A stretch of 64,000 bases of DNA, taken from positions 7,025,501 to 7,089,500 of the forward strand of contig NZ_LT607750.1 of NCBI RefSeq assembly GCF_900090235.1. The letters are read 5' to 3'. Below, piece after piece: positions 1 to 64,000 of the stretch (its first letter is position 1; each line of letters opens with the position of its first letter). Under the pieces are notes generated by a model, which saw only the letters and a list, made by a program, of their open reading frames with translations, ran no database searches and was not told where the DNA came from. This stretch comes from Micromonospora echinaurantiaca (GTDB lineage: Bacteria; Actinomycetota; Actinomycetes; Mycobacteriales; Micromonosporaceae). A program made the translations under genes and the position numbers.

Positions 1-830
1 CGCTGGCCAAGCCGGACGCCCGGAAGAACATCGTGGCCGCGCTCAACGAGGGCGACTGGTCCGGCAAGACCCGGGTGGTCCGGGTGAACGACCTGACCAC
101 CCCGTGGACCTACCGGGACGTCATCGACGTGGTCGAGGGAGCCGGCGCCAACCTCGACTGCATCATGCTGCCGAAGGTGCAGAACGCGGCCCAGGTGCAG
201 TGGCTCGACCTGACGCTCACCCAGCTGGAGAAGACCCTCGGCCTGGAGGTCGGCCGGATCGGCATCGAGGCGCAGATCGAGAACGCCGCCGGCCTGGTCA
301 ACGTCGACGCGATCGCCGCCGCCTCGCCCCGGGTCGAGACGATCATCTTCGGGCCGGCCGACTTCATGGCCTCGATCAACATGAAGTCGCTGGTGGTCGG
401 CGCGCTGATCCCGGACTACCCGGGCGACCCGTACCACTACATCCTGATGCGGATCCTGATGGCCGCGCGGATGCACGACAAGCAGGCCATCGACGGCCCG
501 TTCCTGCAGATCCGCGACGTGGACGCGTTCCGCGAGGTGGCCAAGCGGTCGGCCGCGCTGGGCTTCGACGGCAAGTGGGTGCTGCATCCGGGCCAGATCG
601 ACGCCGCCAACGAGGTCTACTCGCCGGCCCAGGCCGACTACGACCACGCCGAGCTGATCCTCGACGCGTACGAGCACTACACCTCGGAGGCGGGCGGCAA
701 GCTCGGCGCGGTGATGCTCGGCGACGAGATGATCGACGAGGCGTCCCGCAAGATGGCGCTGGTGATCGCCGCCAAGGGGCGGGCGGCCGGGATGAGCCGG
801 ACGTCCAGCTTCACCCCGCCCGCCGAGTAG
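1..830 (+). CDS. HpcH/HpaI aldolase / citrate lyase family protein (malyl-CoA lyase type), 5'-truncated
   Basis: The reading frame is open from base 3, so the gene begins before the window. The GTG at 33 is only an internal valine. About 276 residues are visible, against about 320 for the family. GIEAQIENAAGL supplies the Glu and GPADFMAS the Asp expected to bind Mg2+ in this TIM-barrel superfamily, and HPGQI follows near the C-terminus. Family members cleave or form malyl-CoA, beta-methylmalyl-CoA or citramalyl-CoA. The acyl-CoA dehydrogenase at 3136 and the MaoC hydratase at 9679 make an ethylmalonyl-CoA or related CoA-ester role plausible, but substrate cannot be read from sequence. A strong hairpin terminator follows at 846-880. 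Confidence 0.88.
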   Translation, partial: LAKPDARKNIVAALNEGDWSGKTRVVRVNDLTTPWTYRDVIDVVEGAGANLDCIMLPKVQNAAQVQWLDLTLTQLEKTLGLEVGRIGIEAQIENAAGLVNVDAIAAASPRVETIIFGPADFMASINMKSLVVGALIPDYPGDPYHYILMRILMAARMHDKQAIDGPFLQIRDVDAFREVAKRSAALGFDGKWVLHPGQIDAANEVYSPAQADYDHAELILDAYEHYTSEAGGKLGAVMLGDEMIDEASRKMALVIAAKGRAAGMSRTSSFTPPAE

Positions 831-845
831 CACGCCCGGTTCCTC

Positions 846-880
846 CTCGCGCCGCCCCGGCCGGACCGGGGCGGCGCGAG
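846..880. terminator. Hairpin terminator between convergent genes
   Basis: A perfect 15-bp stem (846-860 with 866-880, arm CTCGCGCCGCCCCGG) closes a 5-nt loop. It lies between the stop of the HpcH gene (830) and the stop of the convergent DUF4190 gene (886). It can serve both strands. There is no long T-run, as is common in actinobacteria. Confidence 0.85.
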
Positions 881-885
881 TGTCT

Positions 886-1404
886 TCAGTAGCTGCTGCT
901 GGTGTTGTCGGACTGCGTGATGGCGAAGACGATGGCCGCCACGTAGAAGAGGATCACCAGCACCAGCAGGCCGGTGAGGATCCAGCCGACGATGATGGCG
1001 GCCTTCGCCATGCCCTCGCCGCCCTCACCGGTCTGCCGGATCTGCTTCTGGGCCACGTGCCCGAGGATGGCCCCGATCGGGGCGGTGATGCACGACCCGA
1101 CGCCGACCAGGGAGAGCACCAGCGCGGCGATCGCCAGGCCGTTGGTCTTCTGCTGCGGCGGGTAGCCGTAGCCGTAGCCCGGGTAGGCGGGCGGCGGGTA
1201 GCCGGCGGCGGCGTACGGGTCACCGGGCTGGCCGGGCGCCTTCATCCCGGCGTACGGGTCGCCGGCGGGGTGCGGCTCGGCGGCGGTGGGCTGGGTGGGC
1301 ACGGGCTGACCGCTGATCGGCAGGGTCGGGTCGGCCGGTGGGCTCGACTGCTGGCCCGACCACGCCGGGTCGTTCCAGCCGCCGGACGGCGGGGGATAGG
1401 TCAT
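886..1404 (-). CDS. DUF4190 domain membrane protein with Pro/Tyr-rich N-terminus
   Basis: 172 residues. The first half is rich in Pro, Gly, Tyr and Gln (repeats such as YGYGYPP) and probably unstructured in the cytoplasm. The second half has two membrane helices (about 100-125 and 145-168) separated by a short loop with GHVAQKQIRQTGEGG, the DUF4190 signature. Start ATG at 1404 opens with MTYPPPSGG, as in relatives. The open frame runs further upstream, but that part overlaps the divergent SDR gene and lacks the family composition. A paralogue lies at 2422-2955 on the other side of the SDR. Function unknown. Confidence 0.8.
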   Translation of the reverse strand: MTYPPPSGGWNDPAWSGQQSSPPADPTLPISGQPVPTQPTAAEPHPAGDPYAGMKAPGQPGDPYAAAGYPPPAYPGYGYGYPPQQKTNGLAIAALVLSLVGVGSCITAPIGAILGHVAQKQIRQTGEGGEGMAKAAIIVGWILTGLLVLVILFYVAAIVFAITQSDNTSSSY

Positions 1405-1669
1405 GTCTACTCCGTTGGGTGCGGGTGCGCGGTCAGGGTAGCCAGCGGCACGCAAACCGCGCCGTCCCGCCACCGGGTGCCGCGTTGCCCGGGCGGGGAT
1501 AACCGGGCAGGATCCTGGCATGGTGTTTGACGCGCGAGCCGCGGACCGCTCCGGCAGCCGACCGAGACGGGACGCGAGCCGCCCCGGGCTGGCCCGGCGC
1601 AGCCGGGCGGCCGTTGCCGCACCCGCCCCCGGGCAGGACGAGCCGGCGCCGCTGCCGGAGCCGGTGACC

Positions 1670-2428
1670 ATGCGGCTCGACGGGAAGGTCGCCCTGGTGA
1701 CCGGAGCGGGTAGCCCGGACGGCATCGGGTACGCGACCGCGCGCCGGCTCGCCGACCTGGGCGCCCGGGTGGCCATCGTCTCCACCACCCGGCGCATCCA
1801 CGAACGGGCCAGCGAGCTGGGGGTGACCGGGTTCGTCGCCGACCTCACCGACGAGTCGGAGGTCGGCGCGCTCGCCGACGCCGTGGCCGAGCAGCTCGGC
1901 GACGTGGAGGTGCTGGTCAACAACGCCGGGCTGGCCAGCCGGGCCAGCCCCGAGGTGCTGCGCCCGGTCGCCCAGCTCAGCTACGACGAGTGGCGGGGCG
2001 AGATCGACCGGAACCTGACCACCGCGTTCCTGTGCAGCCGGGCCTTCATCGGCGGGATGGCCGAGCGCGGCTGGGGGCGGATCGTGAACCTGGCAGCGAC
2101 CGCCGGGCCGGTCAACGCGCTGCCCACCGAGGCGGCGTACGCGGCGGCGAAGGCGGGCGTGGTCGGGCTGACCCGGGCGCTGGCGATGGAGATGATCGCC
2201 GACGGGGTGACCGTGAACTCGGTGGCGCCCGGCACCATCTACACCGCGGCGTCCACCATGGCCGAGATCAAGCAGGGCCTCGGTACGCCGGTCGGCCGGC
2301 CGGGCACGCCGGACGAGGTGGCCGCCGCCATCGCCTTCCTCTGCTCGCCGGCCGCCTCCTACATCACCGGCCAGATGCTGGTGGTGGACGGCGGGAACAG
2401 CGTCCGCGAGGCGCAGTTCCGTCAGTAG
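1670..2428 (+). CDS. SDR family NAD(P)-dependent oxidoreductase (FabG-like)
   Basis: 252 residues from ATG 1670, which begins [15 protein letters not shown] Rossmann dinucleotide-binding motif of the TGxxxGIG type ([10 protein letters not shown], with one extra residue) is followed by NNAG near residue 84, catalytic YAAAK, and the C-terminal [10 protein letters not shown] typical of classical SDRs. It probably reduces or oxidises a carbonyl or hydroxyl group using NAD(P)H. The substrate is not evident. The last 7 bases overlap the stop of the convergent DUF4190 gene at 2422. Upstream in-frame sequence to 1520 is not conserved-looking and was excluded. Confidence 0.85.
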
Positions 2429-2955
2429 GTGGTGTCGCCGACGCCGGCGAAGGCGACCAGCGCGATCCAGCCGCAGCAGATCAGCAGGCCCAGGCCGGTG
2501 AAGACGTAGCTGAGGATCAGCCCCCAGGTGGCCAGCTGGTCGCCCTCCTCGCCGCTGGTCCGCAGCTGCCGCTTGGCCAGGTGGCCGAGGACGATGCCGG
2601 CGGGCGAGAACACGAACGCGAAGACCAGCGAGAGGATGGCCAGCACGTTCGTGCCCCGGGTGGGCCCGGGCGACGGCGGGCCGTACTGGCCGTAGGGGCC
2701 CTGTGGGGCGTACGGGGGTTGGTGTCCCCATTGCGGGGCGTGCGGGGGCTGGCCGGGCTGCTCGTACGACGGCTGTCCGTACGCCGGCTGCTGCTCGTAG
2801 GACGGCGGCCCGTACCCCGAGGGCGGCGGCTCCTGGCCCGCGGGCGGCCCGTATCCCGACGAGGGCTCCTGCGCCGGAAAGGGCTCCTGCCCCGGGGGCG
2901 GTGGTTCCCAAGGTGACGGCGGCCGGTCCGGATCCGGCGGCGGTGGCTGGCTCAC
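2422..2955 (-). CDS. DUF4190 domain membrane protein, second copy
   Basis: 177 residues from GTG 2955, preceded by a purine-rich GGAGGA ribosome site. The N-terminal 90 residues are Pro/Gly/Tyr/Gln-rich low complexity. Two membrane helices follow (about 110-130 and 148-172), flanking [17 protein letters not shown], the same loop signature as the 886-1404 protein. The two genes flank the SDR in the same orientation, suggesting an old local duplication. Role unknown. Confidence 0.8.
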
Positions 2956-3135
2956 GGGTGTCCTCCTCCTGCCGGTGGCGGATCACGCCCCTCTTGCCGG
3001 ACGCTACCGGTAGCGGTGAACCTTTTCACAGCGGTTGTGTGGACTGGTCACCTTGGCGTCGCCGGTCGCGCGGCCGATACTGACCGAGCGTTCAGTTACC
3101 CATGAGTAAGGCGCCCGATTCCCCCGGAGGCTGAG

Positions 3136-4332
3136 ATGGCTCGACTCGCCCAGACGCCCGGCCTGACCGACGAGCAGCGGTCGATCCTGGAAACCGTCCG
3201 GGAGTTCGCCGACAAGGAGATCATCCCGCACGCCCAGCGGCTGGAGCACGCCGACGAGTACCCCACCGACATCCTCGACGGGATGCGCGAGATGGGGTTG
3301 TTCGGCCTCACCATCGACGAGGAGTACGGCGGCCTGGGGGAGTCCCTGCTGACCTACGCCCTGGTGGTGGAGGAGCTTTCCCGGGGCTGGATGTCGATCT
3401 CCGGCATCGTCAACACCCACTTCATCGTGGCCTACCTGATCTCGCAGCACGGCTCGGCCGAGCAGAAGGCCCGGCTGCTGCCGAAGATGGCCACCGGCGA
3501 GGTGCGCGGCGCCTTCTCGATGTCGGAACCGGAGTGCGGCTCCGACGTCTCGGCGATCAAGTCGAAGGCGGTCCGGGACGGCGACAACTACGTCCTCAAC
3601 GGCCAGAAGATGTGGCTGACCAACGGCGCCTACTCGTCCGTGGTGGCCACCCTGGTCAAGACCGACACCGGCGCCGACTCGGTCTACGGCAACATGAGCA
3701 CCTTCCTGCTGGAGAAGGAGCCCGGCTTCGGCGAGACGGCGCCCGGCCTGACCATCCCGGGCAAGATCGACAAGATGGGCTACAAGGGCGTCGAGACCAC
3801 CGAGATGGTGCTCGACGGGGTGACCGTGCCCGCCACCGCCGTGCTCGGCGGCGAGGAGAAGGTCGGCCGCGGCTTCTACCAGATGATGGACGGCATCGAG
3901 GTCGGCCGGGTCAACGTCGCCGCCCGCGCCTGCGGCATCTCCATCCGGGCCTTCGAGCTCGCCGTCGCGTACGCCCAGCAGCGCCGCACCTTCGGCCAGC
4001 CGCTCGCCAAGCACCAGGCCGTCGCCTTCAAGCTCGCCGAGATGGGCACGAAGATCGAGGCGGCACACGCCCTGATGGTGAACGCCGCCCGGCTCAAGGA
4101 CGCCGGCCAGCGCAACGACGTCGAGGCCGGGATGGCCAAGCTGCTCGCCTCCGAGTACTGCGCGGAGGTGGTGCAGGAGGCGTTCCGCATCCACGGCGGC
4201 TACGGCTACTCCAAGGAGTACGAGATCGAGCGGCTGATGCGGGAGGCCCCGTTCCTGCTCATCGGCGAGGGCACCTCGGAGATCCAGAAGACGATCATCT
4301 CCCGGGGCCTGCTCAAGGAGTACAAGCTCTGA
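3136..4332 (+). CDS. Acyl-CoA dehydrogenase
   Basis: 398 residues, the usual family length, with a CCGGAGG ribosome site 6-13 bases before ATG 3136. Family marks in order are MSEPECGSDVS (FAD/substrate contacts, about 133-143), KMWLTNGA, the C-terminal RIHGGYGYSKEY, and IGEGTSEIQ, where the Glu is the catalytic base equivalent to MCAD Glu376. It oxidises an acyl-CoA to the 2-enoyl-CoA, passing electrons to ETF. The malyl-CoA-lyase-like gene at the left edge makes a branched acyl-CoA such as methylsuccinyl-CoA a reasonable but unproven substrate. Confidence 0.9.
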   Translation: MARLAQTPGLTDEQRSILETVREFADKEIIPHAQRLEHADEYPTDILDGMREMGLFGLTIDEEYGGLGESLLTYALVVEELSRGWMSISGIVNTHFIVAYLISQHGSAEQKARLLPKMATGEVRGAFSMSEPECGSDVSAIKSKAVRDGDNYVLNGQKMWLTNGAYSSVVATLVKTDTGADSVYGNMSTFLLEKEPGFGETAPGLTIPGKIDKMGYKGVETTEMVLDGVTVPATAVLGGEEKVGRGFYQMMDGIEVGRVNVAARACGISIRAFELAVAYAQQRRTFGQPLAKHQAVAFKLAEMGTKIEAAHALMVNAARLKDAGQRNDVEAGMAKLLASEYCAEVVQEAFRIHGGYGYSKEYEIERLMREAPFLLIGEGTSEIQKTIISRGLLKEYKL

Positions 4333-4366
4333 CCCGGGCGGCGGTCGTCCGACCGGGCCCGCCCGG

Positions 4367-4774
4367 TCAGCTCAGCCGGGTGAGGCCGGCGGCGGCGCGC
4401 TCGACGATCAGGCAGCGGTCCTCGACGTAGTCGATGCCCGCCTCGGTGGCGATTCGCCGTGCCTCGGGCGAGACGATGCCGAGTTGCAGCCAGACGGCCG
4501 GCGCGCCGATCGCCACCGCCTCGCGGACCACCTCGACCGCGTCCGCGGCCGGCCGGAAGATGTCGACCAGGTCGACCGGGTGCGGGATGTCGGCCAGCGA
4601 GCGGTAGGCCCGCTCGCCGAAGAGTTCGTCCACCGTCGGGTTGACCGGGATGATCCGCCAGCCGTACCGCTGCATCTGCAACGGCACGCTGTGCGCGGCC
4701 TTGCGGGGGTCGCGGGACGCGCCCACGACGGCGATCACGGCGGAGTCGGCGAGGAGCTGCTGAGCGGAGCGCAC
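4367..4774 (-). CDS. CoA-binding protein (YccU-like)
   Basis: 135 residues forming a single Rossmann-type CoA-binding domain: AVVGASRDPRKAAH near the start, then VNPT, HPVDLVDIFRP and PAVWLQLGI. The length fits stand-alone CoA-binding proteins of the YccU group. Start GTG 4774. It is convergent with the acyl-CoA dehydrogenase, with only 34 bases between. The biochemical role of the family is not settled. Confidence 0.85.
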   Translation of the reverse strand: MRSAQQLLADSAVIAVVGASRDPRKAAHSVPLQMQRYGWRIIPVNPTVDELFGERAYRSLADIPHPVDLVDIFRPAADAVEVVREAVAIGAPAVWLQLGIVSPEARRIATEAGIDYVEDRCLIVERAAAGLTRLS

Positions 4775-4836
4775 CCGCCGACTCTAGCTCCGCCAGGCGG
4801 CCCGCCGTCGCCGAGCGGCCGGCTCCGGTCGGCGCC

Positions 4837-6711
4837 TCAGAGCAGGGTCAGCTGCTCGGTGGCCGGGGGCGCCGGTGGCTCGGGCAGGTTACGGTTCCCG
4901 CCGCGCTCGGCCCGGGGCAGGCCGTGCCGGCGGGCGGCGATCCGCACCCGCGCGGTCAGCTCCCGCTGGTACGCCTGCGGGGCGTAGGCGCCGGAGCGGT
5001 AGAGCTCGCGGTAGCGGGGCACCAGGTGCGGGAACTCCCGCCCGAGCCAGCGCGCGTACCACTCGCGGGCGCCGGGGCGCAGGTGCAGCGCCAGCGGGGT
5101 GACGCTGGACGCGCCCGCCGCGGCGATCGCGGACACGGTGGCCTCGATCGACTCGTCGCTGTCGCTGAGGCCGGGCAGGATCGGCGCCATCAGCACGCCC
5201 ACCTCGAAGCCCGCGTCGGTGAGCGCCCGGACGGCGTCCAGCCGCCGGCGCGGACTGGGGGTGCCGGGCTCGACGGCCCGCCAGAGCCGCTCGTCGACGA
5301 AGCCGACCGAGTAGGAGACGCCGACCCGGGTCACCTCGGCGGCCTGCCGCAGCAGCGGCAGGTCGCGCAGCAGCAGGGTGCCTTTGGTGAGGATGGAGAA
5401 CGGGTTGGCGAAGTCCCGCAGCGCCGCGATGATCTGCGGCATCAGCCGGTAGCGCCCCTCGGCCCGCTGGTAGCAGTCGACGTTGGTGCCCATCGCGATG
5501 TGTGCGCCCCGCCAGCGCGGCGCGGCCAGCTCCCGCCGGACCAGCTCCCCGGCGTTGACCTTGACGATCACCTTCCGGTCGAAGTCCGCCCCCGCGTCGA
5601 GGTCCAGATAGGTGTGCGTGTTCCGGGCGAAGCAGTTGTGGCTCACCACGCCGTTCGCGATGAAATCCCCGGTGCCGGTGGTGATGTCCCACAGCGGCAG
5701 CTCCAACCCGAGCGGCTCCACCGCGGTGACGCGCGGCGCGGTGAGGTGGGGCACCGGTACGCCGTTGACGAGCCGTCCGTGCAGGCTCGCCGGTTCGGCC
5801 AGGTGCAGGAACCGCAGCCGTTCGCGCAGCCCGCCGGTCAACCGGAGCTGTCGGGGGCGGCCGGGGAGGTTGTGGTCCTCCCGGACGAAGTCGAAGCCGA
5901 ACCGGTCGAGCGCCGCGGTGACCTGGTGGAGCCGCTCGTCGTCGGCGACGATGATCCGCAGCGCGTCGCTGCTGCACCGGCCCGCGAGGTCGAAGGTGCC
6001 GGCCAGGAAACCGAGCCACCAGTCGTCGGTGTGCTGCTCGGACGAGTCGGCGGGCCCGCCGGCGGAAGCGGCGACCGGAGACGAGTCGTCGCGGGTCGTC
6101 GCCTGCCGATAGCCGCGCCGGTAGTCGGTGGAGCCCTTGTGCCCTTCGGGGAAGCGGCCGGTCCCGACCAGCCGTTCGCCACTGGTCAGGCGCTTCCGCC
6201 GGCCCGGCTCCGGAGAGACGTAGCGCCAGCCCTCGCGGGACAGGAAGCGGTGGTCGCCGCTGGCCACCAGGGTCGTGCCGTCGTCCAGCGTGACCCGGTG
6301 GGCCGGCTTCACCGTGGACCACTTGGCCAGCACCGTCGTCACCACGTAGCGGCGGTGGGCGCCCCGGCGCTGCGTGCCGTAGATCCGCTCGCCGATCTCC
6401 AGGTCCTGGATCGCCTTCGTGCGCCCGTCCGCCAGCAGCACCGGAGTGTCGCCGGAGACGCAGTACACACACGCGTGCGAGCAGCCACGGTAGGGGTTGA
6501 TGGTCCACTCGAAGGGGACGCGGGAGGCGCCGGGAACCTTGTTGATGATGGACTTGGCGCGCACCTCGTAGAACGTCATCCCGGCGAAGCCCGGGGTGTC
6601 GAAGGTGCGGACGACCGCGCCGGGCAGCGCCAGCGGCAGGGGTGGCGTCGCTGGCGCTGCCCGCCCGGGAACGCCCTCGTCCGGGGGAGCGGAGAGGTTG
6701 TCCCAGCGCAT
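4837..6711 (-). CDS. Intein-containing Rv2578c family radical SAM protein
   Basis: 624-residue precursor. The host protein has the radical SAM [4Fe-4S] motif CxxxCxxC, but an intein (residues 84-359) interrupts it. C77 and C81 precede the intein, and the third cluster cysteine is C360, the +1 residue after it. Splicing joins CSHACVY to CFARNTH and restores the motif. Downstream parts read as a TIM-barrel radical SAM enzyme (MGTNVDCYQRAEGRYRLMPQI, ILTKGTLLLRDLPLL). The Rv2578c family is widespread in actinobacteria and related to SplB-like enzymes. Its substrate is unknown. Start ATG 6711; alternative downstream starts would lose conserved residues. Confidence 0.88.
   Translation of the reverse strand: MRWDNLSAPPDEGVPGRAAPATPPLPLALPGAVVRTFDTPGFAGMTFYEVRAKSIINKVPGASRVPFEWTINPYRGCSHACVYCVSGDTPVLLADGRTKAIQDLEIGERIYGTQRRGAHRRYVVTTVLAKWSTVKPAHRVTLDDGTTLVASGDHRFLSREGWRYVSPEPGRRKRLTSGERLVGTGRFPEGHKGSTDYRRGYRQATTRDDSSPVAASAGGPADSSEQHTDDWWLGFLAGTFDLAGRCSSDALRIIVADDERLHQVTAALDRFGFDFVREDHNLPGRPRQLRLTGGLRERLRFLHLAEPASLHGRLVNGVPVPHLTAPRVTAVEPLGLELPLWDITTGTGDFIANGVVSHNCFARNTHTYLDLDAGADFDRKVIVKVNAGELVRRELAAPRWRGAHIAMGTNVDCYQRAEGRYRLMPQIIAALRDFANPFSILTKGTLLLRDLPLLRQAAEVTRVGVSYSVGFVDERLWRAVEPGTPSPRRRLDAVRALTDAGFEVGVLMAPILPGLSDSDESIEATVSAIAAAGASSVTPLALHLRPGAREWYARWLGREFPHLVPRYRELYRSGAYAPQAYQRELTARVRIAARRHGLPRAERGGNRNLPEPPAPPATEQLTLL
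5635..6462 (-). other. Intein (276 residues) with degenerate LAGLIDADG region
   Basis: Block A begins at C84 (CVSGDTPVLLADG). Block B carries ASGDHRFL (TxxH-type Asx-His motif). The end is block F/G, LWDITTGTGDFIANGVVSHN, followed by Cys+1. WWLGFLAGTFDLAGR (about residues 231-245) is a recognisable first LAGLIDADG-type motif, but a clean second motif is not visible, so the homing endonuclease may be decaying. All splicing residues (Cys1, block B His, terminal His-Asn, Cys+1) are present, so splicing competence is expected. Confidence 0.9.
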
Positions 6712-6812
6712 GGCTCCATTCGAACACGCGTACGAGTCGAGCGCAAGCGACCCGCCGTGTTCCCGGCCACCTCGACCACCGGCCCGGACCGGGGTGGGTG
6801 GAGGATGGGGGC

Positions 6813-7226
6813 ATGGAGAGGTCGACGTTCGTCTACGACGGGGACTGCGCGTTCTGCACCCGCTGCGCCGAGTTCATCGACCGGCGGATCCCGACCGGCG
6901 TCCGGGTGGTGCCCTGGCAGTTCGCCGACCTGGCCGCGCTCGGCCTGACCGAGGCCGAGTGCGAGGAGGCGGTGCAGTGGGTGGGCGCCGACGGCTCCCG
7001 CGCCGCCGGTCCGGACGCGATAGCGAAGTTGCTCGGTGACAGCGGGCCGCTCTGGCGGGTGGCCGGCGCCGGCCTGCGCTTCCCGCCGGTGCGGGCGGCC
7101 GCCTGGCCGGCGTACCGCTGGGTGGCCCGCAACCGGCACCGGATGCCCGGCGGTACGGCCGCCTGCTCGCTGCCGCAGGAGGCGCGGGAGCGCCTCTACG
7201 GCCCGGCCGGCCGTCCCGGCGCCTGA
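6813..7226 (+). CDS. DCC family thiol-disulfide oxidoreductase-like protein (DUF393)
   Basis: 137 residues from ATG 6813. The N-terminal YDGDCAFCTRC contains the DxDCxxC motif that names the family. Later PDAIAKLL and the C-terminal RNRHRMPGG match the group. The protein is cytosolic and thioredoxin-fold-like. It converges on an HTTM-like membrane gene 53 bases away, the partner with which DCC proteins commonly occur. Activity unproven. Confidence 0.85.
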   Translation: MERSTFVYDGDCAFCTRCAEFIDRRIPTGVRVVPWQFADLAALGLTEAECEEAVQWVGADGSRAAGPDAIAKLLGDSGPLWRVAGAGLRFPPVRAAAWPAYRWVARNRHRMPGGTAACSLPQEARERLYGPAGRPGA

Positions 7227-7278
7227 CCGACGCCCGGCCGACGGTTGAACGCCCGGCCGGTGACCGCCAAACCGCGTC

Positions 7279-8211
7279 CTACTGCCCAGCCGGCTCCGGC
7301 TCCGCGACCGCCGGTCCGCCGCGCAGCGGTGCCGGTGGCGCCGATGGCGCCGCCCCGTCGACGGGTCCGTCGTCCGCCGGGCCGCGCCCGCGACCGGCGA
7401 GCCGGCGGGCCCAGACCAGCGGGCGGACCCGCTCCAGCGGCAGGAAGCTGGTCATCGCCGCCAGGTGCGGGGCGAACGAGATGGTGATGGTCGCGAACGT
7501 CACCAGGTGGAACGAGTAGAAGAAGCCGACCGTGTAGAGCCGCCAGCGCTTCCGGAGCAGGAAGATCGCCGGGCTGGCGAGTTCGAACGCGACGATCCCG
7601 AACTGGGCGACGATCAGCAGGTAGGGCACGCTGGCGATCACGTCGGCCAGTTCGGTGCCGCGGCGGATGATCGCCCGGGCCAGCACCGAGCCGGTCAGCC
7701 AGTCCAGGCCGCCGAACCGCAGCTTGGCCCAGGCGGCGAGGAAGTACGTGCAGACCACCGCGATCTGGGTGACCCGCAACGCCCACCCACCGGCCTCGGT
7801 GCGGGTCGGGTCACCGTGCCGGGCCCGGCCGGCGGTGGGCAGCACCGCGAGCGCCACCAGCAGGCCGAACCGGTCGTGGTCGACCTTGCCGTAGCTCATC
7901 GCGACGATCATCCACTCGAAGTAGAGCGCGAAGACCGCCCAGCCGAGCAGCCGGGGCGCCCGGCCGGTCGCGGCGAGCAGGGCGAGCAGCAGCAGCGCCC
8001 AGAAGATGACGCCCACCACCGCCGGGGTCGGGGTGGGCAGCGGCAGCAGCCGGCCGATCAGCAGCGGCTGGTAGAGCTCGCCGGGCACCGCGACCCGGGT
8101 GCGCACCCAGGGGGTGAACAACACCAGGTCGGCGGCGACGAAGAGATAGATCAGCGTACGGAAGGCGGCCACCCGCCCCCGGGGGACCGGCTCGGTCAGC
8201 CAGCGGGTCAT
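7279..8211 (-). CDS. HTTM-domain-like polytopic membrane protein
   Basis: 310 residues with about seven hydrophobic segments. YGKVDHDRF, YFLAAWAKLRFGGLDW and FYSFHLVTF give the pattern of HTTM (vitamin-K gamma-carboxylase-like) proteins. The last 35 residues are Pro/Ala-rich. Start ATG 8211 shares a TCAT overlap with the stop of the upstream gene (8208-8648), so the two are translationally coupled. The neighbouring DCC gene supports the family assignment. Substrate unknown. Confidence 0.75.
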   Translation of the reverse strand: MTRWLTEPVPRGRVAAFRTLIYLFVAADLVLFTPWVRTRVAVPGELYQPLLIGRLLPLPTPTPAVVGVIFWALLLLALLAATGRAPRLLGWAVFALYFEWMIVAMSYGKVDHDRFGLLVALAVLPTAGRARHGDPTRTEAGGWALRVTQIAVVCTYFLAAWAKLRFGGLDWLTGSVLARAIIRRGTELADVIASVPYLLIVAQFGIVAFELASPAIFLLRKRWRLYTVGFFYSFHLVTFATITISFAPHLAAMTSFLPLERVRPLVWARRLAGRGRGPADDGPVDGAAPSAPPAPLRGGPAVAEPEPAGQ

Positions 8212-8648
8212 CGGGACGCCTGCCAACTCACCACTGTCTCGTCGGTCCACCGGCCGGTGGGCCGGCCGTCCCGGATGCCGTGCCAGCGGATCACGATGCG
8301 GACCTCGACCAGCCGCGCCGCGTCCGGGTTCCGTTCGGCGTACGCGTCGGCCACCTCGGCGAGCAGCGCGGGGTCGGCGGCGTAGCGACTCTGCTGGCCC
8401 TCGATCTCGGCGCGGCGGATCCCGGTGGCCTGCTCGCCCAGGCCGACCACCGCGCCGGTGACGTCGACCCCCTCGACGCGAGTGTCCGGGGCGGGGGCAC
8501 TCGGCGGGTTGGACGTCGAGTACATCCGGAACGGCCCGAACGGGAAGTGGTCGTCGGTACCCCAGACGGTGCCGGCCACCAGTACCGCCAGCCCGAGCGC
8601 GGTGGCGGCGAGTCGGGCCGCGCGGCCGCGGGTGGTCAGAGTCTCCAT
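8208..8648 (-). CDS. Hypothetical membrane-anchored protein, HTTM operon partner
   Basis: 146 residues from ATG 8648 (METLTTRGR). One N-terminal membrane helix (LAATALGLAVLVAGTVWG) is followed by an extracytoplasmic domain with FPFGPFRMYS and VRIVIRWHGIRDG. This pattern accompanies HTTM genes in actinobacteria. The open frame extends 11 codons upstream, but ATG 8648 gives a proper signal-anchor. It overlaps the HTTM gene by 4 bases. No known function. Confidence 0.7.
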   Translation of the reverse strand: METLTTRGRAARLAATALGLAVLVAGTVWGTDDHFPFGPFRMYSTSNPPSAPAPDTRVEGVDVTGAVVGLGEQATGIRRAEIEGQQSRYAADPALLAEVADAYAERNPDAARLVEVRIVIRWHGIRDGRPTGRWTDETVVSWQASR

Positions 8649-8726
8649 CGGGTCGTGACGATACGCGACGGACCACGGCACGCGGGGGGCGTCCGGAGGC
8701 GTCCGCCTTCTCCGGCGGCGGACACG

Positions 8727-8765
8727 ACGACGGCCGGGCCCCCACCATGGGGACCCGGCCGTCGT
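8727..8765 (-). terminator. Hairpin terminator of the thioredoxin gene
   Basis: A perfect 12-bp stem (ACGACGGCCGGG, 8727-8738, with 8754-8765) closes a 15-nt loop. It starts 10 bases beyond the thioredoxin stop codon on the minus strand. Confidence 0.8.
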
Positions 8766-8774
8766 GGTGGTCGA

Positions 8775-9137
8775 TCAGTGCTTGTGCTCGGCCAACTGCT
8801 TGCGGACGTCGTCCATGTCGAGGGCCTCGACCTGCTCGATCAGGTTCTCCAGCGCCGACTCGGGCAGCGCGCCCGGCTGGGCGAAGACGATCACACCGTC
8901 ACGGATGGCCATGATCGTCGGGATGGACCGGATGTCGAACTTGGCGCCCAGTTCCTGCTGCGCCTCGGTGTCCACCTTGCCGAAGACGATGCCCGGGTGC
9001 TTCTCCGACGAGCGCTCGTAGACCGGGGCGAACCGCTTGCAGGGACCGCACCAGTCGGCCCAGAAGTCGACCAGGACGATGCCGTCGCCGCTGGTCACCT
9101 CGTCGAAGTTTGCCGTGGTCAGCTCTACGGTTGCCAT
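8775..9137 (-). CDS. trxA: Thioredoxin
   Basis: 120 residues from ATG 9137, preceded by GGAGAG. FWADWCGPCKRF holds the active-site CGPC dithiol, and the conserved cis-Pro lies in RSIPTIMAI. It is a general cytosolic disulfide reductase working with thioredoxin reductase. The open frame continues 70 codons upstream, but that part is not thioredoxin and contains the promoter described at 9179-9205, so ATG 9137 is the right start. It is monocistronic, ending in the 8727-8765 hairpin. Confidence 0.92.
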   Translation of the reverse strand: MATVELTTANFDEVTSGDGIVLVDFWADWCGPCKRFAPVYERSSEKHPGIVFGKVDTEAQQELGAKFDIRSIPTIMAIRDGVIVFAQPGALPESALENLIEQVEALDMDDVRKQLAEHKH

Positions 9138-9178
9138 GGGAATCTCTCCGATCACCGCGGAATAGCTACGTCTGGTGG

Positions 9179-9205
9179 AACGAGGACGTACCCCGTCGGA
9201 TTCCC
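9179..9205 (-). promoter_or_regulatory. SigR/SigH-type (thiol-oxidative stress) promoter of trxA
   Basis: Read on the minus strand the site is GGGAAT, 18 bases, GTT, exactly the consensus of Streptomyces SigR and mycobacterial SigH promoters. It lies 42-68 bases before the thioredoxin ATG, so a start point about 7 bases past GTT would give a 5' leader of about 35 nt containing the GGAGAG site. Thioredoxin genes are classic SigR targets. The match is direct; use by a SigR orthologue is inferred. Confidence 0.82.
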
Positions 9206-9678
9206 GCCTCGGTGGTGCGGAAACGTGTTCTGGAAGGTGATCCTCGTCATCGACCGCCGTCTGTCGAATCGGGGTCGTGCGGTCCGCAAGTGCAGTACGC
9301 ATTTGCGTGACCGGACGTGATGGGAGCGTTTCCAAGGAGATCGGCACGATTCCGCAACACCGATCGGTAACTTCTCGCTTGACAAGCGAGGATCCGCCCC
9401 CTGGAGATCGCTTACGGCTCGACCTAACCTCACAGAGAGTAGTGTTACAAAAAGATAAATGTGACCTCCGTCTCTGTCCGTGTCGGGTGGGCGTCCGGCA
9501 GAATCTTTCGCATCAGAGCGTGGGCGGCGGGTGCCGGGGAGGGCCCCGCCGCTCATTGCGTCTCCCCCCGGGGCGGCCGGTGTGACATTTCCCCACGGCC
9601 CGCGCCCCGCTCAGTTCCTTAACCCTCGATAAGGCATGCTGTGCCGAACTCCATCGCCGCCCGTCGAAGGGGACAAGG
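9206..9678. other. Long intergenic region between trxA promoter and MaoC gene
   Basis: No convincing gene. It contains an AT-rich patch around 9441-9468 (GTTACAAAAAGATAAATGTGAC), unusual against the local GC content, and TTGACA at 9379-9384 without a good -10 element. The MaoC gene has a GGGACAAGG ribosome site just before ATG 9679. A promoter for that gene probably lies here but cannot be placed. Confidence 0.4.
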
Positions 9679-10194
9679 ATGCAGTTCGGCCGCTACTACG
9701 AGGAGTTCGAGGTCGGCGCGGTCTACCGGCACTGGCCGGGCAAGACGGTCACCGAGTACGACGACCACCTCTTCTGTCTGCTCACCATGAACCACCACCC
9801 GCTGCACATGGACGCGCACTACGCCGAGACGGCCAGCCAGTTCAAGCGCAACGTCGTGGTGGGCAACTACATCTACTCCCTGCTCCTCGGCATGTCCGTG
9901 CCGGACGTCAGCGGCAAGGCGATCGCCAACCTCGAGGTCGAGTCGCTGCGGCACGTGGCGCCGACCTTCCACGGCGACACCATCTACGGCGAGACCACCG
10001 TGCTGGACAAGCGGGAGTCCTCCTCGAAGCCCGACCGGGGGGTGGTCGCGGTGGAGACCCGGGGCTACAACCAGGACGGCACGCTGGTCTGTGTCTTCCG
10101 CCGCCGGGTGATGGTCCCCAAGCGGGAGTACGCGGCCAGCGCGGTGCCCGAGGGCGTCGACCCGGAGCGCCCGAGCTTCCCCGAGCCGCGCTGA
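9679..10194 (+). CDS. MaoC family dehydratase (mesaconyl-CoA hydratase-like candidate)
   Basis: 171 residues, a single hot-dog-fold MaoC domain. FEVGAVYRHWPGKTVTEYDDHLFCLLTMNHHPLHMD contains the hydratase-2 type D-x-x-x-x-H-like active-site segment (TMNHHPLHMD). VGNYIYSLLLGMSV and VLDKRESSSKPDRG follow. Such proteins hydrate enoyl-CoA thioesters. In actinobacteria this subtype is found near malyl-CoA-lyase-like genes, as here at the left edge, suggesting hydration of mesaconyl-CoA or a related substrate. A 15-bp terminator hairpin follows at 10228. Confidence 0.85.
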   Translation: MQFGRYYEEFEVGAVYRHWPGKTVTEYDDHLFCLLTMNHHPLHMDAHYAETASQFKRNVVVGNYIYSLLLGMSVPDVSGKAIANLEVESLRHVAPTFHGDTIYGETTVLDKRESSSKPDRGVVAVETRGYNQDGTLVCVFRRRVMVPKREYAASAVPEGVDPERPSFPEPR

Positions 10195-10227
10195 CCCGGT
10201 CGAACGTCGACGCGTCCCCGACGCGAC

Positions 10228-10268
10228 GGGCCCCTTCCACCCCGGTTCCGGGTGGAAGGGGCCCTTTT
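10228..10268 (+). terminator. Strong intrinsic terminator
   Basis: A perfect 15-bp stem (GGGCCCCTTCCACCC, 10228-10242, with 10250-10264) has a 7-nt loop and is directly followed by TTTT. It ends the MaoC transcript, 34 bases past its stop codon. Confidence 0.93.
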
Positions 10269-10304
10269 CCCGATCCGGGGCATATGCTGGCGCCGGAGGT
10301 CCCC

Positions 10305-10817
10305 ATGAGCCACTCCCTCGCCGGAGAGCCGCCCTCTGCCGGTCGCCGTACCGCACCGTTGACCACCGCCGTCTACTCCGCCGCCGAGTGGGATCTGCTG
10401 ACCGACCTGCCCGGCCGGGTCGTCGTGGCCGCCGCCGCGCCCGGTCCCGGGCGGCCCCGCCGGGGCGTCGCCGCCGGGCTGGCCGGCCTGGACGCCGTCG
10501 CCGCCGGCCGGGCCTTCGACAGCGACCTGGTCCGCGCCGTGGTGGCCGCGATCTACGCCCGGCACGACGGCGCACCCGAACCCACCGACCGGCTCACCGA
10601 CCTGGTGGACCTGCTCGCCGCCTGCCGCGCCGCGGCACGGGTGCTGCGCCGGCGCGCCGACCCGGCCGACTCGGCGGCGTACCGGCAGTGGGTGCAGTCG
10701 GTGGCCGCCCGGGTGTGCCGGGCGACGCCGGTCGGCACGCCGGGGCCGCCCGCCGGCGAGTCGCCCGCCGACCGCCGGTTCCTCGAACGCCTCGGCGGCG
10801 CGCTGGGGCTGCGCTGA
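10305..10817 (+). CDS. Hypothetical protein, alpha-helical
   Basis: 170 residues from ATG 10305, 6 bases after a GGAGG site. The sequence is Ala/Arg-rich and predicted helical (AAIYARHDGAPEPTDRLTDLV, AACRAAARVLRRRADPAD). No membrane segment or catalytic motif is visible. It lies between the MaoC terminator and the TrmH gene, in the same direction as TrmH. Not recognised. Confidence 0.6.
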   Translation: MSHSLAGEPPSAGRRTAPLTTAVYSAAEWDLLTDLPGRVVVAAAAPGPGRPRRGVAAGLAGLDAVAAGRAFDSDLVRAVVAAIYARHDGAPEPTDRLTDLVDLLAACRAAARVLRRRADPADSAAYRQWVQSVAARVCRATPVGTPGPPAGESPADRRFLERLGGALGLR

Positions 10818-10879
10818 GCCGCACCGGTTCCCGGGGTCCCGCCGGTGCGACGGCGCCCGGGCCGTACCCTCTCCAGACC

Positions 10880-11503
10880 GTGACCGATGAGCAGCTCGAC
10901 GTCGGCGTGGGACCGTGGCCCGGAGACCCGCCGGACGACCCGCGCTACGACCCCGTACTGCTCGCCGAGGGCGACCGGCGCAACGTGGTGGACCGCTACC
11001 GGTACTGGCGGCGCGAGGCGGTGGTGGCGGACCTGGACCGGCGCCGGCACGACTTCCACGTGGCCATCGAGAACTGGCAGCACGACCTCAACATCGGCAC
11101 TGTGGTCCGCAACGCCAACGCCTTCCTCGCCGCCGAGGTGCACATCGTCGGCCGGCGCCGATGGAACCGCCGGGGCGCCATGGTGACCGACCGCTACCAG
11201 CACGTCCGGCACCACCCGACGATCGAGGAGTTCGTCGCCTGGGCGGCGGAGCGGGAACTGCCGGTGGTCGGCATCGACAACCTGCCCGGCTCCCGGCCGC
11301 TGGAGACCACCACCCTGCCGCGGCGCTGCGTCCTGCTCTTCGGGCAGGAGGGGCCGGGCCTGTCCGACCCGGCGCGGGCCGCCTGCGCCCAGCTCTTCTC
11401 GATCTCGCAGTACGGCTCCACCCGGTCGATCAACGCCGGGGTGGCCAGCGGGATCGCGATGCACGCCTGGATCCGCGCCCACGCCGACCCGCCGCCGGAC
11501 TGA
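10880..11503 (+). CDS. TrmH (SpoU) family RNA 2'-O-methyltransferase
   Basis: 207 residues from GTG 10880. The three SPOUT knot motifs are clear: NIGTVVRNANAF (motif 1), LLFGQEGPGLS (motif 2) and SISQYGSTRSINAGVASGIAMH (motif 3). The enzyme transfers a methyl group from SAM to a ribose 2'-OH in tRNA or rRNA. The N-terminal 60 residues (RYRYWRREAVVADLDRRRHDFHVAIENWQHDL) are typical of the actinobacterial subgroup. The target nucleotide is not known. Confidence 0.88.
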   Translation: MTDEQLDVGVGPWPGDPPDDPRYDPVLLAEGDRRNVVDRYRYWRREAVVADLDRRRHDFHVAIENWQHDLNIGTVVRNANAFLAAEVHIVGRRRWNRRGAMVTDRYQHVRHHPTIEEFVAWAAERELPVVGIDNLPGSRPLETTTLPRRCVLLFGQEGPGLSDPARAACAQLFSISQYGSTRSINAGVASGIAMHAWIRAHADPPPD

Positions 11504-11586
11504 GCGCCGTACCACCTGGGCGATCATCGGCGACCGAAACCGGCGCTCCGCTTGACGGACCGGCGGTGCGGGGCGACGGTGGAAAG

Positions 11587-12285
11587 GTGAGTGTCGCGGT
11601 GAGTTGTCCCAGGTGCGGTGGTCCGGTCCGGGCGCCGGACCTGATGCACACCGAGTCGCGCTGCCTGAACTGCGGGCCGGTCCCGCCGCTGCACGTGCCC
11701 GAGCACATCGGAGCGGAGATCGTGGCCAGTGTGGTCGACCGGATCACCGCCGCCGCCGAGCCGCCGAAGCGGCCGGCCGCCCCGCTCTGGTGCCCGTGGC
11801 CGCTGCCGACCGGCTGGACGATGACCGGCGTGGCGTACGCCGGGGACGACCGCACCGGTGTCCGCGCCACCGCGGTCGCCTGCGCGGGCCCGTCGCCGCT
11901 CGCCGGCGGTCCCGCCGACCTGGTCTTCGTGGCCGAGGAGCCCGGCGTCGGCCTGGGCACCCGGCTCGCCGGCATGCCGGGCCCGGATCCGGGTCCACAA
12001 CTGGCGGACGCGCTGACCGACCCCGGTCCGGGTCATCCCGAGCACGTCGGACAGGCTCGGATCAAGGTGGCCGGTCACCCCACTCCACTGTGGCTGGTGA
12101 ATTCACCGGCGGATCGAAGCGCGTACGCGGGCGAGGCTCGGGGAATGTGGCTGCATGCGATAGCCTGGCCGGCGAGTGCGGGGCACCTGCTCGCGGAGGA
12201 CGTCGTGCTGCACGACCTGACCGAGTGGACACCACCCGAACTCGTGTACGGCGCACCGTCTCCGTACCTGCACGGGAGGGCTTGA
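11587..12285 (+). CDS. DUF6758-like protein with N-terminal zinc ribbon
   Basis: 232 residues from GTG 11587. The start carries two CxxC knuckles (CPRCGGPV and CLNCGPV) that probably bind Zn. The rest is a conserved actinobacterial domain with LWCPWPLPTGWTMTGVAYAGD, DLVFVAEEPGVGLG and GMWLHAIAWPASAGHLL. It is likely cytosolic. Function unknown. Confidence 0.7.
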   Translation: MSVAVSCPRCGGPVRAPDLMHTESRCLNCGPVPPLHVPEHIGAEIVASVVDRITAAAEPPKRPAAPLWCPWPLPTGWTMTGVAYAGDDRTGVRATAVACAGPSPLAGGPADLVFVAEEPGVGLGTRLAGMPGPDPGPQLADALTDPGPGHPEHVGQARIKVAGHPTPLWLVNSPADRSAYAGEARGMWLHAIAWPASAGHLLAEDVVLHDLTEWTPPELVYGAPSPYLHGRA

Positions 12286-12401
12286 CATGCCTCCCGGAAT
12301 GACGGAGAACGGACGCAGATATTCACTGTACGACACCACACTGATACTCTGGGTGCCGCTGCGGTAATGGGACCCGGCGCCGCGCGAGAGGATGGCCCGC
12401 C

Positions 12402-12560
12402 ATGGTCAAGAAGGTCCTCACCTGGGCCGGAATCGCATTCTTGATCTTCTTCGTCGCCTACCGGCCGAACTCCGCGGCGGATGTCTTCAAGTCGCTGGGC
12501 GGCGGCATCATGGACATCGCCCAGGGCTTCGGCGACTTCTTCACCAGCCTCGTCGCCTGA
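12402..12560 (+). CDS. Small hypothetical membrane protein (52 aa)
   Basis: Starts MVKKVLTWAGIAFLIFFVAYRP and ends GDFFTSLVA. One membrane helix comes first, then an amphipathic segment with SLGGGIMDIAQGFGDFF. It is too short for routine ORF calling, but codon bias is strongly actinobacterial (nearly every third base G or C). It sits 6 bases upstream of the PH-domain gene, suggesting one transcript. The GAGAGGATGGCCCGCC before ATG 12402 gives a weak ribosome site. Confidence 0.7.
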   Translation: MVKKVLTWAGIAFLIFFVAYRPNSAADVFKSLGGGIMDIAQGFGDFFTSLVA

Positions 12561-12566
12561 CCGCCG

Positions 12567-13439
12567 ATGGGCAGCCCCTCCGGTCCACCCTTCAACCCCG
12601 ACGACCCCGACGACCGGGAGCGCCGGGAGCGCGACACGGAGCCGATCCCGCCGTACCGGCCCGACGACGGGCCGGGCTACGGTGCCGGCCCGGGCCTCTC
12701 CGACGGCCCCTCCCTCTCCGACGACGCCGGCTACGGCGCCGGGGCGGGCTACGCCAGCGAGAGCCGCTCGGGCCGCGCCTGGGTCCGTGACCCCGAGGCC
12801 GGCTACCCCTCGATCTCCGAGGAGGAACTGGCCGGGCTGCGCGCCGACGCCGCCGGCATGACACCCCGGCGGGTGCTGCCGCTGGAGGACGAGCCGAGTT
12901 CGCTGGTCGCCCGCTACCTCTTCCCCACCGAGCGCTACCGGGGCGAGTGGAAGCGGCACTGGGTCCACCTCACCACGCCGCTGCTGATCGGCGTCGCGGC
13001 CACCTTCGTGCTCGGCTACCTCTCCGGCTTCCTCGCCGGCCAGGACGTCGGCGCGCTCACCACCATCGCCGTGCTGCTCTGGTTCGCCGTGATGGGCTGG
13101 GTGGCCTGGAAGGTCGCCGACTGGTGGTACGACCGCTTCATCCTGACCAACAAGCGGGTCATGGTGGTCAACGGCATCATCACCCGCCAGGTGGCGATGA
13201 TGCCGCTGGTCCGGGTCACCGACATGAAGTACGAGCAGACCCCGGCCGGCCGGGCGCTCAACTACGGCACCTTCGTGCTGGAGTCCGCCGGCCAGGAGCA
13301 GGCCCTCCGCGAGATCAAGAACCTGCCCAACCCGAACGAGCTCTACCTGCGTGTGGTCGAAGAGATGTACGAGCCGCAGGCGGTCGAGGCGCGGCTGGGC
13401 AAGGAGGCCGACGAGGCCAAGGCCGACGACGGAGCGTGA
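12567..13439 (+). CDS. PH (bPH_2) domain membrane protein
   Basis: 290 residues. About 105 N-terminal residues are acidic and Pro/Gly-rich. Two membrane helices lie near 137-158 and 164-184. They are followed by a DUF304/bPH_2 domain (YDRFILTNKRVMVVNGIITRQVAMMPLVRVTDMKYEQT) and a charged tail. Such proteins are actinobacterial membrane-associated bacterial PH proteins of unclear function. ATG 12567 lies 6 bases after the small membrane gene's stop. Confidence 0.82.
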   Translation: MGSPSGPPFNPDDPDDRERRERDTEPIPPYRPDDGPGYGAGPGLSDGPSLSDDAGYGAGAGYASESRSGRAWVRDPEAGYPSISEEELAGLRADAAGMTPRRVLPLEDEPSSLVARYLFPTERYRGEWKRHWVHLTTPLLIGVAATFVLGYLSGFLAGQDVGALTTIAVLLWFAVMGWVAWKVADWWYDRFILTNKRVMVVNGIITRQVAMMPLVRVTDMKYEQTPAGRALNYGTFVLESAGQEQALREIKNLPNPNELYLRVVEEMYEPQAVEARLGKEADEAKADDGA

Positions 13440-13541
13440 ACGTTTTCGTCCGAACATCGGATGAACTGCACACCTTTGGGCGTCGACCCGACTCGTCCGG
13501 ACATGGCAGCCTGCCAGGCAGGACGGGGCGCGGAGGTGGAC

Positions 13542-14327
13542 GTGGCGAGCAGGGACCCGCTGGAGGAGGAGTTCCGCGACTTCGTCGCGGCCCGTTCCGG
13601 CGCCCTGCTGCGTACCGCGTACCTGCTCACCGGGGACTGGGCCACCGCCGAGGACCTGCTCCAGACCGCGCTGACCAAGACGTACCTGGCCTGGAAGCGG
13701 CTCGGCGGGATCGAGGCCATCGAGCCGTACGCCCGCCGGGTCATGGTCAACACCTCGACCAGTTGGTGGCGGCGGCGCTGGCACGGTGAGCGCCCCACCG
13801 AGGTGCTGCCCGAGCGGACCGGGGTCGACGAGATCGAGCAGCAGCTCGACCGGGACCTGCTCTGGCGGCACCTGAAGGCCCTGCCCGCCCGGCAGCGCGC
13901 GGTGCTGGTGCTGCGCTTCTACGAGGACCTGTCGGAGGCGCAGACCGCCGCCCTGCTGGAGATCTCGCCCGGCACGGTGAAGAGCCAGACCTCCCGCGCG
14001 CTGAACACCCTGCGCCGCCGGCTGGGCGCCGAGGGAGCGCTCGGCCTGCCCACCGGGATCGAACCGGCGCCGGCCCGACCGCCCGCGCCCCGCCGCGCCA
14101 CCGGCCGGGGCGCCACCGCCGTACCGACCCCACGGCCGGGCGCCGCACCGGCCACCCCGGGCTCCGAACGCCCGCCGACCCCGGCCGCCCCCGCGGCGGT
14201 GCCGGCCGCGGCGCCCCCCGAGGCGGCGGCCACCCCGACACCGGAGCCGGACGTCGAGGCCGTCCCGGTGACCGTGCCGGCCCGCTCCGGCGTACCGGCG
14301 GGCACCGTCGCCATGGAGGCCCGGTGA
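13542..14327 (+). CDS. SigE-family ECF RNA polymerase sigma factor
   Basis: 261 residues from GTG 13542, with GGAGG 5 bases before it. Longer in-frame starts at 13461 and 13536 are less well placed. Region 2 is FRDFVAARSGALLRTAYLLTGDWATAEDLLQTAL. Region 4 is LPARQRAVLVLRFYEDLSEAQTAALLEISPGTVKSQTSRAL with its helix-turn-helix. The C-terminal 85 residues are a Pro/Ala-rich tail, unusual for ECF factors and perhaps a tether. The stop overlaps the GTG of the next gene by 4 bases, making that product a candidate regulator of this sigma factor. Confidence 0.88.
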   Translation: MASRDPLEEEFRDFVAARSGALLRTAYLLTGDWATAEDLLQTALTKTYLAWKRLGGIEAIEPYARRVMVNTSTSWWRRRWHGERPTEVLPERTGVDEIEQQLDRDLLWRHLKALPARQRAVLVLRFYEDLSEAQTAALLEISPGTVKSQTSRALNTLRRRLGAEGALGLPTGIEPAPARPPAPRRATGRGATAVPTPRPGAAPATPGSERPPTPAAPAAVPAAAPPEAAATPTPEPDVEAVPVTVPARSGVPAGTVAMEAR

Positions 14328-15580
14328 CCACCCGGTCGGGTCGCCGTGGCAACCAGACGGTCGGCCCGACGCGTCCACTCCACGTGCGGCAGGACGACCT
14401 GGAACACGCGGTGCGGGAGACGCTGTCCCGCCAGGTCGCCGTGCCCCACGCGCTCGCCGTCGACCCGGCCGGGCTGGCCATCCGCCGGGCCGACCGGATC
14501 CGCCGTCGGCGTACCGCCGCCGGGCTGGCCTTGGCCACGGTGGCCACCGCACTGCTCACCACCGGGATGGCGCAGCTCGGTGAGGAGCAGGGGCCACCCA
14601 GGACGCCGACCGTGGTGCTCGGTGACCCGTACGCCTCACCGCTGCCGGAACCGACGGCGGCCGTGACCGCACCGGTCGGCCCGGACCGCGGCGAGGTGGA
14701 TCTGATCATCGGGGGCACGCTCGCCGGCGCGGACGGCAGCCGGGTCCCGTTGCTCGACGTCGGCCCGGTCGAGCGGGCCCAGCGGGCACCGGACGGCGGC
14801 GGCTGGCTGGTGGTCGGCGCGCCCACCGTGGCCGGCCGGTCGCTCTGGCTGGTGCCGCCCCGCGGCGCCGCGCAGGTGCTGCTCGCCGGCGCGGCGCAGA
14901 TCACGCTCAGCGACGACGGGCGCCAGGTCGCCTGGCGGGAGGGCGCGGACCTGGTGGCGGCCGGCATCGTCGGCGGCCAGCTCGTCGCCACCGTGCGGAC
15001 GGCGCTACCGGCCGGGGCGGAGCCGGTGCGGTTCGCGGGCGACCGCGTGCTGGCCCGCCTCGACCCGACCGGGCCCGGGCACCTCCTGTGGCGACCGGGC
15101 GACGAGGCGCCGGTAATGGCAGCCGACGACACCAGCAGGCACGTCTACGGCCGCCTGCCCGACGGCCGGCTGGTCGCCCAGGTGTCCGCCGGCACGCCGC
15201 GCCGGCCCTGCCTCGCCCTGCTCGATCCGGCGCTCACGCCGACGCGTACCGCCTGCGGGCCGAGCCTGGGCGCCGACGGCCGCGGCGCGGTCTCCGCCGA
15301 CGGCCGGTGGCTGGTGCTGAACGGGGGCGCCGCCGGCAAGGACGCCGCGCTCCTGGTCGACCTGGCGGCGCTCGGGTCCGGGACGCTGACCGCGCTACCG
15401 GCCGGGCCACCGCTGGCCGGGGCGGTCGCCTGGACGGCGGACCAGACCGTGGTCTACGGCGACGCCGCGGGCGGCCTGGTGCGGGCCGCGGTGGACTCGG
15501 TGCTCGCCGGCGAGCGGGCCACCCCCGCCCCGGTGCCGGGGCTGCGGTCCGGTGAGCGCCTGGTGGTGGTCACCGGATGA
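14324..15580 (+). CDS. Single-pass membrane protein with beta-propeller-like exterior, sigma-factor partner
   Basis: 418 residues from GTG 14324, overlapping the sigma-factor stop by 4 bases. The N-terminal ~60 residues are cytoplasmic, basic and helical. One helix follows (TAAGLALATVATALLTTGMA), then an external region with repeating blade-like units (SDDGRQVAWREGADLV, SADGRWLVLNGGAAG, AWTADQTVVYGDAAG). This layout fits a membrane anti-sigma or sensor protein, but no zinc-binding anti-sigma motif (HxxxCxxC) is present. The anti-sigma role is inferred from operon structure. Confidence 0.65.
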   Translation: MTTRSGRRGNQTVGPTRPLHVRQDDLEHAVRETLSRQVAVPHALAVDPAGLAIRRADRIRRRRTAAGLALATVATALLTTGMAQLGEEQGPPRTPTVVLGDPYASPLPEPTAAVTAPVGPDRGEVDLIIGGTLAGADGSRVPLLDVGPVERAQRAPDGGGWLVVGAPTVAGRSLWLVPPRGAAQVLLAGAAQITLSDDGRQVAWREGADLVAAGIVGGQLVATVRTALPAGAEPVRFAGDRVLARLDPTGPGHLLWRPGDEAPVMAADDTSRHVYGRLPDGRLVAQVSAGTPRRPCLALLDPALTPTRTACGPSLGADGRGAVSADGRWLVLNGGAAGKDAALLVDLAALGSGTLTALPAGPPLAGAVAWTADQTVVYGDAAGGLVRAAVDSVLAGERATPAPVPGLRSGERLVVVTG

Positions 15581-15612
15581 CCGGGGCGTCCCGGGCCGGG
15601 TAGCGTCGGGCG

Positions 15613-16479
15613 GTGAGTTCCCGCCCACGGATCGACCTGCACACCCACTCCACCGCCAGCGACGGCACCCTCGGCCCGGCCGAGCTGGTGCGGGCGGCCG
15701 CCGACGCCGGGTTGGACGTCGTGGCGCTCACCGACCACGACACCACCGCCGGGTGGGAACCGGCGCTGCGGGCGCTGCCGCCCGGGCTTCGCCTGGTGCG
15801 CGGCGCCGAACTCTCCTGCCGCTGGTACGGCCCGGACTCGCCGGTGCCGCTGCACCTGCTGGCGTACCTCTTCGATCCGGACCACCCGGCGCTGGCCGCG
15901 GAGCTGGCCCGGGTGCGGCTGGCCCGGGAGGTGCGCGGCGAGCGCATCGTGACGCTGCTGCGGGCGGACGGCGTCGACGTCAGCTGGCCGGAGATCCTCG
16001 CTGCGGCGGCCGGCGGCACGGTGGGCCGCCCGCACATCGCGCAGGCGCTGATCCGGGCCGGCCTGGTGGCGAGCACCACCGAGGCGTTCGGGCCGGACTG
16101 GCTGGGGGAGCGCTACCGGCTGCCCAAGGAGGACATCGATGTCTTCCACGCGGTCCGGCTGGTCCGGGCGGCCGGCGGCGTGCCGGTCTTCGCCCATCCT
16201 CGGGCCAGCCGGCGGGGACGGATCGTGCCGGACGAGCTGATCGCCGAACTGGCCGCGGCCGGTCTCGCCGGCCTGGAGGCCGACCACGAGGACCACTCGC
16301 CGGCCGAGCGGGCGCACGTCCGCGCGCTCGCCGCCGAGCTGGGCCTGCTGGTGACCGGGTCGTCGGACTTCCACGGCACGCACAAGACGGTGCGGCTCGG
16401 TGCCTTCCACACCGAACCCGAGGCGTACGAGCGGCTGGTCGCCGAGGCGTCCGGGGTGACCGAGGTCGCTTCCGGCTGA
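15613..16479 (+). CDS. PHP domain phosphoesterase (RNase AM / nucleotide bisphosphatase-like)
   Basis: 288 residues from GTG 15613. Metal-binding motifs of the PHP family are in order: DLHTHSTASDGT (13-ish), ALTDHDTT, GAELSC, VFAHPRAS and TGSSDFHGTH. The length and motif set match the TrpH/YciV group, which acts on 3',5'-nucleoside bisphosphates or trims 5' RNA ends. It is cytosolic and divalent-metal dependent. Confidence 0.88.
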   Translation: MSSRPRIDLHTHSTASDGTLGPAELVRAAADAGLDVVALTDHDTTAGWEPALRALPPGLRLVRGAELSCRWYGPDSPVPLHLLAYLFDPDHPALAAELARVRLAREVRGERIVTLLRADGVDVSWPEILAAAAGGTVGRPHIAQALIRAGLVASTTEAFGPDWLGERYRLPKEDIDVFHAVRLVRAAGGVPVFAHPRASRRGRIVPDELIAELAAAGLAGLEADHEDHSPAERAHVRALAAELGLLVTGSSDFHGTHKTVRLGAFHTEPEAYERLVAEASGVTEVASG

Positions 16480-16519
16480 TCCGCGTTTCCGTCTCCGGCG
16501 CCACGGCTACCTTGATCGC

Positions 16520-17134
16520 GTGGATGTCAAGCTGTTCGGCGAGGTCTTCGTGACCCTGCTGGTGATCGTCGACCCGCCGGGCATGATGCCCATCTTCCTC
16601 GCGCTGACCGGTCCGCTGCCGGCCCGCGACCGCAACCGGGCCGCCTGGCAGGCGGTCGCGCTGGCGCTCGGCGTGATCGTCGTCTTCGCGGTGGCCGGGC
16701 AGACCATCCTCGACTACCTGCACGTGGACCTGCCCGCGTTGCAGGCGGCCGGCGGCCTGCTGCTGATCCTGGTCGCGCTGGAGCTGCTGACCGGCAAGAC
16801 CGACGACCCGAGCCAGCAGACCACCTCGAACATCGCCCTGGTGCCGCTCGGCACGCCGCTGCTGGCCGGTCCGGGCGCGATCGTGGCGACCATGCTCTTC
16901 GTGCAGCAGTCCGACGGCGCCGCGGACTACACCGCCGTGGCCGCCGGGATCGTGGCGGTGATGCTCGCGGTGTGGATCGTGCTCCGGTTCTCCGGCGGGA
17001 TCGTCAAGATCCTGCGTCCGGGCGGGATCGAGGTGCTCACCCGGATCGCCGGCCTGCTGCTGGCCGCCATCGCTGTGCAGCTCATCGCGGACGCGGTGGC
17101 CGCCTTCGTGGCCCAGTACACCGGCGCGGCCTGA
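16520..17134 (+). CDS. MarC family integral membrane protein
   Basis: 204 residues with six hydrophobic helices. The N-terminal VTLLVIVDPPGMMPIFLALT is the family signature (usually DPxGxxPxF), and PLLAGPGAI begins the second repeat. Start GTG 16520. It was once linked to multiple antibiotic resistance, but that link has not held for MarC itself. Substrate unknown. Confidence 0.88.
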   Translation: MDVKLFGEVFVTLLVIVDPPGMMPIFLALTGPLPARDRNRAAWQAVALALGVIVVFAVAGQTILDYLHVDLPALQAAGGLLLILVALELLTGKTDDPSQQTTSNIALVPLGTPLLAGPGAIVATMLFVQQSDGAADYTAVAAGIVAVMLAVWIVLRFSGGIVKILRPGGIEVLTRIAGLLLAAIAVQLIADAVAAFVAQYTGAA

Positions 17135-17178
17135 CCGCCGTACCGGTCCTGTCGGACTCGGGTGGCAGGATCCCCGGT

Positions 17179-18117
17179 GTGCGACGAGCATCTTCAGCCG
17201 GTCGACCCTCCGCCGCGGGGGGCCGGGCACCCCGACCGCGCGACGCCCAGCCCGAGCAGCTCGGTTTCGAGGGCATGCCGGAGCGGCTCTTCGTCTGCAC
17301 CCCCAGCAAACTCGGCACGTACGCGGACTGCCCCCGGCGCTACCGCTACTCCTACGTCGACCGTCCGGCCCCGCCCAAGGGCCCACCCTGGGCGCACAAC
17401 TCGCTCGGCGCCAGCGTGCACACCGCCCTGCGCAACTGGTACGCGCTGCCCCCCGAGCGACGCCGACCGGAGGCGCTGGCCGGGTTGCTCAAGGGCACCT
17501 GGGTCCGCGAGGGCTACCGCGACGACGAGCAGGAGCGCTCCGCCTACCGGCGGGCGCTGAGCTGGCTGGAGTCCTACGTGGCCACCCTCGACCCGGAGGT
17601 CGACCCGCTCGGCGTGGAACGGGTGGTCGCGGTGAAGACGGCGGTGCTGGCCTTCAACGGCCGGGCCGACCGGATCGACTCCCGCCCCGGGCCGGCGGGC
17701 CCCGAGCTGGTCATCGTCGACTACAAGACCGGCCGCACCGGCCTGGACGTCGACGACGCGCGCGGTTCGCAGGCGCTGGCCCTCTACGCGTACGCGGCCG
17801 AGCGGGTGTTCCGCCGGCCGTGCCGCCGGGTCGAGCTGCACCACCTGCCCACCGGCACGGTGGCCGGGCACGATCACACCGTCGAGTCGCTCGCCCGACA
17901 GGTGTCCCGGGCCGAGGAGACCGCGCGCGACATCATGGCCGCCGAGCGGGCCGTCGCCGACGGCGGCGACCCCGACGAGGCCTTCCCCACCACTCCGGGC
18001 CCCCGCTGCGGCTGGTGCGACTACCGGCGCAGCTGCCCGGCCGGCGCCCAGGCCCCCGGCAAGGAGCCGTGGGCGGCCATCGAGCGGCCGAGCGACGCGC
18101 TCCCCGGTCAGGAGTGA
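17179..18117 (+). CDS. RecB-like PD-(D/E)XK exonuclease family protein
   Basis: 312 residues if started at GTG 17179. ATG 17275 (MPERLFVCTPSKL) is an alternative, but the preceding LGFEG is usually conserved. GRADRID and ELVIVDYKTG are the D...(D/E)xK nuclease core. CPRRYRY near the start plus C-terminal CGWCDYRRSC give four cysteines able to hold an iron-sulfur cluster, as in AddB and Cas4-type nucleases. It probably acts in DNA processing. It stands alone, without a helicase partner here. Confidence 0.83.
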   Translation: MRRASSAGRPSAAGGRAPRPRDAQPEQLGFEGMPERLFVCTPSKLGTYADCPRRYRYSYVDRPAPPKGPPWAHNSLGASVHTALRNWYALPPERRRPEALAGLLKGTWVREGYRDDEQERSAYRRALSWLESYVATLDPEVDPLGVERVVAVKTAVLAFNGRADRIDSRPGPAGPELVIVDYKTGRTGLDVDDARGSQALALYAYAAERVFRRPCRRVELHHLPTGTVAGHDHTVESLARQVSRAEETARDIMAAERAVADGGDPDEAFPTTPGPRCGWCDYRRSCPAGAQAPGKEPWAAIERPSDALPGQE

Positions 18118-18252
18118 TCGTCTCCACGCGATGACCGTCCCGGGCGGCACGGGGTGACTCTGCGGGAGGCGAGCCGCACCCCGCCCGGTGCTGGGCAGCC
18201 CCCGGCCGGCGGCAGCTTGGTGGCACCGGACGGGTTTGACCGGGCTGGACGG

Positions 18253-19116
18253 TCAGCCGGGCAGCGGGGTGGCGGTGAGCCGGGCGGCCCGTTCCTTGGC
18301 CGCCTGCTGCATCGGCCCCTCCCGGTAGCGGCGGGGCAGCGCGGCGAGGGCGAGGCGCAGGGCCCGTACCGTCAGGTCGGCCGAGAGCGCGGTGGTCGGC
18401 AGGCCGAGGCCGCCGTACATCCGCCGGGCCCAGGCCGGCAGCAGTGCCAGCGCGGTGCCGGCGATCCCGAAGTACGCCCACCGGGGCGGGCCGAGGGTGA
18501 GGCCGACCCGGACCGGCAGGCTGAGCTTCCACGGCAGCGGTGGCGCGGTGAGGAAGAGCGCGGTCTCCGCCGCCTCCCGGGTCATCCGCAGCTCCGGGCG
18601 GATCCGCCGGTAGTACTCCGCCACCTCGGCGGCGGAGCCCGGCACGGTCTGTGGATCCAGGCCGACCAGGGCGGCGGCCCGCCGCTGCTCGGTGTAGTAG
18701 CCGTCCACCTCGTCGCCGGTCAGCGGCAGCCCGGCCCGGCGCGCGGTGTCGAGGAACGACTCGATCTCGGTGACGTGCACCCAGCGCAGCAGGTCGGGCT
18801 CGTCGATCCGGAACTCCTCCCCGGTGGCCGGGTCGGTGGCCCGCATCCGGGCGTGCAGCCGGCGCAGCCGCAGCCCGGCCGCCTCCGCCTCGGCGGTGGT
18901 GCCGTAGATGGTGGTGGCCACGTAGGTGGCGGTGCGGACCAGGCGCCCCCAGGCGTCGGTGCGGTAGTTGCTGTTCTGCGCCACCCCGGCCATCGCCCGC
19001 GGGTGCAGCGCCTGCAGGTAGAGCGAGCGCAGGCCGGCGACGAGCAGGATCGGCTCCTCGTGCACCTTCCAGGTGACCGAGCCGGGACCGAACAGGCCGA
19101 CGTCATCCGACTTCAC
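18253..19116 (-). CDS. Oxygenase MpaB family protein (DUF2236)
   Basis: 287 residues from GTG 19116. ILLVAGLRSLYLQALHPRAMAGVAQNSNYRTDAWGRLVRT is the DUF2236 N-terminal signature. HVTEIESFLDTARRAG and YYRRIRPELRMT follow. MpaB-type enzymes are heme-dependent oxygenases, and latex-clearing protein belongs to the same superfamily. The actual substrate here is unknown. The gene is not obviously in an operon. Confidence 0.83.
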   Translation of the reverse strand: MKSDDVGLFGPGSVTWKVHEEPILLVAGLRSLYLQALHPRAMAGVAQNSNYRTDAWGRLVRTATYVATTIYGTTAEAEAAGLRLRRLHARMRATDPATGEEFRIDEPDLLRWVHVTEIESFLDTARRAGLPLTGDEVDGYYTEQRRAAALVGLDPQTVPGSAAEVAEYYRRIRPELRMTREAAETALFLTAPPLPWKLSLPVRVGLTLGPPRWAYFGIAGTALALLPAWARRMYGGLGLPTTALSADLTVRALRLALAALPRRYREGPMQQAAKERAARLTATPLPG

Positions 19117-19173
19117 CGAACCAGCGTGCCACGGCCGGAGCCCGTTCCGGCGGTCGCGGGTGCGCGGCCCTGG

Positions 19174-19602
19174 TCAGTCGTCGGCGGAGCGGCGGGCCTG
19201 GCAGGCCGGGCAGAGGCCCCAGAAGGTCACTTCCGCCTCGTCCACCTCGAAGCCGTTGTCGATGTTCGGGTCGAGGCAGGGTGCGGAGCCGACCGCGCAG
19301 TCGATGTCGGCGATCTCGCCGCAGCCCCGGCAGACCACGTGGTGGTGGTTGTCGCCGACCCGGGCCTCGTACCGGGCGGGGCTGCCGGCCGGCTCGATCC
19401 GGCGGGACAGGCCGGCCCGGGACAGCGCACCCAGGACGTCGTAGACGGCCTGGGTGGAGACCGAGTCGAGGCGCTCACGCACCCGTCGGGTGATCTCGTC
19501 CACCTCGAGGTGGCCGCCAGCGGCCAGCACCTCGAGCACGGCGAGGCGCGGCCGGGTCACCCGTAGGCCCTTCGACCGGAGCAGATCCTCGCCACTGGAC
19601 AT
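19174..19602 (-). CDS. Fur family transcriptional regulator
   Basis: 142 residues from ATG 19602. An N-terminal winged helix (GLRVTRPRLAVLEVL, STQAVYDVLGALSRAG) is followed by metal-site residues HHHVVCRGCGEI and a C-terminal CPACQ. The two CxxC pairs form the structural zinc site. Closest in pattern to actinobacterial FurA/CatR-type peroxide or iron sensors. No katG is adjacent, so the regulon is not shown by context. The open frame extends upstream to 19668, but that part is not conserved-looking. Confidence 0.88.
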   Translation of the reverse strand: MSSGEDLLRSKGLRVTRPRLAVLEVLAAGGHLEVDEITRRVRERLDSVSTQAVYDVLGALSRAGLSRRIEPAGSPARYEARVGDNHHHVVCRGCGEIADIDCAVGSAPCLDPNIDNGFEVDEAEVTFWGLCPACQARRSADD

Positions 19603-19859
19603 GTGCCAATGACAGCACGGGCGCAGGAGGTCGACAACCGAGCTCCGGGACGAGGTGGCCCCGACCACAGCCTGGTGACCGGCGTTGATCTTTCGGGGCA
19701 GCTCGATGGGAGCGCTGCCGATCGTTCGGTGAAGATCCTTGCGAGTCCGGTGAACCGGACCGGCCGGGGGCGCGTGTGACCCGGTGAGAGTCCTGGGCGG
19801 GTCTACCGGCGCACCGTACGCTGGCCTCCCGCGACCGCGAACTGCCCCGGAGGTTGTCG

Positions 19860-20342
19860 ATGTTCCTGAAGGTGCTGGGTCTTCCAGTACACGTGCTGGT
19901 GGTGCACGCGGTCGTGTTGTTCGTGCCGCTGCTGGCGCTCCTCTCCGCCGCGTACGTGGCGCTGCCCCGGTTCCGGTCCCGGCTGGACTGGGCGGTGGGG
20001 GCCCTCGCCGTGATCGCGCCGTTGACCGCGTGGGTCGCCGTCCAGTCAGGGGAGCGGCTGACCGACCACCAGGTGGCGCGGGGTTTCCAGGGCGAGATCC
20101 TGGACAAGATCTACGAGCACTCCCGCTACGGTGACCTGCTGTTCCGGTACACCCTGCCGCTCGGCGTCGGCGCTCTCCTGCTGGTCGCGCTGACCAGCGG
20201 GCACCCCCGGGTGCCGCGGCTGCCGAACTGGGCCGTCCCGGCGCTGTCGGTGGTGGTGATCGCCCTCGGGGTGGCGTCCCTGGTCTACGTCTACCTGACC
20301 GGGCACTCCGGAGCCGACGCCGTCTGGGGCAACACCTTCTGA
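19860..20342 (+). CDS. DUF2231 domain membrane protein
   Basis: 160 residues from ATG 19860, six bases after CCGGAGG. Four membrane helices; GLPVHVLVVHAVVLFVPLLA contains the PxHxxxVH pattern of DUF2231, where the histidines may bind heme or metal. The short loop with GERLTDHQVARGFQGEILDKIYEHSRYGD is on one face. Function unknown. Confidence 0.82.
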   Translation: MFLKVLGLPVHVLVVHAVVLFVPLLALLSAAYVALPRFRSRLDWAVGALAVIAPLTAWVAVQSGERLTDHQVARGFQGEILDKIYEHSRYGDLLFRYTLPLGVGALLLVALTSGHPRVPRLPNWAVPALSVVVIALGVASLVYVYLTGHSGADAVWGNTF

Positions 20343-20379
20343 CCCGCGGCTGGCGCCCCTGCTGGTGCTCCCGGCCGAC

Positions 20380-20892
20380 TCAGAAGAGGACGCGCGAGCA
20401 GAGCAGGCAGCACAGCACCACCAGCACCACCCCGGCCACCACGCCCACCCCCCAGGTGACCCGCTGCGCCCGCTGTTCCGCCGCGTCGAGCCCGACCATG
20501 TCCTGCGGCGGCAGGGGCCGGGGCGGTGGCGGTTGCAGGTGTACCGGCGGTCGCCAACCGGCCGGGGGTGGCACGGTCGGCGGCGGACCGGCGTACCCGC
20601 CCGCCGGCCGGCCGGCGGCCGCCGGCGGCGCGGGGTGGGCTGGTCCGCTCGGCGTGGCCGGCGCGGGCTGCCCGGTCGGCGGTGCCGGCGGCGCCCAGGC
20701 GGACCCGCCCGGCGCCGGCGGTGGTGGGGTCCGGGCCGGCTCGGTCGGCACGACGGTGTGCTGAGTCGGCGCGGCGGAGGGCTGGGTCGGCTCGGTCGGC
20801 GCGGCGGGGGGCTGGGTCGGCGACCCCTCGGCGCCGGCGTCGGGTCGCCGCCACTGGTCGTCCGGGGAGCTGCCGGAGCTGGGGGTCGTCAC
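20380..20892 (-). CDS. Pro-rich tail-anchored membrane protein
   Basis: 170 residues from GTG 20892. About 135 residues of Pro/Ala/Thr-rich low complexity come before one C-terminal helix (WGVGVVAGVVLVVLCCLLC). Such disordered tail-anchored proteins are common in actinobacteria and poorly conserved in sequence. No function can be assigned. The long upstream open frame is an artefact of GC bias. Confidence 0.6.
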   Translation of the reverse strand: MTTPSSGSSPDDQWRRPDAGAEGSPTQPPAAPTEPTQPSAAPTQHTVVPTEPARTPPPPAPGGSAWAPPAPPTGQPAPATPSGPAHPAPPAAAGRPAGGYAGPPPTVPPPAGWRPPVHLQPPPPRPLPPQDMVGLDAAEQRAQRVTWGVGVVAGVVLVVLCCLLCSRVLF

Positions 20893-20999
20893 GCCGTCCG
20901 ACGCTACCAACGCACCCGCCCTGCGGCCGGCCGGACGCGGCCGGTCCAGCCGGTTCGGTGCCGGCCGGCTGACGCCCGGCTGCGTTAGTCTTGCCGCTC

Positions 21000-21179
21000 G
21001 TGAGCACCGAGGACCCCGGGGCGCCGGTACGCGGCGACGACGACCGCACGGTCGACCTGAGCGACGACTTCGTGGTGCTGCCCGAGCAGACCGCCGACGA
21101 CACCGACCGGGGCTGGGGCGAGCGGGCCGGCGGCAACGACGACTGGCTGCTCGCCGAACGCCCGCCGCACTGGGACTGA
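21000..21179 (+). CDS. Small acidic hypothetical protein (59 aa)
   Basis: From GTG 21000, a 59-residue acidic protein (TVDLSDDFVVLPEQTADDTDRGWGE ends in LLAERPPHWD). The WxE and PPHWD C-terminal pattern recurs in small actinobacterial proteins of unknown role. Codon bias supports coding. It is convergent with the gene ending at 21192. Confidence 0.6.
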   Translation: MSTEDPGAPVRGDDDRTVDLSDDFVVLPEQTADDTDRGWGERAGGNDDWLLAERPPHWD

Positions 21180-21191
21180 CGCCGACGCTGG

Positions 21192-21884
21192 TCATTCGCG
21201 TACCACGATGGCGAAGCGGCTGCCTTCCGGCTGGCTGACGGCGCGCCGCGCCTGGTCGGGCGGGAGCGCCAGGTAGAGCGCCGCGCCGGCGTCGAGGGCG
21301 TCGACACCGACCACGTCGAGCACCAGTGCCCGGGAGGCCAGCAGGGATCCCGTGCCGTCCGCACCCGGCGGCAGCGCGAGCAGGTCGACCCGTGCGCCCG
21401 GACGCACCACCGCGAGGGCCGCCGGCTCGGCCAGCCGGACCGGCACGCCGACCGCCCCGCTGGGCAGGGGTAGGGGCGCCGGCCGCCCGCCCGGGCCGGC
21501 CACCGGCTCGCCACCTCCGGGATCGGTACCGCCGTCCGTGCCGTCGAGCGCCCCGGCCTGCTCGCCGCTGCCAGGGGCGCCGGACCGGTCGCCCGACCCG
21601 CCCGGCTCTCCGCTGGCGAGGCCCGGCCCGGCGGGACGGCGGGTGCCCGACGGGCCGGCGCCGCCGGTCGGCTCGCCGTCCGGTGAGCCGGACGACGACC
21701 CGCTGGGCGGTGGACGGGAGCCGGCCGGGCCGGGCGGGCAGCCGGCCGGGGTGTGCAGGACGGCCGCCGCCAGGCCGAGCAGCGCGGCGAACAGGCCGGC
21801 CCGGAGCAGCGTGGCGCGCCGGGGCAGCCAGGGACGGCGCAGCGGACGTAGCGCTCTCGCCGAGACCGCGTCGCCGCTCGCCAT
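21192..21884 (-). CDS. CpaB/RcpC-like SAF-domain membrane protein
   Basis: 230 residues from ATG 21884. One helix (TLLRAGLFAALLGLAAAVL) is followed by a 90-residue Gly/Ser/Pro/acidic linker and a C-terminal domain with VPVRLAEPAALAVVRPGARVDLLALPP and SRALVLDVVGVDA. This is the pattern of the second half of CpaB/RcpC Flp-pilus assembly proteins. No pilus genes are adjacent, so a pilus role is uncertain. Two DnaA-type boxes lie 86-124 bases upstream. Confidence 0.65.
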   Translation of the reverse strand: MASGDAVSARALRPLRRPWLPRRATLLRAGLFAALLGLAAAVLHTPAGCPPGPAGSRPPPSGSSSGSPDGEPTGGAGPSGTRRPAGPGLASGEPGGSGDRSGAPGSGEQAGALDGTDGGTDPGGGEPVAGPGGRPAPLPLPSGAVGVPVRLAEPAALAVVRPGARVDLLALPPGADGTGSLLASRALVLDVVGVDALDAGAALYLALPPDQARRAVSQPEGSRFAIVVRE

Positions 21885-21970
21885 GGCCGCCTCCCTGCCT
21901 GAACCCGGTACCGTCACGGCACCCGTGGGCAGCAGGCTAGGCGGCACGGCGCCGCCGACGGGTCCACCGC

Positions 21971-22008
21971 CGGCGGCCTGTGGACAACCCGGCGGCCTGT
22001 GGACAACG
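21971..22008. repeat. Tandem 19-bp repeat carrying two DnaA-box-like sites
   Basis: The unit CGGCGGCCTGTGGACAACC occurs twice head-to-tail (21971-21989 and 21990-22008; the last base differs). Each unit contains TGTGGACAA (21979-21987, 21998-22006), the reverse of TTGTCCACA, which is the actinobacterial DnaA box. The pair lies in the gap between FmdB and the CpaB-like gene, upstream of the latter. Confidence 0.6.
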
Positions 22009-22080
22009 CCCGCGCGGGAGCGGTTTCTGCTACGGCACCGTGGCCGCCAGGTCGGCGCCGCCGGTGCCGGCGGCGTCGCC

Positions 22081-22452
22081 TCAGGAGGCGGTGCTGCTCG
22101 CCGCCGGGGCCTTGCTGGTCGAGCCGCCGGTGGACGAGCCGGCGGAGCTGGACGAACCCGAGGAGCCGTTCGACGTCGAGCTGCTCGATCCGTTCGACGA
22201 ACCGGAGCTGCCGGCCGAGGAGGTGTCGCTCTTCGCCGGCTTGCTGGCGCCGCTGCCGGCCGTCTCCGAGCCGGACGAGCGGGAATCGGTGCGGTAGAAG
22301 CCCGAGCCCTTGAAGACGATGCCGACGGAGTTGAAGACCTTCCGCAGCCGCCCCTCACACGCCGGGCACTCGGTCAGCGGCTCGTCAGAGAAGGACTGCA
22401 CCGCCTCGAGCTGGTGGCCGCACGCGGTGCAGGCGTACTGGTACGTGGGCAC
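22081..22452 (-). CDS. FmdB family zinc ribbon protein
   Basis: 123 residues from GTG 22452 (VPTYQYACTACGH), preceded by GGAGGAGAAC. The 60-residue zinc ribbon has CTACGH and CPACEG, two CxxC knuckles, then FNSVGIVFKGSGFYRTDSR, the family C-terminal motif. The remaining half is a Ser/Gly-rich tail. FmdB proteins are small nucleic-acid- or protein-binding regulators of unproven role. The CIRCE-type site just upstream suggests heat-shock control by HrcA. Confidence 0.85.
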   Translation of the reverse strand: MPTYQYACTACGHQLEAVQSFSDEPLTECPACEGRLRKVFNSVGIVFKGSGFYRTDSRSSGSETAGSGASKPAKSDTSSAGSSGSSNGSSSSTSNGSSGSSSSAGSSTGGSTSKAPAASSTAS

Positions 22453-22480
22453 GTTCTCCTCCGGAATCTGGCACGGCCGG

Positions 22481-22507
22481 TTGGCACTCGACGTATTCGA
22501 GTGCCAA
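22481..22507 (-). promoter_or_regulatory. CIRCE-type operator (HrcA site)
   Basis: TTGGCACTC, 9-nt spacer, GAGTGCCAA: a perfect 9-bp inverted repeat with the CIRCE geometry (consensus TTAGCACTC-N9-GAGTGCTAA). It differs by one base per arm, and symmetrically. It lies 29-55 bases before the FmdB start, where a repressor would block transcription. Confidence 0.85.
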
Positions 22508-22514
22508 TGGTGCG

Positions 22515-23165
22515 TCATGCGCCCCGGATTCGTCCAGCGGAAGTGTGGGGCGCGACACCTGGCGCGATGCCCGACGCGCCGTCCAGCGTACGCAGGCCCT
22601 CGGCGGGGGTGACCACCGCGCGTACCGGGCGGTCGTGCGGCTCGGCGGGGACCGCCTCGACCAGCTCACCGTCGTGCAGCGGCACCACGGTGAGCGCCGT
22701 CACCGGCACCCGGGCCAGCGCCCGGTCGTACGAGCCGCCGCCGCGGCCCAGCCGCAGCCCCCGGCGGTCCACCGCCAGCGCGGGCACCACCACCAGCTCC
22801 GCCCCGGCCACCGCGCTGCGGCCCAGCCGCGGCCCGGCCGGCTCCCGCATCCCCCGGCCCGCCGCGACCAGCCCGTCCGGCCCGGTCCAGGCCGCCCAGT
22901 CCAGGTCGAGGTCCGCGCACAGCACCGGCAGCAGCAGCTCACCCCCGGCCGGCAGCGCCGCGGCGAGCACCTCGGGCAGCTCCGGCCCGCCCGGCTCGCT
23001 GCCGACCGGCACGTACGCGGTCATCCGGCGCGGGCGCAGCCGGCGTACCACGGCAACCAGCTCGGCCTGGACGCGCGCCGCGGCGGCGGCCCGCTGCGCA
23101 GCGGTCAGCGCCCGGCGGCGGGCGAGCAGCGCGGCACGGACATCCCGCTTGGCCACATGTGCCAC
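22515..23165 (-). CDS. 5-formyltetrahydrofolate cyclo-ligase
   Basis: About 216 residues if started at GTG 23165. GTG 23156 is equally possible, and the TTG at 23219 less likely. LGRGGGSYDRALA is the signature ATP/folate-binding loop. KRDVRAALLARRRAL starts the fold, and VPVGSEPGGPELPEVL is the usual middle region. The enzyme converts 5-formyl-THF to 5,10-methenyl-THF with ATP. In actinobacteria this gene usually sits next to galU and glp, as here. Confidence 0.87.
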   Translation of the reverse strand: MAHVAKRDVRAALLARRRALTAAQRAAAAARVQAELVAVVRRLRPRRMTAYVPVGSEPGGPELPEVLAAALPAGGELLLPVLCADLDLDWAAWTGPDGLVAAGRGMREPAGPRLGRSAVAGAELVVVPALAVDRRGLRLGRGGGSYDRALARVPVTALTVVPLHDGELVEAVPAEPHDRPVRAVVTPAEGLRTLDGASGIAPGVAPHTSAGRIRGA

Positions 23166-23282
23166 ATCGGCCGCTTGCGCTCCATCAGAAAAATCCGGCA
23201 CGCAACACTCCTGACGCAACGCCTTCCACCTGGTCGCTCTGTGTCAGCATCGCAGCATCGGCGGAACTTCCGGGGGGACCGA

Positions 23283-25571
23283 GTGACGCTACGTGGGCGG
23301 TTGACCGCAGCCTTCCTGGCGGTGGTGCTCGGCCCGGTGCTGCTCGGAGCGTTCTTCGTCGCCTCGACCGTAGCGTCCGTCGACCGCGGTCGCTCCACCG
23401 AGCGCCTCGCCGTGGCGGCGGCGACCGTGCGTACCGCCGTCGACGCCCTCTGCCAGCAGTTGCGTGCCGCCGCCGACGCGGTCGCCCTCACCCCCGACCA
23501 CGCCGGCGCCGCCGGGCAGGTGGTCAGCCGGGGCCTCGCCGCCGCGGTGCGGGTCACCGACCAGGCCGGCCGGGTCACCTACGCGACGCCGGGCTCGCCG
23601 CCGGCCCCGTGGCGGGACTGCGCGGCCGACGCCCCGGCGTTCGGTCCGGTGTCGGCCCTCGCCGTGCGGGTGGACCTGCGCGACCCGGCCGGCGTCGGGT
23701 TGGGCGCGGTCGCCGCCGCGCAGCCGGTGGACCCGGCCTTCGTGGCCCGGCTGGCGGCGGTGACCGGCGTGGCGGTCACCCTGCTCGACGGGGCTGCGGC
23801 GCCCGCCCGGGTCGCGCACACCACCGAGGCCACCGGGGTACGCGACGCCGTGCTGGGCGCCGCCGGCAGGGTCGACGGCGAGGCGGTCACCGAGACCGCC
23901 GACGGCCGGTACGTCCGGCGGGTCGGCCCGACCTCCGGGCAGCCGCTGCCGCTGGTGCTCTCCGTGCCCAGCGACCAGCCACCGGGCCTGCGGGGCGCGC
24001 TGGTCGGCGCGGTGCTGCTGGCCGCCCTGCTGGCGGTGGCCGTCGCCTGGCGGCTGGCCCGGGTGACCACCCGGCCGCTGGTGGAGCTGGCCGGCGCGGT
24101 GGACCGGGTGGCCGGTGGCGACCTGGGCACCCGGGTCCCGGTGCGCAGCCGCGACGAGATCGGCCGGCTGGCCGGCGCCTTCAACCGGATGACCCGGGAG
24201 ACCGGCAGCTACGTGGCGGCGCTGACCAGCAGCCGGGACCAGCTGCGCGGGCACCTGGCGGTACTCGGCGACACCCTGGCGAGTACCCACGACCTGCAAC
24301 GCATCCTGCGGGTCATCCTGCACAGCGCGATCGCGGCGACCGGTGCCCGGGCCGGCGCCGTGCTGCTGCTGGACTCCGGCGGGGTGCTCGTGGCGCAGTG
24401 CACGGAAGGGCTGGACGGGCGCCTGCCGGCGGACGACCCGCCCGATTCGGCGCCGTTGCGGGTGCCGGTGGGCGCCGGGGTGGTCGGCGCGGTCGCGGCG
24501 ACCGGCGAGGCCCGGCGGGGCCGGATCGAGCCGTCCGAGGTCCCGGCGGGGGAGCCGCGCTGCCAGACGTACGTCGCGGTGCCGTTCGCCGCGCCCGGCG
24601 CCGCACCGGCCGACCCGCCCGGACGCGGCGCGGAGAGCGCGGCCGCGGCCCGCCCCGGTGACCCGGCGCCGCGCCCGGGGGTCGACCCGGCGCCCGAGGC
24701 CGGCGCGCTCGGCGTGCTCGCCCTCTACGACCGGCTCGGCGCGGACGAGTTCGACGACGACGACCTGCGCACCCTGCGTACCTTCGCCGGGCACGCGGCG
24801 GTGGCGGTGGACAACGTGCGGGTGCACGAGGAGGCGCAACGGCTCTCCCTCACCGACCCGCTCACCGGGCTGTGGAACTACCGCTACCTGCGCGAGTCGA
24901 TGCGCCGGGAGGTGGAGCGGGCCAACCGGTTCGGCCGGATGCTCAGCGTCCTCGCCCTCGACCTGGACCGGTTCAAGCAGGTCAACGACACCTACGGGCA
25001 TCCGGCCGGGGACGCGGTGCTGGCCGAGTTCGCCCGCCGGGTGCGCGGCGAGATCCGCGAGGTGGACCTCGCCTTCCGGCAGGGCGGCGAGGAGTTCGTG
25101 GTGCTGCTGCCGGAGACCGACGCGCGCGGCGCGGCGATCGTGGCGGACCGGCTCGGTGCGGCGATCCGGGACACGCCGATCGCCGTGCACGGGCACGGCG
25201 GCACCCCGGTGACGCTCGTGGTCACCGTGTCGATCGGCATCGCCGTCTACCCCGACCACGGCACCACCGGGCAGCAGGTGCTGGACGCCGCCGACGACGC
25301 CCTCTACACCGCCAAGGACGCCGGCCGGGACACCTGGCGGGTGGTCAGCGCGCGCCGTACCCCGCCGGTGCGGGAGATCCCGGTCCCGGCGGCGGCGGTC
25401 AGCCCGGCGGACGGGTTCCCCCGGGCCGGCGCCGGTCCGGCCCCGCCGGCCGGCGGGGCGGCGCCCGGCGAGCCCGAGCCGTGCGGGGCCGCGCCGGATG
25501 CCGCCCGGGCCGGACCGGCCGGCGGCGCGTCTTCCGGGCCACACCCGCCACGGCAGACCCGTGGCCGATAG
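23283..25571 (+). CDS. Membrane diguanylate cyclase (HAMP-GAF-GGDEF)
   Basis: 762 residues from GTG 23283. Order: membrane helix (about 8-30), external sensor region, second helix (LRGALVGAVLLAALLAVAVAW), HAMP (VTTRPLVELAGAVDRVAGGDLGTRVP), GAF (about 330-500, with a Pro/Ala insert), then GGDEF-type domain with GGEEF at 601-605 and an RxxD inhibitory I-site at 592-595. An active c-di-GMP synthase with product inhibition is expected. The C-terminal 70 residues are Pro/Ala-rich. The open frame begins far upstream, but that part overlaps the divergent folate gene. Confidence 0.88.
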   Translation: MTLRGRLTAAFLAVVLGPVLLGAFFVASTVASVDRGRSTERLAVAAATVRTAVDALCQQLRAAADAVALTPDHAGAAGQVVSRGLAAAVRVTDQAGRVTYATPGSPPAPWRDCAADAPAFGPVSALAVRVDLRDPAGVGLGAVAAAQPVDPAFVARLAAVTGVAVTLLDGAAAPARVAHTTEATGVRDAVLGAAGRVDGEAVTETADGRYVRRVGPTSGQPLPLVLSVPSDQPPGLRGALVGAVLLAALLAVAVAWRLARVTTRPLVELAGAVDRVAGGDLGTRVPVRSRDEIGRLAGAFNRMTRETGSYVAALTSSRDQLRGHLAVLGDTLASTHDLQRILRVILHSAIAATGARAGAVLLLDSGGVLVAQCTEGLDGRLPADDPPDSAPLRVPVGAGVVGAVAATGEARRGRIEPSEVPAGEPRCQTYVAVPFAAPGAAPADPPGRGAESAAAARPGDPAPRPGVDPAPEAGALGVLALYDRLGADEFDDDDLRTLRTFAGHAAVAVDNVRVHEEAQRLSLTDPLTGLWNYRYLRESMRREVERANRFGRMLSVLALDLDRFKQVNDTYGHPAGDAVLAEFARRVRGEIREVDLAFRQGGEEFVVLLPETDARGAAIVADRLGAAIRDTPIAVHGHGGTPVTLVVTVSIGIAVYPDHGTTGQQVLDAADDALYTAKDAGRDTWRVVSARRTPPVREIPVPAAAVSPADGFPRAGAGPAPPAGGAAPGEPEPCGAAPDAARAGPAGGASSGPHPPRQTRGR

Positions 25572-25580
25572 TCTCGCGAC

Positions 25581-26537
25581 ATGTCGGAGCACTCAGCGAA
25601 GCCCTCCACGGCGACCGCCGCGACCGGTCGTCCCCGCGCGGTCAAGGCCGTCATCCCGGCCGCCGGTCTGGCCACCCGGTTCCTGCCGGCCACCAAGGCG
25701 GTGCCCAAGGAGCTGCTGCCGGTGGTCGACCGGCCGGTGTTGCAGTACATCGTCGAGGAGGCCACCCAGGCCGGCATCAGCGACGTCCTGCTGATCACCG
25801 GCCGGGGCAAGACGTCGATGGTGGACCACTTCGACCGCCGCCCCGACCTGGAGGCCCGGCTGGAGAAGAAGCCCGACATCCTGGCCGCGGTGCAGCGCCC
25901 CAGCGAGCTGGCCGACATCTACACCGTCCGGCAGCCCGAGCAGCTCGGCCTCGGCCACGCCGTCGGGTACGCCGAGTCGCACGTCGGCGACCAGCCCTTC
26001 GCGGTGCTGCTCGGCGACGAGTTCGTCAAGCTCGACCAGCCGCTGCTGCCGGCCATGTTGGAGCTCCAGGCCCGCACCGGCGGCGTGGTGCTGGCCTTCT
26101 TCGAGGTCGACCCGGCCGAGACGAAGCGGTACGGGATCGCCTCGGTCGAGCCCGCCGAGGCGGAGCTGACCGACATCGGCGAGGTCGTGAAGGTCACCGG
26201 CATGGTGGAGAAGCCCAAGCCGGAGGAGGCGCCGAGCAACCTCGCGGTCCTCGGCCGCTACGTGCTCCCCGGCCGGATCTTCGACGCGATCCGGCGTACC
26301 GAGCCGGGCAGCGGTGGGGAGATCCAGCTGACCGACGCCATGGAGATCCTGCGCAACGAGGGCGTCCCGGTGCACGCGATCGTCTACCGGGGCACCCGCT
26401 ACGACACCGGCATGCCGCTGGGCTACCTGCAGACGGTGGTGCAGATCGCCGCCGAGCGGGAGGACCTCGGCGCCGAGTTCCGCAAGTGGCTGGTCGAGTT
26501 CGTCAACGCCGACACGGCGGGCGGATCTGGTACATGA
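25581..26537 (+). CDS. galU: UTP-glucose-1-phosphate uridylyltransferase
   Basis: 318 residues from ATG 25581. AVIPAAGLATRFLPATKAVPKELLPVVDRPVLQYIV is the nucleotide-sugar pyrophosphorylase signature. LGDEFV and VEKPKPEEAPSN follow. It makes UDP-glucose from UTP and glucose-1-phosphate for polysaccharide and cell-envelope synthesis. Overlaps the start of the moeA-like gene by 4 bases (ATGA). Confidence 0.92.
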   Translation: MSEHSAKPSTATAATGRPRAVKAVIPAAGLATRFLPATKAVPKELLPVVDRPVLQYIVEEATQAGISDVLLITGRGKTSMVDHFDRRPDLEARLEKKPDILAAVQRPSELADIYTVRQPEQLGLGHAVGYAESHVGDQPFAVLLGDEFVKLDQPLLPAMLELQARTGGVVLAFFEVDPAETKRYGIASVEPAEAELTDIGEVVKVTGMVEKPKPEEAPSNLAVLGRYVLPGRIFDAIRRTEPGSGGEIQLTDAMEILRNEGVPVHAIVYRGTRYDTGMPLGYLQTVVQIAAEREDLGAEFRKWLVEFVNADTAGGSGT

Positions 26538-27847
26538 CAGCGACGGCCGACGCCGAGGCGGCCGCCAACGAGTTGACGCCGCTCGCCGACTACCTGGGCA
26601 GTGTGCTGCGCAGGTTACGCGCGCTGCCTCCGCTCGACCTCGACCTCACCCAGGCGCACGGCAACGTCCTCGCCGAGGACGTCGTCGCGCCGCACGCCTT
26701 CCCGGCCTTCGACCAAGCGGCCGTGGACGGTTACGCGGCCCGCTGGGAGGACATCGCCGGTGGCGGGCGGGGCGTCGGCTACGTACCCGCCCAGGTCGGG
26801 TCGCCGGGCGGCCGGAACGTGCGGCTCAACGTGGTCGGCGACCTCGGCGCGGCCAGCTGGCGGCCGGTCCGGCTCACCCCGGGCTCGTGCTTCTCGGTCG
26901 CCGCCGGGGCGCCGCTGCCCATCGCGGCCGACGTGGTGGTCCCGGTGGAGTGGACCGACCAGGGCATGGCCGCCGTCGAGATCTTCCGCGTCCCCAAGCG
27001 GGGGTACGGGGTGCGCCGGGCCGGCGAGGAACTGCCCGCCGGCACCCTGCTCGCCCGGGCCGGCACCTACGTCTCGCCGGCCCTGGTCGCGGTCTTCGCC
27101 GCCACCGGCATCGGGCACGTGGTGGTCCGGCCCAGCCCCCGGGTGGTCATCGTGGCCACCGGGGACGAACTGGTCGACGTCGGCCGGGGCAGCCAGCCGG
27201 GCCAGGTGGTGGACGCCAACTCGCACGCGTTGACCGCCGCCGCGGCCGAGGCGGGCGCGCTGGCGTACCGGGTGGGCATCTGTGACGACGACCCGGAGGG
27301 GCTGCGCGGGCTGCTGGAGGACCAGACCCTGCGGGCCGACCTGATCATCACCACCGGCGGCACCGGCACCGGTCCGGGCGACATGGTCCGCCGGATCCTC
27401 TCCCGCCGGGATGGCGGCCGGGCCGGGCCGGTCACCTTCACCGAGGTCGCCCTCTATCCCGGCACCGCGCTCGGCTTCGGCACCGTGGGCGCCGAGGAGG
27501 TGCCGGTGGTCTGCCTGCCCGGCGACCCGGGCGCGGCGCTGATCGGCTTCGAGGTGCTGGCCCGCCCCGCGATCAACCTGCTGGCCGGCGCGGAACCGGT
27601 GTTCCGGCCCAGCGTCCGGGCGCACCTGCTGGAGACCATCTCCTCCCCGGCCGGGCTGCGCGAGTTCCGGCCGGCGCACGTCGCCGAACGGCGGGGCGGC
27701 GGCTACACGGTGCAGCCGCTCAGCGGCGGGCCGTTCACCCTCTCCGGGCTGGCGGAGGCGAACGGGCTGATGGTGCTCGGCGAGCGGGTCACCACCGCGG
27801 CCGCCGGATCCACCGTGGACGTGCTGCTGCTGGATCGACGTCGGTGA
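26534..27847 (+). CDS. MoeA-like molybdotransferase, probable divisome protein Glp
   Basis: 437 residues from ATG 26534, overlapping galU. MoeA features: FDQAAVDGYA, AGEELPAGTLLARAG, VATGDELVDVG, ITTGGTGTGPGDMV and LPGDPGAALIGFEVL. In actinobacteria the moeA copy located beside galU, rimJ and sepX/glpR is the gephyrin-like Glp that binds FtsZ and the GlpR receptor during division. The same neighbourhood here favours that assignment over a purely molybdenum-cofactor role, though both are possible. Confidence 0.85.
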   Translation: MTATADAEAAANELTPLADYLGSVLRRLRALPPLDLDLTQAHGNVLAEDVVAPHAFPAFDQAAVDGYAARWEDIAGGGRGVGYVPAQVGSPGGRNVRLNVVGDLGAASWRPVRLTPGSCFSVAAGAPLPIAADVVVPVEWTDQGMAAVEIFRVPKRGYGVRRAGEELPAGTLLARAGTYVSPALVAVFAATGIGHVVVRPSPRVVIVATGDELVDVGRGSQPGQVVDANSHALTAAAAEAGALAYRVGICDDDPEGLRGLLEDQTLRADLIITTGGTGTGPGDMVRRILSRRDGGRAGPVTFTEVALYPGTALGFGTVGAEEVPVVCLPGDPGAALIGFEVLARPAINLLAGAEPVFRPSVRAHLLETISSPAGLREFRPAHVAERRGGGYTVQPLSGGPFTLSGLAEANGLMVLGERVTTAAAGSTVDVLLLDRRR

Positions 27848-27899
27848 GCCTGCGGCACGCCCTTCCGAGGCGCGTGGTCGCGGGCGTAGGGTCCGCCCG

Positions 27900-28550
27900 G
27901 TGAGTCTCTTCAACCCCGGACGGGCACCCGGCTGGCCGGTGGTGCTGGTGGACGGTCCCGTGCTGCTGCGCCCGTACCGGCGCTCGGACGCGGCCGCCTG
28001 GTCGGAGGTGCGTCGCGCCAACCAGGCCTGGCTGTCGCCGTGGGAGTCGTCGCTGCCCGGCAGCTGGGACGAGCTGAACTCGCCGGCCGCGTTCCGCTGG
28101 GTGTACCGGGACCAGCGGCGCTCGGCGCGTACCGGCGAGGGGATGCCGTTCGCCGTCTGCCTGCGTGAGGGCGGGCGGGAGCGGCTGGTCGGCCACCTCA
28201 ACCTGGGCAGCATCGTCCGGCGGGCGTTCTGCTCCGGCTACGTCGGCTACTGGGTGGACTCCAGAGTGGCCGGTCGCGGGGTCATCCCCACCGCGCTGGC
28301 GCTCGCCGTCGACCATGCGTTCGGCCCCGGTGGGCTGCACCGCGTCGAGGTGAACATCCGGCCGGAGAACCGGCCGTCCCGGCGGGTGGTGGAGAAGCTG
28401 GGCTTCCGCGAGGAGGCGTACCACGTGCGCTACATGCACATCGACGGTGCCTGGCGTGACCACATCGGATACGCGATGACCAGCGAGGAGGTCGCCGCCG
28501 AGGGCGGCTTGCTGGCCCGCTGGCACCGGATCCGCGCCGGCACCGGGTGA
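27900..28550 (+). CDS. GNAT N-acetyltransferase, RimJ-like
   Basis: 216 residues from GTG 27900. The acetyl-CoA site lies in GYWVDSRVAGRGVIPTALALAVDHAF. VEVNIRPENRPSRRVVEKLGFREEAYHVRYMHIDGAWRDH is the RimJ-type C-terminal half. It probably acetylates an N-terminus or amine. Placement between glp and sepX is conserved in actinobacteria, but a division role is not shown. Confidence 0.87.
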   Translation: MSLFNPGRAPGWPVVLVDGPVLLRPYRRSDAAAWSEVRRANQAWLSPWESSLPGSWDELNSPAAFRWVYRDQRRSARTGEGMPFAVCLREGGRERLVGHLNLGSIVRRAFCSGYVGYWVDSRVAGRGVIPTALALAVDHAFGPGGLHRVEVNIRPENRPSRRVVEKLGFREEAYHVRYMHIDGAWRDHIGYAMTSEEVAAEGGLLARWHRIRAGTG

Positions 28551-28733
28551 GCCGTCCCACGCACGGGATCGGCGCGGCGCGTCAGCATCCGGGCAGGTGG
28601 ACCGTAACCTCAAGTAACTGCAAGCTGTGGCAAGCGCTGTCCGCCCGTACGATCCGCGCACCCGAAACCGATCGGCGGAAGATCCTGCGGTCGGCCAGCG
28701 GTTGCTCCGAACTCGGTGACGGGAGGGGTGAGG

Positions 28734-29519
28734 GTGCCGACGTCGGTGCTCCTCGCCGTCCTCGCCGCCGCCGGCCTGCTCGCCCTCGCGCCGGCGCTGG
28801 TCCGCCGGTACGACGCCACCGAGCGGCTGGTGGCGGAGCGGGCGCAGTCGACGGCGCGGGTGCTCCAGCGCCGCCGGCGGCGTCGTACTGTCCCGGGGCG
28901 GCGGCCGGTCAACCCGTCCCGTGCCCTGGTCGTCACCCTCAGTGAGAATGCCGCCACGGGTGGGTTGAGCGCCCCGGTCTCCGCGCCGCCGGCGCCGCGC
29001 CGGTCGAACCGGCTGCGCGCCGTCCCGCCCGCGGTCAACCGGTCCCGCCGCCGGCCCCCACCGCGCCGGCCGCACACCCCGGCCGTCTACCGCCGCCGCC
29101 GGGTGCTGGCGGCGCTGCTGCTGCTCAACTTCGTCGAGCTGATCGGCGTGATCGTGGTCAGCCCCGGCTTCTGGATCAGCTTCTCGGTGACCGCCACCCT
29201 GCTGGTCGCGTACGTCGTACACCTGCGCAGCCGGGCGGTGGCCGACCGCCGGCGGCGGCGGGCGCGGGCCCGGGAGGCGGCCTGGCTGGCCGCCCGGCAG
29301 GCCGAGGTGCGGCGGGAGCAGGCCCGCCGGGCGGCGGCCCGCCGCGAGGCGCAGCGCCGGCTGGCGGCCCAGCGCGAGGTGGTACGCCGTGCCGCTATGG
29401 GCCTGGACCGCCCGGCCGACCTGCCGGCGGCGGCCAGCGGCGGCTCGGTCTCCTACCGGCGGGCCGGTGGCCTGCGGGGCCGCCCCTACCAGTCCGGCCG
29501 CGGCTCCCACTCCGCCTGA
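28734..29519 (+). CDS. Divisome membrane protein SepX/GlpR-like
   Basis: 261 residues from GTG 28734 (GTGs at 28728 and 28716 are alternatives). An N-terminal helix (TSVLLAVLAAAGLLALAPALV) is followed by a very basic stretch, a conserved SRALVVTLS segment, then two more helices (VLAALLLLNFVELIGVIVV, FSVTATLLVAYVVHL). A long Arg/Ala-rich charged helix follows, with a GRPYQSGRGSHSA tail. Architecture and position right after galU-glp-rimJ match SepX of Streptomyces / GlpR of Corynebacterium, a membrane receptor of the division machinery. Confidence 0.75.
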   Translation: MPTSVLLAVLAAAGLLALAPALVRRYDATERLVAERAQSTARVLQRRRRRRTVPGRRPVNPSRALVVTLSENAATGGLSAPVSAPPAPRRSNRLRAVPPAVNRSRRRPPPRRPHTPAVYRRRRVLAALLLLNFVELIGVIVVSPGFWISFSVTATLLVAYVVHLRSRAVADRRRRRARAREAAWLAARQAEVRREQARRAAARREAQRRLAAQREVVRRAAMGLDRPADLPAAASGGSVSYRRAGGLRGRPYQSGRGSHSA

Positions 29520-29726
29520 CCGGTTCGTGCCCGGCACGGCCGGGTCGGCGCGATATGCGCCCTGTGGGGTGTCCCGACGTCGAGGATGCCCCCAGATCGG
29601 CGATCCGGAGTCGATCAAGGGAGCGGCGCGCCGGGGGCGATTCGCGGCGGAGGCCGGCGACCTGTTAGCCTTGTCGCCGGCCCGCCCGGTGTCAGCCGGG
29701 TGGGACCTCGCCGGTCCGCCGGCGGA
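29520..29726. other. Intergenic region upstream of tRNA-Ala
   Basis: No gene seen. The tRNA promoter must lie here but no clean -35/-10 pair is visible. Confidence 0.4.
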
Positions 29727-29803
29727 GGGGCTGTGGCGCAGACCGGTAGCGCACCTCGTTCGCATCGAGGGGGTCAGGGGTTCAAATCCCCTCAGCTCCA
29801 CCA
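29727..29803 (+). tRNA. tRNA-Ala(CGC)
   Basis: A full cloverleaf can be drawn. The acceptor GGGGCTG (29727-29733) pairs with CAGCTCC (29793-29799, one G-T). The D arm is GCGC/GCGC, and the anticodon stem CCTCG/CGAGG encloses loop TTCGCAT (anticodon CGC). The T arm holds TTCAAAT, with discriminator A29800. CCA is genome-encoded (29801-29803). The gene is intact and is the insertion target of the mobile island that follows. Confidence 0.95.
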
Positions 29804-29804
29804 G
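29790..29804. other. Candidate left attachment site core (attL)
   Basis: CCTCAGCTCCACCAG covers the last bases of the tRNA-Ala acceptor stem, CCA and one further base. It recurs with one mismatch at 49804-49818. The integrase gene begins its stop side 62 bases away, the usual arrangement of tRNA-integrating actinobacterial elements. Confidence 0.6.
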
Positions 29805-29865
29805 TAACACCGCTGAGCAGCGGAAACGCTGCCAGCAAGATCGCTAGGACCAGATTCGGCCCAAA

Positions 29866-31125
29866 TCAGCGCGGACTCTGTGATTTCGGGGTCGACGTCC
29901 GGCGTCTGGCGCTCGCGGCCTGGAGCGCAGTACTGATGATGTTGCGGCGGCGGTCTTTCTTGGGCCACCAGTGAACGTAGGTCTCCAGCGTGATCCGCAG
30001 GCTGGAGTGCCGCAGCGCGTTCTGCACGTCGGTGGGATCGGCACCCGAGGTGATCAGGCGGGTGGCGAAGTAGTGCCGCAGGGAGTGGAAGGTGCCACCG
30101 TCGGGCCAGTCGGCAGCCTTGCGCCATGTCCGCCACATGTCGGACCAGCGCTGGTCGTGGATCGGTCGGCCCAGGTCGTCGGTGAACAGCAGCGGGACCA
30201 GGCGGCGGCGGGGCTCCTTGCCGGGGTCGGGCGTGCCGGCGGTGATGTCGGGCAGCTCGACCAGGACGGGCGGATGCTTGCGGACGTGCTCGGCGAAGAC
30301 CGCCGCCACATGGTCGTCCAGGTCCACGTCACCGACCGAGCCAGCCTTGGGCGGAGCGAGGTAGAAACCGCCGTAGCTGGCCTTGTGGAACCGCAGTTGC
30401 TGAACCACATGGACTTCCTGACGGTCCGGGTCGACACACCGCGTGCTGTCCTCCAGGCCGAGGACTTCCCCCAGTCTCAGACCCTCGCCCGCGCCGGCCC
30501 AGATGGCCGCCTGATATTCGTGGGGCACCACGTCGACCAGGGCGAGCACGTCGTCATCGGTCGGTACCCACTTGGGTGCGCGGGAGAAGCCGCGCAGGAT
30601 CGCGAAGAGTCGGATCGACTTGCAGGGGTTGTCGGGTATCACCTTGTCGGCCACGGCCGAGTTCATGATGTTGTTCAGCAGGTCGAAGTAGGTCTTGACC
30701 GACGACTGCGCAACGTTGGCTTGCAGGAGTTTGGCGATCCATTCGAGTACGTCGGTGACGGTGATTCCGCGAATCGGGCGATCACCGAAGTGCGGGTAGT
30801 GGTGATGCCGTAGCCGGGACTCGGTGTGGCGCTGGTAGTCGAGTGCCTGCCCGATCTGCCGTGAGACGCGCCACCGCTCGGCGTACTCACGGAAGGTGGA
30901 GCGTCGCTCGCTCTGATCAATCTTGGTTTCCTCGGCGAGCCCGGCACGCGCTCGGGCATCGAACGCTTCGGCGTCGTCCTTCCGTTCGAATAGACGTTCC
31001 CGAGGTTCCCCGTTCGCGTCTTCGTACCGACACCGCCAGCGCTTACCGCGCCCATACCGCTCCGACTTGAGTCGCTTCCCATCCGGTCCACGCTTTTTCA
31101 GGTACCACCGATCATCGACGGCCAT
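29866..31125 (-). CDS. int: Tyrosine recombinase (AICE integrase)
   Basis: 419 residues from ATG 31125. The N-terminal SAM-like DNA-binding domain (about 75-165) is followed by a catalytic domain with R217 (GLRLGE), H347-S-L-R350, H373 and nucleophile Y383 (ETYVHWW). All five core residues are in place, so the protein should be active. It integrates and, with the excisionase, excises the element at tRNA-Ala. The start overlaps the excisionase gene by 14 bases. ORF sequence upstream of ATG 31125 belongs to that overlap. Confidence 0.93.
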   Translation of the reverse strand: MAVDDRWYLKKRGPDGKRLKSERYGRGKRWRCRYEDANGEPRERLFERKDDAEAFDARARAGLAEETKIDQSERRSTFREYAERWRVSRQIGQALDYQRHTESRLRHHHYPHFGDRPIRGITVTDVLEWIAKLLQANVAQSSVKTYFDLLNNIMNSAVADKVIPDNPCKSIRLFAILRGFSRAPKWVPTDDDVLALVDVVPHEYQAAIWAGAGEGLRLGEVLGLEDSTRCVDPDRQEVHVVQQLRFHKASYGGFYLAPPKAGSVGDVDLDDHVAAVFAEHVRKHPPVLVELPDITAGTPDPGKEPRRRLVPLLFTDDLGRPIHDQRWSDMWRTWRKAADWPDGGTFHSLRHYFATRLITSGADPTDVQNALRHSSLRITLETYVHWWPKKDRRRNIISTALQAASARRRTSTPKSQSPR

Positions 31126-31312
31126 TAGCGCCCCCTTGTCCGGTGAGCCAGGAGCGCACCTCGCTGGGGTCATAACGCAGGTGACGGCCGACCTTGAAGG
31201 CCCGAGGCCCGGTGCGCCGGGACCGCCACTGGTAAAGGGTGTCTACCGGAATGCGCAGGAACGCGGATACCTCCTCGATGGTCCAGAGTGGTTCGTTGGT
31301 GGTTATCGTCAT
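31112..31312 (-). CDS. xis: Excisionase, MerR/AlpA-like helix-turn-helix
   Basis: 66 residues. LWTIEEVSAFLRIPVDTLYQWRSRRTGPRAFKVGRHLRYDPSEVRSWL is the small winged HTH of the excisionase (HTH_17) family. It overlaps int by 14 bases and the upstream 67-residue gene by 4 (TCAT), so all three are co-translated. It directs the integrase toward excision. Confidence 0.88.
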   Translation of the reverse strand: MTITTNEPLWTIEEVSAFLRIPVDTLYQWRSRRTGPRAFKVGRHLRYDPSEVRSWLTGQGGANGRR

Positions 31313-31512
31313 GAGCTCTCCTTTCGGGTGATGGTGATGTAGGCGCGGCTTTCGCCGCTGTAGCCGGCGGGGCGGGTGCTGGTGCGGCAGGTGACGTGCT
31401 CGCGGCCGTAGTAGGCGGCGAGCTGGGCCGCGATGGTGGCGGCGTGGGCGGTGACGGAGGCGGTCGGCCCGATGAGGCGGACCGCGACCAGGGGGCGGGG
31501 GCGTGTGGGCAT
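31309..31512 (-). CDS. Small hypothetical AICE protein (67 aa)
   Basis: From ATG 31512 (MPTRPRPLVAVRLIG). Contains AATIAAQLAAYYGREHVTCRTSTRPAGYSGESRAYITIT, an alpha/beta pattern ending in a YITI strand. It is the first gene of the [67 aa]-xis-int unit. Its promoter region between 31513 and 31603 holds the palindrome at 31590-31607. Role unknown; such short genes are regular companions of xis in these elements. Confidence 0.7.
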   Translation of the reverse strand: MPTRPRPLVAVRLIGPTASVTAHAATIAAQLAAYYGREHVTCRTSTRPAGYSGESRAYITITRKESS

Positions 31513-31589
31513 GCCGTGCTCCTTCCAGGTGGCCGGGCCGGGGTGCTGGTCGGTCGCTGTGGAGTTGTCAAGGAACGGGTTCGCAGGCG

Positions 31590-31607
31590 TTGACACGTAC
31601 GTGTCAA
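31590..31607. promoter_or_regulatory. Palindrome TTGACACGTACGTGTCAA, copy a (before xis-int unit)
   Basis: A perfect 18-bp palindrome that overlaps the stop codon of the repSA gene and lies 78 bases before the 67-aa gene that heads the xis-int unit. The same core occurs at 35286-35301 and 37751-37768. Each arm contains TTGACA, which is also a -35 hexamer. Probable binding site of an element-encoded regulator. Confidence 0.75.
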
Positions 31608-33193
31608 GCGGCCAGGGGTCGGGCGGCGGTCCGGTGGGCCGCCAGCTCGTCGGCCAGGGCGTCGAGGCCGGCTTGGTGTCGGGCGCGGGCTTGGGCGGCG
31701 GCGGTGTTGGCGAGCAGGGCGTCGCCGGTGGTGATCCAGCCGGTGGCGTGGTAGCCGAGTTCGTAGATGACGCGTTCGGTTTGTTCGTCGTCCCAGGTGT
31801 GGGGGTGGCCTTCGGTGCGGCGCCAGATGGTGCGCTGCATGCGCAGGAAGCCGAGGGTGACGGAGAAGGCGCGGCTTTTGGTGGCGATGTGGCCGCCGTA
31901 GCCGAACTGGTGCGCCCAGCGGCGAAGCCGGGCGTAGTCGGGGTGCTCGCCCAGGTCCCAGCACGCGCGGATGAGCCGGCCGAGGTGGGTGCGCGGGTCG
32001 CCGTGGGTCTGGACGGAGAGGTCGTCGACACGGCGAAGGTTGAGGCCGGTCACTTCGGTGCTTTTGGTGACGTACTTGGCGATGTAGCCGGTGATCTGGG
32101 CGAGGTTGACCTCATGGCCGGGGGCGTTGACGTGCTTGAGGTCCAGGCCCTTGTCACCCCACGCGATGTGCCAGCCCTGCCCGCCGTTGGCGGGGTGCGG
32201 GGCCGAGGTGTAGGCCGTCTTGACGAACGCGGCCCGGACCGCCTCTTCGAACAGGCCCCGGGTGATGATCCGGGGTGGGGGCACGATGGCCTGCGGGCAG
32301 TCGGGGTTGTAGCCGTCGAGGCGGATGAGGGCGTGGTAGTGGATGACGCCGCGTACCTGGAATTCGTAGACCTTGATGTAGCGGCGGCGCAGCTCGACAC
32401 CGTGGGCGCGGCCGAGGCGGCGTAGCTCCCGGTCGACTTGCTGGATGGTGCGCCGCCACAGTTCGGGTGCTTCGTGGTTCCAGACGACCTGGCCGGTGTG
32501 GTCGTAGCAGTCCAGGCAGAGAGGCTGCCCGAGGTGGGCGTCACTGGCCTTGTGCCGCGTACCGCAGCGCAGGTCGACGCCGTGGGGGCAGGTGCGGCCG
32601 AAGGGGTGGCAGACGGCGGCGCGGCAGGTGCAGCCGTCCTTGCGGCGGCAGTCCGCGGCGTGGACCTTCACTACGCGGTGGTGGACCGGTCCGAAGGAGG
32701 GGGCGGTGGCGGTGAGGAAGATGGCGATGTGTTCGTGCAGGGGCGGCAGTCCCCACCGGTCGCCTTGTAGGCCGGCTTTGATGAGGTGGTAGGTGTCGCG
32801 GCGGTAGACCTCGGCGCAGGACGGGCAGACGGCGGCGCGGCGGTTGCCGCACGGGGTGTAGATCGCACCGTCGGGCATGTCCTCGGTGTCGATGGTGGCC
32901 ATGCGGTTGCCGTCGGCGTCGGTGACGTGGATCTGTCCCGCGAGGCGGATGGGGTGCTTGCAGGCCGAGGCCGCGCGGACGTGGCCCAGCCATTCGGGGT
33001 AGTCGGGGTCCTGGGCGCGGGCGCGGCCGGAGGCGACGGTGCGGGGGTCGTGGCCGCGTACCCAGCCGTCGCCGGGTGGTGGGGTGCGGGTGGGGGTGGC
33101 CCAGGGCCAGTAGCCGGCGGTGGGTTCGGCGGAGGCTCCCGTGCCCGAAACCGTGGTGGTTTCGGGCGCGAGAGGCAGCGTCGAGGAGGTCAC
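31604..33193 (-). CDS. repSA: Replication initiator protein, RepSA type (HUH)
   Basis: 529 residues. Several Cys-rich zinc knuckles (CPSC near 123, CRRKDGCTCRAAVC near 182-195, CLDC near 226). The HUH metal-binding motif HYH is at 285-287 (RGVIHYHALIRLDGY), and Y370/Y374 lie in GYIAKYVTKS, the catalytic tyrosine region of rolling-circle initiators. In pSAM2, RepSA nicks the element's own origin so it replicates after excision. Overlaps the upstream SpdB-like gene by 4 bases. Confidence 0.88.
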   Translation of the reverse strand: MTSSTLPLAPETTTVSGTGASAEPTAGYWPWATPTRTPPPGDGWVRGHDPRTVASGRARAQDPDYPEWLGHVRAASACKHPIRLAGQIHVTDADGNRMATIDTEDMPDGAIYTPCGNRRAAVCPSCAEVYRRDTYHLIKAGLQGDRWGLPPLHEHIAIFLTATAPSFGPVHHRVVKVHAADCRRKDGCTCRAAVCHPFGRTCPHGVDLRCGTRHKASDAHLGQPLCLDCYDHTGQVVWNHEAPELWRRTIQQVDRELRRLGRAHGVELRRRYIKVYEFQVRGVIHYHALIRLDGYNPDCPQAIVPPPRIITRGLFEEAVRAAFVKTAYTSAPHPANGGQGWHIAWGDKGLDLKHVNAPGHEVNLAQITGYIAKYVTKSTEVTGLNLRRVDDLSVQTHGDPRTHLGRLIRACWDLGEHPDYARLRRWAHQFGYGGHIATKSRAFSVTLGFLRMQRTIWRRTEGHPHTWDDEQTERVIYELGYHATGWITTGDALLANTAAAQARARHQAGLDALADELAAHRTAARPLAA

Positions 33194-34089
33194 GCGGTGG
33201 CTCCCACGGCAGTGCCGTTGTGGGTCTTGTCGTTGATGGTCGGTTGGTTGGTGGTGAGGGCCGTCAGGATGTCGGCGGCCGTGGTGGTGGGGACGCGCAG
33301 CCGCACGGCGAGTTGGCCGGCGGTGATGGGCTCACCGTGGGCCTTCTCGTGAGCGGCAGCGACGATCCGGGCGTTGGACAGCAGTGCCGGCGGCGGGCCG
33401 GTCATGGCTGGCGCGGGCGCCGCAGGTGCCGGGGTCGCGTCGGTGTCGGTGGTGTCCGGGGTGGGCTCGACCGTCGTCACGGTCGCGGTGTCCTCGCCAG
33501 AGGTGGACAGGGTGATCGGTTCGCGGGTGGGTGCGGTGTCGGTGTCGGGTGCGGGGTTGGTGGCCGGGGTCGCGGCGGCCGGGCGGACCAGCGGTGAGGC
33601 GGGGATGTCAGGTGACGACGCCTCAGCGGTGGTGGCCGGCACCAGTGCCGAGACAGGTGCAGTCAGCCGGTTGGTGGTGCGCTTTCCGGTGGCGAGTAGA
33701 GCGGCGGTGGCCATGAGCATCAGGCCATCGACGGCGAGGGGACCGAACCAGACGACGAGGGTTTCCTCGTTGTAGTGGTCGAGCAGTCCGGACAGGTGCC
33801 GGTAGGACACGAACGCGGCGACCAGGGCGACGGGCGGCAGCCCGACCCAGCGCAGCACGTTCCAACCCCAGCCCGTCGGCCAGGGCGTGCGAGCAAGGAT
33901 CTCGATAGCGATGAACAGGAACAGCGGCCAGACGATCGAGGAGACGACCGCGCCGGGTTCCGGGCTCCAGTTCTCCGGTGCCCCGTCGGGGGCGATGAAT
34001 GAGTGAGCGATGTTCGCGGCGACGGAGACGAGTCCGCCCAGGACCAGGCCGAGGTAGGCCCAGCCGCGCGAGGGTCGAGAGGTCGTCAT
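33190..34089 (-). CDS. DUF2637 membrane protein (SpdB-like)
   Basis: 299 residues from ATG 34089. About four helices in the first 150 residues (GLVLGGLVSVAANIAHSF, VVSSIVWPLFLFIAIEIL, LRWVGLPPVALVAAFVSYRHLSGLLDHYNEE, WFGPLAVDGLMLMATAALL) carry the DUF2637 signature. A Thr/Pro/Ala linker follows, then a C-terminal small helix-turn-helix-like segment (NARIVAAAHEKAHGEPITAGQLAVRLRVPTTTAADILTAL). Spd proteins help spread the element between hyphal compartments. The HTH-like tail suggests DNA contact. Confidence 0.82.
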   Translation of the reverse strand: MTTSRPSRGWAYLGLVLGGLVSVAANIAHSFIAPDGAPENWSPEPGAVVSSIVWPLFLFIAIEILARTPWPTGWGWNVLRWVGLPPVALVAAFVSYRHLSGLLDHYNEETLVVWFGPLAVDGLMLMATAALLATGKRTTNRLTAPVSALVPATTAEASSPDIPASPLVRPAAATPATNPAPDTDTAPTREPITLSTSGEDTATVTTVEPTPDTTDTDATPAPAAPAPAMTGPPPALLSNARIVAAAHEKAHGEPITAGQLAVRLRVPTTTAADILTALTTNQPTINDKTHNGTAVGATA

Positions 34090-34220
34090 CGGTGCCTCCG
34101 GGGCCGGCGGGTGCGGAGGTTGGCGCAGTCGTGGCAGCGGGGACCCTTTTCGAAGGGGCCGAGTTCAGTGCCGCAGTTGGCGCACAGGCGCAGGTCGTAG
34201 TCATCGAGGGTCGGGGTCAT
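34086..34220 (-). CDS. Small zinc-ribbon protein (44 aa)
   Basis: From ATG 34220: a 44-residue protein with CANCGTE and CHDC, two CxxC pairs 15 residues apart, then an Arg-rich tail. It overlaps the SpdB-like gene (ATGA) and the SprT-like gene (ATGA), so it is embedded in a tightly coupled operon. Possible DNA- or protein-binding accessory of the element. Confidence 0.75.
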   Translation of the reverse strand: MTPTLDDYDLRLCANCGTELGPFEKGPRCHDCANLRTRRPRRHR

Positions 34221-35329
34221 CGGTCGTCTCCGTGGCAGTCGAGGCAGGTGCCGGTGCGGCGGGGGATGTAGTAGGGCTTGACCTGCCGGCAGTCGGGGCA
34301 GGTACGCCGGGCGGTGAGCGCCGTGTCGATGGCGGCGCGTTGCGCCGGGGTGGCGGTCCGCTTGGGCACCGCCAGGTCGAGACGGAACAGGTAGGCGACG
34401 CGCTTACCGCGACGCCAGAGGATCTGCGCGGCGGGTTCCTGGCCGCCGGGGCGCAGCTGTCGGTCGCGGAGCTGGCGACGGGTCAGCAGCCCGTCGGGGG
34501 CGAACTTGAAGGGGTAGGTCGGCAGGCCGAAGCGCTCGCCGGTCGGGTCGTAGAAGACCATCGGGTCGTCGTCCTCCGGGTCGTCGGTGGCCTGGCCGTC
34601 ACCGGCACGGCCGGTGGCGAAGGTGGGGTGTTCGTAGGTGTCGCGGTCGATGTCCTCGGGCAGGAAGGCAGCGCCGCAGGTGGCGCAGACGATCGGCCCC
34701 TCTTCGAAGGCCGCCTTGGAGATGCGCAGCTTGCGGGGGCACTCGCACTCGCACGAGACGCCGTTGTTGTTGTTCGTGCGGGACTTGCCTTCCCCGGTCG
34801 GTTCGGGGTGGCGGTAGAAGCGCAGCGCCTCGGACAGGTCAGCGATGACCGCCTTGTAGCGGGCGCGGGTGAGGTCGGTCAGGGTGCAGGGCGAGTAGCC
34901 GAGCTTGTCGTCCTTGGTGGTGGACATGCCGAGTTCGGCGGCCAGGGTCGAGAACTTCTTGTTGTGCCAGCGGCCCTGCCGGGAGGTGTCCTGGATGCCC
35001 CGGACGTCGGCCAGGGCGTGGGTGGCTTCGTGCAGCAGGGTGGTGAACACGGCTTCCGGTTCGCGGGTCAGGCCCTCGCCGGAGATGAGGATTTCGGGGA
35101 GTTGGGTGTCGCCGGCCTGCCAGCGCAGCGCGGCGAAGTGGCCCCACTTCATGCCCTGATTGGGCTTGGTGGGGGAGCCGGAACCGACCACGATGACGGC
35201 GGCCGGGACCTCGGGGTGCCGCTCGCGGATGGCGGCCCAGGCGGACTCAAGCGCGGTGATGAGCGCGGCAGTGGAGACAGCGTTTTGACACGTACGTGTC
35301 ACGTCAGTGATGTCGATAGCGGTGGTCAT
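34217..35329 (-). CDS. SprT-like zinc metallopeptidase with C-terminal zinc ribbons
   Basis: 370 residues from ATG 35329. HEATH (100-104) in LLHEATHALADVRG is the zincin motif, and RQGRWHNKKFSTLA downstream gives the SprT-type third region. Cysteine clusters CECECPRKL / CATCGAAF and a terminal CPDCRQ / CLDCHGDD look like two zinc ribbons. SprT/Spartan-like proteases cut DNA-bound proteins; in this operon a role in clearing DNA-protein adducts or host defence proteins during transfer is an inference. The palindrome copy b lies inside codons 10-15. Confidence 0.78.
   Translation of the reverse strand: MTTAIDITDVTRTCQNAVSTAALITALESAWAAIRERHPEVPAAVIVVGSGSPTKPNQGMKWGHFAALRWQAGDTQLPEILISGEGLTREPEAVFTTLLHEATHALADVRGIQDTSRQGRWHNKKFSTLAAELGMSTTKDDKLGYSPCTLTDLTRARYKAVIADLSEALRFYRHPEPTGEGKSRTNNNNGVSCECECPRKLRISKAAFEEGPIVCATCGAAFLPEDIDRDTYEHPTFATGRAGDGQATDDPEDDDPMVFYDPTGERFGLPTYPFKFAPDGLLTRRQLRDRQLRPGGQEPAAQILWRRGKRVAYLFRLDLAVPKRTATPAQRAAIDTALTARRTCPDCRQVKPYYIPRRTGTCLDCHGDDR
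35286..35301. promoter_or_regulatory. Palindrome TGACACGTACGTGTCA, copy b (before sprT-rep block)
   Basis: 16-bp perfect palindrome identical in its core to copies a and c. It sits at the 5' end of the SprT-like gene, overlapping its first codons, downstream of the GGDEF gene. It may mark an internal promoter for the SprT-zinc ribbon-Spd-Rep block. Confidence 0.7.
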
Positions 35330-36048
35330 GCGGCCCTCCAGCTGGTTGGGGCGGCGGCGAGGAGACTGGTGGGACGGGCCAGGTCACGGGGCCGATCGGT
35401 CGCCCGCAGGTCGGCGGGGGTGTCGGTGGTGTCCGTGAAGACGGCGGTCGTCCGGCGGTTGGCGCGGGCGGCGTACATGGCCAGGTCGGCCCGGTGCAGC
35501 CACACGGCGGCGGGGTGGCCGGGATCGGCCAGGACCGCGCCGAGAGTCGCGCCGACAGCCAGCGGGCGGCTGTCGTAGCTGACCGGCGTGGTCAGCCGGG
35601 TGTGGATGTGGGTGAGCCAGTCGGCCAGCCAGGTTGCGGCGTCGCCGCGCCGGGTGGCGGGGCCGGTGGTGATGACGGCGAATTCGTCGCCGCCGAGGCG
35701 GGCGGCGATGCCGGCGGGGCCGGCGATGCCGGCAAGCCGGTTGGCGACGGTGGTGAGGATGTGGTCCCCGGCGTCGTGGCCGTGGGTGTCGTTGACCTTC
35801 TTGAAGCCCACGAGGTCGACCAGGACCACCGCGACGGGTCGGGAGGTGGAGTGGGCGGTGCGGATGAGGGTGTCGGCGGCGGCGGTGAGGCCGGCGCGGT
35901 TGTGGATGCCGGTCAGCGGGTCATGGGTAGCCGTGTGCCGGACGGTGGCGAGTTCAGCCCGCAGGCTGTGACGGGCGGTGAGGTAGCCGGCGGTCGCGGC
36001 GGCGCTGATAGCGGTGGCGGTGATGAGGGCGCGCAGTCGGGGCGTCAT
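35326..36048 (-). CDS. GGDEF domain protein (diguanylate cyclase) on the mobile element
   Basis: 240 residues. One N-terminal helix (ALITATAISAAATAGYLTA) is followed by a full GGDEF domain: HDPLTGIHNRAGL, DLVGFKKVNDTHGHDAGD and intact GGDEF at 119-123. No RxxD inhibitory site is seen five residues before it, so product inhibition is unlikely. The last 50 residues are Thr/Ala-rich. Overlaps genes on both sides by 4 bases. It should make c-di-GMP, which in actinomycetes controls development (BldD), so the element may tune host differentiation for transfer. Confidence 0.85.
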   Translation of the reverse strand: MTPRLRALITATAISAAATAGYLTARHSLRAELATVRHTATHDPLTGIHNRAGLTAAADTLIRTAHSTSRPVAVVLVDLVGFKKVNDTHGHDAGDHILTTVANRLAGIAGPAGIAARLGGDEFAVITTGPATRRGDAATWLADWLTHIHTRLTTPVSYDSRPLAVGATLGAVLADPGHPAAVWLHRADLAMYAARANRRTTAVFTDTTDTPADLRATDRPRDLARPTSLLAAAPTSWRAA

Positions 36049-36572
36049 CGGGCACCGAGCCAGGCGAGGAAGCCCTCACGGGTGGGGCGCTTTTCCGCCC
36101 ACACGCAGGCATCGGCGTAGGTTTCGAGGTCGTCCTCGGTGGCGTGCGACCAGTCGTAGTCGTCGGCAGCAGCGCGCAGGGTGGAGATGACCTGCTCGGC
36201 GGTGCGGCCGGGGCGGTCGTTCCACTCGAACGGGTCGGTGTCGAGGTCACCCTCGTGGTAGGGCCGGGCCGGGTCCGGGCCGGCGGTGTCCAGGTGGCAG
36301 GTCAGGGCGTCGAGGGTGCGGGAGTAGCCGCGAGCGGCGGCGGGGTTCTTGTGCTCGTGCGGAACGGGGATGCGGTGGCCGTAGACGGCTACGGCGATCG
36401 CGCCAGCCACGCAGGCCGGCGGGAACGGGTTGTCGTCCTGACTCGGGGCGTAGTAGACGCCTTGCGTCCAGCCCCTGAGTTCGAGGTAGCGGGCGGCGCA
36501 GCGCAGGATGTCGGCCGGGCTCAGGTCGGCCAGCGCGCCGGGGATGTGGTGCTGGTTTTGGGTAGGGTTCAT
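36045..36572 (-). CDS. DUF6197 family protein
   Basis: 175 residues from ATG 36572, with AAAGGA about 10 bases before; GTG 36581 is too close to that site. ILRCAARYLELRGWTQGVYYAP, ACVAGAIAVAVYGHRI and a C-terminal DLETYADACVWAEKRPTREGFLAWL are the family features. It is a soluble actinobacterial protein family found on mobile elements and chromosomes. Function unknown. Overlaps the GGDEF gene by 4 bases. Confidence 0.75.
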   Translation of the reverse strand: MNPTQNQHHIPGALADLSPADILRCAARYLELRGWTQGVYYAPSQDDNPFPPACVAGAIAVAVYGHRIPVPHEHKNPAAARGYSRTLDALTCHLDTAGPDPARPYHEGDLDTDPFEWNDRPGRTAEQVISTLRAAADDYDWSHATEDDLETYADACVWAEKRPTREGFLAWLGAR

Positions 36573-36661
36573 GGCGGCCACGTCCTTTCGTGGGCGGTGG
36601 TTGGTGGCCGACGGGCCGGGTTCGCTTTCCTAGGGCTGGTCCCGGTCTGTCGGCCGTTCCT

Positions 36662-36847
36662 CTATCGGTGGTGCAGGTGGAGCCGGAGGAACACCCGCTG
36701 CCGGCCGTCGTCGGCGGCGGTGGGTGCGGATCGGAAGATGAGCGCGCCCGCGTTGCGGGCGATGGCGGTGAGCGCGGCGATGTCCTCGCCGGTGCCGACG
36801 AGCACCAGGTCCAGGACTCGGGTCGGAACAGCCGTCGTGGTCTTCAT
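36662..36847 (-). CDS. Small hypothetical AICE protein (61 aa)
   Basis: From ATG 36847 (MKTTTAVPTRVLDLVLVGTGEDIAALTAIARNAG). It overlaps the stop of the TraSA-like gene by 4 bases (ATGA) and is followed by an 89-base gap before DUF6197. An alpha/beta pattern with VFLRLHLH as last strand. Not recognised. Confidence 0.65.
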   Translation of the reverse strand: MKTTTAVPTRVLDLVLVGTGEDIAALTAIARNAGALIFRSAPTAADDGRQRVFLRLHLHHR

Positions 36848-37731
36848 GCCGCCGCCTTCATGTCGGTGGCCTGCCCCTCGGCGGGGGTCACGAGGCCGCT
36901 GTGCCGGCGGGTCCACGCGGCGTAGTCGGCGACCCGGATGATGTCGGCGTCGGTCATGTAGGCGGCCTTGACCAGGGCCGGGATGCCGCCTTCGGCGATG
37001 AGGAGGCCGGCGCCCTGGTTGTTGGGGTCGATGGTGTTGGAGGAGAAGCCGCGGGCGGCCCAGCCGTGCCCGAGCACGATGTCGGAGGACACGTCGGTGG
37101 TGCAGCGGCCAGCGAACCGCCACGCGAACAGGTCCCGCAGCGAGGTCGGGATGATGTCCGAAGACGGCCGCTGCGTGGCGGCGGCGACGATGATGCCGAC
37201 GGCGCGGCCACGGGCCACGATGTCGCGCAGCAGCGCGGCGAACAGCTCCTGTTCCTTCTTGTCGCCGGCGGTGGCGGAGAAGTAGGCGATCTCGTCGCAG
37301 GCGACGAGGATCTGACCGAACAGGTCGTTCGGGCCGATCTTCCGGCGACGGCGGGCCTTGAGGAAGGCGTAGCGGTTGTCCATCACCGTCTGCACCCGGC
37401 GCAGGGTGCGGATGGCGTAGGCGAGGTCCGGGCCGACGAACACGTCACAGGCGTCTTCCCACAGCCCGAGTTCGACCTGCTTGCCGTCGAGCAGGCACAG
37501 CCGCACGTCCGGGCACAGGGCCGCGTGCCCGACGATGGTGTTGAGCAGGCTCGACTTGCCCGCGCCGGGCTCACCGCCGATGAGGATGTTCCGGTAGATC
37601 ATCGGCAGGTACACAGCCTGGCCGAACTCGTCGATGCCGAGGAACACCGGATCGAAGATGGACAGGCCAGCGCCGACCGGCACCGTGGCGGTCGGGTTGG
37701 CGGGGAGTTCGATGGTGTCGGTGAGGTCCAT
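36844..37731 (-). CDS. FtsK/SpoIIIE-type DNA translocase (TraSA-like)
   Basis: 295 residues from ATG 37731. Walker A GEPGAGKS (53-60) and Walker B ILVACDE (D146/E147), then RDIVARGRAVGIIVAAATQRPSSDIIPTSLRDLFAWRFAGR, the RecA-fold FtsK pattern. No membrane segment is present. At this size it resembles TraSA of pSAM2 (about 300 residues), the single protein required for double-stranded DNA transfer. A separate membrane protein encoded upstream (37847-38785) may supply the anchor. The palindrome copy c lies 20 bases before the start. Confidence 0.88.
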   Translation of the reverse strand: MDLTDTIELPANPTATVPVGAGLSIFDPVFLGIDEFGQAVYLPMIYRNILIGGEPGAGKSSLLNTIVGHAALCPDVRLCLLDGKQVELGLWEDACDVFVGPDLAYAIRTLRRVQTVMDNRYAFLKARRRRKIGPNDLFGQILVACDEIAYFSATAGDKKEQELFAALLRDIVARGRAVGIIVAAATQRPSSDIIPTSLRDLFAWRFAGRCTTDVSSDIVLGHGWAARGFSSNTIDPNNQGAGLLIAEGGIPALVKAAYMTDADIIRVADYAAWTRRHSGLVTPAEGQATDMKAAA

Positions 37732-37750
37732 GGCGGGCTCCCGAGGTCGG

Positions 37751-37768
37751 TTGACACGTACGTGTCAA
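37751..37768. promoter_or_regulatory. Palindrome TTGACACGTACGTGTCAA, copy c (before tra block)
   Basis: Identical 18-bp palindrome to copy a, 20-37 bases upstream of the TraSA-like ATG, in the promoter region of the tra-GGDEF block. Typical operator position. Confidence 0.8.
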
Positions 37769-37846
37769 TGCGGGCGGGGGTTGGGAAGGGGGCGCGGACG
37801 CTCGACCCGTCAGGGGTGCTTGGTCCGCGCCGTCCCGGTTGAGGTG

Positions 37847-38785
37847 TCAGGCGTAGTCGGAGGGGTCGAACCCGTCGGTCGGGCTCGTCGTGGTGGTGGG
37901 GTTGTTGCGCGGCATGCGCGGCCGGGGAGTGTCGGCGGTCGTGGTGACCGGCTCGTCCGGCACGTCGGGCAGATCGAGGCCGACAGGCGGCATGCCCTGG
38001 GAGGTGGGAGCATTGGCTGGCACGTCGGTGGGGACGTAGTCCGGCAGCGGGGACACGATCGTTGCCGCCAGGGGTTCGCGGCGGGTGATGTCCACGCGGA
38101 TCAGCGCCGCGTAGCGGCGGGAGGCGCGTATGACGCGGACCTCGTTGGCCCAGCACGCCACGGCGAGCTTCTGCACCTGGCCCTCCTGCTCCAGGTCGCG
38201 GAGCGAGAGGCCGGGACGCAGCCACACCCAGACCCGTTCACCGGCCGGGGTCGGCCGGGCGAGCAGGATCAGCGGCAGCGAACCGGAGCGGTTGGTGGCG
38301 ATGAACGCCGCGAAGCACATCCGCAGTCGGTGCCGGACGATCAGACACCAGGTCAGGGCCAGGATGCGGCGGCGGACCGGGCCGATCGCGGCCGGGAGGC
38401 CGACGACCAGGACGACGGTGAGCAGCGACCCCCACATCGGGGTGGACTGCATCACCCAGGTCCAGCCGTAGACGGCGACCAGGCCGAGCAGGATCTCGGT
38501 CAGCCAGTGCCAGAACACCCGCAGGACCGGCCACGCCACGATCAGCGCGAATGCGACCGCGCCGCAGGCAGCGCCGATGACGCCGCCGAGCACGGCGCCC
38601 ACGATGGGGTGCAGGTAGTGCGAGGCCACCGTGGCGGCCAGCAGGCCGACCACACCGAGGATGACCCAGAACGCGATCGTGGCCCGACGACGATACGAAC
38701 GGGCGACCGGAGCTTCGATGACAGTGACAGCGTTGCCCCCACGGTTCGACCAGCCGAACGGGGACCGAGACGTAGACTTGGACAC
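37847..38785 (-). CDS. AICE membrane protein, putative anchor for the Tra translocase
   Basis: 312 residues from GTG 38785 with a GGAGG site. Four hydrophobic helices (FWVILGVVGLLAATVASHYL, IVGAVLGGVIGAACGAVAFALIVAW, FWHWLTEILLGLVAVYGW, SLLTVVLVVGLPAAIG) are followed by a soluble domain (LPLILLARPTPAGERVWVWLRPGLSLRDLEQEGQVQKLAVACWANEVRVIR) and a disordered acidic/Pro-rich tail. The soluble part resembles the region that precedes the FtsK motor in longer Tra proteins. Together with the 36844-37731 motor it could form a split Tra. Role inferred. Confidence 0.7.
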   Translation of the reverse strand: MSKSTSRSPFGWSNRGGNAVTVIEAPVARSYRRRATIAFWVILGVVGLLAATVASHYLHPIVGAVLGGVIGAACGAVAFALIVAWPVLRVFWHWLTEILLGLVAVYGWTWVMQSTPMWGSLLTVVLVVGLPAAIGPVRRRILALTWCLIVRHRLRMCFAAFIATNRSGSLPLILLARPTPAGERVWVWLRPGLSLRDLEQEGQVQKLAVACWANEVRVIRASRRYAALIRVDITRREPLAATIVSPLPDYVPTDVPANAPTSQGMPPVGLDLPDVPDEPVTTTADTPRPRMPRNNPTTTTSPTDGFDPSDYA

Positions 38786-38794
38786 GACAAGTCC

Positions 38795-38808
38795 TCCCTA
38801 CTAGGGAC
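38795..38808. promoter_or_regulatory. CTAGGGAC motif with local palindrome, copy 1
   Basis: TCCCTACTAGGGA (38795-38807) is a 13-nt palindrome, and CTAGGGAC (38801-38808) recurs before the regulator gene (39372) and directly before the Nudix start (40209). It is close to the start of the 37847-38785 gene and overlaps the bases of its ribosome site. Confidence 0.5.
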
Positions 38809-38910
38809 CGGATTTGTTGGGACAGGACGCGGGGTCGCAGACGACGCCAATCAACGGCGACCCCGTGTCCACCACTTCGCTTCTGTGAACCCGAACGGTG
38901 ACGCCCGCCG

Positions 38911-39243
38911 CTAGACGGCGGCGGTGTCCATCGCGGTCAGCGCCGAGGCCCGGAACGCCACACCCGAGCGGACCTTGCCGTCCCGATCGTTGACCCAGGG
39001 CAGCGCCTCCAGATCCACCGGCACGACCGGCTGACGCACCGTCACCGCCGGCATCACCGGGTTGACGACCGTCACGTTGATGACCTCAGCGGCACCCTCG
39101 GACAGCGCGTAAAGCTGCACCGTCCACATCGGGTTCTTTGACTCCCGGTCGAACTTCTGCTGACCGTTCTGGTCCAGCTTCGGCACCGGGTTGACCGCGA
39201 CCTCGTACGACACCCGCGAGGTGTCCAGCAGCAGACGTCCCAT
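38911..39243 (-). CDS. Hypothetical AICE protein, possibly Pra-like activator
   Basis: 110 residues from ATG 39243. All-beta pattern: RVSYEVAVNPVPKLDQNGQQKFD, NPMWTVQLYALSEGAAEVINVTVV, VVPVDLEALPWVND and RSGVAFRASALTAM. The W-x-V strand followed by a V-x-L-x-x-L strand and a closing RxSAL-like strand recalls the plasmid replication, integration and excision activator (Pra) family of pSAM2-type elements, but the resemblance is by eye only. First gene of the minus-strand block, divergent from the regulator. Confidence 0.5.
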   Translation of the reverse strand: MGRLLLDTSRVSYEVAVNPVPKLDQNGQQKFDRESKNPMWTVQLYALSEGAAEVINVTVVNPVMPAVTVRQPVVPVDLEALPWVNDRDGKVRSGVAFRASALTAMDTAAV

Positions 39244-39365
39244 GACTGACTCCTTCGTCTCGTGAGCTGAGCCCGTATCGGTGGGCCAGGTGCGTCCTCT
39301 CCGGACGGCAGCTCTTGTGGAATCAGGGTGCGTCGATCAGTAGTGACGACTTCACCACGAGGTAT

Positions 39366-39414
39366 GGACGACTAGGGACGTCCTTGTTAGGGTTAGCCGT
39401 CCTTCTAGTCGTCC
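39366..39414. promoter_or_regulatory. Operator-like inverted repeat in the divergent control region
   Basis: A perfect 10-bp inverted repeat, GGACGACTAG (39366-39375) and CTAGTCGTCC (39405-39414), 29 bases apart. Between the arms lie a GGACGTCC palindrome (39376-39383) and a TTAGGGTTAG run. The left arm merges with motif CTAGGGAC (39372-39379). It lies 27-75 bases before the regulator ATG and upstream of the divergent gene at 39243; likely autoregulatory. Confidence 0.65.
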
Positions 39415-39440
39415 CCGCCGTCGAGCCAGCAGGAGCCGAG

Positions 39441-40190
39441 ATGCCGAACGACCGTCTACGTAGCGGGATGCTTAAGAAGGGCCTGACGCCGGCCACACTG
39501 GCGGACAGGCTCGGCGTCGACCCAAAGACGGTCGAGCGTTGGGTCACCCAGAGCCGGAACCCGTACCCGCGCTACCGCCACTCCATCGCAGAGCTCCTGG
39601 ACGAAAGTGAGTCGTACCTTTGGCCGGACGCTCTGCCGACGCAGCGAGCGGTGCAGGTCAGCCAGTCCGAAGTCGTTCACATCTACCCGCGCCGCGGAGC
39701 CGTCCCGCCCGACCTCTGGCAGCAGCTCCTGGAGAAGGCCACTCGACAGGTCGGCGTCCTGGTCTACGGCGGGTTGTTCCTGCCCGAGTTCAACCACCGC
39801 TGGATACCCACGCTCCGGGAGAAGGCGCTGGGCGGCGCCCAGGTCGAGCTGCTATTCGGCGACCCGGAGGGCAGGCACATCGCCGAGCGCGGTGACGACG
39901 AAGGCATCGGGCATGCCATGTCCAGCAAAATCCTGAACGCGCTGGCGTTCTACAAGGACCTGCGGGACCTGCCCAACGTCGGGATCTACTACCACGACAC
40001 GATCCTCTACAACTCCATCTACCGCTTCGACGACGAGATGCTCGTCAACACCCACCTCTACGGCACACCAGCCGCCTACGCCCCGGTGCTGCACCTGCGC
40101 CGACTCGGCGGCGGGGACCTCTTCGACAGCTACGTCGCCAGCTTCAACCGAGTCCTCGGCAAGAAGCGTGCCGTCTGGCCTGAACACTGA
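39441..40190 (+). CDS. HTH transcriptional regulator with DUF5919-type C-terminal domain
   Basis: 249 residues from ATG 39441, 6 bases after AGGAG. The open frame upstream to 39315 covers the operator and was excluded. GMLKKGLTPATLADRLGVDPKTVERWVTQ (10-38) is an XRE-type helix-turn-helix. The rest (DLWQQLLEKATRQVGVLVYGGLFLPEF, VELLFGDPEG, VGIYYHDTILYNSIYRFDDEMLVNTHLYG) is the DUF5919 domain found on actinobacterial regulators next to Nudix genes. Likely master regulator of the element. It is followed by the Nudix gene after 26 bases. Confidence 0.8.
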   Translation: MPNDRLRSGMLKKGLTPATLADRLGVDPKTVERWVTQSRNPYPRYRHSIAELLDESESYLWPDALPTQRAVQVSQSEVVHIYPRRGAVPPDLWQQLLEKATRQVGVLVYGGLFLPEFNHRWIPTLREKALGGAQVELLFGDPEGRHIAERGDDEGIGHAMSSKILNALAFYKDLRDLPNVGIYYHDTILYNSIYRFDDEMLVNTHLYGTPAAYAPVLHLRRLGGGDLFDSYVASFNRVLGKKRAVWPEH

Positions 40191-40208
40191 GCGACCAGCG
40201 GTGAGACG

Positions 40209-40216
40209 CTAGGGAC
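40209..40216 (+). promoter_or_regulatory. CTAGGGAC motif directly before the Nudix ATG
   Basis: Third copy of the octamer, ending at the base before ATG 40217, where a ribosome site would be expected. See also 38801-38808 and 39372-39379. Confidence 0.45.
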
Positions 40217-40687
40217 ATGGCGCGGATCGAGCACTTCAACAACCCGAACGCCCCGAAGCCGAACAGCATCGTTGTTGCGGTGACCGTCTTCGTCCAAGAC
40301 GAGCAGGGACGGGTACTGCTCATTCAACGCACCGACAACGGCCTCTGGGCGCTACCCGGTGGCGCCCAGGACTTCGGCGAGTACATCGCCGAAACCGCCG
40401 TCCGAGAGACGCGCGAGGAGACCGGCATCGAGGTCGAGGTGACCGGGGTGGTAGGGATCTACACCAACCCGAACCACGTCGTGGAGTACAGCGACGGCGA
40501 AGTACGACAGCAGTTTTCGATCTGCTTTCTCGGCCGATACGTCGCCGGGGAGCCGACTACAAGCGATGAGTCGTCGGCGGTTCGATGGGTCGCAGAGACG
40601 GAGTTGGACGATCTATCTATCCACCCGTCGATGCGACTGCGCATCGACCATGGCTTTGAACATCGGAATCAGCCCTATATTGGCTGA
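40217..40687 (+). CDS. Nudix hydrolase, Pif-like (AICE immunity factor candidate)
   Basis: 156 residues. The full Nudix box GX5EX7REUXEEXGU spans 49-71 (GAQDFGEYIAETAVRETREETGI). pSAM2 encodes a Nudix protein, Pif, that stops transfer into cells already carrying the element. The position beside the element's regulator is comparable. The nucleotide substrate is unknown. The 3' end overlaps the convergent HD gene by 13 bases. Confidence 0.85.
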   Translation: MARIEHFNNPNAPKPNSIVVAVTVFVQDEQGRVLLIQRTDNGLWALPGGAQDFGEYIAETAVRETREETGIEVEVTGVVGIYTNPNHVVEYSDGEVRQQFSICFLGRYVAGEPTTSDESSAVRWVAETELDDLSIHPSMRLRIDHGFEHRNQPYIG

Positions 40688-41226
40688 TCCTGCATTCGCG
40701 CTTCCGTCCGTCTAATGGCTGTCAGCAGCGGACGCTCGGCTTTCGCCCAGAACCGCGTCACCAGGTCGTCGGGACCGTAGCGCTGTCGGATTTCCGCCAG
40801 CCTGTCCTCGACACTGAGGTTCTGGCCGTCCGGCCCCGTGGTCATGTCTGCATACCACAGGGCGTCGGAGGTGGCCGACTCCTCGCGTGGAAACTCAGCC
40901 ATCAGCACATCATTGAGCCCTCGCTCGACCGCTTCATATTCGGCGCAGGAGTGGTGGGCAACGAGCCCGGCGAGCCTCGGCGGGTATCCCTCGCGCAGAA
41001 GCCACCGGGCACCGTCTAATGCGTGGAAGCCGGTCTCGACAATGCCAGGCGCATAGCCGATGTCGTGAAGCCATGCGGCAGCCACGAGTAAGTCTTCGTC
41101 GTTGCCGGCCAGGGAACCGAGAGCACCTGCTTTCGCCGCGACTGCCTGGACGTGCCGCCATCGTCTTGGCAGCGCTGCCGCGAGCTGCTGCTCAGCTGTG
41201 TGGGCCGCGCGGTCGGGGAGACGCAC
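40675..41226 (-). CDS. HD domain metal-dependent phosphohydrolase
   Basis: 183 residues. Metal ligands of the HD fold: RHVQAV (first His), WLHDIGY (HD pair), FHALDGARWL and VAHHSCAEYE. TRTEARMQDQPI ends the protein. It probably hydrolyses a (poly)nucleotide phosphate. Homologous HD genes travel with Nudix genes in actinobacterial elements; both may cleanse or signal via nucleotides. Start at 41226. Confidence 0.82.
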   Translation of the reverse strand: MRLPDRAAHTAEQQLAAALPRRWRHVQAVAAKAGALGSLAGNDEDLLVAAAWLHDIGYAPGIVETGFHALDGARWLLREGYPPRLAGLVAHHSCAEYEAVERGLNDVLMAEFPREESATSDALWYADMTTGPDGQNLSVEDRLAEIRQRYGPDDLVTRFWAKAERPLLTAIRRTEARMQDQPI

Positions 41227-41434
41227 GCGTGGATGGTAAGGCGACCAGGCAAGCCGGCGCTACATTTGGCGACTGTCGGCGTCACAGACAAGGTCTCCCG
41301 GTCAACCAGGTGGACTGCCGTCGGCACCTAGCCGTTGGCCTCGCGCATCGTGAGGTTGACCTCAAGCGTCGCGACGTCGCTCAGCCGGTGAGCGGGTACG
41401 CCGGGTAGTTGCGCAATCAGCTAGGTCTTGTGCA

Positions 41435-44098
41435 ATGCGGGAGACTGGAGCGGTGACCACGAACGATGCAGAACGACGCCCGCGACCACGCTTCAGGCGG
41501 CGCACCGAGCCCGTTGTTGGCGCGGTCGATCCGGAAGCCCTGTTCGGGGAGCTGCCCCGGACACCGAGGGGCGTGGGTGCCCTGTGGTCGCACCAGGCCG
41601 ACCAGCTTCGGACGTACGCCGAGGATCACCGGGACAGCCCGGACGTGGCGCTTGAGCTTCCGACTGGGTCTGGCAAGACCCTCGTGGGTCTCCTCATATC
41701 GGAGTGGAGGCGCCGGACGCTCGGTCAGCGGGTGGTCTACGCGTGCCCGACCAAGCAACTCGCCCGCCAGGTGTTGCAGAAGGCGAACGCTCAGGGCATC
41801 CCGGCCGTGATCCTTATCGGCTCGCATCGGACCTGGGATCAGGCCGAGCTCGCTCGGTACACGCGAGGCGACGCCATCGCCGTCACCACCTACAGCGCAA
41901 TCTTCAACATCAATTCATACCTGGGTGACGCCCAAACCCTGGTGTTCGACGACGCCCACGCCGCGGAAGGCTTCGTAGCGGAGGCGTGGGGGCTGAGCGT
42001 CGACCGCGAGTTGGACCAGTACGAGCAGTTGTTCGACGCGCTCGGCGATTCTGTGGAGCCGTCCTTTGTTGCGCGGATGGTTGCGCCTGCCGGGCCAGCC
42101 GCCGATGCCGGAGAGGTGCGGCTTATCCCTATCGGTGCAGTCATGCGCCACGCCGCGGAGATTGACCGGGTCTTGGCTGGGCTGAAAGACAATCCTTCTT
42201 ACCGGTTCAGGATGCTGCGCGCCAACCTCAGCTCGTGCCTCTTCTACGTGTCGCGGCGCGAGTTCTACATCCGCCCAATGATTCCTCCAACGTTTGAACA
42301 CGAGCCCTTCACGGGGCCAGTCCAGCGGCTCTACCTGTCGGCGACCCTCGGTGACGCTGGCGAGCTGGAACGCGCCTTCGGTCGCACCGGCTTCAAGCGG
42401 GTCCCCGTGCCTCCGGCGTGGGACAGGACCGGCAGCGGGCGGCGCTTCTTTGTTTTTCCGGAGCTTGCGGCTCCGCCGACCGAGGCTCCACCGAAAGAGA
42501 CTCCGCCGGCCGGCGAGGACACTGAGGGCGCGGATGAGCCAGACGCAGGCTTGCTCGGCGACCTGCTCGACCTCGCCAAGAAGCGACTAGTGCTTACACC
42601 CGACAACGATTCGGCCACCCGTATCGCCGACCTGCTCGGCGTTCCTGACGAGGAGCGCTTCACGGCCAAAGATTCGGATACCGGCATCCAACCGTTCATC
42701 GACGCGGACACTGGCACGCTGCTAGCGCCCAACCGCTACGACGGCATGGACCTGGCCGACGACGCCTGCCACATGATGCTCATGTCCGGTTTGCCGACTG
42801 CATCCCACCTTCAGGATCGGTTCTTGGAAACCAAGCTCCGTGCCACCGAGGTGCTTGACGAGCGGATCCGCACCCGCGTTCTGCAGGGTGCCGGCCGGTG
42901 CACCCGCGGCCCGAAGGATTGGGCTGTCGTCGTGGTGACCGGCGAGGACATCCTGCGCTTCCTGTCGCGTGCAGAGGTGAGGAAGTCGTTGCCGGTCGAG
43001 CTGCAAGCCGAGATCACCTTCGGCCTTGAGCAGAGCCAAGCGGCAGCCGATGATCTGCTCTACCTCGCCGAGAGTGCACTGAACCAGGACGAGATCTGGC
43101 GAGAAGACGCCGAGCCGGAGCTGGCCAAGCTGCGCCGCGAGGCCACCCGTGCCCCCCAGCCCAACGTGAAGGAGTTGGGTGAGAGCGCGGTGCGCGAGGT
43201 GCGGGCCTGGACTTATGCCTGGCAGCAGGACTGGGAACCGGCAGCCCGGACGGCCGTTGAGGTGTTCGAGAACCTGCGGGCGCCCGGCCTCCGGCCATAC
43301 CGCGCCCTGTGGGCCTACCTCGGTAGCGCCTGGTCCGCCCTGGCCTCCACGAACGACACCTCTCCGGCCGCCCTGCGCAGTGCTGACCTGCTGCGTAAAG
43401 CACACGGGGCCTCCGTTGGGACCACATGGCTTAAAGAGGTCCAGCCCCTACCGAGTGCGACCTACGACTCCGACCCGACGGACGAGGAAAGTGTGGAGCG
43501 CGTAATCGCGCTACTACAGGGCAGGCTGAGTTCCCCGGTGAAGTTCGAGCGCGAGTCCTCGAATATGCTCGCGGACCTGAACCAGCGGGAGGCCTCCAGA
43601 TACGAGCAAGGGCTCGTTGCGCTAGGTGAACTCCTGGGCGCAGAGTCGTTCAAGCCACCGGGCAAGGGGAGAGCGGACGCCGCATGGGTGTGGAGCCCGC
43701 TCTGGATGACCATCGAGGCGAAGAGTGAGCAGGAATCGGAAGGCATGCTGAGCATGGACTATGTGCGGCAGACCAATTCCCAGCTCGATTCATTGGCCGG
43801 TGACCGCGAGGTAGAGGCGCCGCCCGAGGGCAGCGTTTCGGTCGTTGTGACGCCTCGCAGTGTGGTCGACCCAGACGCGGTACCGATGGCGGCTCCCCAC
43901 GTCTACCTAGCGACGCCGAAACTCATCATGGATATCGCGCATGACACAGTGCGAGCTTGGAAGGAACTGCGTGGGATGGCCAAGGGGGTGTCTGGCGAGA
44001 TACTCCATCCCGACGTCGCCCGCGTTCGGTGGGAGCACCGCGTGCTGCCCACGCAGGTGAGGGAACGTCTATGCCGGGATTCGATCCGGGGAATTTAA
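41435..44098 (+). CDS. SF2 helicase fused to PD-(D/E)XK-type nuclease domain
   Basis: 887 residues. Walker A PTGSGKT (K81), motif II DDAH (172-175), SAT-like LYLSATLGD, and motif VI QGAGRCTRG (484-492) give an XPD/DinG-like superfamily 2 helicase. A mainly helical middle follows. Near the C-terminus D748-x12-E761-A-K763 (RADAAW...MTIEAKSE) has the spacing of a restriction-endonuclease-like active site, followed by YVRQTNSQLDSL. Helicase-nuclease fusions of this size are typical of DNA-targeting defence systems. ATG 41435 was chosen; GTG 41453 is possible. Not matched to a named system. Confidence 0.75.
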   Translation: MRETGAVTTNDAERRPRPRFRRRTEPVVGAVDPEALFGELPRTPRGVGALWSHQADQLRTYAEDHRDSPDVALELPTGSGKTLVGLLISEWRRRTLGQRVVYACPTKQLARQVLQKANAQGIPAVILIGSHRTWDQAELARYTRGDAIAVTTYSAIFNINSYLGDAQTLVFDDAHAAEGFVAEAWGLSVDRELDQYEQLFDALGDSVEPSFVARMVAPAGPAADAGEVRLIPIGAVMRHAAEIDRVLAGLKDNPSYRFRMLRANLSSCLFYVSRREFYIRPMIPPTFEHEPFTGPVQRLYLSATLGDAGELERAFGRTGFKRVPVPPAWDRTGSGRRFFVFPELAAPPTEAPPKETPPAGEDTEGADEPDAGLLGDLLDLAKKRLVLTPDNDSATRIADLLGVPDEERFTAKDSDTGIQPFIDADTGTLLAPNRYDGMDLADDACHMMLMSGLPTASHLQDRFLETKLRATEVLDERIRTRVLQGAGRCTRGPKDWAVVVVTGEDILRFLSRAEVRKSLPVELQAEITFGLEQSQAAADDLLYLAESALNQDEIWREDAEPELAKLRREATRAPQPNVKELGESAVREVRAWTYAWQQDWEPAARTAVEVFENLRAPGLRPYRALWAYLGSAWSALASTNDTSPAALRSADLLRKAHGASVGTTWLKEVQPLPSATYDSDPTDEESVERVIALLQGRLSSPVKFERESSNMLADLNQREASRYEQGLVALGELLGAESFKPPGKGRADAAWVWSPLWMTIEAKSEQESEGMLSMDYVRQTNSQLDSLAGDREVEAPPEGSVSVVVTPRSVVDPDAVPMAAPHVYLATPKLIMDIAHDTVRAWKELRGMAKGVSGEILHPDVARVRWEHRVLPTQVRERLCRDSIRGI

Positions 44099-44106
44099 GT
44101 TTCCCC
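44088..44106 (+). terminator. Possible hairpin terminator after helicase gene
   Basis: GGGGAA (44088-44093) pairs with TTCCCC (44101-44106) around a 7-nt loop, overlapping the helicase stop codon. Short stem and no T-run, so weak. Confidence 0.4.
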
Positions 44107-44483
44107 ACCTCCGGACTTCCATCCGTTCGCTAAACCCGTGGGGTCGTCCGCCGAGCGAATCCCTGAATGATCTTGGCGACCAGCAACTGAGACGCTGCAG
44201 TGCCAAGCATCAGACGGCGCAGGATAAGGCTCTACGTCTTTCTAACCTGCGTCTGCTGTCGTACCCCACTTGATGCGTTACACTGCGGCTTTGGTGGATG
44301 GGTTGCACCTACCTTGAGCATGCCGGATACGGACGTGATGCAGACTGTCCCCGACGGCTGGTGTTCCGGGCATCCACTTCTGCCGAAGAGAGTGCATTCC
44401 GGATGGTTTGGAAGTGCGCAAGTCTAGAGCCTTTCGGATTTACGGCCATGGCTATTTGGCCTGCAGAACGTTAAGATGCCGCT
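44099..44483. other. Low-GC intergenic region before the HEPN-like gene
   Basis: A 75-codon open frame (44200-44427) rich in Cys and Trp is present but without a ribosome site or recognisable domain, and was not called. CCTGCGTCTGCTGTCG at 44246-44261 recurs after the next gene (45911-45926; shortened at 45947-45959). Confidence 0.4.
44246..44261. repeat. Direct repeat CCTGCGTCTGCTGTCG, copy 1
   Basis: A 16-base sequence repeated exactly at 45911-45926 and as 13 bases at 45947-45959. The copies bracket the HEPN-like gene (44484-45866). Confidence 0.6.
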
Positions 44484-45866
44484 GTGACTGAGCAGGAAAT
44501 TTCACGGGGCGACGCGCCGGCCCGCGAGGAGCCTCATTTCGGCGATGCTAGGGATGGCGTATGGTCCCGAGCGATGGCAGCAGGGATCGAGGCCGACTGG
44601 TCGGAGCGCTTCAGAGAGAATGGCGAATCAATAAAAAATCTGACACTCCATCTGCCCAATGGTAGGGAAAAGAGACGTTTGCCAATAGTCCCCCGGAGCG
44701 CGGCAGACTTCCTGCAGGGCAATTTTGAGAGTTGGACGTTCCTGTCGGAATACCTCGCCTTCCTGGATCGCAAAGACCAGGTCATCGAAGCGTTCGTTCG
44801 GCCCGCCGCATCAGGAATGCGCTGGCTGCCCCAAGACCTCCCAGGAGCCGTCCAAACATCTGGCGACCCTCCGGTCACCGAAGTCGATAGCCCCGAAGAA
44901 TTTTCGGCGGAATTAGCGAACAGGCCGACCATGCATATCGATTCCGATAAACCGTGGAAGCTGCCTATTGAAGGATCTACGATTTACGAGGTGGAGTTAT
45001 CGCCTCCATCGCCCGGAATGCAGGGCCTGGAGATCATTCGATATCGTAGACCGCCGAGTTTGAACCGATCCACAACCTTGAAGATCAGAAATGTCAAGTT
45101 GGAGCGCCACGACGATGCCGTCACCCTCCTGGAGAGCCTGTCTGGGGCGCTGTTTTTCGAAGTCGATCTTTTGTATGGAGGACTGTTCCAGCTTGTCCGG
45201 TTCGATCGCGATGTGCCGATTTGGTCCCGGCAGCCCAAAGGTACAACTACTAAGCTCAGGCTTCCAAAAGTGCAATACGCCCAAGAGGCGACTGCGCTCT
45301 ACGAGTATGGACGAACGGCGGTTGGGACACCACTGCTTGAATTCCAAGCGTTCTATCAGGTAATAGAATACTTCTTCCCCTTATTCTCTCGTGCCGAGAC
45401 TCTACGGAGATTGCGTCGACAGCTGTCCGATCCGCGCTTCGATCTGCACGACGAATCGCACCTTAACCAGGTCTTGGCTATCGCCTCCCAGTCGCCGCGC
45501 GGCTTCGGCGGAGAACGGGAACAACTCAAGGACACCCTGGACGCAGTCGTTGAGGACTCGGAACTTCGCGAGTTCATCAAGGCCGATGAAGACCGCGAGA
45601 AGTTTCTTACGGAGGGGAAGAAGATTAAAGATGTGACGGTTATCAACCTGCTGGACGCCGGCAACAGACTGAGCCGTCAGGCCGCGGATCGCGTGTACGA
45701 CATTCGTTGCAGGGTTGTACACACGAAGGAGGACGGCGGCAAGTCGGGAGCCAAAATGATCGTTCCTGGGAGCCGAGAATCTAAGCTCCTTCAGCATGAC
45801 ATCGAATTAGTGCAATTTTTGGCACAGAAGGCGATTATTGCCGGTTCCCGTCGGGCGCCATGGTGA
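44484..45866 (+). CDS. HEPN-like protein of unknown function (possible defence RNase)
   Basis: 460 residues from GTG 44484. No known domain in the first 280 residues. The C-terminal part is helical (EFQAFYQVIEYFFPLFSRAETLRRLRRQL) and ends in YDIRCRVVHTKED, where R408-x4-H413 matches the R-x4-6-H catalytic motif of HEPN ribonucleases, in the usual context of a Y-x-x-R...H helix. GC is lower than in neighbours and rare codons (ATA, AGA, TTA) appear, indicating foreign origin. It sits between a helicase-nuclease and a Fic-Panacea pair, a defence-like setting. The HEPN call is by motif only. Confidence 0.6.
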   Translation: MTEQEISRGDAPAREEPHFGDARDGVWSRAMAAGIEADWSERFRENGESIKNLTLHLPNGREKRRLPIVPRSAADFLQGNFESWTFLSEYLAFLDRKDQVIEAFVRPAASGMRWLPQDLPGAVQTSGDPPVTEVDSPEEFSAELANRPTMHIDSDKPWKLPIEGSTIYEVELSPPSPGMQGLEIIRYRRPPSLNRSTTLKIRNVKLERHDDAVTLLESLSGALFFEVDLLYGGLFQLVRFDRDVPIWSRQPKGTTTKLRLPKVQYAQEATALYEYGRTAVGTPLLEFQAFYQVIEYFFPLFSRAETLRRLRRQLSDPRFDLHDESHLNQVLAIASQSPRGFGGEREQLKDTLDAVVEDSELREFIKADEDREKFLTEGKKIKDVTVINLLDAGNRLSRQAADRVYDIRCRVVHTKEDGGKSGAKMIVPGSRESKLLQHDIELVQFLAQKAIIAGSRRAPW

Positions 45867-45910
45867 TCGCAAATTGCGACACTTCCAAGATTCGGGAGCA
45901 CGGCTCTCAG

Positions 45911-45959
45911 CCTGCGTCTGCTGTCGGGTCTCATGACCTGCATCAACCTGCGTCTGCTG
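45911..45959. repeat. Direct repeats CCTGCGTCTGCTG, copies 2 and 3
   Basis: Copy 2 (45911-45926) matches 44246-44261 over 16 bases. Copy 3 (45947-45959) matches over 13 and shares the preceding AA with copy 1. They start 45 bases after the HEPN-like stop codon. Confidence 0.6.
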
Positions 45960-46112
45960 ATGTGAGAACTTTCTGTACGGCATCAAGGCGGCCCGCGTCG
46001 CGGGCCGCTCGCGCCGCCGAACCTGGGCCGGGCCGATGGCCCGCCGCCGCGCCTCTGGCCTTCGGCCGCCAGCGCGTCGGTGTTAGCCCGCCGGCGGCGC
46101 GACATACGACGG

Positions 46113-46151
46113 AGCCCCGGGCCGCCATGGGTACTGACAGATCCCGGGGCT
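46113..46151. terminator. Hairpin with AGCCCCGGG arms
   Basis: AGCCCCGGG (46113-46121) pairs perfectly with CCCGGGGCT (46143-46151) across a 21-nt loop. A hairpin with nearly the same arms is found at 49104-49146, so this may be a recurring terminator or element-specific structure. Confidence 0.5.
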
Positions 46152-46247
46152 TCGATGTTGAGCACGACAAGGCAGTGCCTCCGGCGGGGTCCTCGGGCAC
46201 TCCGGGATGGTTGGCGCCATCCCGACAACCATCGTCCGGGCAGAGCC

Positions 46248-46325
46248 GAGTGGGTGGGGCCTGCCCGGTCAAGGTCGTTCAGACGGTGGGGTGCTCCACC
46301 TTGACCGGGCAGGCCCCACCCACTC
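46248..46325. repeat. Perfect 28-bp inverted repeat, 22-nt loop
   Basis: Arms 46248-46275 and 46298-46325 are exact reverse complements over 28 bases. The loop contains a further small hairpin (GGTGG/CCACC, 46285-46300). Length and perfection exceed usual terminators in the window. Confidence 0.9.
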
Positions 46326-46442
46326 CACGGTGTGCGGACGAAGGCCGACGGGATGGCAAGGCGGGCATGAGGGCGGGAGATGGCGGGTTGGCAGATCGCA
46401 TTGCGCGCCCTCTCGGCCGCCAGCTCTTATACCCTGAGCGCT

Positions 46443-47024
46443 CTAAATCAATCTGCGGACTACAGGCCGGAGCGCCGCTACAAGAAGGCTCTTATCCAAG
46501 GTTGTCAGGTGAGTGTGGCAAGCTTCGATGTTGTCGGACTCGCTAAGCTCTGACCAGTCCAGTTGATAGCCTGCCGCTGCTCCGAGTTGACGGAAGAAGG
46601 CGCGGAGCGTCCTCCCGTTGCCCTCCCTGAAGGGGTGGCAGACATTCAGCTCGCCATAGTACTCGGCAAGCGAATCCACGAAAGACTCGTGATTCAAGCC
46701 GATCAGATGCCCGTCCTCCCGAGCGAGCTTTCGAAGCAATGCCGAAACCTGATCGTCGACGAAACGCCAGTGGCAGAAGCGCACGCCCTTGCTTATGTCG
46801 ACAGTCCGGGTCTGTCCGGCCCAATCATAGATATCGCTGAACAAAGCTCGGTGAAACCGCTGGAGATGTGCAAGACCGTAGTCACCCGGGATCGTAGTTC
46901 GCGCGATCTGCACGTCTCGCACGGAGACGAGGCGCGCCTCCACCTCCAGGAGCACTATGGGATCCATGACGCCGAGCTTGTTTTGCAGGCACTCCGTGCC
47001 CGGCCAGCAGTAGGGATCAGACAC
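46443..47024 (-). CDS. Fic/DOC family toxin
   Basis: 193 residues from GTG 47024 (VSDPYCWPGTECLQNKLG, the usual Fic N-terminus). The catalytic HPFREGNGRTLR motif spans 130-141 with all key residues (H130, E134, N136, R138, R141). FSDIYDWAGQTRTVDISKG is the flap region. Fic proteins transfer AMP or other groups to target proteins. The start overlaps the upstream DUF4065 antitoxin gene by 8 bases. An inhibitory [S/T]xxxE[G/N] motif is not apparent within the protein, so inhibition is expected from the partner. Confidence 0.88.
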   Translation of the reverse strand: MSDPYCWPGTECLQNKLGVMDPIVLLEVEARLVSVRDVQIARTTIPGDYGLAHLQRFHRALFSDIYDWAGQTRTVDISKGVRFCHWRFVDDQVSALLRKLAREDGHLIGLNHESFVDSLAEYYGELNVCHPFREGNGRTLRAFFRQLGAAAGYQLDWSELSESDNIEACHTHLTTLDKSLLVAALRPVVRRLI

Positions 47025-47607
47025 CGGTAATCCGAGATATCTCCCGGGCAATCAGCTCCTCAGGGCTGATCAGTCCCGCCGCGACATCCCGCAGCTGATT
47101 CTCCCATTCCTCGTCAAACTCTATGCCCTCAAGGGCCGCGCTTGCGCTGGCGAGCGTGACAGCTGTCTCCGGCTCGGCGACCTGCCGTGAATAGTAGTCT
47201 TTGATCGTCTCTACGCTGATAGGGGCATTCGAAGGTGCCGATTCGGGCAATGGGCCCCTTGCCACGCGCCATGGCAGCTCGTTGTGGGTCATACGCGACA
47301 GCTCAATTGCGGAGAAAGAGCCGTACTCCGCAACGACCCACGCAACGCAGTTGAGCTGGTCACCGTTCAGGTTGGCGGACGACCCCAGTGGCCAAGAATC
47401 AATGCTATAACGACCGCGGTGCTGCCTGTAAAGAACCGGCACGACCGGCCCCTGCCTCCAGGCCTCAATCGACTCGTCAAACAGGGTGGTGCCGAAGCGA
47501 GCAAGGTGCCAACCTTGGCAGTAGTACACGAGCTTCTCCAGCTTCATCGCGGACATGCTGCCGAGGCGTTCGATTACAGCGGCTGCAACGTCATGCACTG
47601 TTGCCAT
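47017..47607 (-). CDS. DUF4065 (Panacea/SocA-like) antitoxin
   Basis: 196 residues from ATG 47607, which follows AAGGGGG. KLEKLVYYCQGWHLARFG, ESIEAWRQGPVVPVLYRQHRG and LSRMTHNELPWRVARG are the hallmarks of the Panacea (DUF4065) domain, a domain known to act as an antitoxin for many unrelated toxins. The gene precedes and overlaps the Fic gene, the standard antitoxin-first order. The last 60 residues are a C-terminal extension that could contact Fic. Confidence 0.85.
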   Translation of the reverse strand: MATVHDVAAAVIERLGSMSAMKLEKLVYYCQGWHLARFGTTLFDESIEAWRQGPVVPVLYRQHRGRYSIDSWPLGSSANLNGDQLNCVAWVVAEYGSFSAIELSRMTHNELPWRVARGPLPESAPSNAPISVETIKDYYSRQVAEPETAVTLASASAALEGIEFDEEWENQLRDVAAGLISPEELIAREISRITGV

Positions 47608-47873
47608 GGTCACCCCCTTCGCTCGGTAGCCTAGCGCCATCTCCTACGCGACGTCGTAACTGGCGCGGCGTGTCGGCTTGACTTCCAGTCTATCGGACGG
47701 TCTCTCGCGTTTCTAGAACAGAGGTGCTAACTCGGCTTGGTTTGCTGGCGAAGGTCGGCCGAGTCGCGCGGAGGATCCAGCGCCGTGCGCGGCGAGGCAT
47801 CGCCACGATTGTCAGATCTACGACCCAAACCAGACATTCACGTTGCGCATTCACATCGGTACTCTTTGCGCTC

Positions 47874-48269
47874 ATGGCGTCGCGTGGCAAGTCGAAGCTG
47901 TGGCAGTACTGGGGCTACGGCGTCCTGGCAGTGCTCCTGCTGTCGCTTGGAAGCGCCACGTTCGGCCCGGCCGTCTACCTGGTGCTCCTAGGGCTGCTGC
48001 TGGTCTTCGTACTCTTCACCGCTCCGGTCTACTGCGGAGCGATCAACCGCAGGCGCGGCAACGCCGTTGAGTTCTGCCGCAACAACTCCACTGGGCTGAT
48101 CTTGGGCTGCCACCTTCGACAGCACAAGTTTCAGAAGCTGGGGCGTGAGTGGTGGTCCCTCGGTTGGCGCCAGAAGACTGAAGGACTCTGGACCGGAGGT
48201 CAAGCCAAGATGGCTACCCTCAGCTTCGTTGTCGGCAGCGTGGTTAGTGTCGTCGGTCTCCTGAAGTAG
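47874..48269 (+). CDS. Hypothetical small membrane protein
   Basis: 131 residues from ATG 47874. Two helices near the start (YWGYGVLAVLLLSLGSATFG, AVYLVLLGLLLVFVLFTAPVYCG), then NRRRGNAVEFCRNNSTGLILGCHLRQHKFQKL, and a final hydrophobic segment (LSFVVGSVVSVVGLL). CRNNSTGLxxGCHxRQHKFQK recalls actinobacterial proteins of unknown role found in mobile regions. The ribosome site is poor, and the open frame reaches back to 47724, so the start is uncertain. Confidence 0.6.
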   Translation: MASRGKSKLWQYWGYGVLAVLLLSLGSATFGPAVYLVLLGLLLVFVLFTAPVYCGAINRRRGNAVEFCRNNSTGLILGCHLRQHKFQKLGREWWSLGWRQKTEGLWTGGQAKMATLSFVVGSVVSVVGLLK

Positions 48270-49289
48270 GCAGACCTGCCGCTGGCTGCTTGGGCGGCAG
48301 TGATGGCATGTGACCCGCCTGCGGTTTATGAAGGAACCCAGGGTTGGCTACCTTCTCAGCGAGGTACTGCTCACTAGTCAGCGGCCAGTGCGCCGACTTT
48401 CAGAACCGAGTGCTCGCCGCTCTTAGGTACTGACCCGCCCGGTACGACCCACGGAGCGACCTCTACCGCCAACTGAAGACCCTTAACCAGCGCCTCCCAT
48501 CCATACAGGACGGGGGTGTTGGTCAGTCCAGGGGCGTTGTAGTTACCTGAACACTCTTCGCGTTTACTGCGCCGCGCAGCGCTCCCGTGTCGGTTCGAGG
48601 TATACCCGGCCCACCCCTCGGCCCGTTTCGCGCGTCAGCGTGGCTCTCAGGGCGTCTGGCGCGGCTGTTGCAGCCGGGGCCGGTGGGGTGTGCGGTACTC
48701 TTGACGCGTCGACCTCTCGGGGAGGACCGGCCCTGTGGCCGGGGGTATCGCGCGAGCGTTGCCGTGGTCGGGGGCGGAAGGGCTTTGGCATTCAGGAGGA
48801 TCGTTCGAAGATCAAGTTCCCGGGGGGAGCTTCGTTCAGCACGCGGGCGCGAGGTGTGGACCTGGCAGTCCGGCGGTCGCTGCTGCCTATGAAGCGATCT
48901 TGATTCGTCGTCACCTGCGGGCGACTACATAGAGTTACGCAGAACGTGAGGGTGATGATCACCCCCTGCGTGGGTGCAGTTCTTCCTTCTACTACATCTC
49001 GTGGCCTAGAAACTAAACAGACTCAACATCTAGTAACTACGTCGGTGTGGTTCAGCTTGACGCCATCGAGAACTACCCCTACGCTGAGCGACGAGAACGA
49101 GTAGAGCCCCGGCCAGATGCCGAGGTTCGACATCCGTCCGGGGCTCAGTGCAACTTTGGTAGGGCTGCACTTGAACTCTACAACTGAAGTGGTAGGCCGT
49201 GGTCTAGGCCCCTGTCACATTCAGGTAAACGGATGGCTCGCCTCGCCGCGCATCCGCTGCTCAGACGGCGGGCGCAGAGAGCTGTTTCG
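48270..49289. other. About 1 kb without a convincing gene
   Basis: Small overlapping frames in 48564-48932 occur on both strands with no consistent codon bias or ribosome site. GC drops to a low value between 48950 and 49090 with several stop codons in every frame. A 9-bp hairpin lies at 49104-49146. This may be the remains of deleted genes. Confidence 0.5.
49104..49146. terminator. Hairpin with GAGCCCCGG arms
   Basis: GAGCCCCGG (49104-49112) and CCGGGGCTC (49138-49146) pair perfectly across a 25-nt loop. Arms share eight bases with the 46113-46151 hairpin. Confidence 0.5.
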
Positions 49290-49490
49290 ATGGAATTCCA
49301 GATCCGGAACGCGCAGGGCAGCCAGCGGTACTACTGGCGCATCGTCGCCAGCAACGGCCAGGTGCTCGCCACGTCGGAGACCTACTACAACAAGAGCGAC
49401 GCCCAGAGCGCCGCTCAGTCGGTCAAGTCGAACGCCGCTTCGGCCCCGATCGTGGACTACACGGGAACCGCGTCGTACGGCCGCTGGTGA
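49290..49490 (+). CDS. DUF1508 (YegP-like) protein
   Basis: 66 residues from ATG 49290. MEFQIRNAQGSQRYYWRIVASNGQVLATSETYYNKSDAQSAAQSVKSNA is one DUF1508/YegP repeat, with the W-R-x-x-A-x-N-G-x-x-x-x-x-S-E signature. The longer frame from 49233 adds a non-conserved Arg-rich start. Function unknown. A hairpin follows 12 bases after the stop. Confidence 0.8.
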   Translation: MEFQIRNAQGSQRYYWRIVASNGQVLATSETYYNKSDAQSAAQSVKSNAASAPIVDYTGTASYGRW

Positions 49491-49502
49491 CCTGACGGAG
49501 TT

Positions 49503-49535
49503 GCCCCCGGTGCAAGACTTCCTCGCGCCGGGGGC
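49503..49535 (+). terminator. Hairpin terminator after DUF1508 gene
   Basis: GCCCCCGG (49503-49510) pairs with CCGGGGGC (49528-49535) around a 17-nt loop. Confidence 0.7.
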
Positions 49536-49803
49536 GCTCTGCATTGTGGGTGGCCAGTTGCCCTCGGGCGGCGCTAGTCCTCGTCGGTCGGGCGGGGCTG
49601 ACGGTACTCGGCGATCCAGGCTTCGATGTCCGCAGCAAGCCACACCAAGATCATGCCGTGTCCAGGCCGTCTAACGAGAGCCAACGACGACCATCGTTGA
49701 CCAGCCATGCCAGGCGTAGCAGCAGCTCAGAGCCACAGTCGTGCGGTTTGATCCGCTATGCCCTCTGGTCTAGATCAATACCGCTGGAAGTAGCGCGGCG
49801 GGG

Positions 49804-49818
49804 CCTCAGCCCCACCAG
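49804..49818. other. Candidate right attachment site (attR)
   Basis: CCTCAGCCCCACCAG matches the tRNA-Ala 3' end at 29790-29804 in 14 of 15 positions, in the same orientation. It lies exactly where low-GC island DNA changes to typical chromosomal DNA, and overlaps the stop codon of the convergent gene at 49806. In the empty chromosome the tRNA and that gene would then be tail-to-tail neighbours. Confidence 0.6.
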
Positions 49819-50093
49819 CTGAGCACCGACACGGCGAGCATCCCCAGCGCCAGGACGGCGAGGAGGAACACCAGCACCCGGTGACGCGACCTGCGCGCCC
49901 GCCCGCCGGCCGGACCCGCTACCGCCCGGTCGCGGGCCACGGCTTCGGCGAACCGCTCGAAGTCCGCGACCTGGCCGCCCGCGGTCAGCCCGACCGTCTC
50001 GGACACCTCGGGCAACGGTGGCGGCGGGGAGACGTCCTGCGTCTCGTACCGCGGCTCGATCCGCGGCGGCAGCCGACGGAAGCGGTCGCTCAT
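49806..50093 (-). CDS. Hypothetical tail-anchored membrane protein
   Basis: 95 residues from ATG 50093 (MSDRFRRLPPRIEPRYETQD). The charged/Pro-rich N-terminal part is followed by one C-terminal helix (RVLVFLLAVLALGMLAVSVLSWWG). If the island ends at 49818, integration replaced its last codon or two (AGC in the tRNA-derived sequence would read Ser instead of Gly). First chromosomal gene beyond the island. Confidence 0.65.
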   Translation of the reverse strand: MSDRFRRLPPRIEPRYETQDVSPPPPLPEVSETVGLTAGGQVADFERFAEAVARDRAVAGPAGGRARRSRHRVLVFLLAVLALGMLAVSVLSWWG

Positions 50094-50127
50094 GCGGCCA
50101 GGGTGACAGACGAACGCCAAGGCCGGC

Positions 50128-50152
50128 AGTGGCCGCCGTCGCGGCGGCCACT
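50128..50152 (-). terminator. Hairpin terminator of the M28 peptidase gene
   Basis: A perfect 10-bp stem AGTGGCCGCC (50128-50137) with 50143-50152, 5-nt loop, 11 bases past the peptidase stop on the minus strand. Confidence 0.82.
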
Positions 50153-50162
50153 CCCGACGCTG

Positions 50163-52583
50163 TCAGAGCGGATAGGTGCGGGCGACCGCGAGCATCTCCG
50201 AACTGTGCGAGCCGACCACCCCGACGTCCGCCGGGCGGGGCCGGAAGCCGGGCAGCGCGTCCAGGCCGTCGCTGGCGTCCATCGCGCGCAGCGCCACCTG
50301 TCCGGCCTTCGGCGTCACGGTCAGCGTCACCTCGATGCCCTCGGCCGGCGGGGCGTGGAAGACCACCCCGAAGCCCCACTTGCCGTCCCGCGCCTCGACC
50401 GGCACCGGACGGCCGGCCACCTCGGCGCGCAGCACGGTCGCCGTCGCCGAGTCGACGTGCAGGGTGGCCAGCCGGACCGGGCGTTGCGGGGTGAGCCACA
50501 GCCGCAGCGTGCGCTCGCCACCGGCGGTGCTGTCGGCGAGCACGTCCAGCTTCGGGGCGGGCAGGTTCGCCGCCTGCGCCGGACCGCCGAGCAGGTCCCC
50601 GTCGCCCAGGCCGGGGAAGTCGTCGGTCACCGAGACCGGGCCGTCGACGTACTGACCGGTCCAGGGCTGCGGGTCGGCCTCGTGGCTGAGCCAGCGGGCC
50701 TGGCCGGTGCCGGCGTCCAGGGCGTACATCAGGTGGGTGGGCGCGGGGTGCGCGGCGTCGAACCGGTCGACGGCGAGCCCGACCCCGGCGAACACCACCG
50801 CGGCGAGCGCGCCGGCCGCAGCCGGCAGCGCGCCGAGCCGGCGGGCGCGCAGCGCGACCAGGCCGCGCTGGCCGCCGGCCTGCGGGTGCAGCAGGTCCAC
50901 CACCGGCAGCGCGGCCAGCCCGAGCAGCACCGCGACCAGCGCGGCCACCCCGCCCATCGCCATGCCGAGCGCCGGGAAGAGCAGCACCACCGTCGGGAGC
51001 AGGATGATCACGGCGACCGCGCCGGCCGCCGTCACCGCGACCACCGGCCACGGGCCGTCGAGCCGGGTGGCCAGCGCCGCCAGCCCGCCGAGCGTGCCGG
51101 CCAGGGCCGGCAGGGTGAGCAGGTACGCCCCGCCGGGCACCAGCACGGCGAGCAGCACCCCGAGCAGGGCGAGCCAGCCCAGCGCGCCGACCGCCAGCGC
51201 GGCCGGGCCGATCCGGCGGCGGGTCAGCGCGTACCAGGCGAACAGGATCGCGGCGGCCAGCGCCACCACGGCCAGCCGGTACCAGATCGGCCGGTACGGG
51301 TCGAGCAGCTCGGCGTAGCCGGGCCGGATCGCCGTGACCACCGCCCAGAGCAGTTGCGCGGCCACCGGGGCGGCCACGATCGGCACCAGCGCCAGCCCGA
51401 AGCCGGCGACCAGCCGGCCGGTGGTGGCCCGGCCGCGCCGGCGGGTCAGCCAGCTGAGCGCGACCACCGCGGCCAGCGCGACGAGGGCCAGCGGCAGGGT
51501 CAGCCAGCCGGGGTAGTGGACCAGCCCGCCGGGCACCGGGAAGTAGGTGGCGTCCTGGCCGGCGCGCAGCGTGGCCAGGTCGACCCGGCCGAACTCCCGG
51601 GCCAGGCCGAGCGCGTTGTCCCCGTGCTGCTGCAGGCTCGCCCGGTCCAGCGCGGCCGGGGTGTCCAGCGGCGTGTGGTAGATCGCGCCGCCGTCGATGT
51701 ACGCCGAGTTCAGCCCGAGGAAGTCCCGGTCGAGGAACGCGGTGAAGTCGGTGTCGTTGGGCAGCGCCCGGTAGATCTCCACCGCGAACGAGGTGCCCAC
51801 CGGGTGCGGCGCCGCCCGCCCGAAGACGTCCACCAGCTTCGCGTTGTTCCGGGACGTCTCGAACATGATCACCGGGCCGGTGGATCCGCGGGCCTCCAGG
51901 TTGAGCACCACCCCGCCGTCGGCGGCCAGCGGGTGGCTGGCGGCGAAGGCCGAGGCGCCGCAGAGGCACGCCTCCTCGGCGTCGGTGAGCACGAAGACGA
52001 TGTCGTTGCGCGGCCGCGGACCGGCGGCCAGCGCCCGGGCCACCTCCAGGATGGCCGAGGTGCCGGCGGCGTCGTCGTTGCCGCCCGGACCGGTCTGCAC
52101 CGAGTCGTAGTGGGCGACCAGGAAGACCTTGCCGGTCGGGTCGGTGCCGGGAAGCCGGGCCACCACATTGCGTACCCGGGCCAGGGTGGCGCCGCCGGCC
52201 GCGCCGCTGAGCTGGCCGGCCTCCGGAGCCACCGTGTCCTGCACCTCGGTCTCCAGGCCGAGCCCGCGCAGCACCCCCTCGACGTGGGCGCGGACCTGGT
52301 CGTTGGCCGGGCTGCCGGCCACGTGCGGCCGGGCCGCGATCACCTTGACGTTCTCGTACGCCCGCGCCGCGCTGAACTCGCCCGGCGGCGCGTCGGCCGG
52401 GCGCGGCGCCGGGGTGCGCAGGTCGAGCAGGGCGCCGGCGCCGACGGCGAGCAGCGCGACCAGCGCCGCCACGGCGGCGAGCAACCGGCGGCGGGGCCGG
52501 GCGAACGCGCGGTCGGCGGCGAGCACGGGCGAGCCGGGGCGGGTCGGGGCGTGCTCCGGCGCCGGAGTGGGGGGTGCGCCCAC
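50163..52583 (-). CDS. Membrane M28 family metallopeptidase
   Basis: 806 residues if started at GTG 52583 (GAGGAG 5 bases before); ATG 52619 is an alternative. A signal-anchor helix (LLAAVAALVALLAVGAGALL) is followed by the M28 zinc peptidase domain: VAHYDSVQTGPGGNDDAAGTSAILE (His, Asp), TDAEEACLCGA (Glu pair), DGGAIYHTPLDT (His). Then about eight membrane helices and an external C-terminal beta-rich domain. This aminopeptidase-plus-membrane layout is like the Ermin/FXNA group. It probably degrades peptides outside the membrane. Confidence 0.85.
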   Translation of the reverse strand: MGAPPTPAPEHAPTRPGSPVLAADRAFARPRRRLLAAVAALVALLAVGAGALLDLRTPAPRPADAPPGEFSAARAYENVKVIAARPHVAGSPANDQVRAHVEGVLRGLGLETEVQDTVAPEAGQLSGAAGGATLARVRNVVARLPGTDPTGKVFLVAHYDSVQTGPGGNDDAAGTSAILEVARALAAGPRPRNDIVFVLTDAEEACLCGASAFAASHPLAADGGVVLNLEARGSTGPVIMFETSRNNAKLVDVFGRAAPHPVGTSFAVEIYRALPNDTDFTAFLDRDFLGLNSAYIDGGAIYHTPLDTPAALDRASLQQHGDNALGLAREFGRVDLATLRAGQDATYFPVPGGLVHYPGWLTLPLALVALAAVVALSWLTRRRGRATTGRLVAGFGLALVPIVAAPVAAQLLWAVVTAIRPGYAELLDPYRPIWYRLAVVALAAAILFAWYALTRRRIGPAALAVGALGWLALLGVLLAVLVPGGAYLLTLPALAGTLGGLAALATRLDGPWPVVAVTAAGAVAVIILLPTVVLLFPALGMAMGGVAALVAVLLGLAALPVVDLLHPQAGGQRGLVALRARRLGALPAAAGALAAVVFAGVGLAVDRFDAAHPAPTHLMYALDAGTGQARWLSHEADPQPWTGQYVDGPVSVTDDFPGLGDGDLLGGPAQAANLPAPKLDVLADSTAGGERTLRLWLTPQRPVRLATLHVDSATATVLRAEVAGRPVPVEARDGKWGFGVVFHAPPAEGIEVTLTVTPKAGQVALRAMDASDGLDALPGFRPRPADVGVVGSHSSEMLAVARTYPL

Positions 52584-52783
52584 GGGGACTCCTCGGGGTG
52601 GGACCAGGGTGGGCACCATCCTGCACCGCCGTGGCCGCCGGTGACACTGGCCGATCCGGCGTAGATCCGGTTTGTCCGGCAACGGGTAGTGATCCGTCCC
52701 ATCCCGCCCCGCGCCGGGTCCGTCGTGTTGTGTGCGACCGTTGTCTAATACAGGATCAGCAGGGCACTCGGAAGGAGCCCGAC

Positions 52784-54054
52784 ATCACCAGCGAACTCCC
52801 GCGTCTCGCGGCGGTGACCCGGCCGTACCGGGGGACCGGTCTGGCCGGTTCCCCCGTCGTGCCGTACCCGCACGGCGGCCTGGGACGGCACCCCAACCTG
52901 CCGCCCGGCGAGCGGCTGCGGGTGCTGCTGGTCGAGGACGACGAGGGGGACGCCTTCCTGGTCGGCGAGCTGCTCGCCGAGACCAACTCGATGATCGACC
53001 TGCTCGTCGCGACCAGCCTGAGCGAGGCCCGGCAGCGGGTGATGGGCGTGGACTGCGTCCTGCTCGACCTCGGCCTGCCCGACGCGCAGGGGCTGGACGG
53101 GCTGCGGGCGGTGCTGGAGATGGCCAGCGGCGCCGCGGTCTGCGTGCTGACCGGCCGCTCGGACGAGCACCTGGGCATCGTCGCGGTCGCCGAGGGGGCG
53201 CAGGACTACCTGGTCAAGGGCCAGGTCGACGGGGTGCTGCTGACCCGGGCGCTGCGCTACGCGGTGGAGCGCAAGCGGGCCGACGAGAACGCCCGCAGGC
53301 TGCGCGAGGTGGAGCTGCGTCAGGCCGAGTCGGCCCGCCTGGAGCGCGGCCTGCTGCCCCAGCCGCTGATGACCACCGACCAGGTCGCGGTGCACGCCTT
53401 CTACCGGCCGGGCCGGCACGCCGCGCTGATCGGTGGCGACTTCTACGACGTGGTGCAGACCCGTCCCGACCGGCTCGACCTGATCGTCGGTGACGTCTGC
53501 GGGCACGGCGCCGACGAGGCGGCGCTCGGCGTCGAACTGCGGGTGGCCTGGCGGGCGCTGATCCTCGCCGGGGTGCCCGACGACGAGGTGCTGCCGGCGC
53601 TGGAGCAGGTGCTGATGAGCGAGCGCCGGCTGCAGGAGATCTTCGCGACCGTGGCCACCGCCCGGCTGGACCTGGACGCCAACCGGGCCACCGTGCGGTT
53701 GGCCGGCCACCCGCCGCCGCTGCTGCTCTCCCGCGGCCGGGTCGCGCCGGTTCCCGCCCCCGGCGGTCTGCTGCTGGGCGTACGACCGCGCCGGCCGGTC
53801 GCCTACGACCTGGAGTTCGAGGCCGATGACTGGTCCCTGTTGATGTACACCGACGGCCTGATCGAGGGCCGGATCGGCGAGGGCGACGAGCGCCTCGACG
53901 TGCCCGGCCTGAACGACCTGATCGCGGAACCGGCCAGCCGGCAGGTGCCGCTGCCCGAGCTGCCCGCCTGGCTGGTCGGGCGGGCCGAGCAGCTCAACGG
54001 CGGCCCGCTCGCCGACGACGTCGCCATGCTGCTGCTCAGCCGGGGTGGTGGCCG

Positions 54055-54058
<4 letters not shown>
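52784..54058 (+). CDS. Response regulator with PP2C/SpoIIE phosphatase output
   Basis: About 424 residues. Receiver domain: LLVEDDEGDAF, DCVLLDLGLPDAQ (phospho-Asp), VLTGR and LVKGQ. A coiled linker precedes a PP2C domain (LIGGDFYDVV, VGDVCGHGADEAAL, YTDGLIE, LADDVAMLLL). It dephosphorylates a Ser/Thr target when phosphorylated by a partner kinase. The start is unclear: AAGGAG (52772-52777) stands 6 bases before ATC 52784; the first standard in-frame codon after it is GTG 52814; GTG 52730 lies upstream. Overlaps the kinase gene by 4 bases. Confidence 0.83.
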
Positions 54059-55808
<1,750 letters not shown>

Positions 55809-55812
<4 letters not shown>

Positions 55813-56261
55813 CCGCGCCGGCAGACGGCAAGAGCCCGATCGAGGTCCTGCTCGTCGAGGACGACCCGGGTGACGTGTTGATGACCCAGGAGGCGTTCGA
55901 GGAGCACAAGCTCCGCAACCGGCTGACCGTCGTCTCCGACGGCGCCGAGGCGCTGGCCTACCTGCGCCGGGAGGGCCGGTACGCGGACGCGGTCACCCCT
56001 GACCTGGTCCTGCTCGACCTGAACCTGCCCAAGCGGGACGGTCGGGAGGTGCTCGAGGAGATCAAGAAGGACGAGCAGCTCTGCCGGATCCCGGTGGTGG
56101 TGCTGACCACCTCGCAGGCCGACGAGGACATCCTGCGCAGCTACCAGCTGCACGCGAACGCGTACGTCACCAAGCCGGTGGACTTCGAGCGGTTCATCTC
56201 GGTGGTCCGGCAGATCGACGAGTTCTTCGTCAGCGTGGTGAAGCTGCCGCCGCGTGGTTGA
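55809..56261 (+). CDS. Response regulator, Rcp1-like single receiver
   Basis: 150 residues from ATG 55809. [33 protein letters not shown] (phospho-Asp), [12 protein letters not shown] and [12 protein letters not shown]; no output domain. Stand-alone Rcp1-type receivers shuttle phosphate from a phytochrome-like histidine kinase, here the upstream gene. Overlaps the kinase by 4 bases and the phosphatase by 8. Confidence 0.9.
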
Positions 56262-57063
56262 CACCCTGCTCGACGACGTCGGTGGGCTGCTGCGCGAGAC
56301 CGCCGACCAGGTCGTGCTGCCGCTGTTCCGCAAGCTGGACGACGCCGACGTCGCCGAGAAGGCGCCCGGCGAGATCGTCACCGTCGCCGACCGGCGGGCC
56401 GAGGAGATGATCTCGGCAACCCTGCGCCGGCTGCGGCCCGGCTCGGTGGTGGTCGGCGAGGAGGCGGTGGCCGACGATCCGGGCCTGCTGCGTCACCTGC
56501 GCGGATCCGGCGACGTGTGGCTGGTCGACCCGGTCGACGGCACCTCGAACTTCGCCGCCGGCCGGCGGCCGTTCGCGCTGATGGTGTCCCTGCTGACGGA
56601 CGGCGAGCCGGCCGCCGCGTGGGTGCTCGACCCGCTCGCCGACACGCTGGCCAGCGCCCGGACGGGGGAGGGCGCCTGGCTGAACGGGCAGCCGGTGCGG
56701 ACCACGCGCTCGGCGCCGCCGGTCGGCGAACTGCGCGGCGCGGCGATGACCCGCTTCCTGCCGCCGGCGTCCCGGGCCACCGTCGACGCCGGCGCCGCCC
56801 GTTTCGGAGAGCTGCTGCCCGGCCAGCACTGCGCCGGGCGGGAGTACCTCGACGTCCTCCTCGGCGACCAGCAGTTCGTGCTCTTCTGGCGGACCCTGCC
56901 GTGGGACCACGGGCCGGGCACCCTGCTGGTCGGGGCGGCGGGCGGGGTGGCCCGACGCTTCGACGGCACCGACTACCACCCGGCCGACGAGGGCCACGGC
57001 CTGCTCGTCGCCGCCAACGAGGAGATCTGGACCGAGGTCCGCGACGCCCTCCTCACCCCCTGA
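56254..57063 (+). CDS. Inositol monophosphatase family protein
   Basis: 269 residues from GTG 56254. Metal-binding motifs [21 protein letters not shown] and [23 protein letters not shown] match the IMPase superfamily (GEE, DPxDGTxNF, WDxAxG). Likely acts on inositol phosphate or a similar phosphorylated metabolite, or on PAP. It is the last gene of the signalling operon and ends before a 16-bp hairpin. Confidence 0.88.
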
Positions 57064-57100
57064 CCCGCCACCCGCCGCTCAGGGTCCGCGCACGTTCACC

Positions 57101-57138
57101 GAAAGAGTGGCCTCCCCGCGTCGGGAGGCCACTCTTTC
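57101..57138. terminator. Strong hairpin terminator
   Basis: A perfect 16-bp stem, GAAAGAGTGGCCTCCC (57101-57116) with 57123-57138, 6-nt loop, 37 bases past the inositol phosphatase stop. A/T-rich ends act as T-run on both strands. Confidence 0.9.
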
Positions 57139-57151
57139 CGTGCCCGAGCCC

Positions 57152-57223
57152 GGTCGGAACGGGAGCGGCGAGCGTGGTCGGAACGAGGGCGGCGAGCGTG
57201 GTCGGAACGGGGGTGGCGAGCGC
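57152..57223. repeat. Tandem repeat, 3 x 24 bp
   Basis: Unit GGTCGGAACGGGAGCGGCGAGCGT at 57152, 57176 and 57200, with 2-4 changes between copies; a decaying fourth start follows. Non-coding space between the terminator and the next gene. Confidence 0.85.
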
Positions 57224-57410
57224 GGTGGGTGAGGGGGTGGGTACGGGGAGTCGATGATGCGGGCGGCGGGCGCGCGGGGGGCTGGTCCGGGCTCGATGGT
57301 CCGGTATCCTGACCGCCGGTCTCCGCCAGCAGGCCGCCGACCGGCGCCGGCGGTGACCGCCGCCAGGCAGCGGTACCACGGGGGCCGGCGGCTGACGGAA
57401 GGATGCTTTC

Positions 57411-58427
57411 GTGCCCAGGACCATGCCCGCCGGGCGTCGTGGCCGCCGCCCGCTGATCGCTCTGCTCGCCGCCGTCGCGCTGCTGTTCGGCCTGGGGGCG
57501 GTGCCCGCGTACGCGGAGCCGAACGAGGGTGGCACCAAGAAGCTCCGGGACGCCCTGGAGGCGACCGCGAAGGCGCACCTCGAGGCCAAGGCGAAGCTGG
57601 ACAACTCCAAGCGCCGGCAGAAGGCGCTGGTGGGGGAGCTGACCGGGCTGGAGCTCCGGCTGGGTGAGCTGACCGAGCAGGTCGCCGAGGTGGCCGCGCA
57701 GTCCTACCGGGTGGGGCGGCTCACCCCGGCGTCGATGCTGCTCAACAGCGCCTCACCGGTGGCGTTCCTGGAGCGCGCGGCGAACCTGGACCTGATGGCG
57801 CAGCGGGACGGCAAGCGGCTGCGCGAGCTGGCCGAGGCGCGCCAGCAGGCGCAGGAGGCGAAGATCGCCCTCGACACCGAGGTCCGGGAGCAGCAGAAGC
57901 AGCTCGCCGTGATGGCGAAGAAGAAGAAGGAGGCCGAGGCCGCGCTCGCCGCGGTCAGCGGTGGCGGCAGCGGCGGCTTCAGCGGGGCCAGCTCGACCTC
58001 GGCCAAGCCGGCGCCCCGCAACCCGGACGGGTCCTGGCCGTCGGAGTCCTGCTCGGTGAACGACCCGACCACCTCCGGGTGCATCACGCCGCGCACCCTC
58101 AACGCCCTCCAGCAGACCAAGGCGGCCGGCTACAAGCGCTACGTCTCCTGCTACCGCAGCGGTGGCTCCGGCGAGCATCCGAAGGGCCGGGCCTGCGACT
58201 TCTCCGCCGCGGCGGGCGGGTTCGAGGACCGGACCGCGACCGGCGGTGACAAGGCGTACGGGGACAGCCTGGCCGCCTGGCACGTGCGCAACGCCAGCCG
58301 GCTCGGCGTGCTGTACGTGATCTGGTACCGGCAGATTTGGCATCCGGGCACCGGCTGGCGCTCGTACAGCGGTGGCGGCAGCCCGGCCGCCGACCATACG
58401 AACCATGTTCATCTCTCGATGTACTGA
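57411..58427 (+). CDS. Secreted coiled-coil protein with M15-like C-terminal domain
   Basis: 338 residues from GTG 57411. A signal peptide (PLIALLAAVALLFGLGAVPAYA, cut near residue 35) is followed by a long coiled coil (about 40-180), a Gly/Ser linker, then a domain with CSVNDPTTSGCITPRTLNALQQTKAAGYKRYVSCYRSGG and HPKGRACDFSAAAGGF, YVIWYRQIWHPG and HTNHVHLSMY. The latter matches the ARB_07466-like / D-Ala-D-Ala carboxypeptidase-like fold with His and Asp metal ligands. Probably acts at or binds peptidoglycan. Confidence 0.82.
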   Translation: MPRTMPAGRRGRRPLIALLAAVALLFGLGAVPAYAEPNEGGTKKLRDALEATAKAHLEAKAKLDNSKRRQKALVGELTGLELRLGELTEQVAEVAAQSYRVGRLTPASMLLNSASPVAFLERAANLDLMAQRDGKRLRELAEARQQAQEAKIALDTEVREQQKQLAVMAKKKKEAEAALAAVSGGGSGGFSGASSTSAKPAPRNPDGSWPSESCSVNDPTTSGCITPRTLNALQQTKAAGYKRYVSCYRSGGSGEHPKGRACDFSAAAGGFEDRTATGGDKAYGDSLAAWHVRNASRLGVLYVIWYRQIWHPGTGWRSYSGGGSPAADHTNHVHLSMY

Positions 58428-58463
58428 CCCGGAGCGCCAGGTTCGCTGCGTACCATCGCGACG

Positions 58464-60017
58464 GTGAACTCCCCATCGCCCGATGTCGCGGTACCGCCCG
58501 CGCAGCCCGAGCCGGCCACCGGCCGGGCCCTGCCCGGAGGCCTCGCCGCGTTCCTGGTCTTCTTCTCCAGCGGCGCCGTCCTGGTGCTGGAGACGGTCGC
58601 GCTGCGCCTGGTCGGTCCGTACGTCGGAGTGACCCTCCAGGTGACCAGTTCGGTGATCGGCATCGCGCTGGCCGCCATCGCGTACGGGGCGTGGTCCGGC
58701 GGCTGGCTGGCCGACCGGCGGGACCCGCGTACCCTGCTGGCCCCGGCGCTGGTGCTGGCCGGCATCGCCACCGCGGTGACCCTGCCGGTGGTCCGGTACG
58801 CCGGTGAGGTGCTGCGCGGCGGCGCCGCGACCGCCATCCTGCTGCTGGTCGCGCTCGCCGTCTTCGTACCGGCGGCGCTGCTCGCCGCGGTCACCCCGCT
58901 GGTGGTCAAGCTGCAACTGGCCGACCTGCGCCGGACCGGTCAGGTGGTCGGCCGGCTCTCCGGCATCGGCACGCTGGGCGGCATCACGGCCACCCTGGGC
59001 ACCGGCTTCGTGCTGGTCGCCGCCCTGCCCAGCACGGTCATCCTGTTCACCCTGGCCGCCGCGCTCGGGATCACCGGGATCTCCCTCGGGGTGTGGCTGC
59101 GCCGCCGGGACCGCGCCGGCACGCCCGGCCCGGCCCGGGCCAAGGCCGCGCTGGCCGTCCTCGGCCTGGTCGGGGCGGGGCTGACAACGGTCGCCCCGAA
59201 CCCGTGCGACATCGAGACGGCGTACCACTGCGCCCGGGTCGAGGCCGACCCGGACCGGGACAGCGGCCGGACCCTGCTGCTCAACTCGGCCCAGCACTCC
59301 TACGTGGACCTCGCCGACCCGACCCACCTGGAGTACGCGTACACCCAGTGGATCGGGGCGGTGGCCGATGTGGTGGCGCCGCCGGGACGGCGGCTGGACG
59401 CGCTGCACCTGGGCGGCGGCGGGTTCACCGTGCCGGGCTACCTGACCGCCACCCGGCCGGGCACCGACAACGTGGTCTTCGAGATCGACGGCGGGCTGGT
59501 CGAGCTGGGCGAGCGCGAGCTGGGCGTACGCCAGGGGCCGGCGCTGCGGGCGGTGGTGGGTGACGCCCGGATGCTGGTGGCCGGCGAGCCGGGCGACAGC
59601 CGCGACCTGGTGGTCGGCGACGCCTTCGGGCACCTGGTGGTGCCCTGGCACCTGGCCACCCGGGAGATGGCCGCGGAGATCCGCCGGGTGACCCGGCCGG
59701 GCGGCGTCTACGTGCAGAACGTCATCGACTACCCGCCGCTGCGCTTCATCCGCAGCGAACTGGCCACCGTCGCCGCCGAGTTCCGGCACGTCGCGCTGAT
59801 CGCCCCGCCGGCCGCCCTCGCCGGCGAGCAGGGGTCCAACTTCCTCATCGTCGCCTCCGACGCCCCGCTGCCGCTGGACGCGGTGCGGGCCCGGCTGGAC
59901 ACCCTCGACGAGGCGACCACCCTGCTGTCCGGCGCGGAGCTGAGCGGGTTCGTCGGCGACGCGCTGGTGCTCACCGACGACTACGCCCCGGTGGACCAAC
60001 TGCTGGCTACCGCCTGA
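58464..60017 (+). CDS. Spermidine synthase-like protein fused to membrane domain
   Basis: 517 residues from GTG 58464. About seven N-terminal helices (FLVFFSSGAVLVLETVALRLVGPYVG is the fused-MFS signature) precede a C-terminal SAM/polyamine-transferase-like fold: ALHLGGGGFTVPGYL, NVVFEIDGGLVELGERELGVR, VVGDARMLV and DLVVGDAFGHLVVPWHLATREMAAEIRRV. The catalytic DxxD-type residues for aminopropyl transfer are only partly recognisable, so polyamine synthesis is not certain. Confidence 0.82.
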   Translation: MNSPSPDVAVPPAQPEPATGRALPGGLAAFLVFFSSGAVLVLETVALRLVGPYVGVTLQVTSSVIGIALAAIAYGAWSGGWLADRRDPRTLLAPALVLAGIATAVTLPVVRYAGEVLRGGAATAILLLVALAVFVPAALLAAVTPLVVKLQLADLRRTGQVVGRLSGIGTLGGITATLGTGFVLVAALPSTVILFTLAAALGITGISLGVWLRRRDRAGTPGPARAKAALAVLGLVGAGLTTVAPNPCDIETAYHCARVEADPDRDSGRTLLLNSAQHSYVDLADPTHLEYAYTQWIGAVADVVAPPGRRLDALHLGGGGFTVPGYLTATRPGTDNVVFEIDGGLVELGERELGVRQGPALRAVVGDARMLVAGEPGDSRDLVVGDAFGHLVVPWHLATREMAAEIRRVTRPGGVYVQNVIDYPPLRFIRSELATVAAEFRHVALIAPPAALAGEQGSNFLIVASDAPLPLDAVRARLDTLDEATTLLSGAELSGFVGDALVLTDDYAPVDQLLATA

Positions 60018-60087
60018 ACGGGTGACTTCCTGACCGATTCCGACCGTGGAGGTGTAGTCCGGGCCCGCCGGGGCAACAACGCTGACC

Positions 60088-61734
60088 ATGGGTGGAGGGG
60101 TCCAGAACGGCGCGCAACTGCTCGGTGATCGCTACCGGCTGATCGAGCAGCTCGGCGCGGGTGGCATGTCCGTGGTCTGGCGCGGCTACGACGAGGTGCT
60201 CGGCCGGCAGGTGGCGGTCAAGGTGCTCGCCTCCCGGCTCGCCAGCGACCGGGCCTTCCGGCACCGGATCCGGATCGAGGCGCAGGCCGCCGCGCGGCTC
60301 TGCCACCCCAACATCACCAACGTGTACGACTACGGCGAGTCCGAGCAGGTCGGGCTGACCGTGCCGTACGTGGTGATGGAGCTGATCGACGGGGAGTCGC
60401 TGAGCGGCCGGTTGCGCCGCGGCGGGCAGCTGCCCTGGCGGGAGGCGGTGACGATCGGGGCGGAGGTCGCCTCGGCGCTGGCCACCGCGCACGCCCGCGG
60501 GGTGGTGCACCGCGACGTGACCCCGGGCAACGTGATGCTGACTCCCACCGGGGTGAAGGTGGTCGACTTCGGCATCTCGGCGCTGGTCGGGGAGAGCGAG
60601 AAGGGGCCGGACGGCGCGCTGCTCGGCACGCCCGCGTACCTGGCGCCGGAGCGGCTGGACAACGGCCAGGTCTCGCCGGCCACCGACGTGTATGCGGTCG
60701 GCCTGCTGCTCTACCGGATGCTCACCGGCCGGCTGCCCTGGCAGGCCAGCACCACCACCGAGATGCTGCGCGCGCACATGTACAACGATCCGGAGCCGAT
60801 GCCGCCGGTGCCGGGGCTGGCCGACGAGGTGGCCGACCTGGTGCGCCGCTGCCTGGCCAAGCGACCCGCGGACCGGCCGGCCACCGCCGAGGTGGCCGCC
60901 ACCCTCGCCGAGGCGGCCGGCATGCTGCCGGTGGTGCCGGTCTCCCCGGCCTCCGCACCGGCCGACGCGGCCACGCTGGCCAGCGCCGGCACCACCATCC
61001 TGCCCTGGTCGGCGGCGACGGACGCGCTGCCGTTCTCGCGTACCCGCAACCGCCGGGCGGTGGCCCGCCGCCGGAAGGTGGAGGCCGGGGTGGCCGCCGC
61101 GGGGCTGATCGCGGTGACCGCGTCGCTGTGGGGGCTGACCTCGCGCAGCCCGGCCAGCGGCGGCGTCGACGAGCCCACGCCCGCCCGGATGGGGGTGGAG
61201 AAGGCCGCTCCCTGCCGGGTGGCGTACGCGCTGCGCACCGACACCGGCAAGGACTTCACCGCCGAGCTGACCCTCACCAACACCGGCGACCGGGAGCTGC
61301 GGGACTGGACGATGAGCTTCACCTTCCCGGGGAAGCAGACGGTGACGAAGGCGGCGCCCGCGCCGGTGGACCAGCAGGGCAGCACGGTGACCGTACGGCC
61401 GGTGCCGGGGCGGCCTGCGCTGGCGCCCGGCGCGGCCGAGAAGCTCACCCTGACCGGCCGGCACACCGGCGTGAACCCGCTGCCGGTGGAGTTCCGCCTG
61501 GGCGACGAGACCTGCGGGGTGCAGGTGTCCGGCGTGGCCGGCGCGGCACCCAGCACGGCGCCCAAGCCCCCGGCGACCAAGGCCCCGCCGAAGAAGAAGG
61601 CCACCACCAAGGCGGGCGGCAGCACGGCGAAGTCCGACAACTCCGGCAAGGGCAAGGGGAACGGTGGTGGAAAAAAAGCCGAGGGAAGGGAGGGAAGGGA
61701 CGGGGACGATGACGACGACCGCGACGACGACTGA
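60088..61734 (+). CDS. Ser/Thr protein kinase with extracellular CBM2-like domain
   Basis: 548 residues from ATG 60088. Pkn-type kinase: GAGGMSVVW (P-loop), VAVKVL (Lys), HRDVTPGNVML (catalytic loop), VDFGIS (DFG), TPAYLAPERL. One helix follows (AGVAAAGLIAVTASLWGL). The external part PCRVAYALRTDTGKDFTAELTLTNTGDRELRDWTMSFTFPG and DETCGVQV is a CBM2/cellulose-binding-like fold with two Cys. The tail is Lys/Thr-rich and ends in a poly-acidic run. Replaces the PASTA or other sensor seen in many kinases. Confidence 0.87.
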   Translation: MGGGVQNGAQLLGDRYRLIEQLGAGGMSVVWRGYDEVLGRQVAVKVLASRLASDRAFRHRIRIEAQAAARLCHPNITNVYDYGESEQVGLTVPYVVMELIDGESLSGRLRRGGQLPWREAVTIGAEVASALATAHARGVVHRDVTPGNVMLTPTGVKVVDFGISALVGESEKGPDGALLGTPAYLAPERLDNGQVSPATDVYAVGLLLYRMLTGRLPWQASTTTEMLRAHMYNDPEPMPPVPGLADEVADLVRRCLAKRPADRPATAEVAATLAEAAGMLPVVPVSPASAPADAATLASAGTTILPWSAATDALPFSRTRNRRAVARRRKVEAGVAAAGLIAVTASLWGLTSRSPASGGVDEPTPARMGVEKAAPCRVAYALRTDTGKDFTAELTLTNTGDRELRDWTMSFTFPGKQTVTKAAPAPVDQQGSTVTVRPVPGRPALAPGAAEKLTLTGRHTGVNPLPVEFRLGDETCGVQVSGVAGAAPSTAPKPPATKAPPKKKATTKAGGSTAKSDNSGKGKGNGGGKKAEGREGRDGDDDDDRDDD

Positions 61735-61781
61735 TCGCGTCGCCGCCTGATGGCGGGCTGCCGGAGGCCGTGCTGACGGCG

Positions 61782-61859
61782 GGCCGGTGGTCGCTGTGCT
61801 GAGTGACGGCCGGTGGTCGCTGTGCTGAGTGACGGCCGGCGGTCGCCGTGCTGACTGAC
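61782..61859. repeat. Tandem repeat, 3 x 26 bp
   Basis: Unit GGCCGGTGGTCGCTGTGCTG plus AGTGAC at 61782-61807 and 61808-61833 (identical); third copy 61834-61859 has three changes. Lies between the convergent kinase and trkA genes. Confidence 0.88.
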
Positions 61860-61873
61860 GGCTCGGCGGGCGG

Positions 61874-62542
61874 TCAGGTCAGCGCGGCGAAGCGCTGCAC
61901 CTCCTCGATGCTCCCCTCGACGATCAGCGTGCTGCCCGGCAGGACCAGGGTGTCGTCCGTGGCGTAGCGGAAGCGTTCGCCCGGCAGCTGCACGCCGACC
62001 ACCCGTACGCCGTGCCGCTCGGCCGGCCGGACCTCGGCCAGTGACCGGCCGGTGAGGCTCTGCGGGGTGCGTACCTTGGCGATGGCGAAGTCCGCGCCGA
62101 ACTCGATGAAGTCGAGCATCTTGCTGACGATCAGGTGAGCCACCCGTTCCCCGGTCTCCGCCTCCGGGAAGATCACGTGGTGCGCTCCCACCGAGGCGAG
62201 GATCTTGGCGTGCTTGGTCGAGGTGGCCCGGGCCCAGACCTGCGGCCCGCCGAGCTCGACCAGGGCCAGCACGGCGAGCACACTGGCCTCGACCGAGGCG
62301 CCGATGGCGACCACCGCGCTCTGGAAGTCGGACGCGCCGAGCTGACGCAGCGCGTCCTCCTCGGTGGCGTCGGCCTGCACCACCCGGTCGAGCTGGTCGG
62401 ACCAGCGCTGCACGAGTTCGGGGTTGCGGTCGACGGCCAGCACCTCGTGGCCGAGATGGGTCAGCGACTCGGCCAGGTAGCCGCCGAACCGGCCCAGCCC
62501 GATCACCAGGATGCCGCCGTCGTTGGTGCTGTCAGCCGACAA
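61874..62542 (-). CDS. trkA: TrkA/KtrA family potassium uptake regulator
   Basis: 222 residues from TTG 62542. The RCK_N Rossmann domain (ILVIGLGRFGGYLAESLTHLGHEVLAVD...) binds NAD(H)/ATP. The RCK_C domain (about 140-222: ADFAIAKVRTPQSLTGRSLAEV, LVLPGSTLIVEG) senses a small ligand such as c-di-AMP in some relatives. It gates the TrkH channel encoded immediately upstream; the two overlap by 11 bases. The TTG start is supported by the overlap and domain start. Confidence 0.9.
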   Translation of the reverse strand: MSADSTNDGGILVIGLGRFGGYLAESLTHLGHEVLAVDRNPELVQRWSDQLDRVVQADATEEDALRQLGASDFQSAVVAIGASVEASVLAVLALVELGGPQVWARATSTKHAKILASVGAHHVIFPEAETGERVAHLIVSKMLDFIEFGADFAIAKVRTPQSLTGRSLAEVRPAERHGVRVVGVQLPGERFRYATDDTLVLPGSTLIVEGSIEEVQRFAALT

Positions 62543-63866
62543 TGGGTTGCTCCTCGGGATAGCGGTAGAGCCGTCGCCGGGTGTTCAGGGCGATCGCCGA
62601 CCCGAGGGTGAGCGGCCCGACGCGGCCGATGTACATCAGGGCGATGAGGGCGAGCTGCCCGCTCTCCGGCAGCATGGGGGCGACGCCGACGGAGAGCCCG
62701 GTGGTGCTGAACGCCGAGGTCACCTCGAACAGCGCGGCGTAGAAGGGCACCCCCTCCGTCATCACGATCAGTCCCACCGTGCCGGCCACCACCAGCGCGA
62801 CGCTGATCAGTGCCACGGTGATCGCCTGCCGTTGGCTGGCGGTGGCCACCCGGCGATGCCCGATCGTCACGTCCGGCTCGCCGCGCAGCTCGGCCCAGAT
62901 GACGAACGCGAGCAGGAAGAACGTGGCCACCTTGATCCCGCCGGCGGTGCTGGCGCTGCCACCACCGATGAACATCAGCGCGACCAAGGTGGGGTACGTC
63001 TCCTCGCCGAGGCTGGTGGTGTCGAGCACGTTGAACCCGCCGGTGCGGATGAAGGCGTCCTGGGTGAACGCCGCGAGCAGCTTGTCCGGCCAGCCGAGCT
63101 GGCCGAGGGTGCGCGGGTTGCCCCACTCCACCACGAGCAGGGCGAGGAAGCCGACCAGGAGCAGCACCAGGCTGCCCCAGACGGTCAGCTTGGTGCCGAC
63201 CGCCCAGCGGGCCGGCTGGCGCCACTCCCGGACCGCCTCGAACAGCGCCGGGAAGCCGAGCCCGCCGATGATCGCGCCGATGGCCAGCGGCAGGGTGACC
63301 CAGGCGTCGGTGGAGAAGCCGACCAGGTTGTCGGTGTAGAGCGCGAAGCCGCCGTTGTTGAAGCCCTGCACGGCGTGGAAGACGCCGTGCCAGAGCGCCC
63401 GGCCCAGCGGGTAGTCGTAGCTGACGGCCAGCCGGACCGTGAGGATCGCCGCGATCACCGCCTCGCAGATCAGCGAGGTGGCGGCGATGCGCATGAGCAG
63501 CCGGCGTACGTCGCCGAACCCGAACTCCTGGGTCTCGGCCTGCACCAGCAGCCGGTTGCGCAGCCCGAGGCGCCGGGCCACCACCAGGATCACCAGGGTC
63601 GCTCCGGTGACGATGCCGATCCCGCCGACCTGGGTGAGCACGGTGATCATCGCGAGGCCGAACTCGTTCCAGTAGTTCGGGGTGTCGACCACCGCCATGC
63701 CGGTCACCGACACCGCCGAGGTCGCGGTGAACAGCGCGGTGACGAACGGGGTGTACCGGTGCTCACTGGTCGCCCAGGGCAGCATCAGCAGGGCGGTGCC
63801 GAGCAGGATCGTCGCCAGGAAGCCGAACGGCACCAGCCGTACGGGGTGACGAAAGAACCGGCGCAC
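62532..63866 (-). CDS. trkH: TrkH/KtrB family potassium transporter
   Basis: 444 residues from GTG 63866, with AGGAAG 8 bases before; a TTG at 63950 gives an unsupported 28-residue extension. Four pore repeats are seen, with selectivity segments TSAVSVTGMAV, VQGFNNGGFALY, IRTGGFNVLDT and TSAFSTTGLSVGV, each with the filter Gly. About eight to ten helices. Takes up K+ (with Na+ or H+) and is regulated by TrkA. Confidence 0.92.
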   Translation of the reverse strand: MRRFFRHPVRLVPFGFLATILLGTALLMLPWATSEHRYTPFVTALFTATSAVSVTGMAVVDTPNYWNEFGLAMITVLTQVGGIGIVTGATLVILVVARRLGLRNRLLVQAETQEFGFGDVRRLLMRIAATSLICEAVIAAILTVRLAVSYDYPLGRALWHGVFHAVQGFNNGGFALYTDNLVGFSTDAWVTLPLAIGAIIGGLGFPALFEAVREWRQPARWAVGTKLTVWGSLVLLLVGFLALLVVEWGNPRTLGQLGWPDKLLAAFTQDAFIRTGGFNVLDTTSLGEETYPTLVALMFIGGGSASTAGGIKVATFFLLAFVIWAELRGEPDVTIGHRRVATASQRQAITVALISVALVVAGTVGLIVMTEGVPFYAALFEVTSAFSTTGLSVGVAPMLPESGQLALIALMYIGRVGPLTLGSAIALNTRRRLYRYPEEQPIVG

Positions 63867-64000
63867 CAGACAATCTTCCTGTTCCACCCGGATCGGGGTG
63901 GAGAAACCGGTATCCCGGGAGGGTTCACCTGTCGGCCAGTCGTCGACCAACTGCCGGACAACCCTGACCGGTCTGCTGTGGGCGTTCCTCGACGACGACA
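63867..64000. other. Upstream region of trkHA at the window edge
   Basis: 134 bases with no complete gene; holds the trkH ribosome site (AGGAAG). Contains no recognisable riboswitch within the window. Confidence 0.4.

Follow-up and report, generated by a model that had tools for sequence, protein, structure and literature searches.

An 18 bp palindrome, TTGACACGTACGTGTCAA, stands at three gene blocks of an integrative element in Micromonospora echinaurantiaca, and in related elements it tracks a SprT-like gene, and neither a nearby HTH regulator nor the transfer backbone. Comparisons across genomes show its position, its conservation, and its statistical and evolutionary coupling to sprT. We consider it somewhat more probable than the reverse that the palindrome serves as operator for a switch carried by the element, and that its reader is a factor traveling with sprT, most likely the sprT product. 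The presence of the SprT-linked palindrome in soil bacteria, plasmids, and phages suggests an undescribed on/off switch that these have in common.

Three copies of a palindrome in a pSAM2-type element

The window (the whole stretch of 64,000 nucleotides analyzed, contig NZ_LT607750.1 positions 7,025,501 to 7,089,500) contains an AICE (pSAM2-type) gene set of tyrosine integrase, excisionase, RepSA, and FtsK-type Tra, with all of the block genes on the minus strand. The integrase gene (29866-31125) adjoins a plus-strand tRNA-Ala gene (29727-29803), the 3′ region of which has no repeat of at least 14 bp elsewhere within the window. It is followed by genes for an excisionase-like HTH_17 protein (31112-31312), a small conserved ORF between rep and xis (orf31309, 31309-31512), a RepSA-type replication initiator (31604-33193; PF20199, E 7.6e-133), a DUF2637 protein (33190-34089; the spd of the preliminary description), and the SprT-like gene that tracks the palindrome (34217-35329), whose product is a SprT-like domain fused to an RRQRL zinc-binding domain. 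The tra block comprises genes for a GGDEF protein (35326-36048), a DUF6197 protein (36045-36581), and the FtsK/SpoIIIE-type transfer protein (36844-37731; PF01580, E 9.9e-14).

Copies a (31590-31607) and c (37751-37768) match at 18 of 18 positions. Copy a overlaps the rep stop codon (minus-strand TGA, 31604-31606) and lies 5′ of orf31309-xis-int, and copy c is 5′ of the tra ATG, separated from it by 19 bases. Copy b (35285-35302) matches at 17 of 18 positions with a perfect 16 bp core (35286-35301), and is within the first codons of sprT, starting within the reading frame, 27 bases past the A of the ATG. There is no further site in the window with three or fewer mismatches, and the highest count in 100 dinucleotide-preserving shuffles of the window was zero. 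The 7.2 Mb host genome has six copies, three in the window element and three in a sister element (L028); the rest of the genome has none at up to three mismatches, and a reversed-pattern control gave no matches. These window and whole-genome scans confirm the repeated palindrome that was reported in the preliminary description.

Twenty-one loci, the window among them, have the site at these same three places: ahead of tra, where sprT begins, and over the rep stop codon preceding xis-int. Among loci chosen for having at least one exact site, the mean majority fraction is 0.96-0.98 over the 18 site columns versus 0.52-0.77 in the 20 bp flanks. The proposed search of related elements thus finds the site conserved in sister elements, and these back the idea of one shared site heading three blocks, with the third site lying away from the immediate tra upstream region in five loci (L058, L074, L108, L110, and L112). 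The overlap of copy b with coding sequence also stands, but since a site recurs at the sprT start in 27 loci, the overlap is not a mis-set start of the window element alone.

The palindrome tracks a SprT-like gene

Within the genus the site is present at all 18 tra matches in SprT-containing elements, and the exact 16-mer is near none of the 78 other tra matches, which are without SprT (23 of these were read as DNA). A locus table, composed of the window, 26 of the 29 SprT loci fetched by the 16-mer, and further loci collected separately, has at least one motif in 33 of 33 SprT-containing loci and none in 22 of 24 SprT-less loci; it omits 21 SprT-less loci fetched by the 16-mer, as well as L029, L035, and L049, in which SprT and sites are present. 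Each of the two remaining SprT-less loci has one loose match (one sequence represented twice), and the motif-free loci include L124, an element that shares both its backbone and its host genome with the window element. On a Tra tree the paired SprT-palindrome state needs four changes, at least three of them on well-supported branches, and a single clade for this state is rejected (p-AU 9.9e-5), with some branches being long. When 15 elements were compared, all of them reached through SprT or the palindrome, SprT was the sole family present in every one and the next family was in four.

Among 118 genomes of a second genus, 12 have SprT at E<1e-85, and the 16-mer is in these 12 and in no others. 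This cut was chosen once the E-values had shown a break from 1e-88 to 1e-76; with the 1e-30 threshold used in the search, the 16-mer is in 12 of 21 SprT genomes and none of the 97 others. A reversed-pattern control matched one genome (G839). The motif lies no more than 60 bp upstream of 14 of the 16 SprT genes above the E<1e-85 cut, and tandem copies precede sprT in Nocardia.

The coupling has exceptions. By the genome table and the matches listed, 12 of the 43 family genomes with the 16-mer have no SprT domain (G010, G020, G045, G152, G157, G231, G261, G262, G263, G264, G268, and G342), and because of these our confidence in a SprT-linked switch is slightly lowered; some are contig-end fragments and others are real exceptions. 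A SprT domain is present in 29 of the 50 loci fetched by the 16-mer (L028-L077) and absent from 21; G328, G337, and G340 were reached through sprT, and the 16-mer locus of G342 was left out of this reading. The SprT-less sites occur in reduced elements with site pairs and neither sprT nor tra (L041, L044, and L053), in loci with rep or int (L034, L059, L069, L075, and L076), and as lone sites, some chromosomal (L031, L032, L068, and L070-L073). Conversely, SprT is found without the motif in Samy, three Streptomyces plasmids, and Streptomyces chromosomal relatives, and 15 of 29 SprT loci in the second genus have no motif within 60 bp.

Phages, plasmids, and symmetric variants

Plasmids and phages that carry SprT have the palindrome or symmetric variants of it. 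Across 49 viral SprT loci there are 80 TGACA-N6-TGTCA sites with centers other than CGTACG, spread over 27 loci, compared with a mean of 0.47 and a maximum of 8 for 59 permuted half-sites; a spacer of 6 gives 83 sites and no other spacer from 0 to 14 gives more than two. Symmetric variants lie near sprT starts in Iamia (TTGTCACGTACGTGACAA) and Frankia (TTGGCGTGTACACGCCAA), a CTTAAG-type center is found in Amycolatopsis plasmids, and CGTACG in a Pseudonocardiales MAG. Some phage sites overlap promoter-like hexamers. In a survey for multiple sites, covering 77 of at least 120 stretches, 14 loci had three or more; SprT is present in eight of these, L320 and L366 are contig pieces whose other piece has SprT, and L311, L356, L370, and L378 have no SprT within the fetched DNA. 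A terminase scan yielded one relative besides the query itself and therefore provided no control set.

The SprT-like protein

The SprT-like domain of the window protein spans approximately residues 1-235, with an HEATH motif and a C-x-C..C-x2-C ribbon, and HExxH is conserved in 17 aligned members. The window protein scores 18.5 bits against the Pfam SprT-like model, below the curated cut-off of 25.6, and 15 of the 17 members match the model at E≤0.1. A Foldseek search with the SprT model gave 2EJQ as best match (probability 0.97, E 0.056), with no match at E≤0.001 and no transcription-factor fold, and a sequence search of the PDB returned one chance-level match. Residues between 173 and 202 differ with half-site variants, a pattern confounded with phylogeny. 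The SprT-like family, phrog_6361, is listed as of unknown function in PHROGs, and the annotation of Samy ties it to Spartan 6MDW. We know of no sequence-specific operator role for the SprT/Spartan family; a literature search by titles and abstracts found no paper on a SprT-linked operator, and string searches with the palindrome and two of its variants listed a single paper, in which the string is a different one.

A proposed switch and its alternatives

We propose that a dimeric factor reads the two TTGACAC half-sites flanking a 4 bp center, and that it would act at three points: ahead of tra, where sprT-spd-rep starts, and ahead of xis-int. Such a reading would couple transfer, replication, and excision in a pSAM2-type integrative and conjugative element. 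The factor would travel with the sprT gene, and the SprT-like protein is the most likely candidate, presumably regulating its own expression through the site where its gene begins. DNA rather than RNA as the acting form of the site, repression as its effect, and SprT as its reader are our inferences. More tentatively, and with considerable doubt, the SprT-like proteins of phrog_6361 may form a novel class of switch proteins, sequence-specific and autoregulated, that co-evolve with the 18 bp operator and determine whether mobile elements of actinobacteria as unrelated as integrative elements, conjugative plasmids, and phages are on or off. This would give unrelated elements a common switch and a family of unknown function in PHROGs a testable role. 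Reduced elements that have the operator without sprT may be satellites listening to the switch.

The preliminary description had one factor switching excision, replication, and transfer together; the shared site is consistent with this, but the readers it proposed are not supported. The plus-strand HTH regulator gene at 39441-40190 does not track the palindrome in the locus table: a relative is found in only 9 of 33 SprT-containing loci, is missing from the other 24, including the palindrome-bearing sister element, and is present in 6 of 24 SprT-less loci, all six without a site. The adjacent NUDIX gene belongs to an HTH-NUDIX-HD group resembling the mdp-nud-xre cluster described in PMC3218068. 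We also rejected TTGACA as a sigma-70-type -35 hexamer, with zero promoter-like sites in the window versus a shuffle mean of 0.2 and no -10 seen at the right distance; there is no sigma-70-type promoter in 31300-38000.

A separate repressor could bind the palindromes and SprT could be a protease that removes it, in the manner of ImmR and ImmA. Such protease-repressor pairs are established for ICEBs1, and this would fit both the conserved HExxH and the company that SprT keeps with the sites; however, the regulator slot beside orf39k is not conserved, holding an XRE-type or GntR-type gene in some elements and another gene or none called in others (partly by eye), and among the 15 compared elements any family other than SprT reaches four at most. 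We regard this arrangement as unlikely. Rather less probable is a host-encoded actinobacterial regulator whose operator was adopted by the sprT mobile elements. The exact palindrome is common to hosts of several orders (44 of 97 loci examined), and there are lone chromosomal copies and sites in genomes without a SprT match. Against this, a search at up to three mismatches found no further site in the host genome, which led us to reject both a host regulon and WhiA (whose motif is GACAC); variants differ among elements of related hosts (CTTAAG-type versus CGTACG), and SprT-less AICEs of the same hosts lack the palindrome.

We think it very improbable that the palindrome works at the mRNA level, folding ahead of ribosome-binding sites into a 7 bp hairpin closed by a tetraloop. 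The motif does sit, in several SprT phages, immediately ahead of the ribosome-binding sites of many genes and after a folded leader, and the hairpin is present in the predicted fold at copies a and c; but it is absent from that fold at copy b (z +1.36), the CGTACG, CTTAAG, and ATTAAT centers are symmetric where a loop need not be, copy a marks a gene end, and the Nocardia copies are in tandem. The least credible reading takes the palindrome as no operator at all but as a site for replication, nicking, or transfer, such as an origin or a clt-like locus. A conserved TTCCTTGACAACTCCACAGCG block lies 14 bp beyond copy a, which we take to resemble a rolling-circle nick site, yet it is not beside copies b and c, and SprT-less RepSA and Tra relatives are without the palindrome, so that an origin or Rep site was rejected.

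Comparison with known systems

The window protein shares the HExxH motif with SprT/Spartan metalloproteases but is only a weak match to the Pfam SprT-like model. As with ICEBs1 ImmR-ImmA, an element-borne HExxH protein is associated with control sites, but the elements compared here have no repressor gene in common. Stoperators are 13 bp asymmetric sites of an HTH repressor; our sites are similarly short repeats dispersed in an element, some beside genes, but are 16-18 bp, symmetric, and with a fixed 6 bp spacer. PMC3203893 names the stoperators of cluster A mycobacteriophages, and describes in cluster K a 13 bp asymmetric SAS and an ESAS of 17 bp inverted repeats with variable spacers. The cluster K system is similar in having repeats near gene starts, inverted repeats, and phages encoding a SprT relative; our SprT query matched no mycobacteriophage record.

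The pSAM2 KorSA/Pra system and the homologue SCO3932 (GntR) offer a similar functional idea, one regulator being held to govern replication, excision, and transfer via operators, as presented in PMC8584621. The window element is likewise pSAM2-type, but no GntR gene was seen in it, with no GntR-family repressor among ten window proteins scanned; the sister element has one GntR-like gene (by eye). The SCO3932 motif published there, AC[TC]T[AG]TT[GC][TG][GT]ACG, is by eye unlike the window palindrome, and whereas that paper reports finding no KorSA site ahead of traSA, tra in the window does have a site. A SprT-linked switch could explain the coupling of excision, replication, and transfer in an AICE without a KorSA gene.

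The palindrome and its element

The block of the window that carries the palindrome is a pSAM2-type AICE on the minus strand, adjoining tRNA-Ala, with genes for an integrase, an excisionase-like protein, RepSA, DUF2637, a SprT-RRQRL fusion, GGDEF, DUF6197 and an FtsK-type Tra, and two more conserved ORFs; a second att repeat of at least 14 bp was not found within the window. The diguanylate-cyclase-like GGDEF gene (35326-36048) is present in some sister elements only. A conserved block, TTCCTTGACAACTCCACAGCG, follows rep at 31555-31575 (CTTGATAACTCC in locus L058), and is a candidate double-strand origin of RepSA elements.

The preliminary description had placed one perfect palindrome ahead of three gene blocks, and copies do lie at 31590-31607 (copy a, on the rep stop codon), 35285-35302 (copy b, at the sprT start) and 37751-37768 (copy c, before tra); copies a and c match exactly, and at copy b perfection extends to the 16-mer core and not to the full 18-mer. 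On the host chromosome, a single contig of 7.2 Mb, the palindrome occurs six times: three of these sites belong to the window element, and the rest to a second element at 5.679-5.685 Mb. No extra copy appears anywhere on it at up to three mismatches, and the reversed control pattern is absent.

Within the genus, 23 of 160 genomes contain the 16-mer, and in the family, with the genus counted in, 43 of 354 genomes and 9 of 44 genera do; the reversed control again gave none. Fifty loci were retrieved for the 16-mer and mapped with the window's proteins. The search of related elements that had been proposed shows the palindrome kept in sister elements at three recurring places. One is 5′ of tra, at a distance of 19 bases in the window and as much as some 300 bp in other genera; another is the beginning of sprT, and the last overlaps the stop codon of rep. 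All three sites are present in 21 loci, including the window, and in L058, L074, L108, L110 and L112 the third lies farther upstream, before orf38k or orf39k, ORFs upstream of tra. Mean majority fractions are 0.96-0.98 in site columns vs 0.52-0.77 in flanks, the core values being partly by construction since a locus had to contain an exact 16-mer to be chosen; core protein identity drops to 59-83% in other genera. The centre reads GTAC, CTAC or GTAG. Of 92 sites, 91 have A at position 18, and position 1 varies freely.

Association with SprT

What the palindrome goes with is the SprT domain. At least one motif is present in all 33 loci with SprT and none in 22 of 24 without; the two exceptions, one loose match each, are the same sequence from genome G091 present twice. 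No TGACA-N6-TGTCA site is present in 280 kb of 14 SprT-less AICEs of the same backbone, one of them (L124) in the host's own genome. A tra survey of the genus gave 96 matches, of which 18 lie in SprT-bearing elements, all with sites; no exact 16-mer is near the remaining 78, 23 of which were examined at the DNA level. On the tra tree, in which L077, L109, L112 and L117 form long branches, the paired state takes four changes, three of which well-supported branches make unavoidable, and one clade for it was rejected (p-AU 9.9e-5).

Read from site to SprT, the coupling is weaker. The exact 16-mer is in 31 of the 33 family genomes that bear the SprT domain, and variants of it are in the other two (G162 and G315; loci L112 and L113); the 43 genomes with the 16-mer divide into 31 with SprT and 12 without. 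Some SprT-less exceptions are contig-end pieces (e.g. L055), others carry rep or int (L034, L059, L069, L075, L076), and others are lone sites (L031, L032, L068, L070-L073), among them an exact palindrome (L068:9230) in no recognised element, near carotenoid-synthesis-like genes and a MerR-type regulator identified by eye. Reduced elements without sprT or tra (L041:10161, L044:9879, L053:9753) have site pairs spaced 25-33 bp, called int, xis and RepSA-like genes, and similar host genes on either side; they are possibly satellites of SprT elements.

Other genera, phages and plasmids

A scan of GTDB species genomes for the palindrome gave 85 stretches, of which 32 were examined, 30 of them outside Micromonosporaceae. 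SprT is present in 15 (Nocardia 8, Microbacterium 2, Actinomadura 2, Agromyces, a Pseudonocardiales MAG and an Actinomycetota MAG), L136 and L142 are fragments of SprT-bearing contigs, and the remaining 15 have no SprT; several of these, such as AT-rich stretches of other phyla, are probably chance matches. Among viral stretches with the palindrome, 3 of 12 have SprT.

A second genus, probably Nocardia because the arrangement at its locus L466 repeats that of Nocardia otitidiscaviarum L132, was searched for both features in 118 genomes. SprT at E<1e-85, a cut chosen afterwards, and the 16-mer occur in the identical 12 genomes (1/C(118,12) = 1e-16); relaxing the cut to E<=1e-30 brings the SprT genomes to 21, of which 12 carry the 16-mer, against 0 of the other 97. 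The motif lies within 60 bp upstream of 14 of 29 SprT loci, two further loci have an exact site 1.5-1.8 kb off, and the other 13, which are more distantly related, lack the motif. Tandem sites before Nocardia sprT are 31-35 bp apart, once 76. Eight of the 29 loci (among L446-L455 and L466) also have, some 130-170 bp before sprT, another inverted repeat whose arms GGGCAGGCC and GGCCTGCCC are separated by 3-4 bp.

Across 49 viral SprT loci the motif broadens to TGACA-N6-TGTCA, with 80 sites of centres other than CGTACG spread over 27 loci (59 permuted half-sites: mean 0.47, largest 8); a spacer of 6 accounts for 83 sites and any other from 0 to 14 for at most 2. Variants were examined in 11 plasmids and parts of two phages, where no record had more than 2 matches to the permuted half-site controls. 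In Brachybacterium a single exact site precedes sprT by about 40 bp, and Microbacterium has two sites; Gryllotalpicola (two sites) and Prauserella (one) also have near-matches. Amycolatopsis FU40 and pA387 have four each with CTTAAG-type centres, pA387 adding a symmetric TTGACGCTTAAGCGTCAA, and phage phiAsp2 has four plus 13 one-mismatch sites. Iamia carries TTGTCACGTACGTGACAA across the annotated sprT start and Frankia pFQ12 TTGGCGTGTACACGCCAA upstream of it. The motif is absent from phage Samy, from phiC31 (no SprT annotated) and from three Streptomyces plasmids; in these plasmids TAGCGTGT[G/T]CACGCTA stands where the SprT domain begins. The canonical label takes 7 changes on a SprT tree of 66 proteins, vs 20.8 when shuffled.

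Two SprT-bearing Streptomyces plasmids (L431, L434) have another 16-bp palindrome, GTCGCCAATTGGCGAC, at several places. In an Amycolatopsis plasmid (L424:25231 and 18102) one site lies on the upstream gene's stop codon, like copy a, and another after a gene annotated kilB. Viral contigs L261, L264, L265 and L353 have TTGACA-N6-TGTCAA before many genes, after a leader whose fold includes a T-arm-like hairpin; in L265 this is a stem around two hairpins. Rfam gives one short tmRNA match in L265, and ARAGORN found no tRNA in L265 or L353.

Candidate reader and known systems

The symmetry of the half-sites and of their variation, the constant spacing, the tandem copies and the gene-head positions suggest that the palindrome is a DNA operator read by a dimeric factor; in RNA folding a hairpin forms at copies a and c and not at b. 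The HTH regulator (39441-40190) first proposed as reader does not fit, having relatives in 9 of 33 SprT-bearing and 6 of 24 SprT-less loci, and the regulator slot adjoining orf39k, several of its genes identified by eye, is not conserved among loci. SprT is the prime candidate because no other shared gene was found: it is the sole family in all 15 motif-bearing elements compared, the next being in 4, a count that is not independent as all 15 were reached via SprT or the site. The SprT model (pLDDT 84.9, pTM 0.68) resembles metallopeptidases weakly in its structure matches, among which no transcription-factor fold was recognised. That SprT itself reads the palindrome sequence-specifically is put forward tentatively, and an arrangement in which a protease acts on an unseen repressor seems unlikely.

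The palindrome strings and a SprT-linked operator were not found in a literature search in which most subscription journals lay out of reach. Published descriptions cover KorSA/SCO3932 control (PMC8584621), the mdp-nud-xre cluster (PMC3218068), SAS/ESAS repeats (PMC3203893) and mycobacteriophage SprT-like proteins (PMC12363180).
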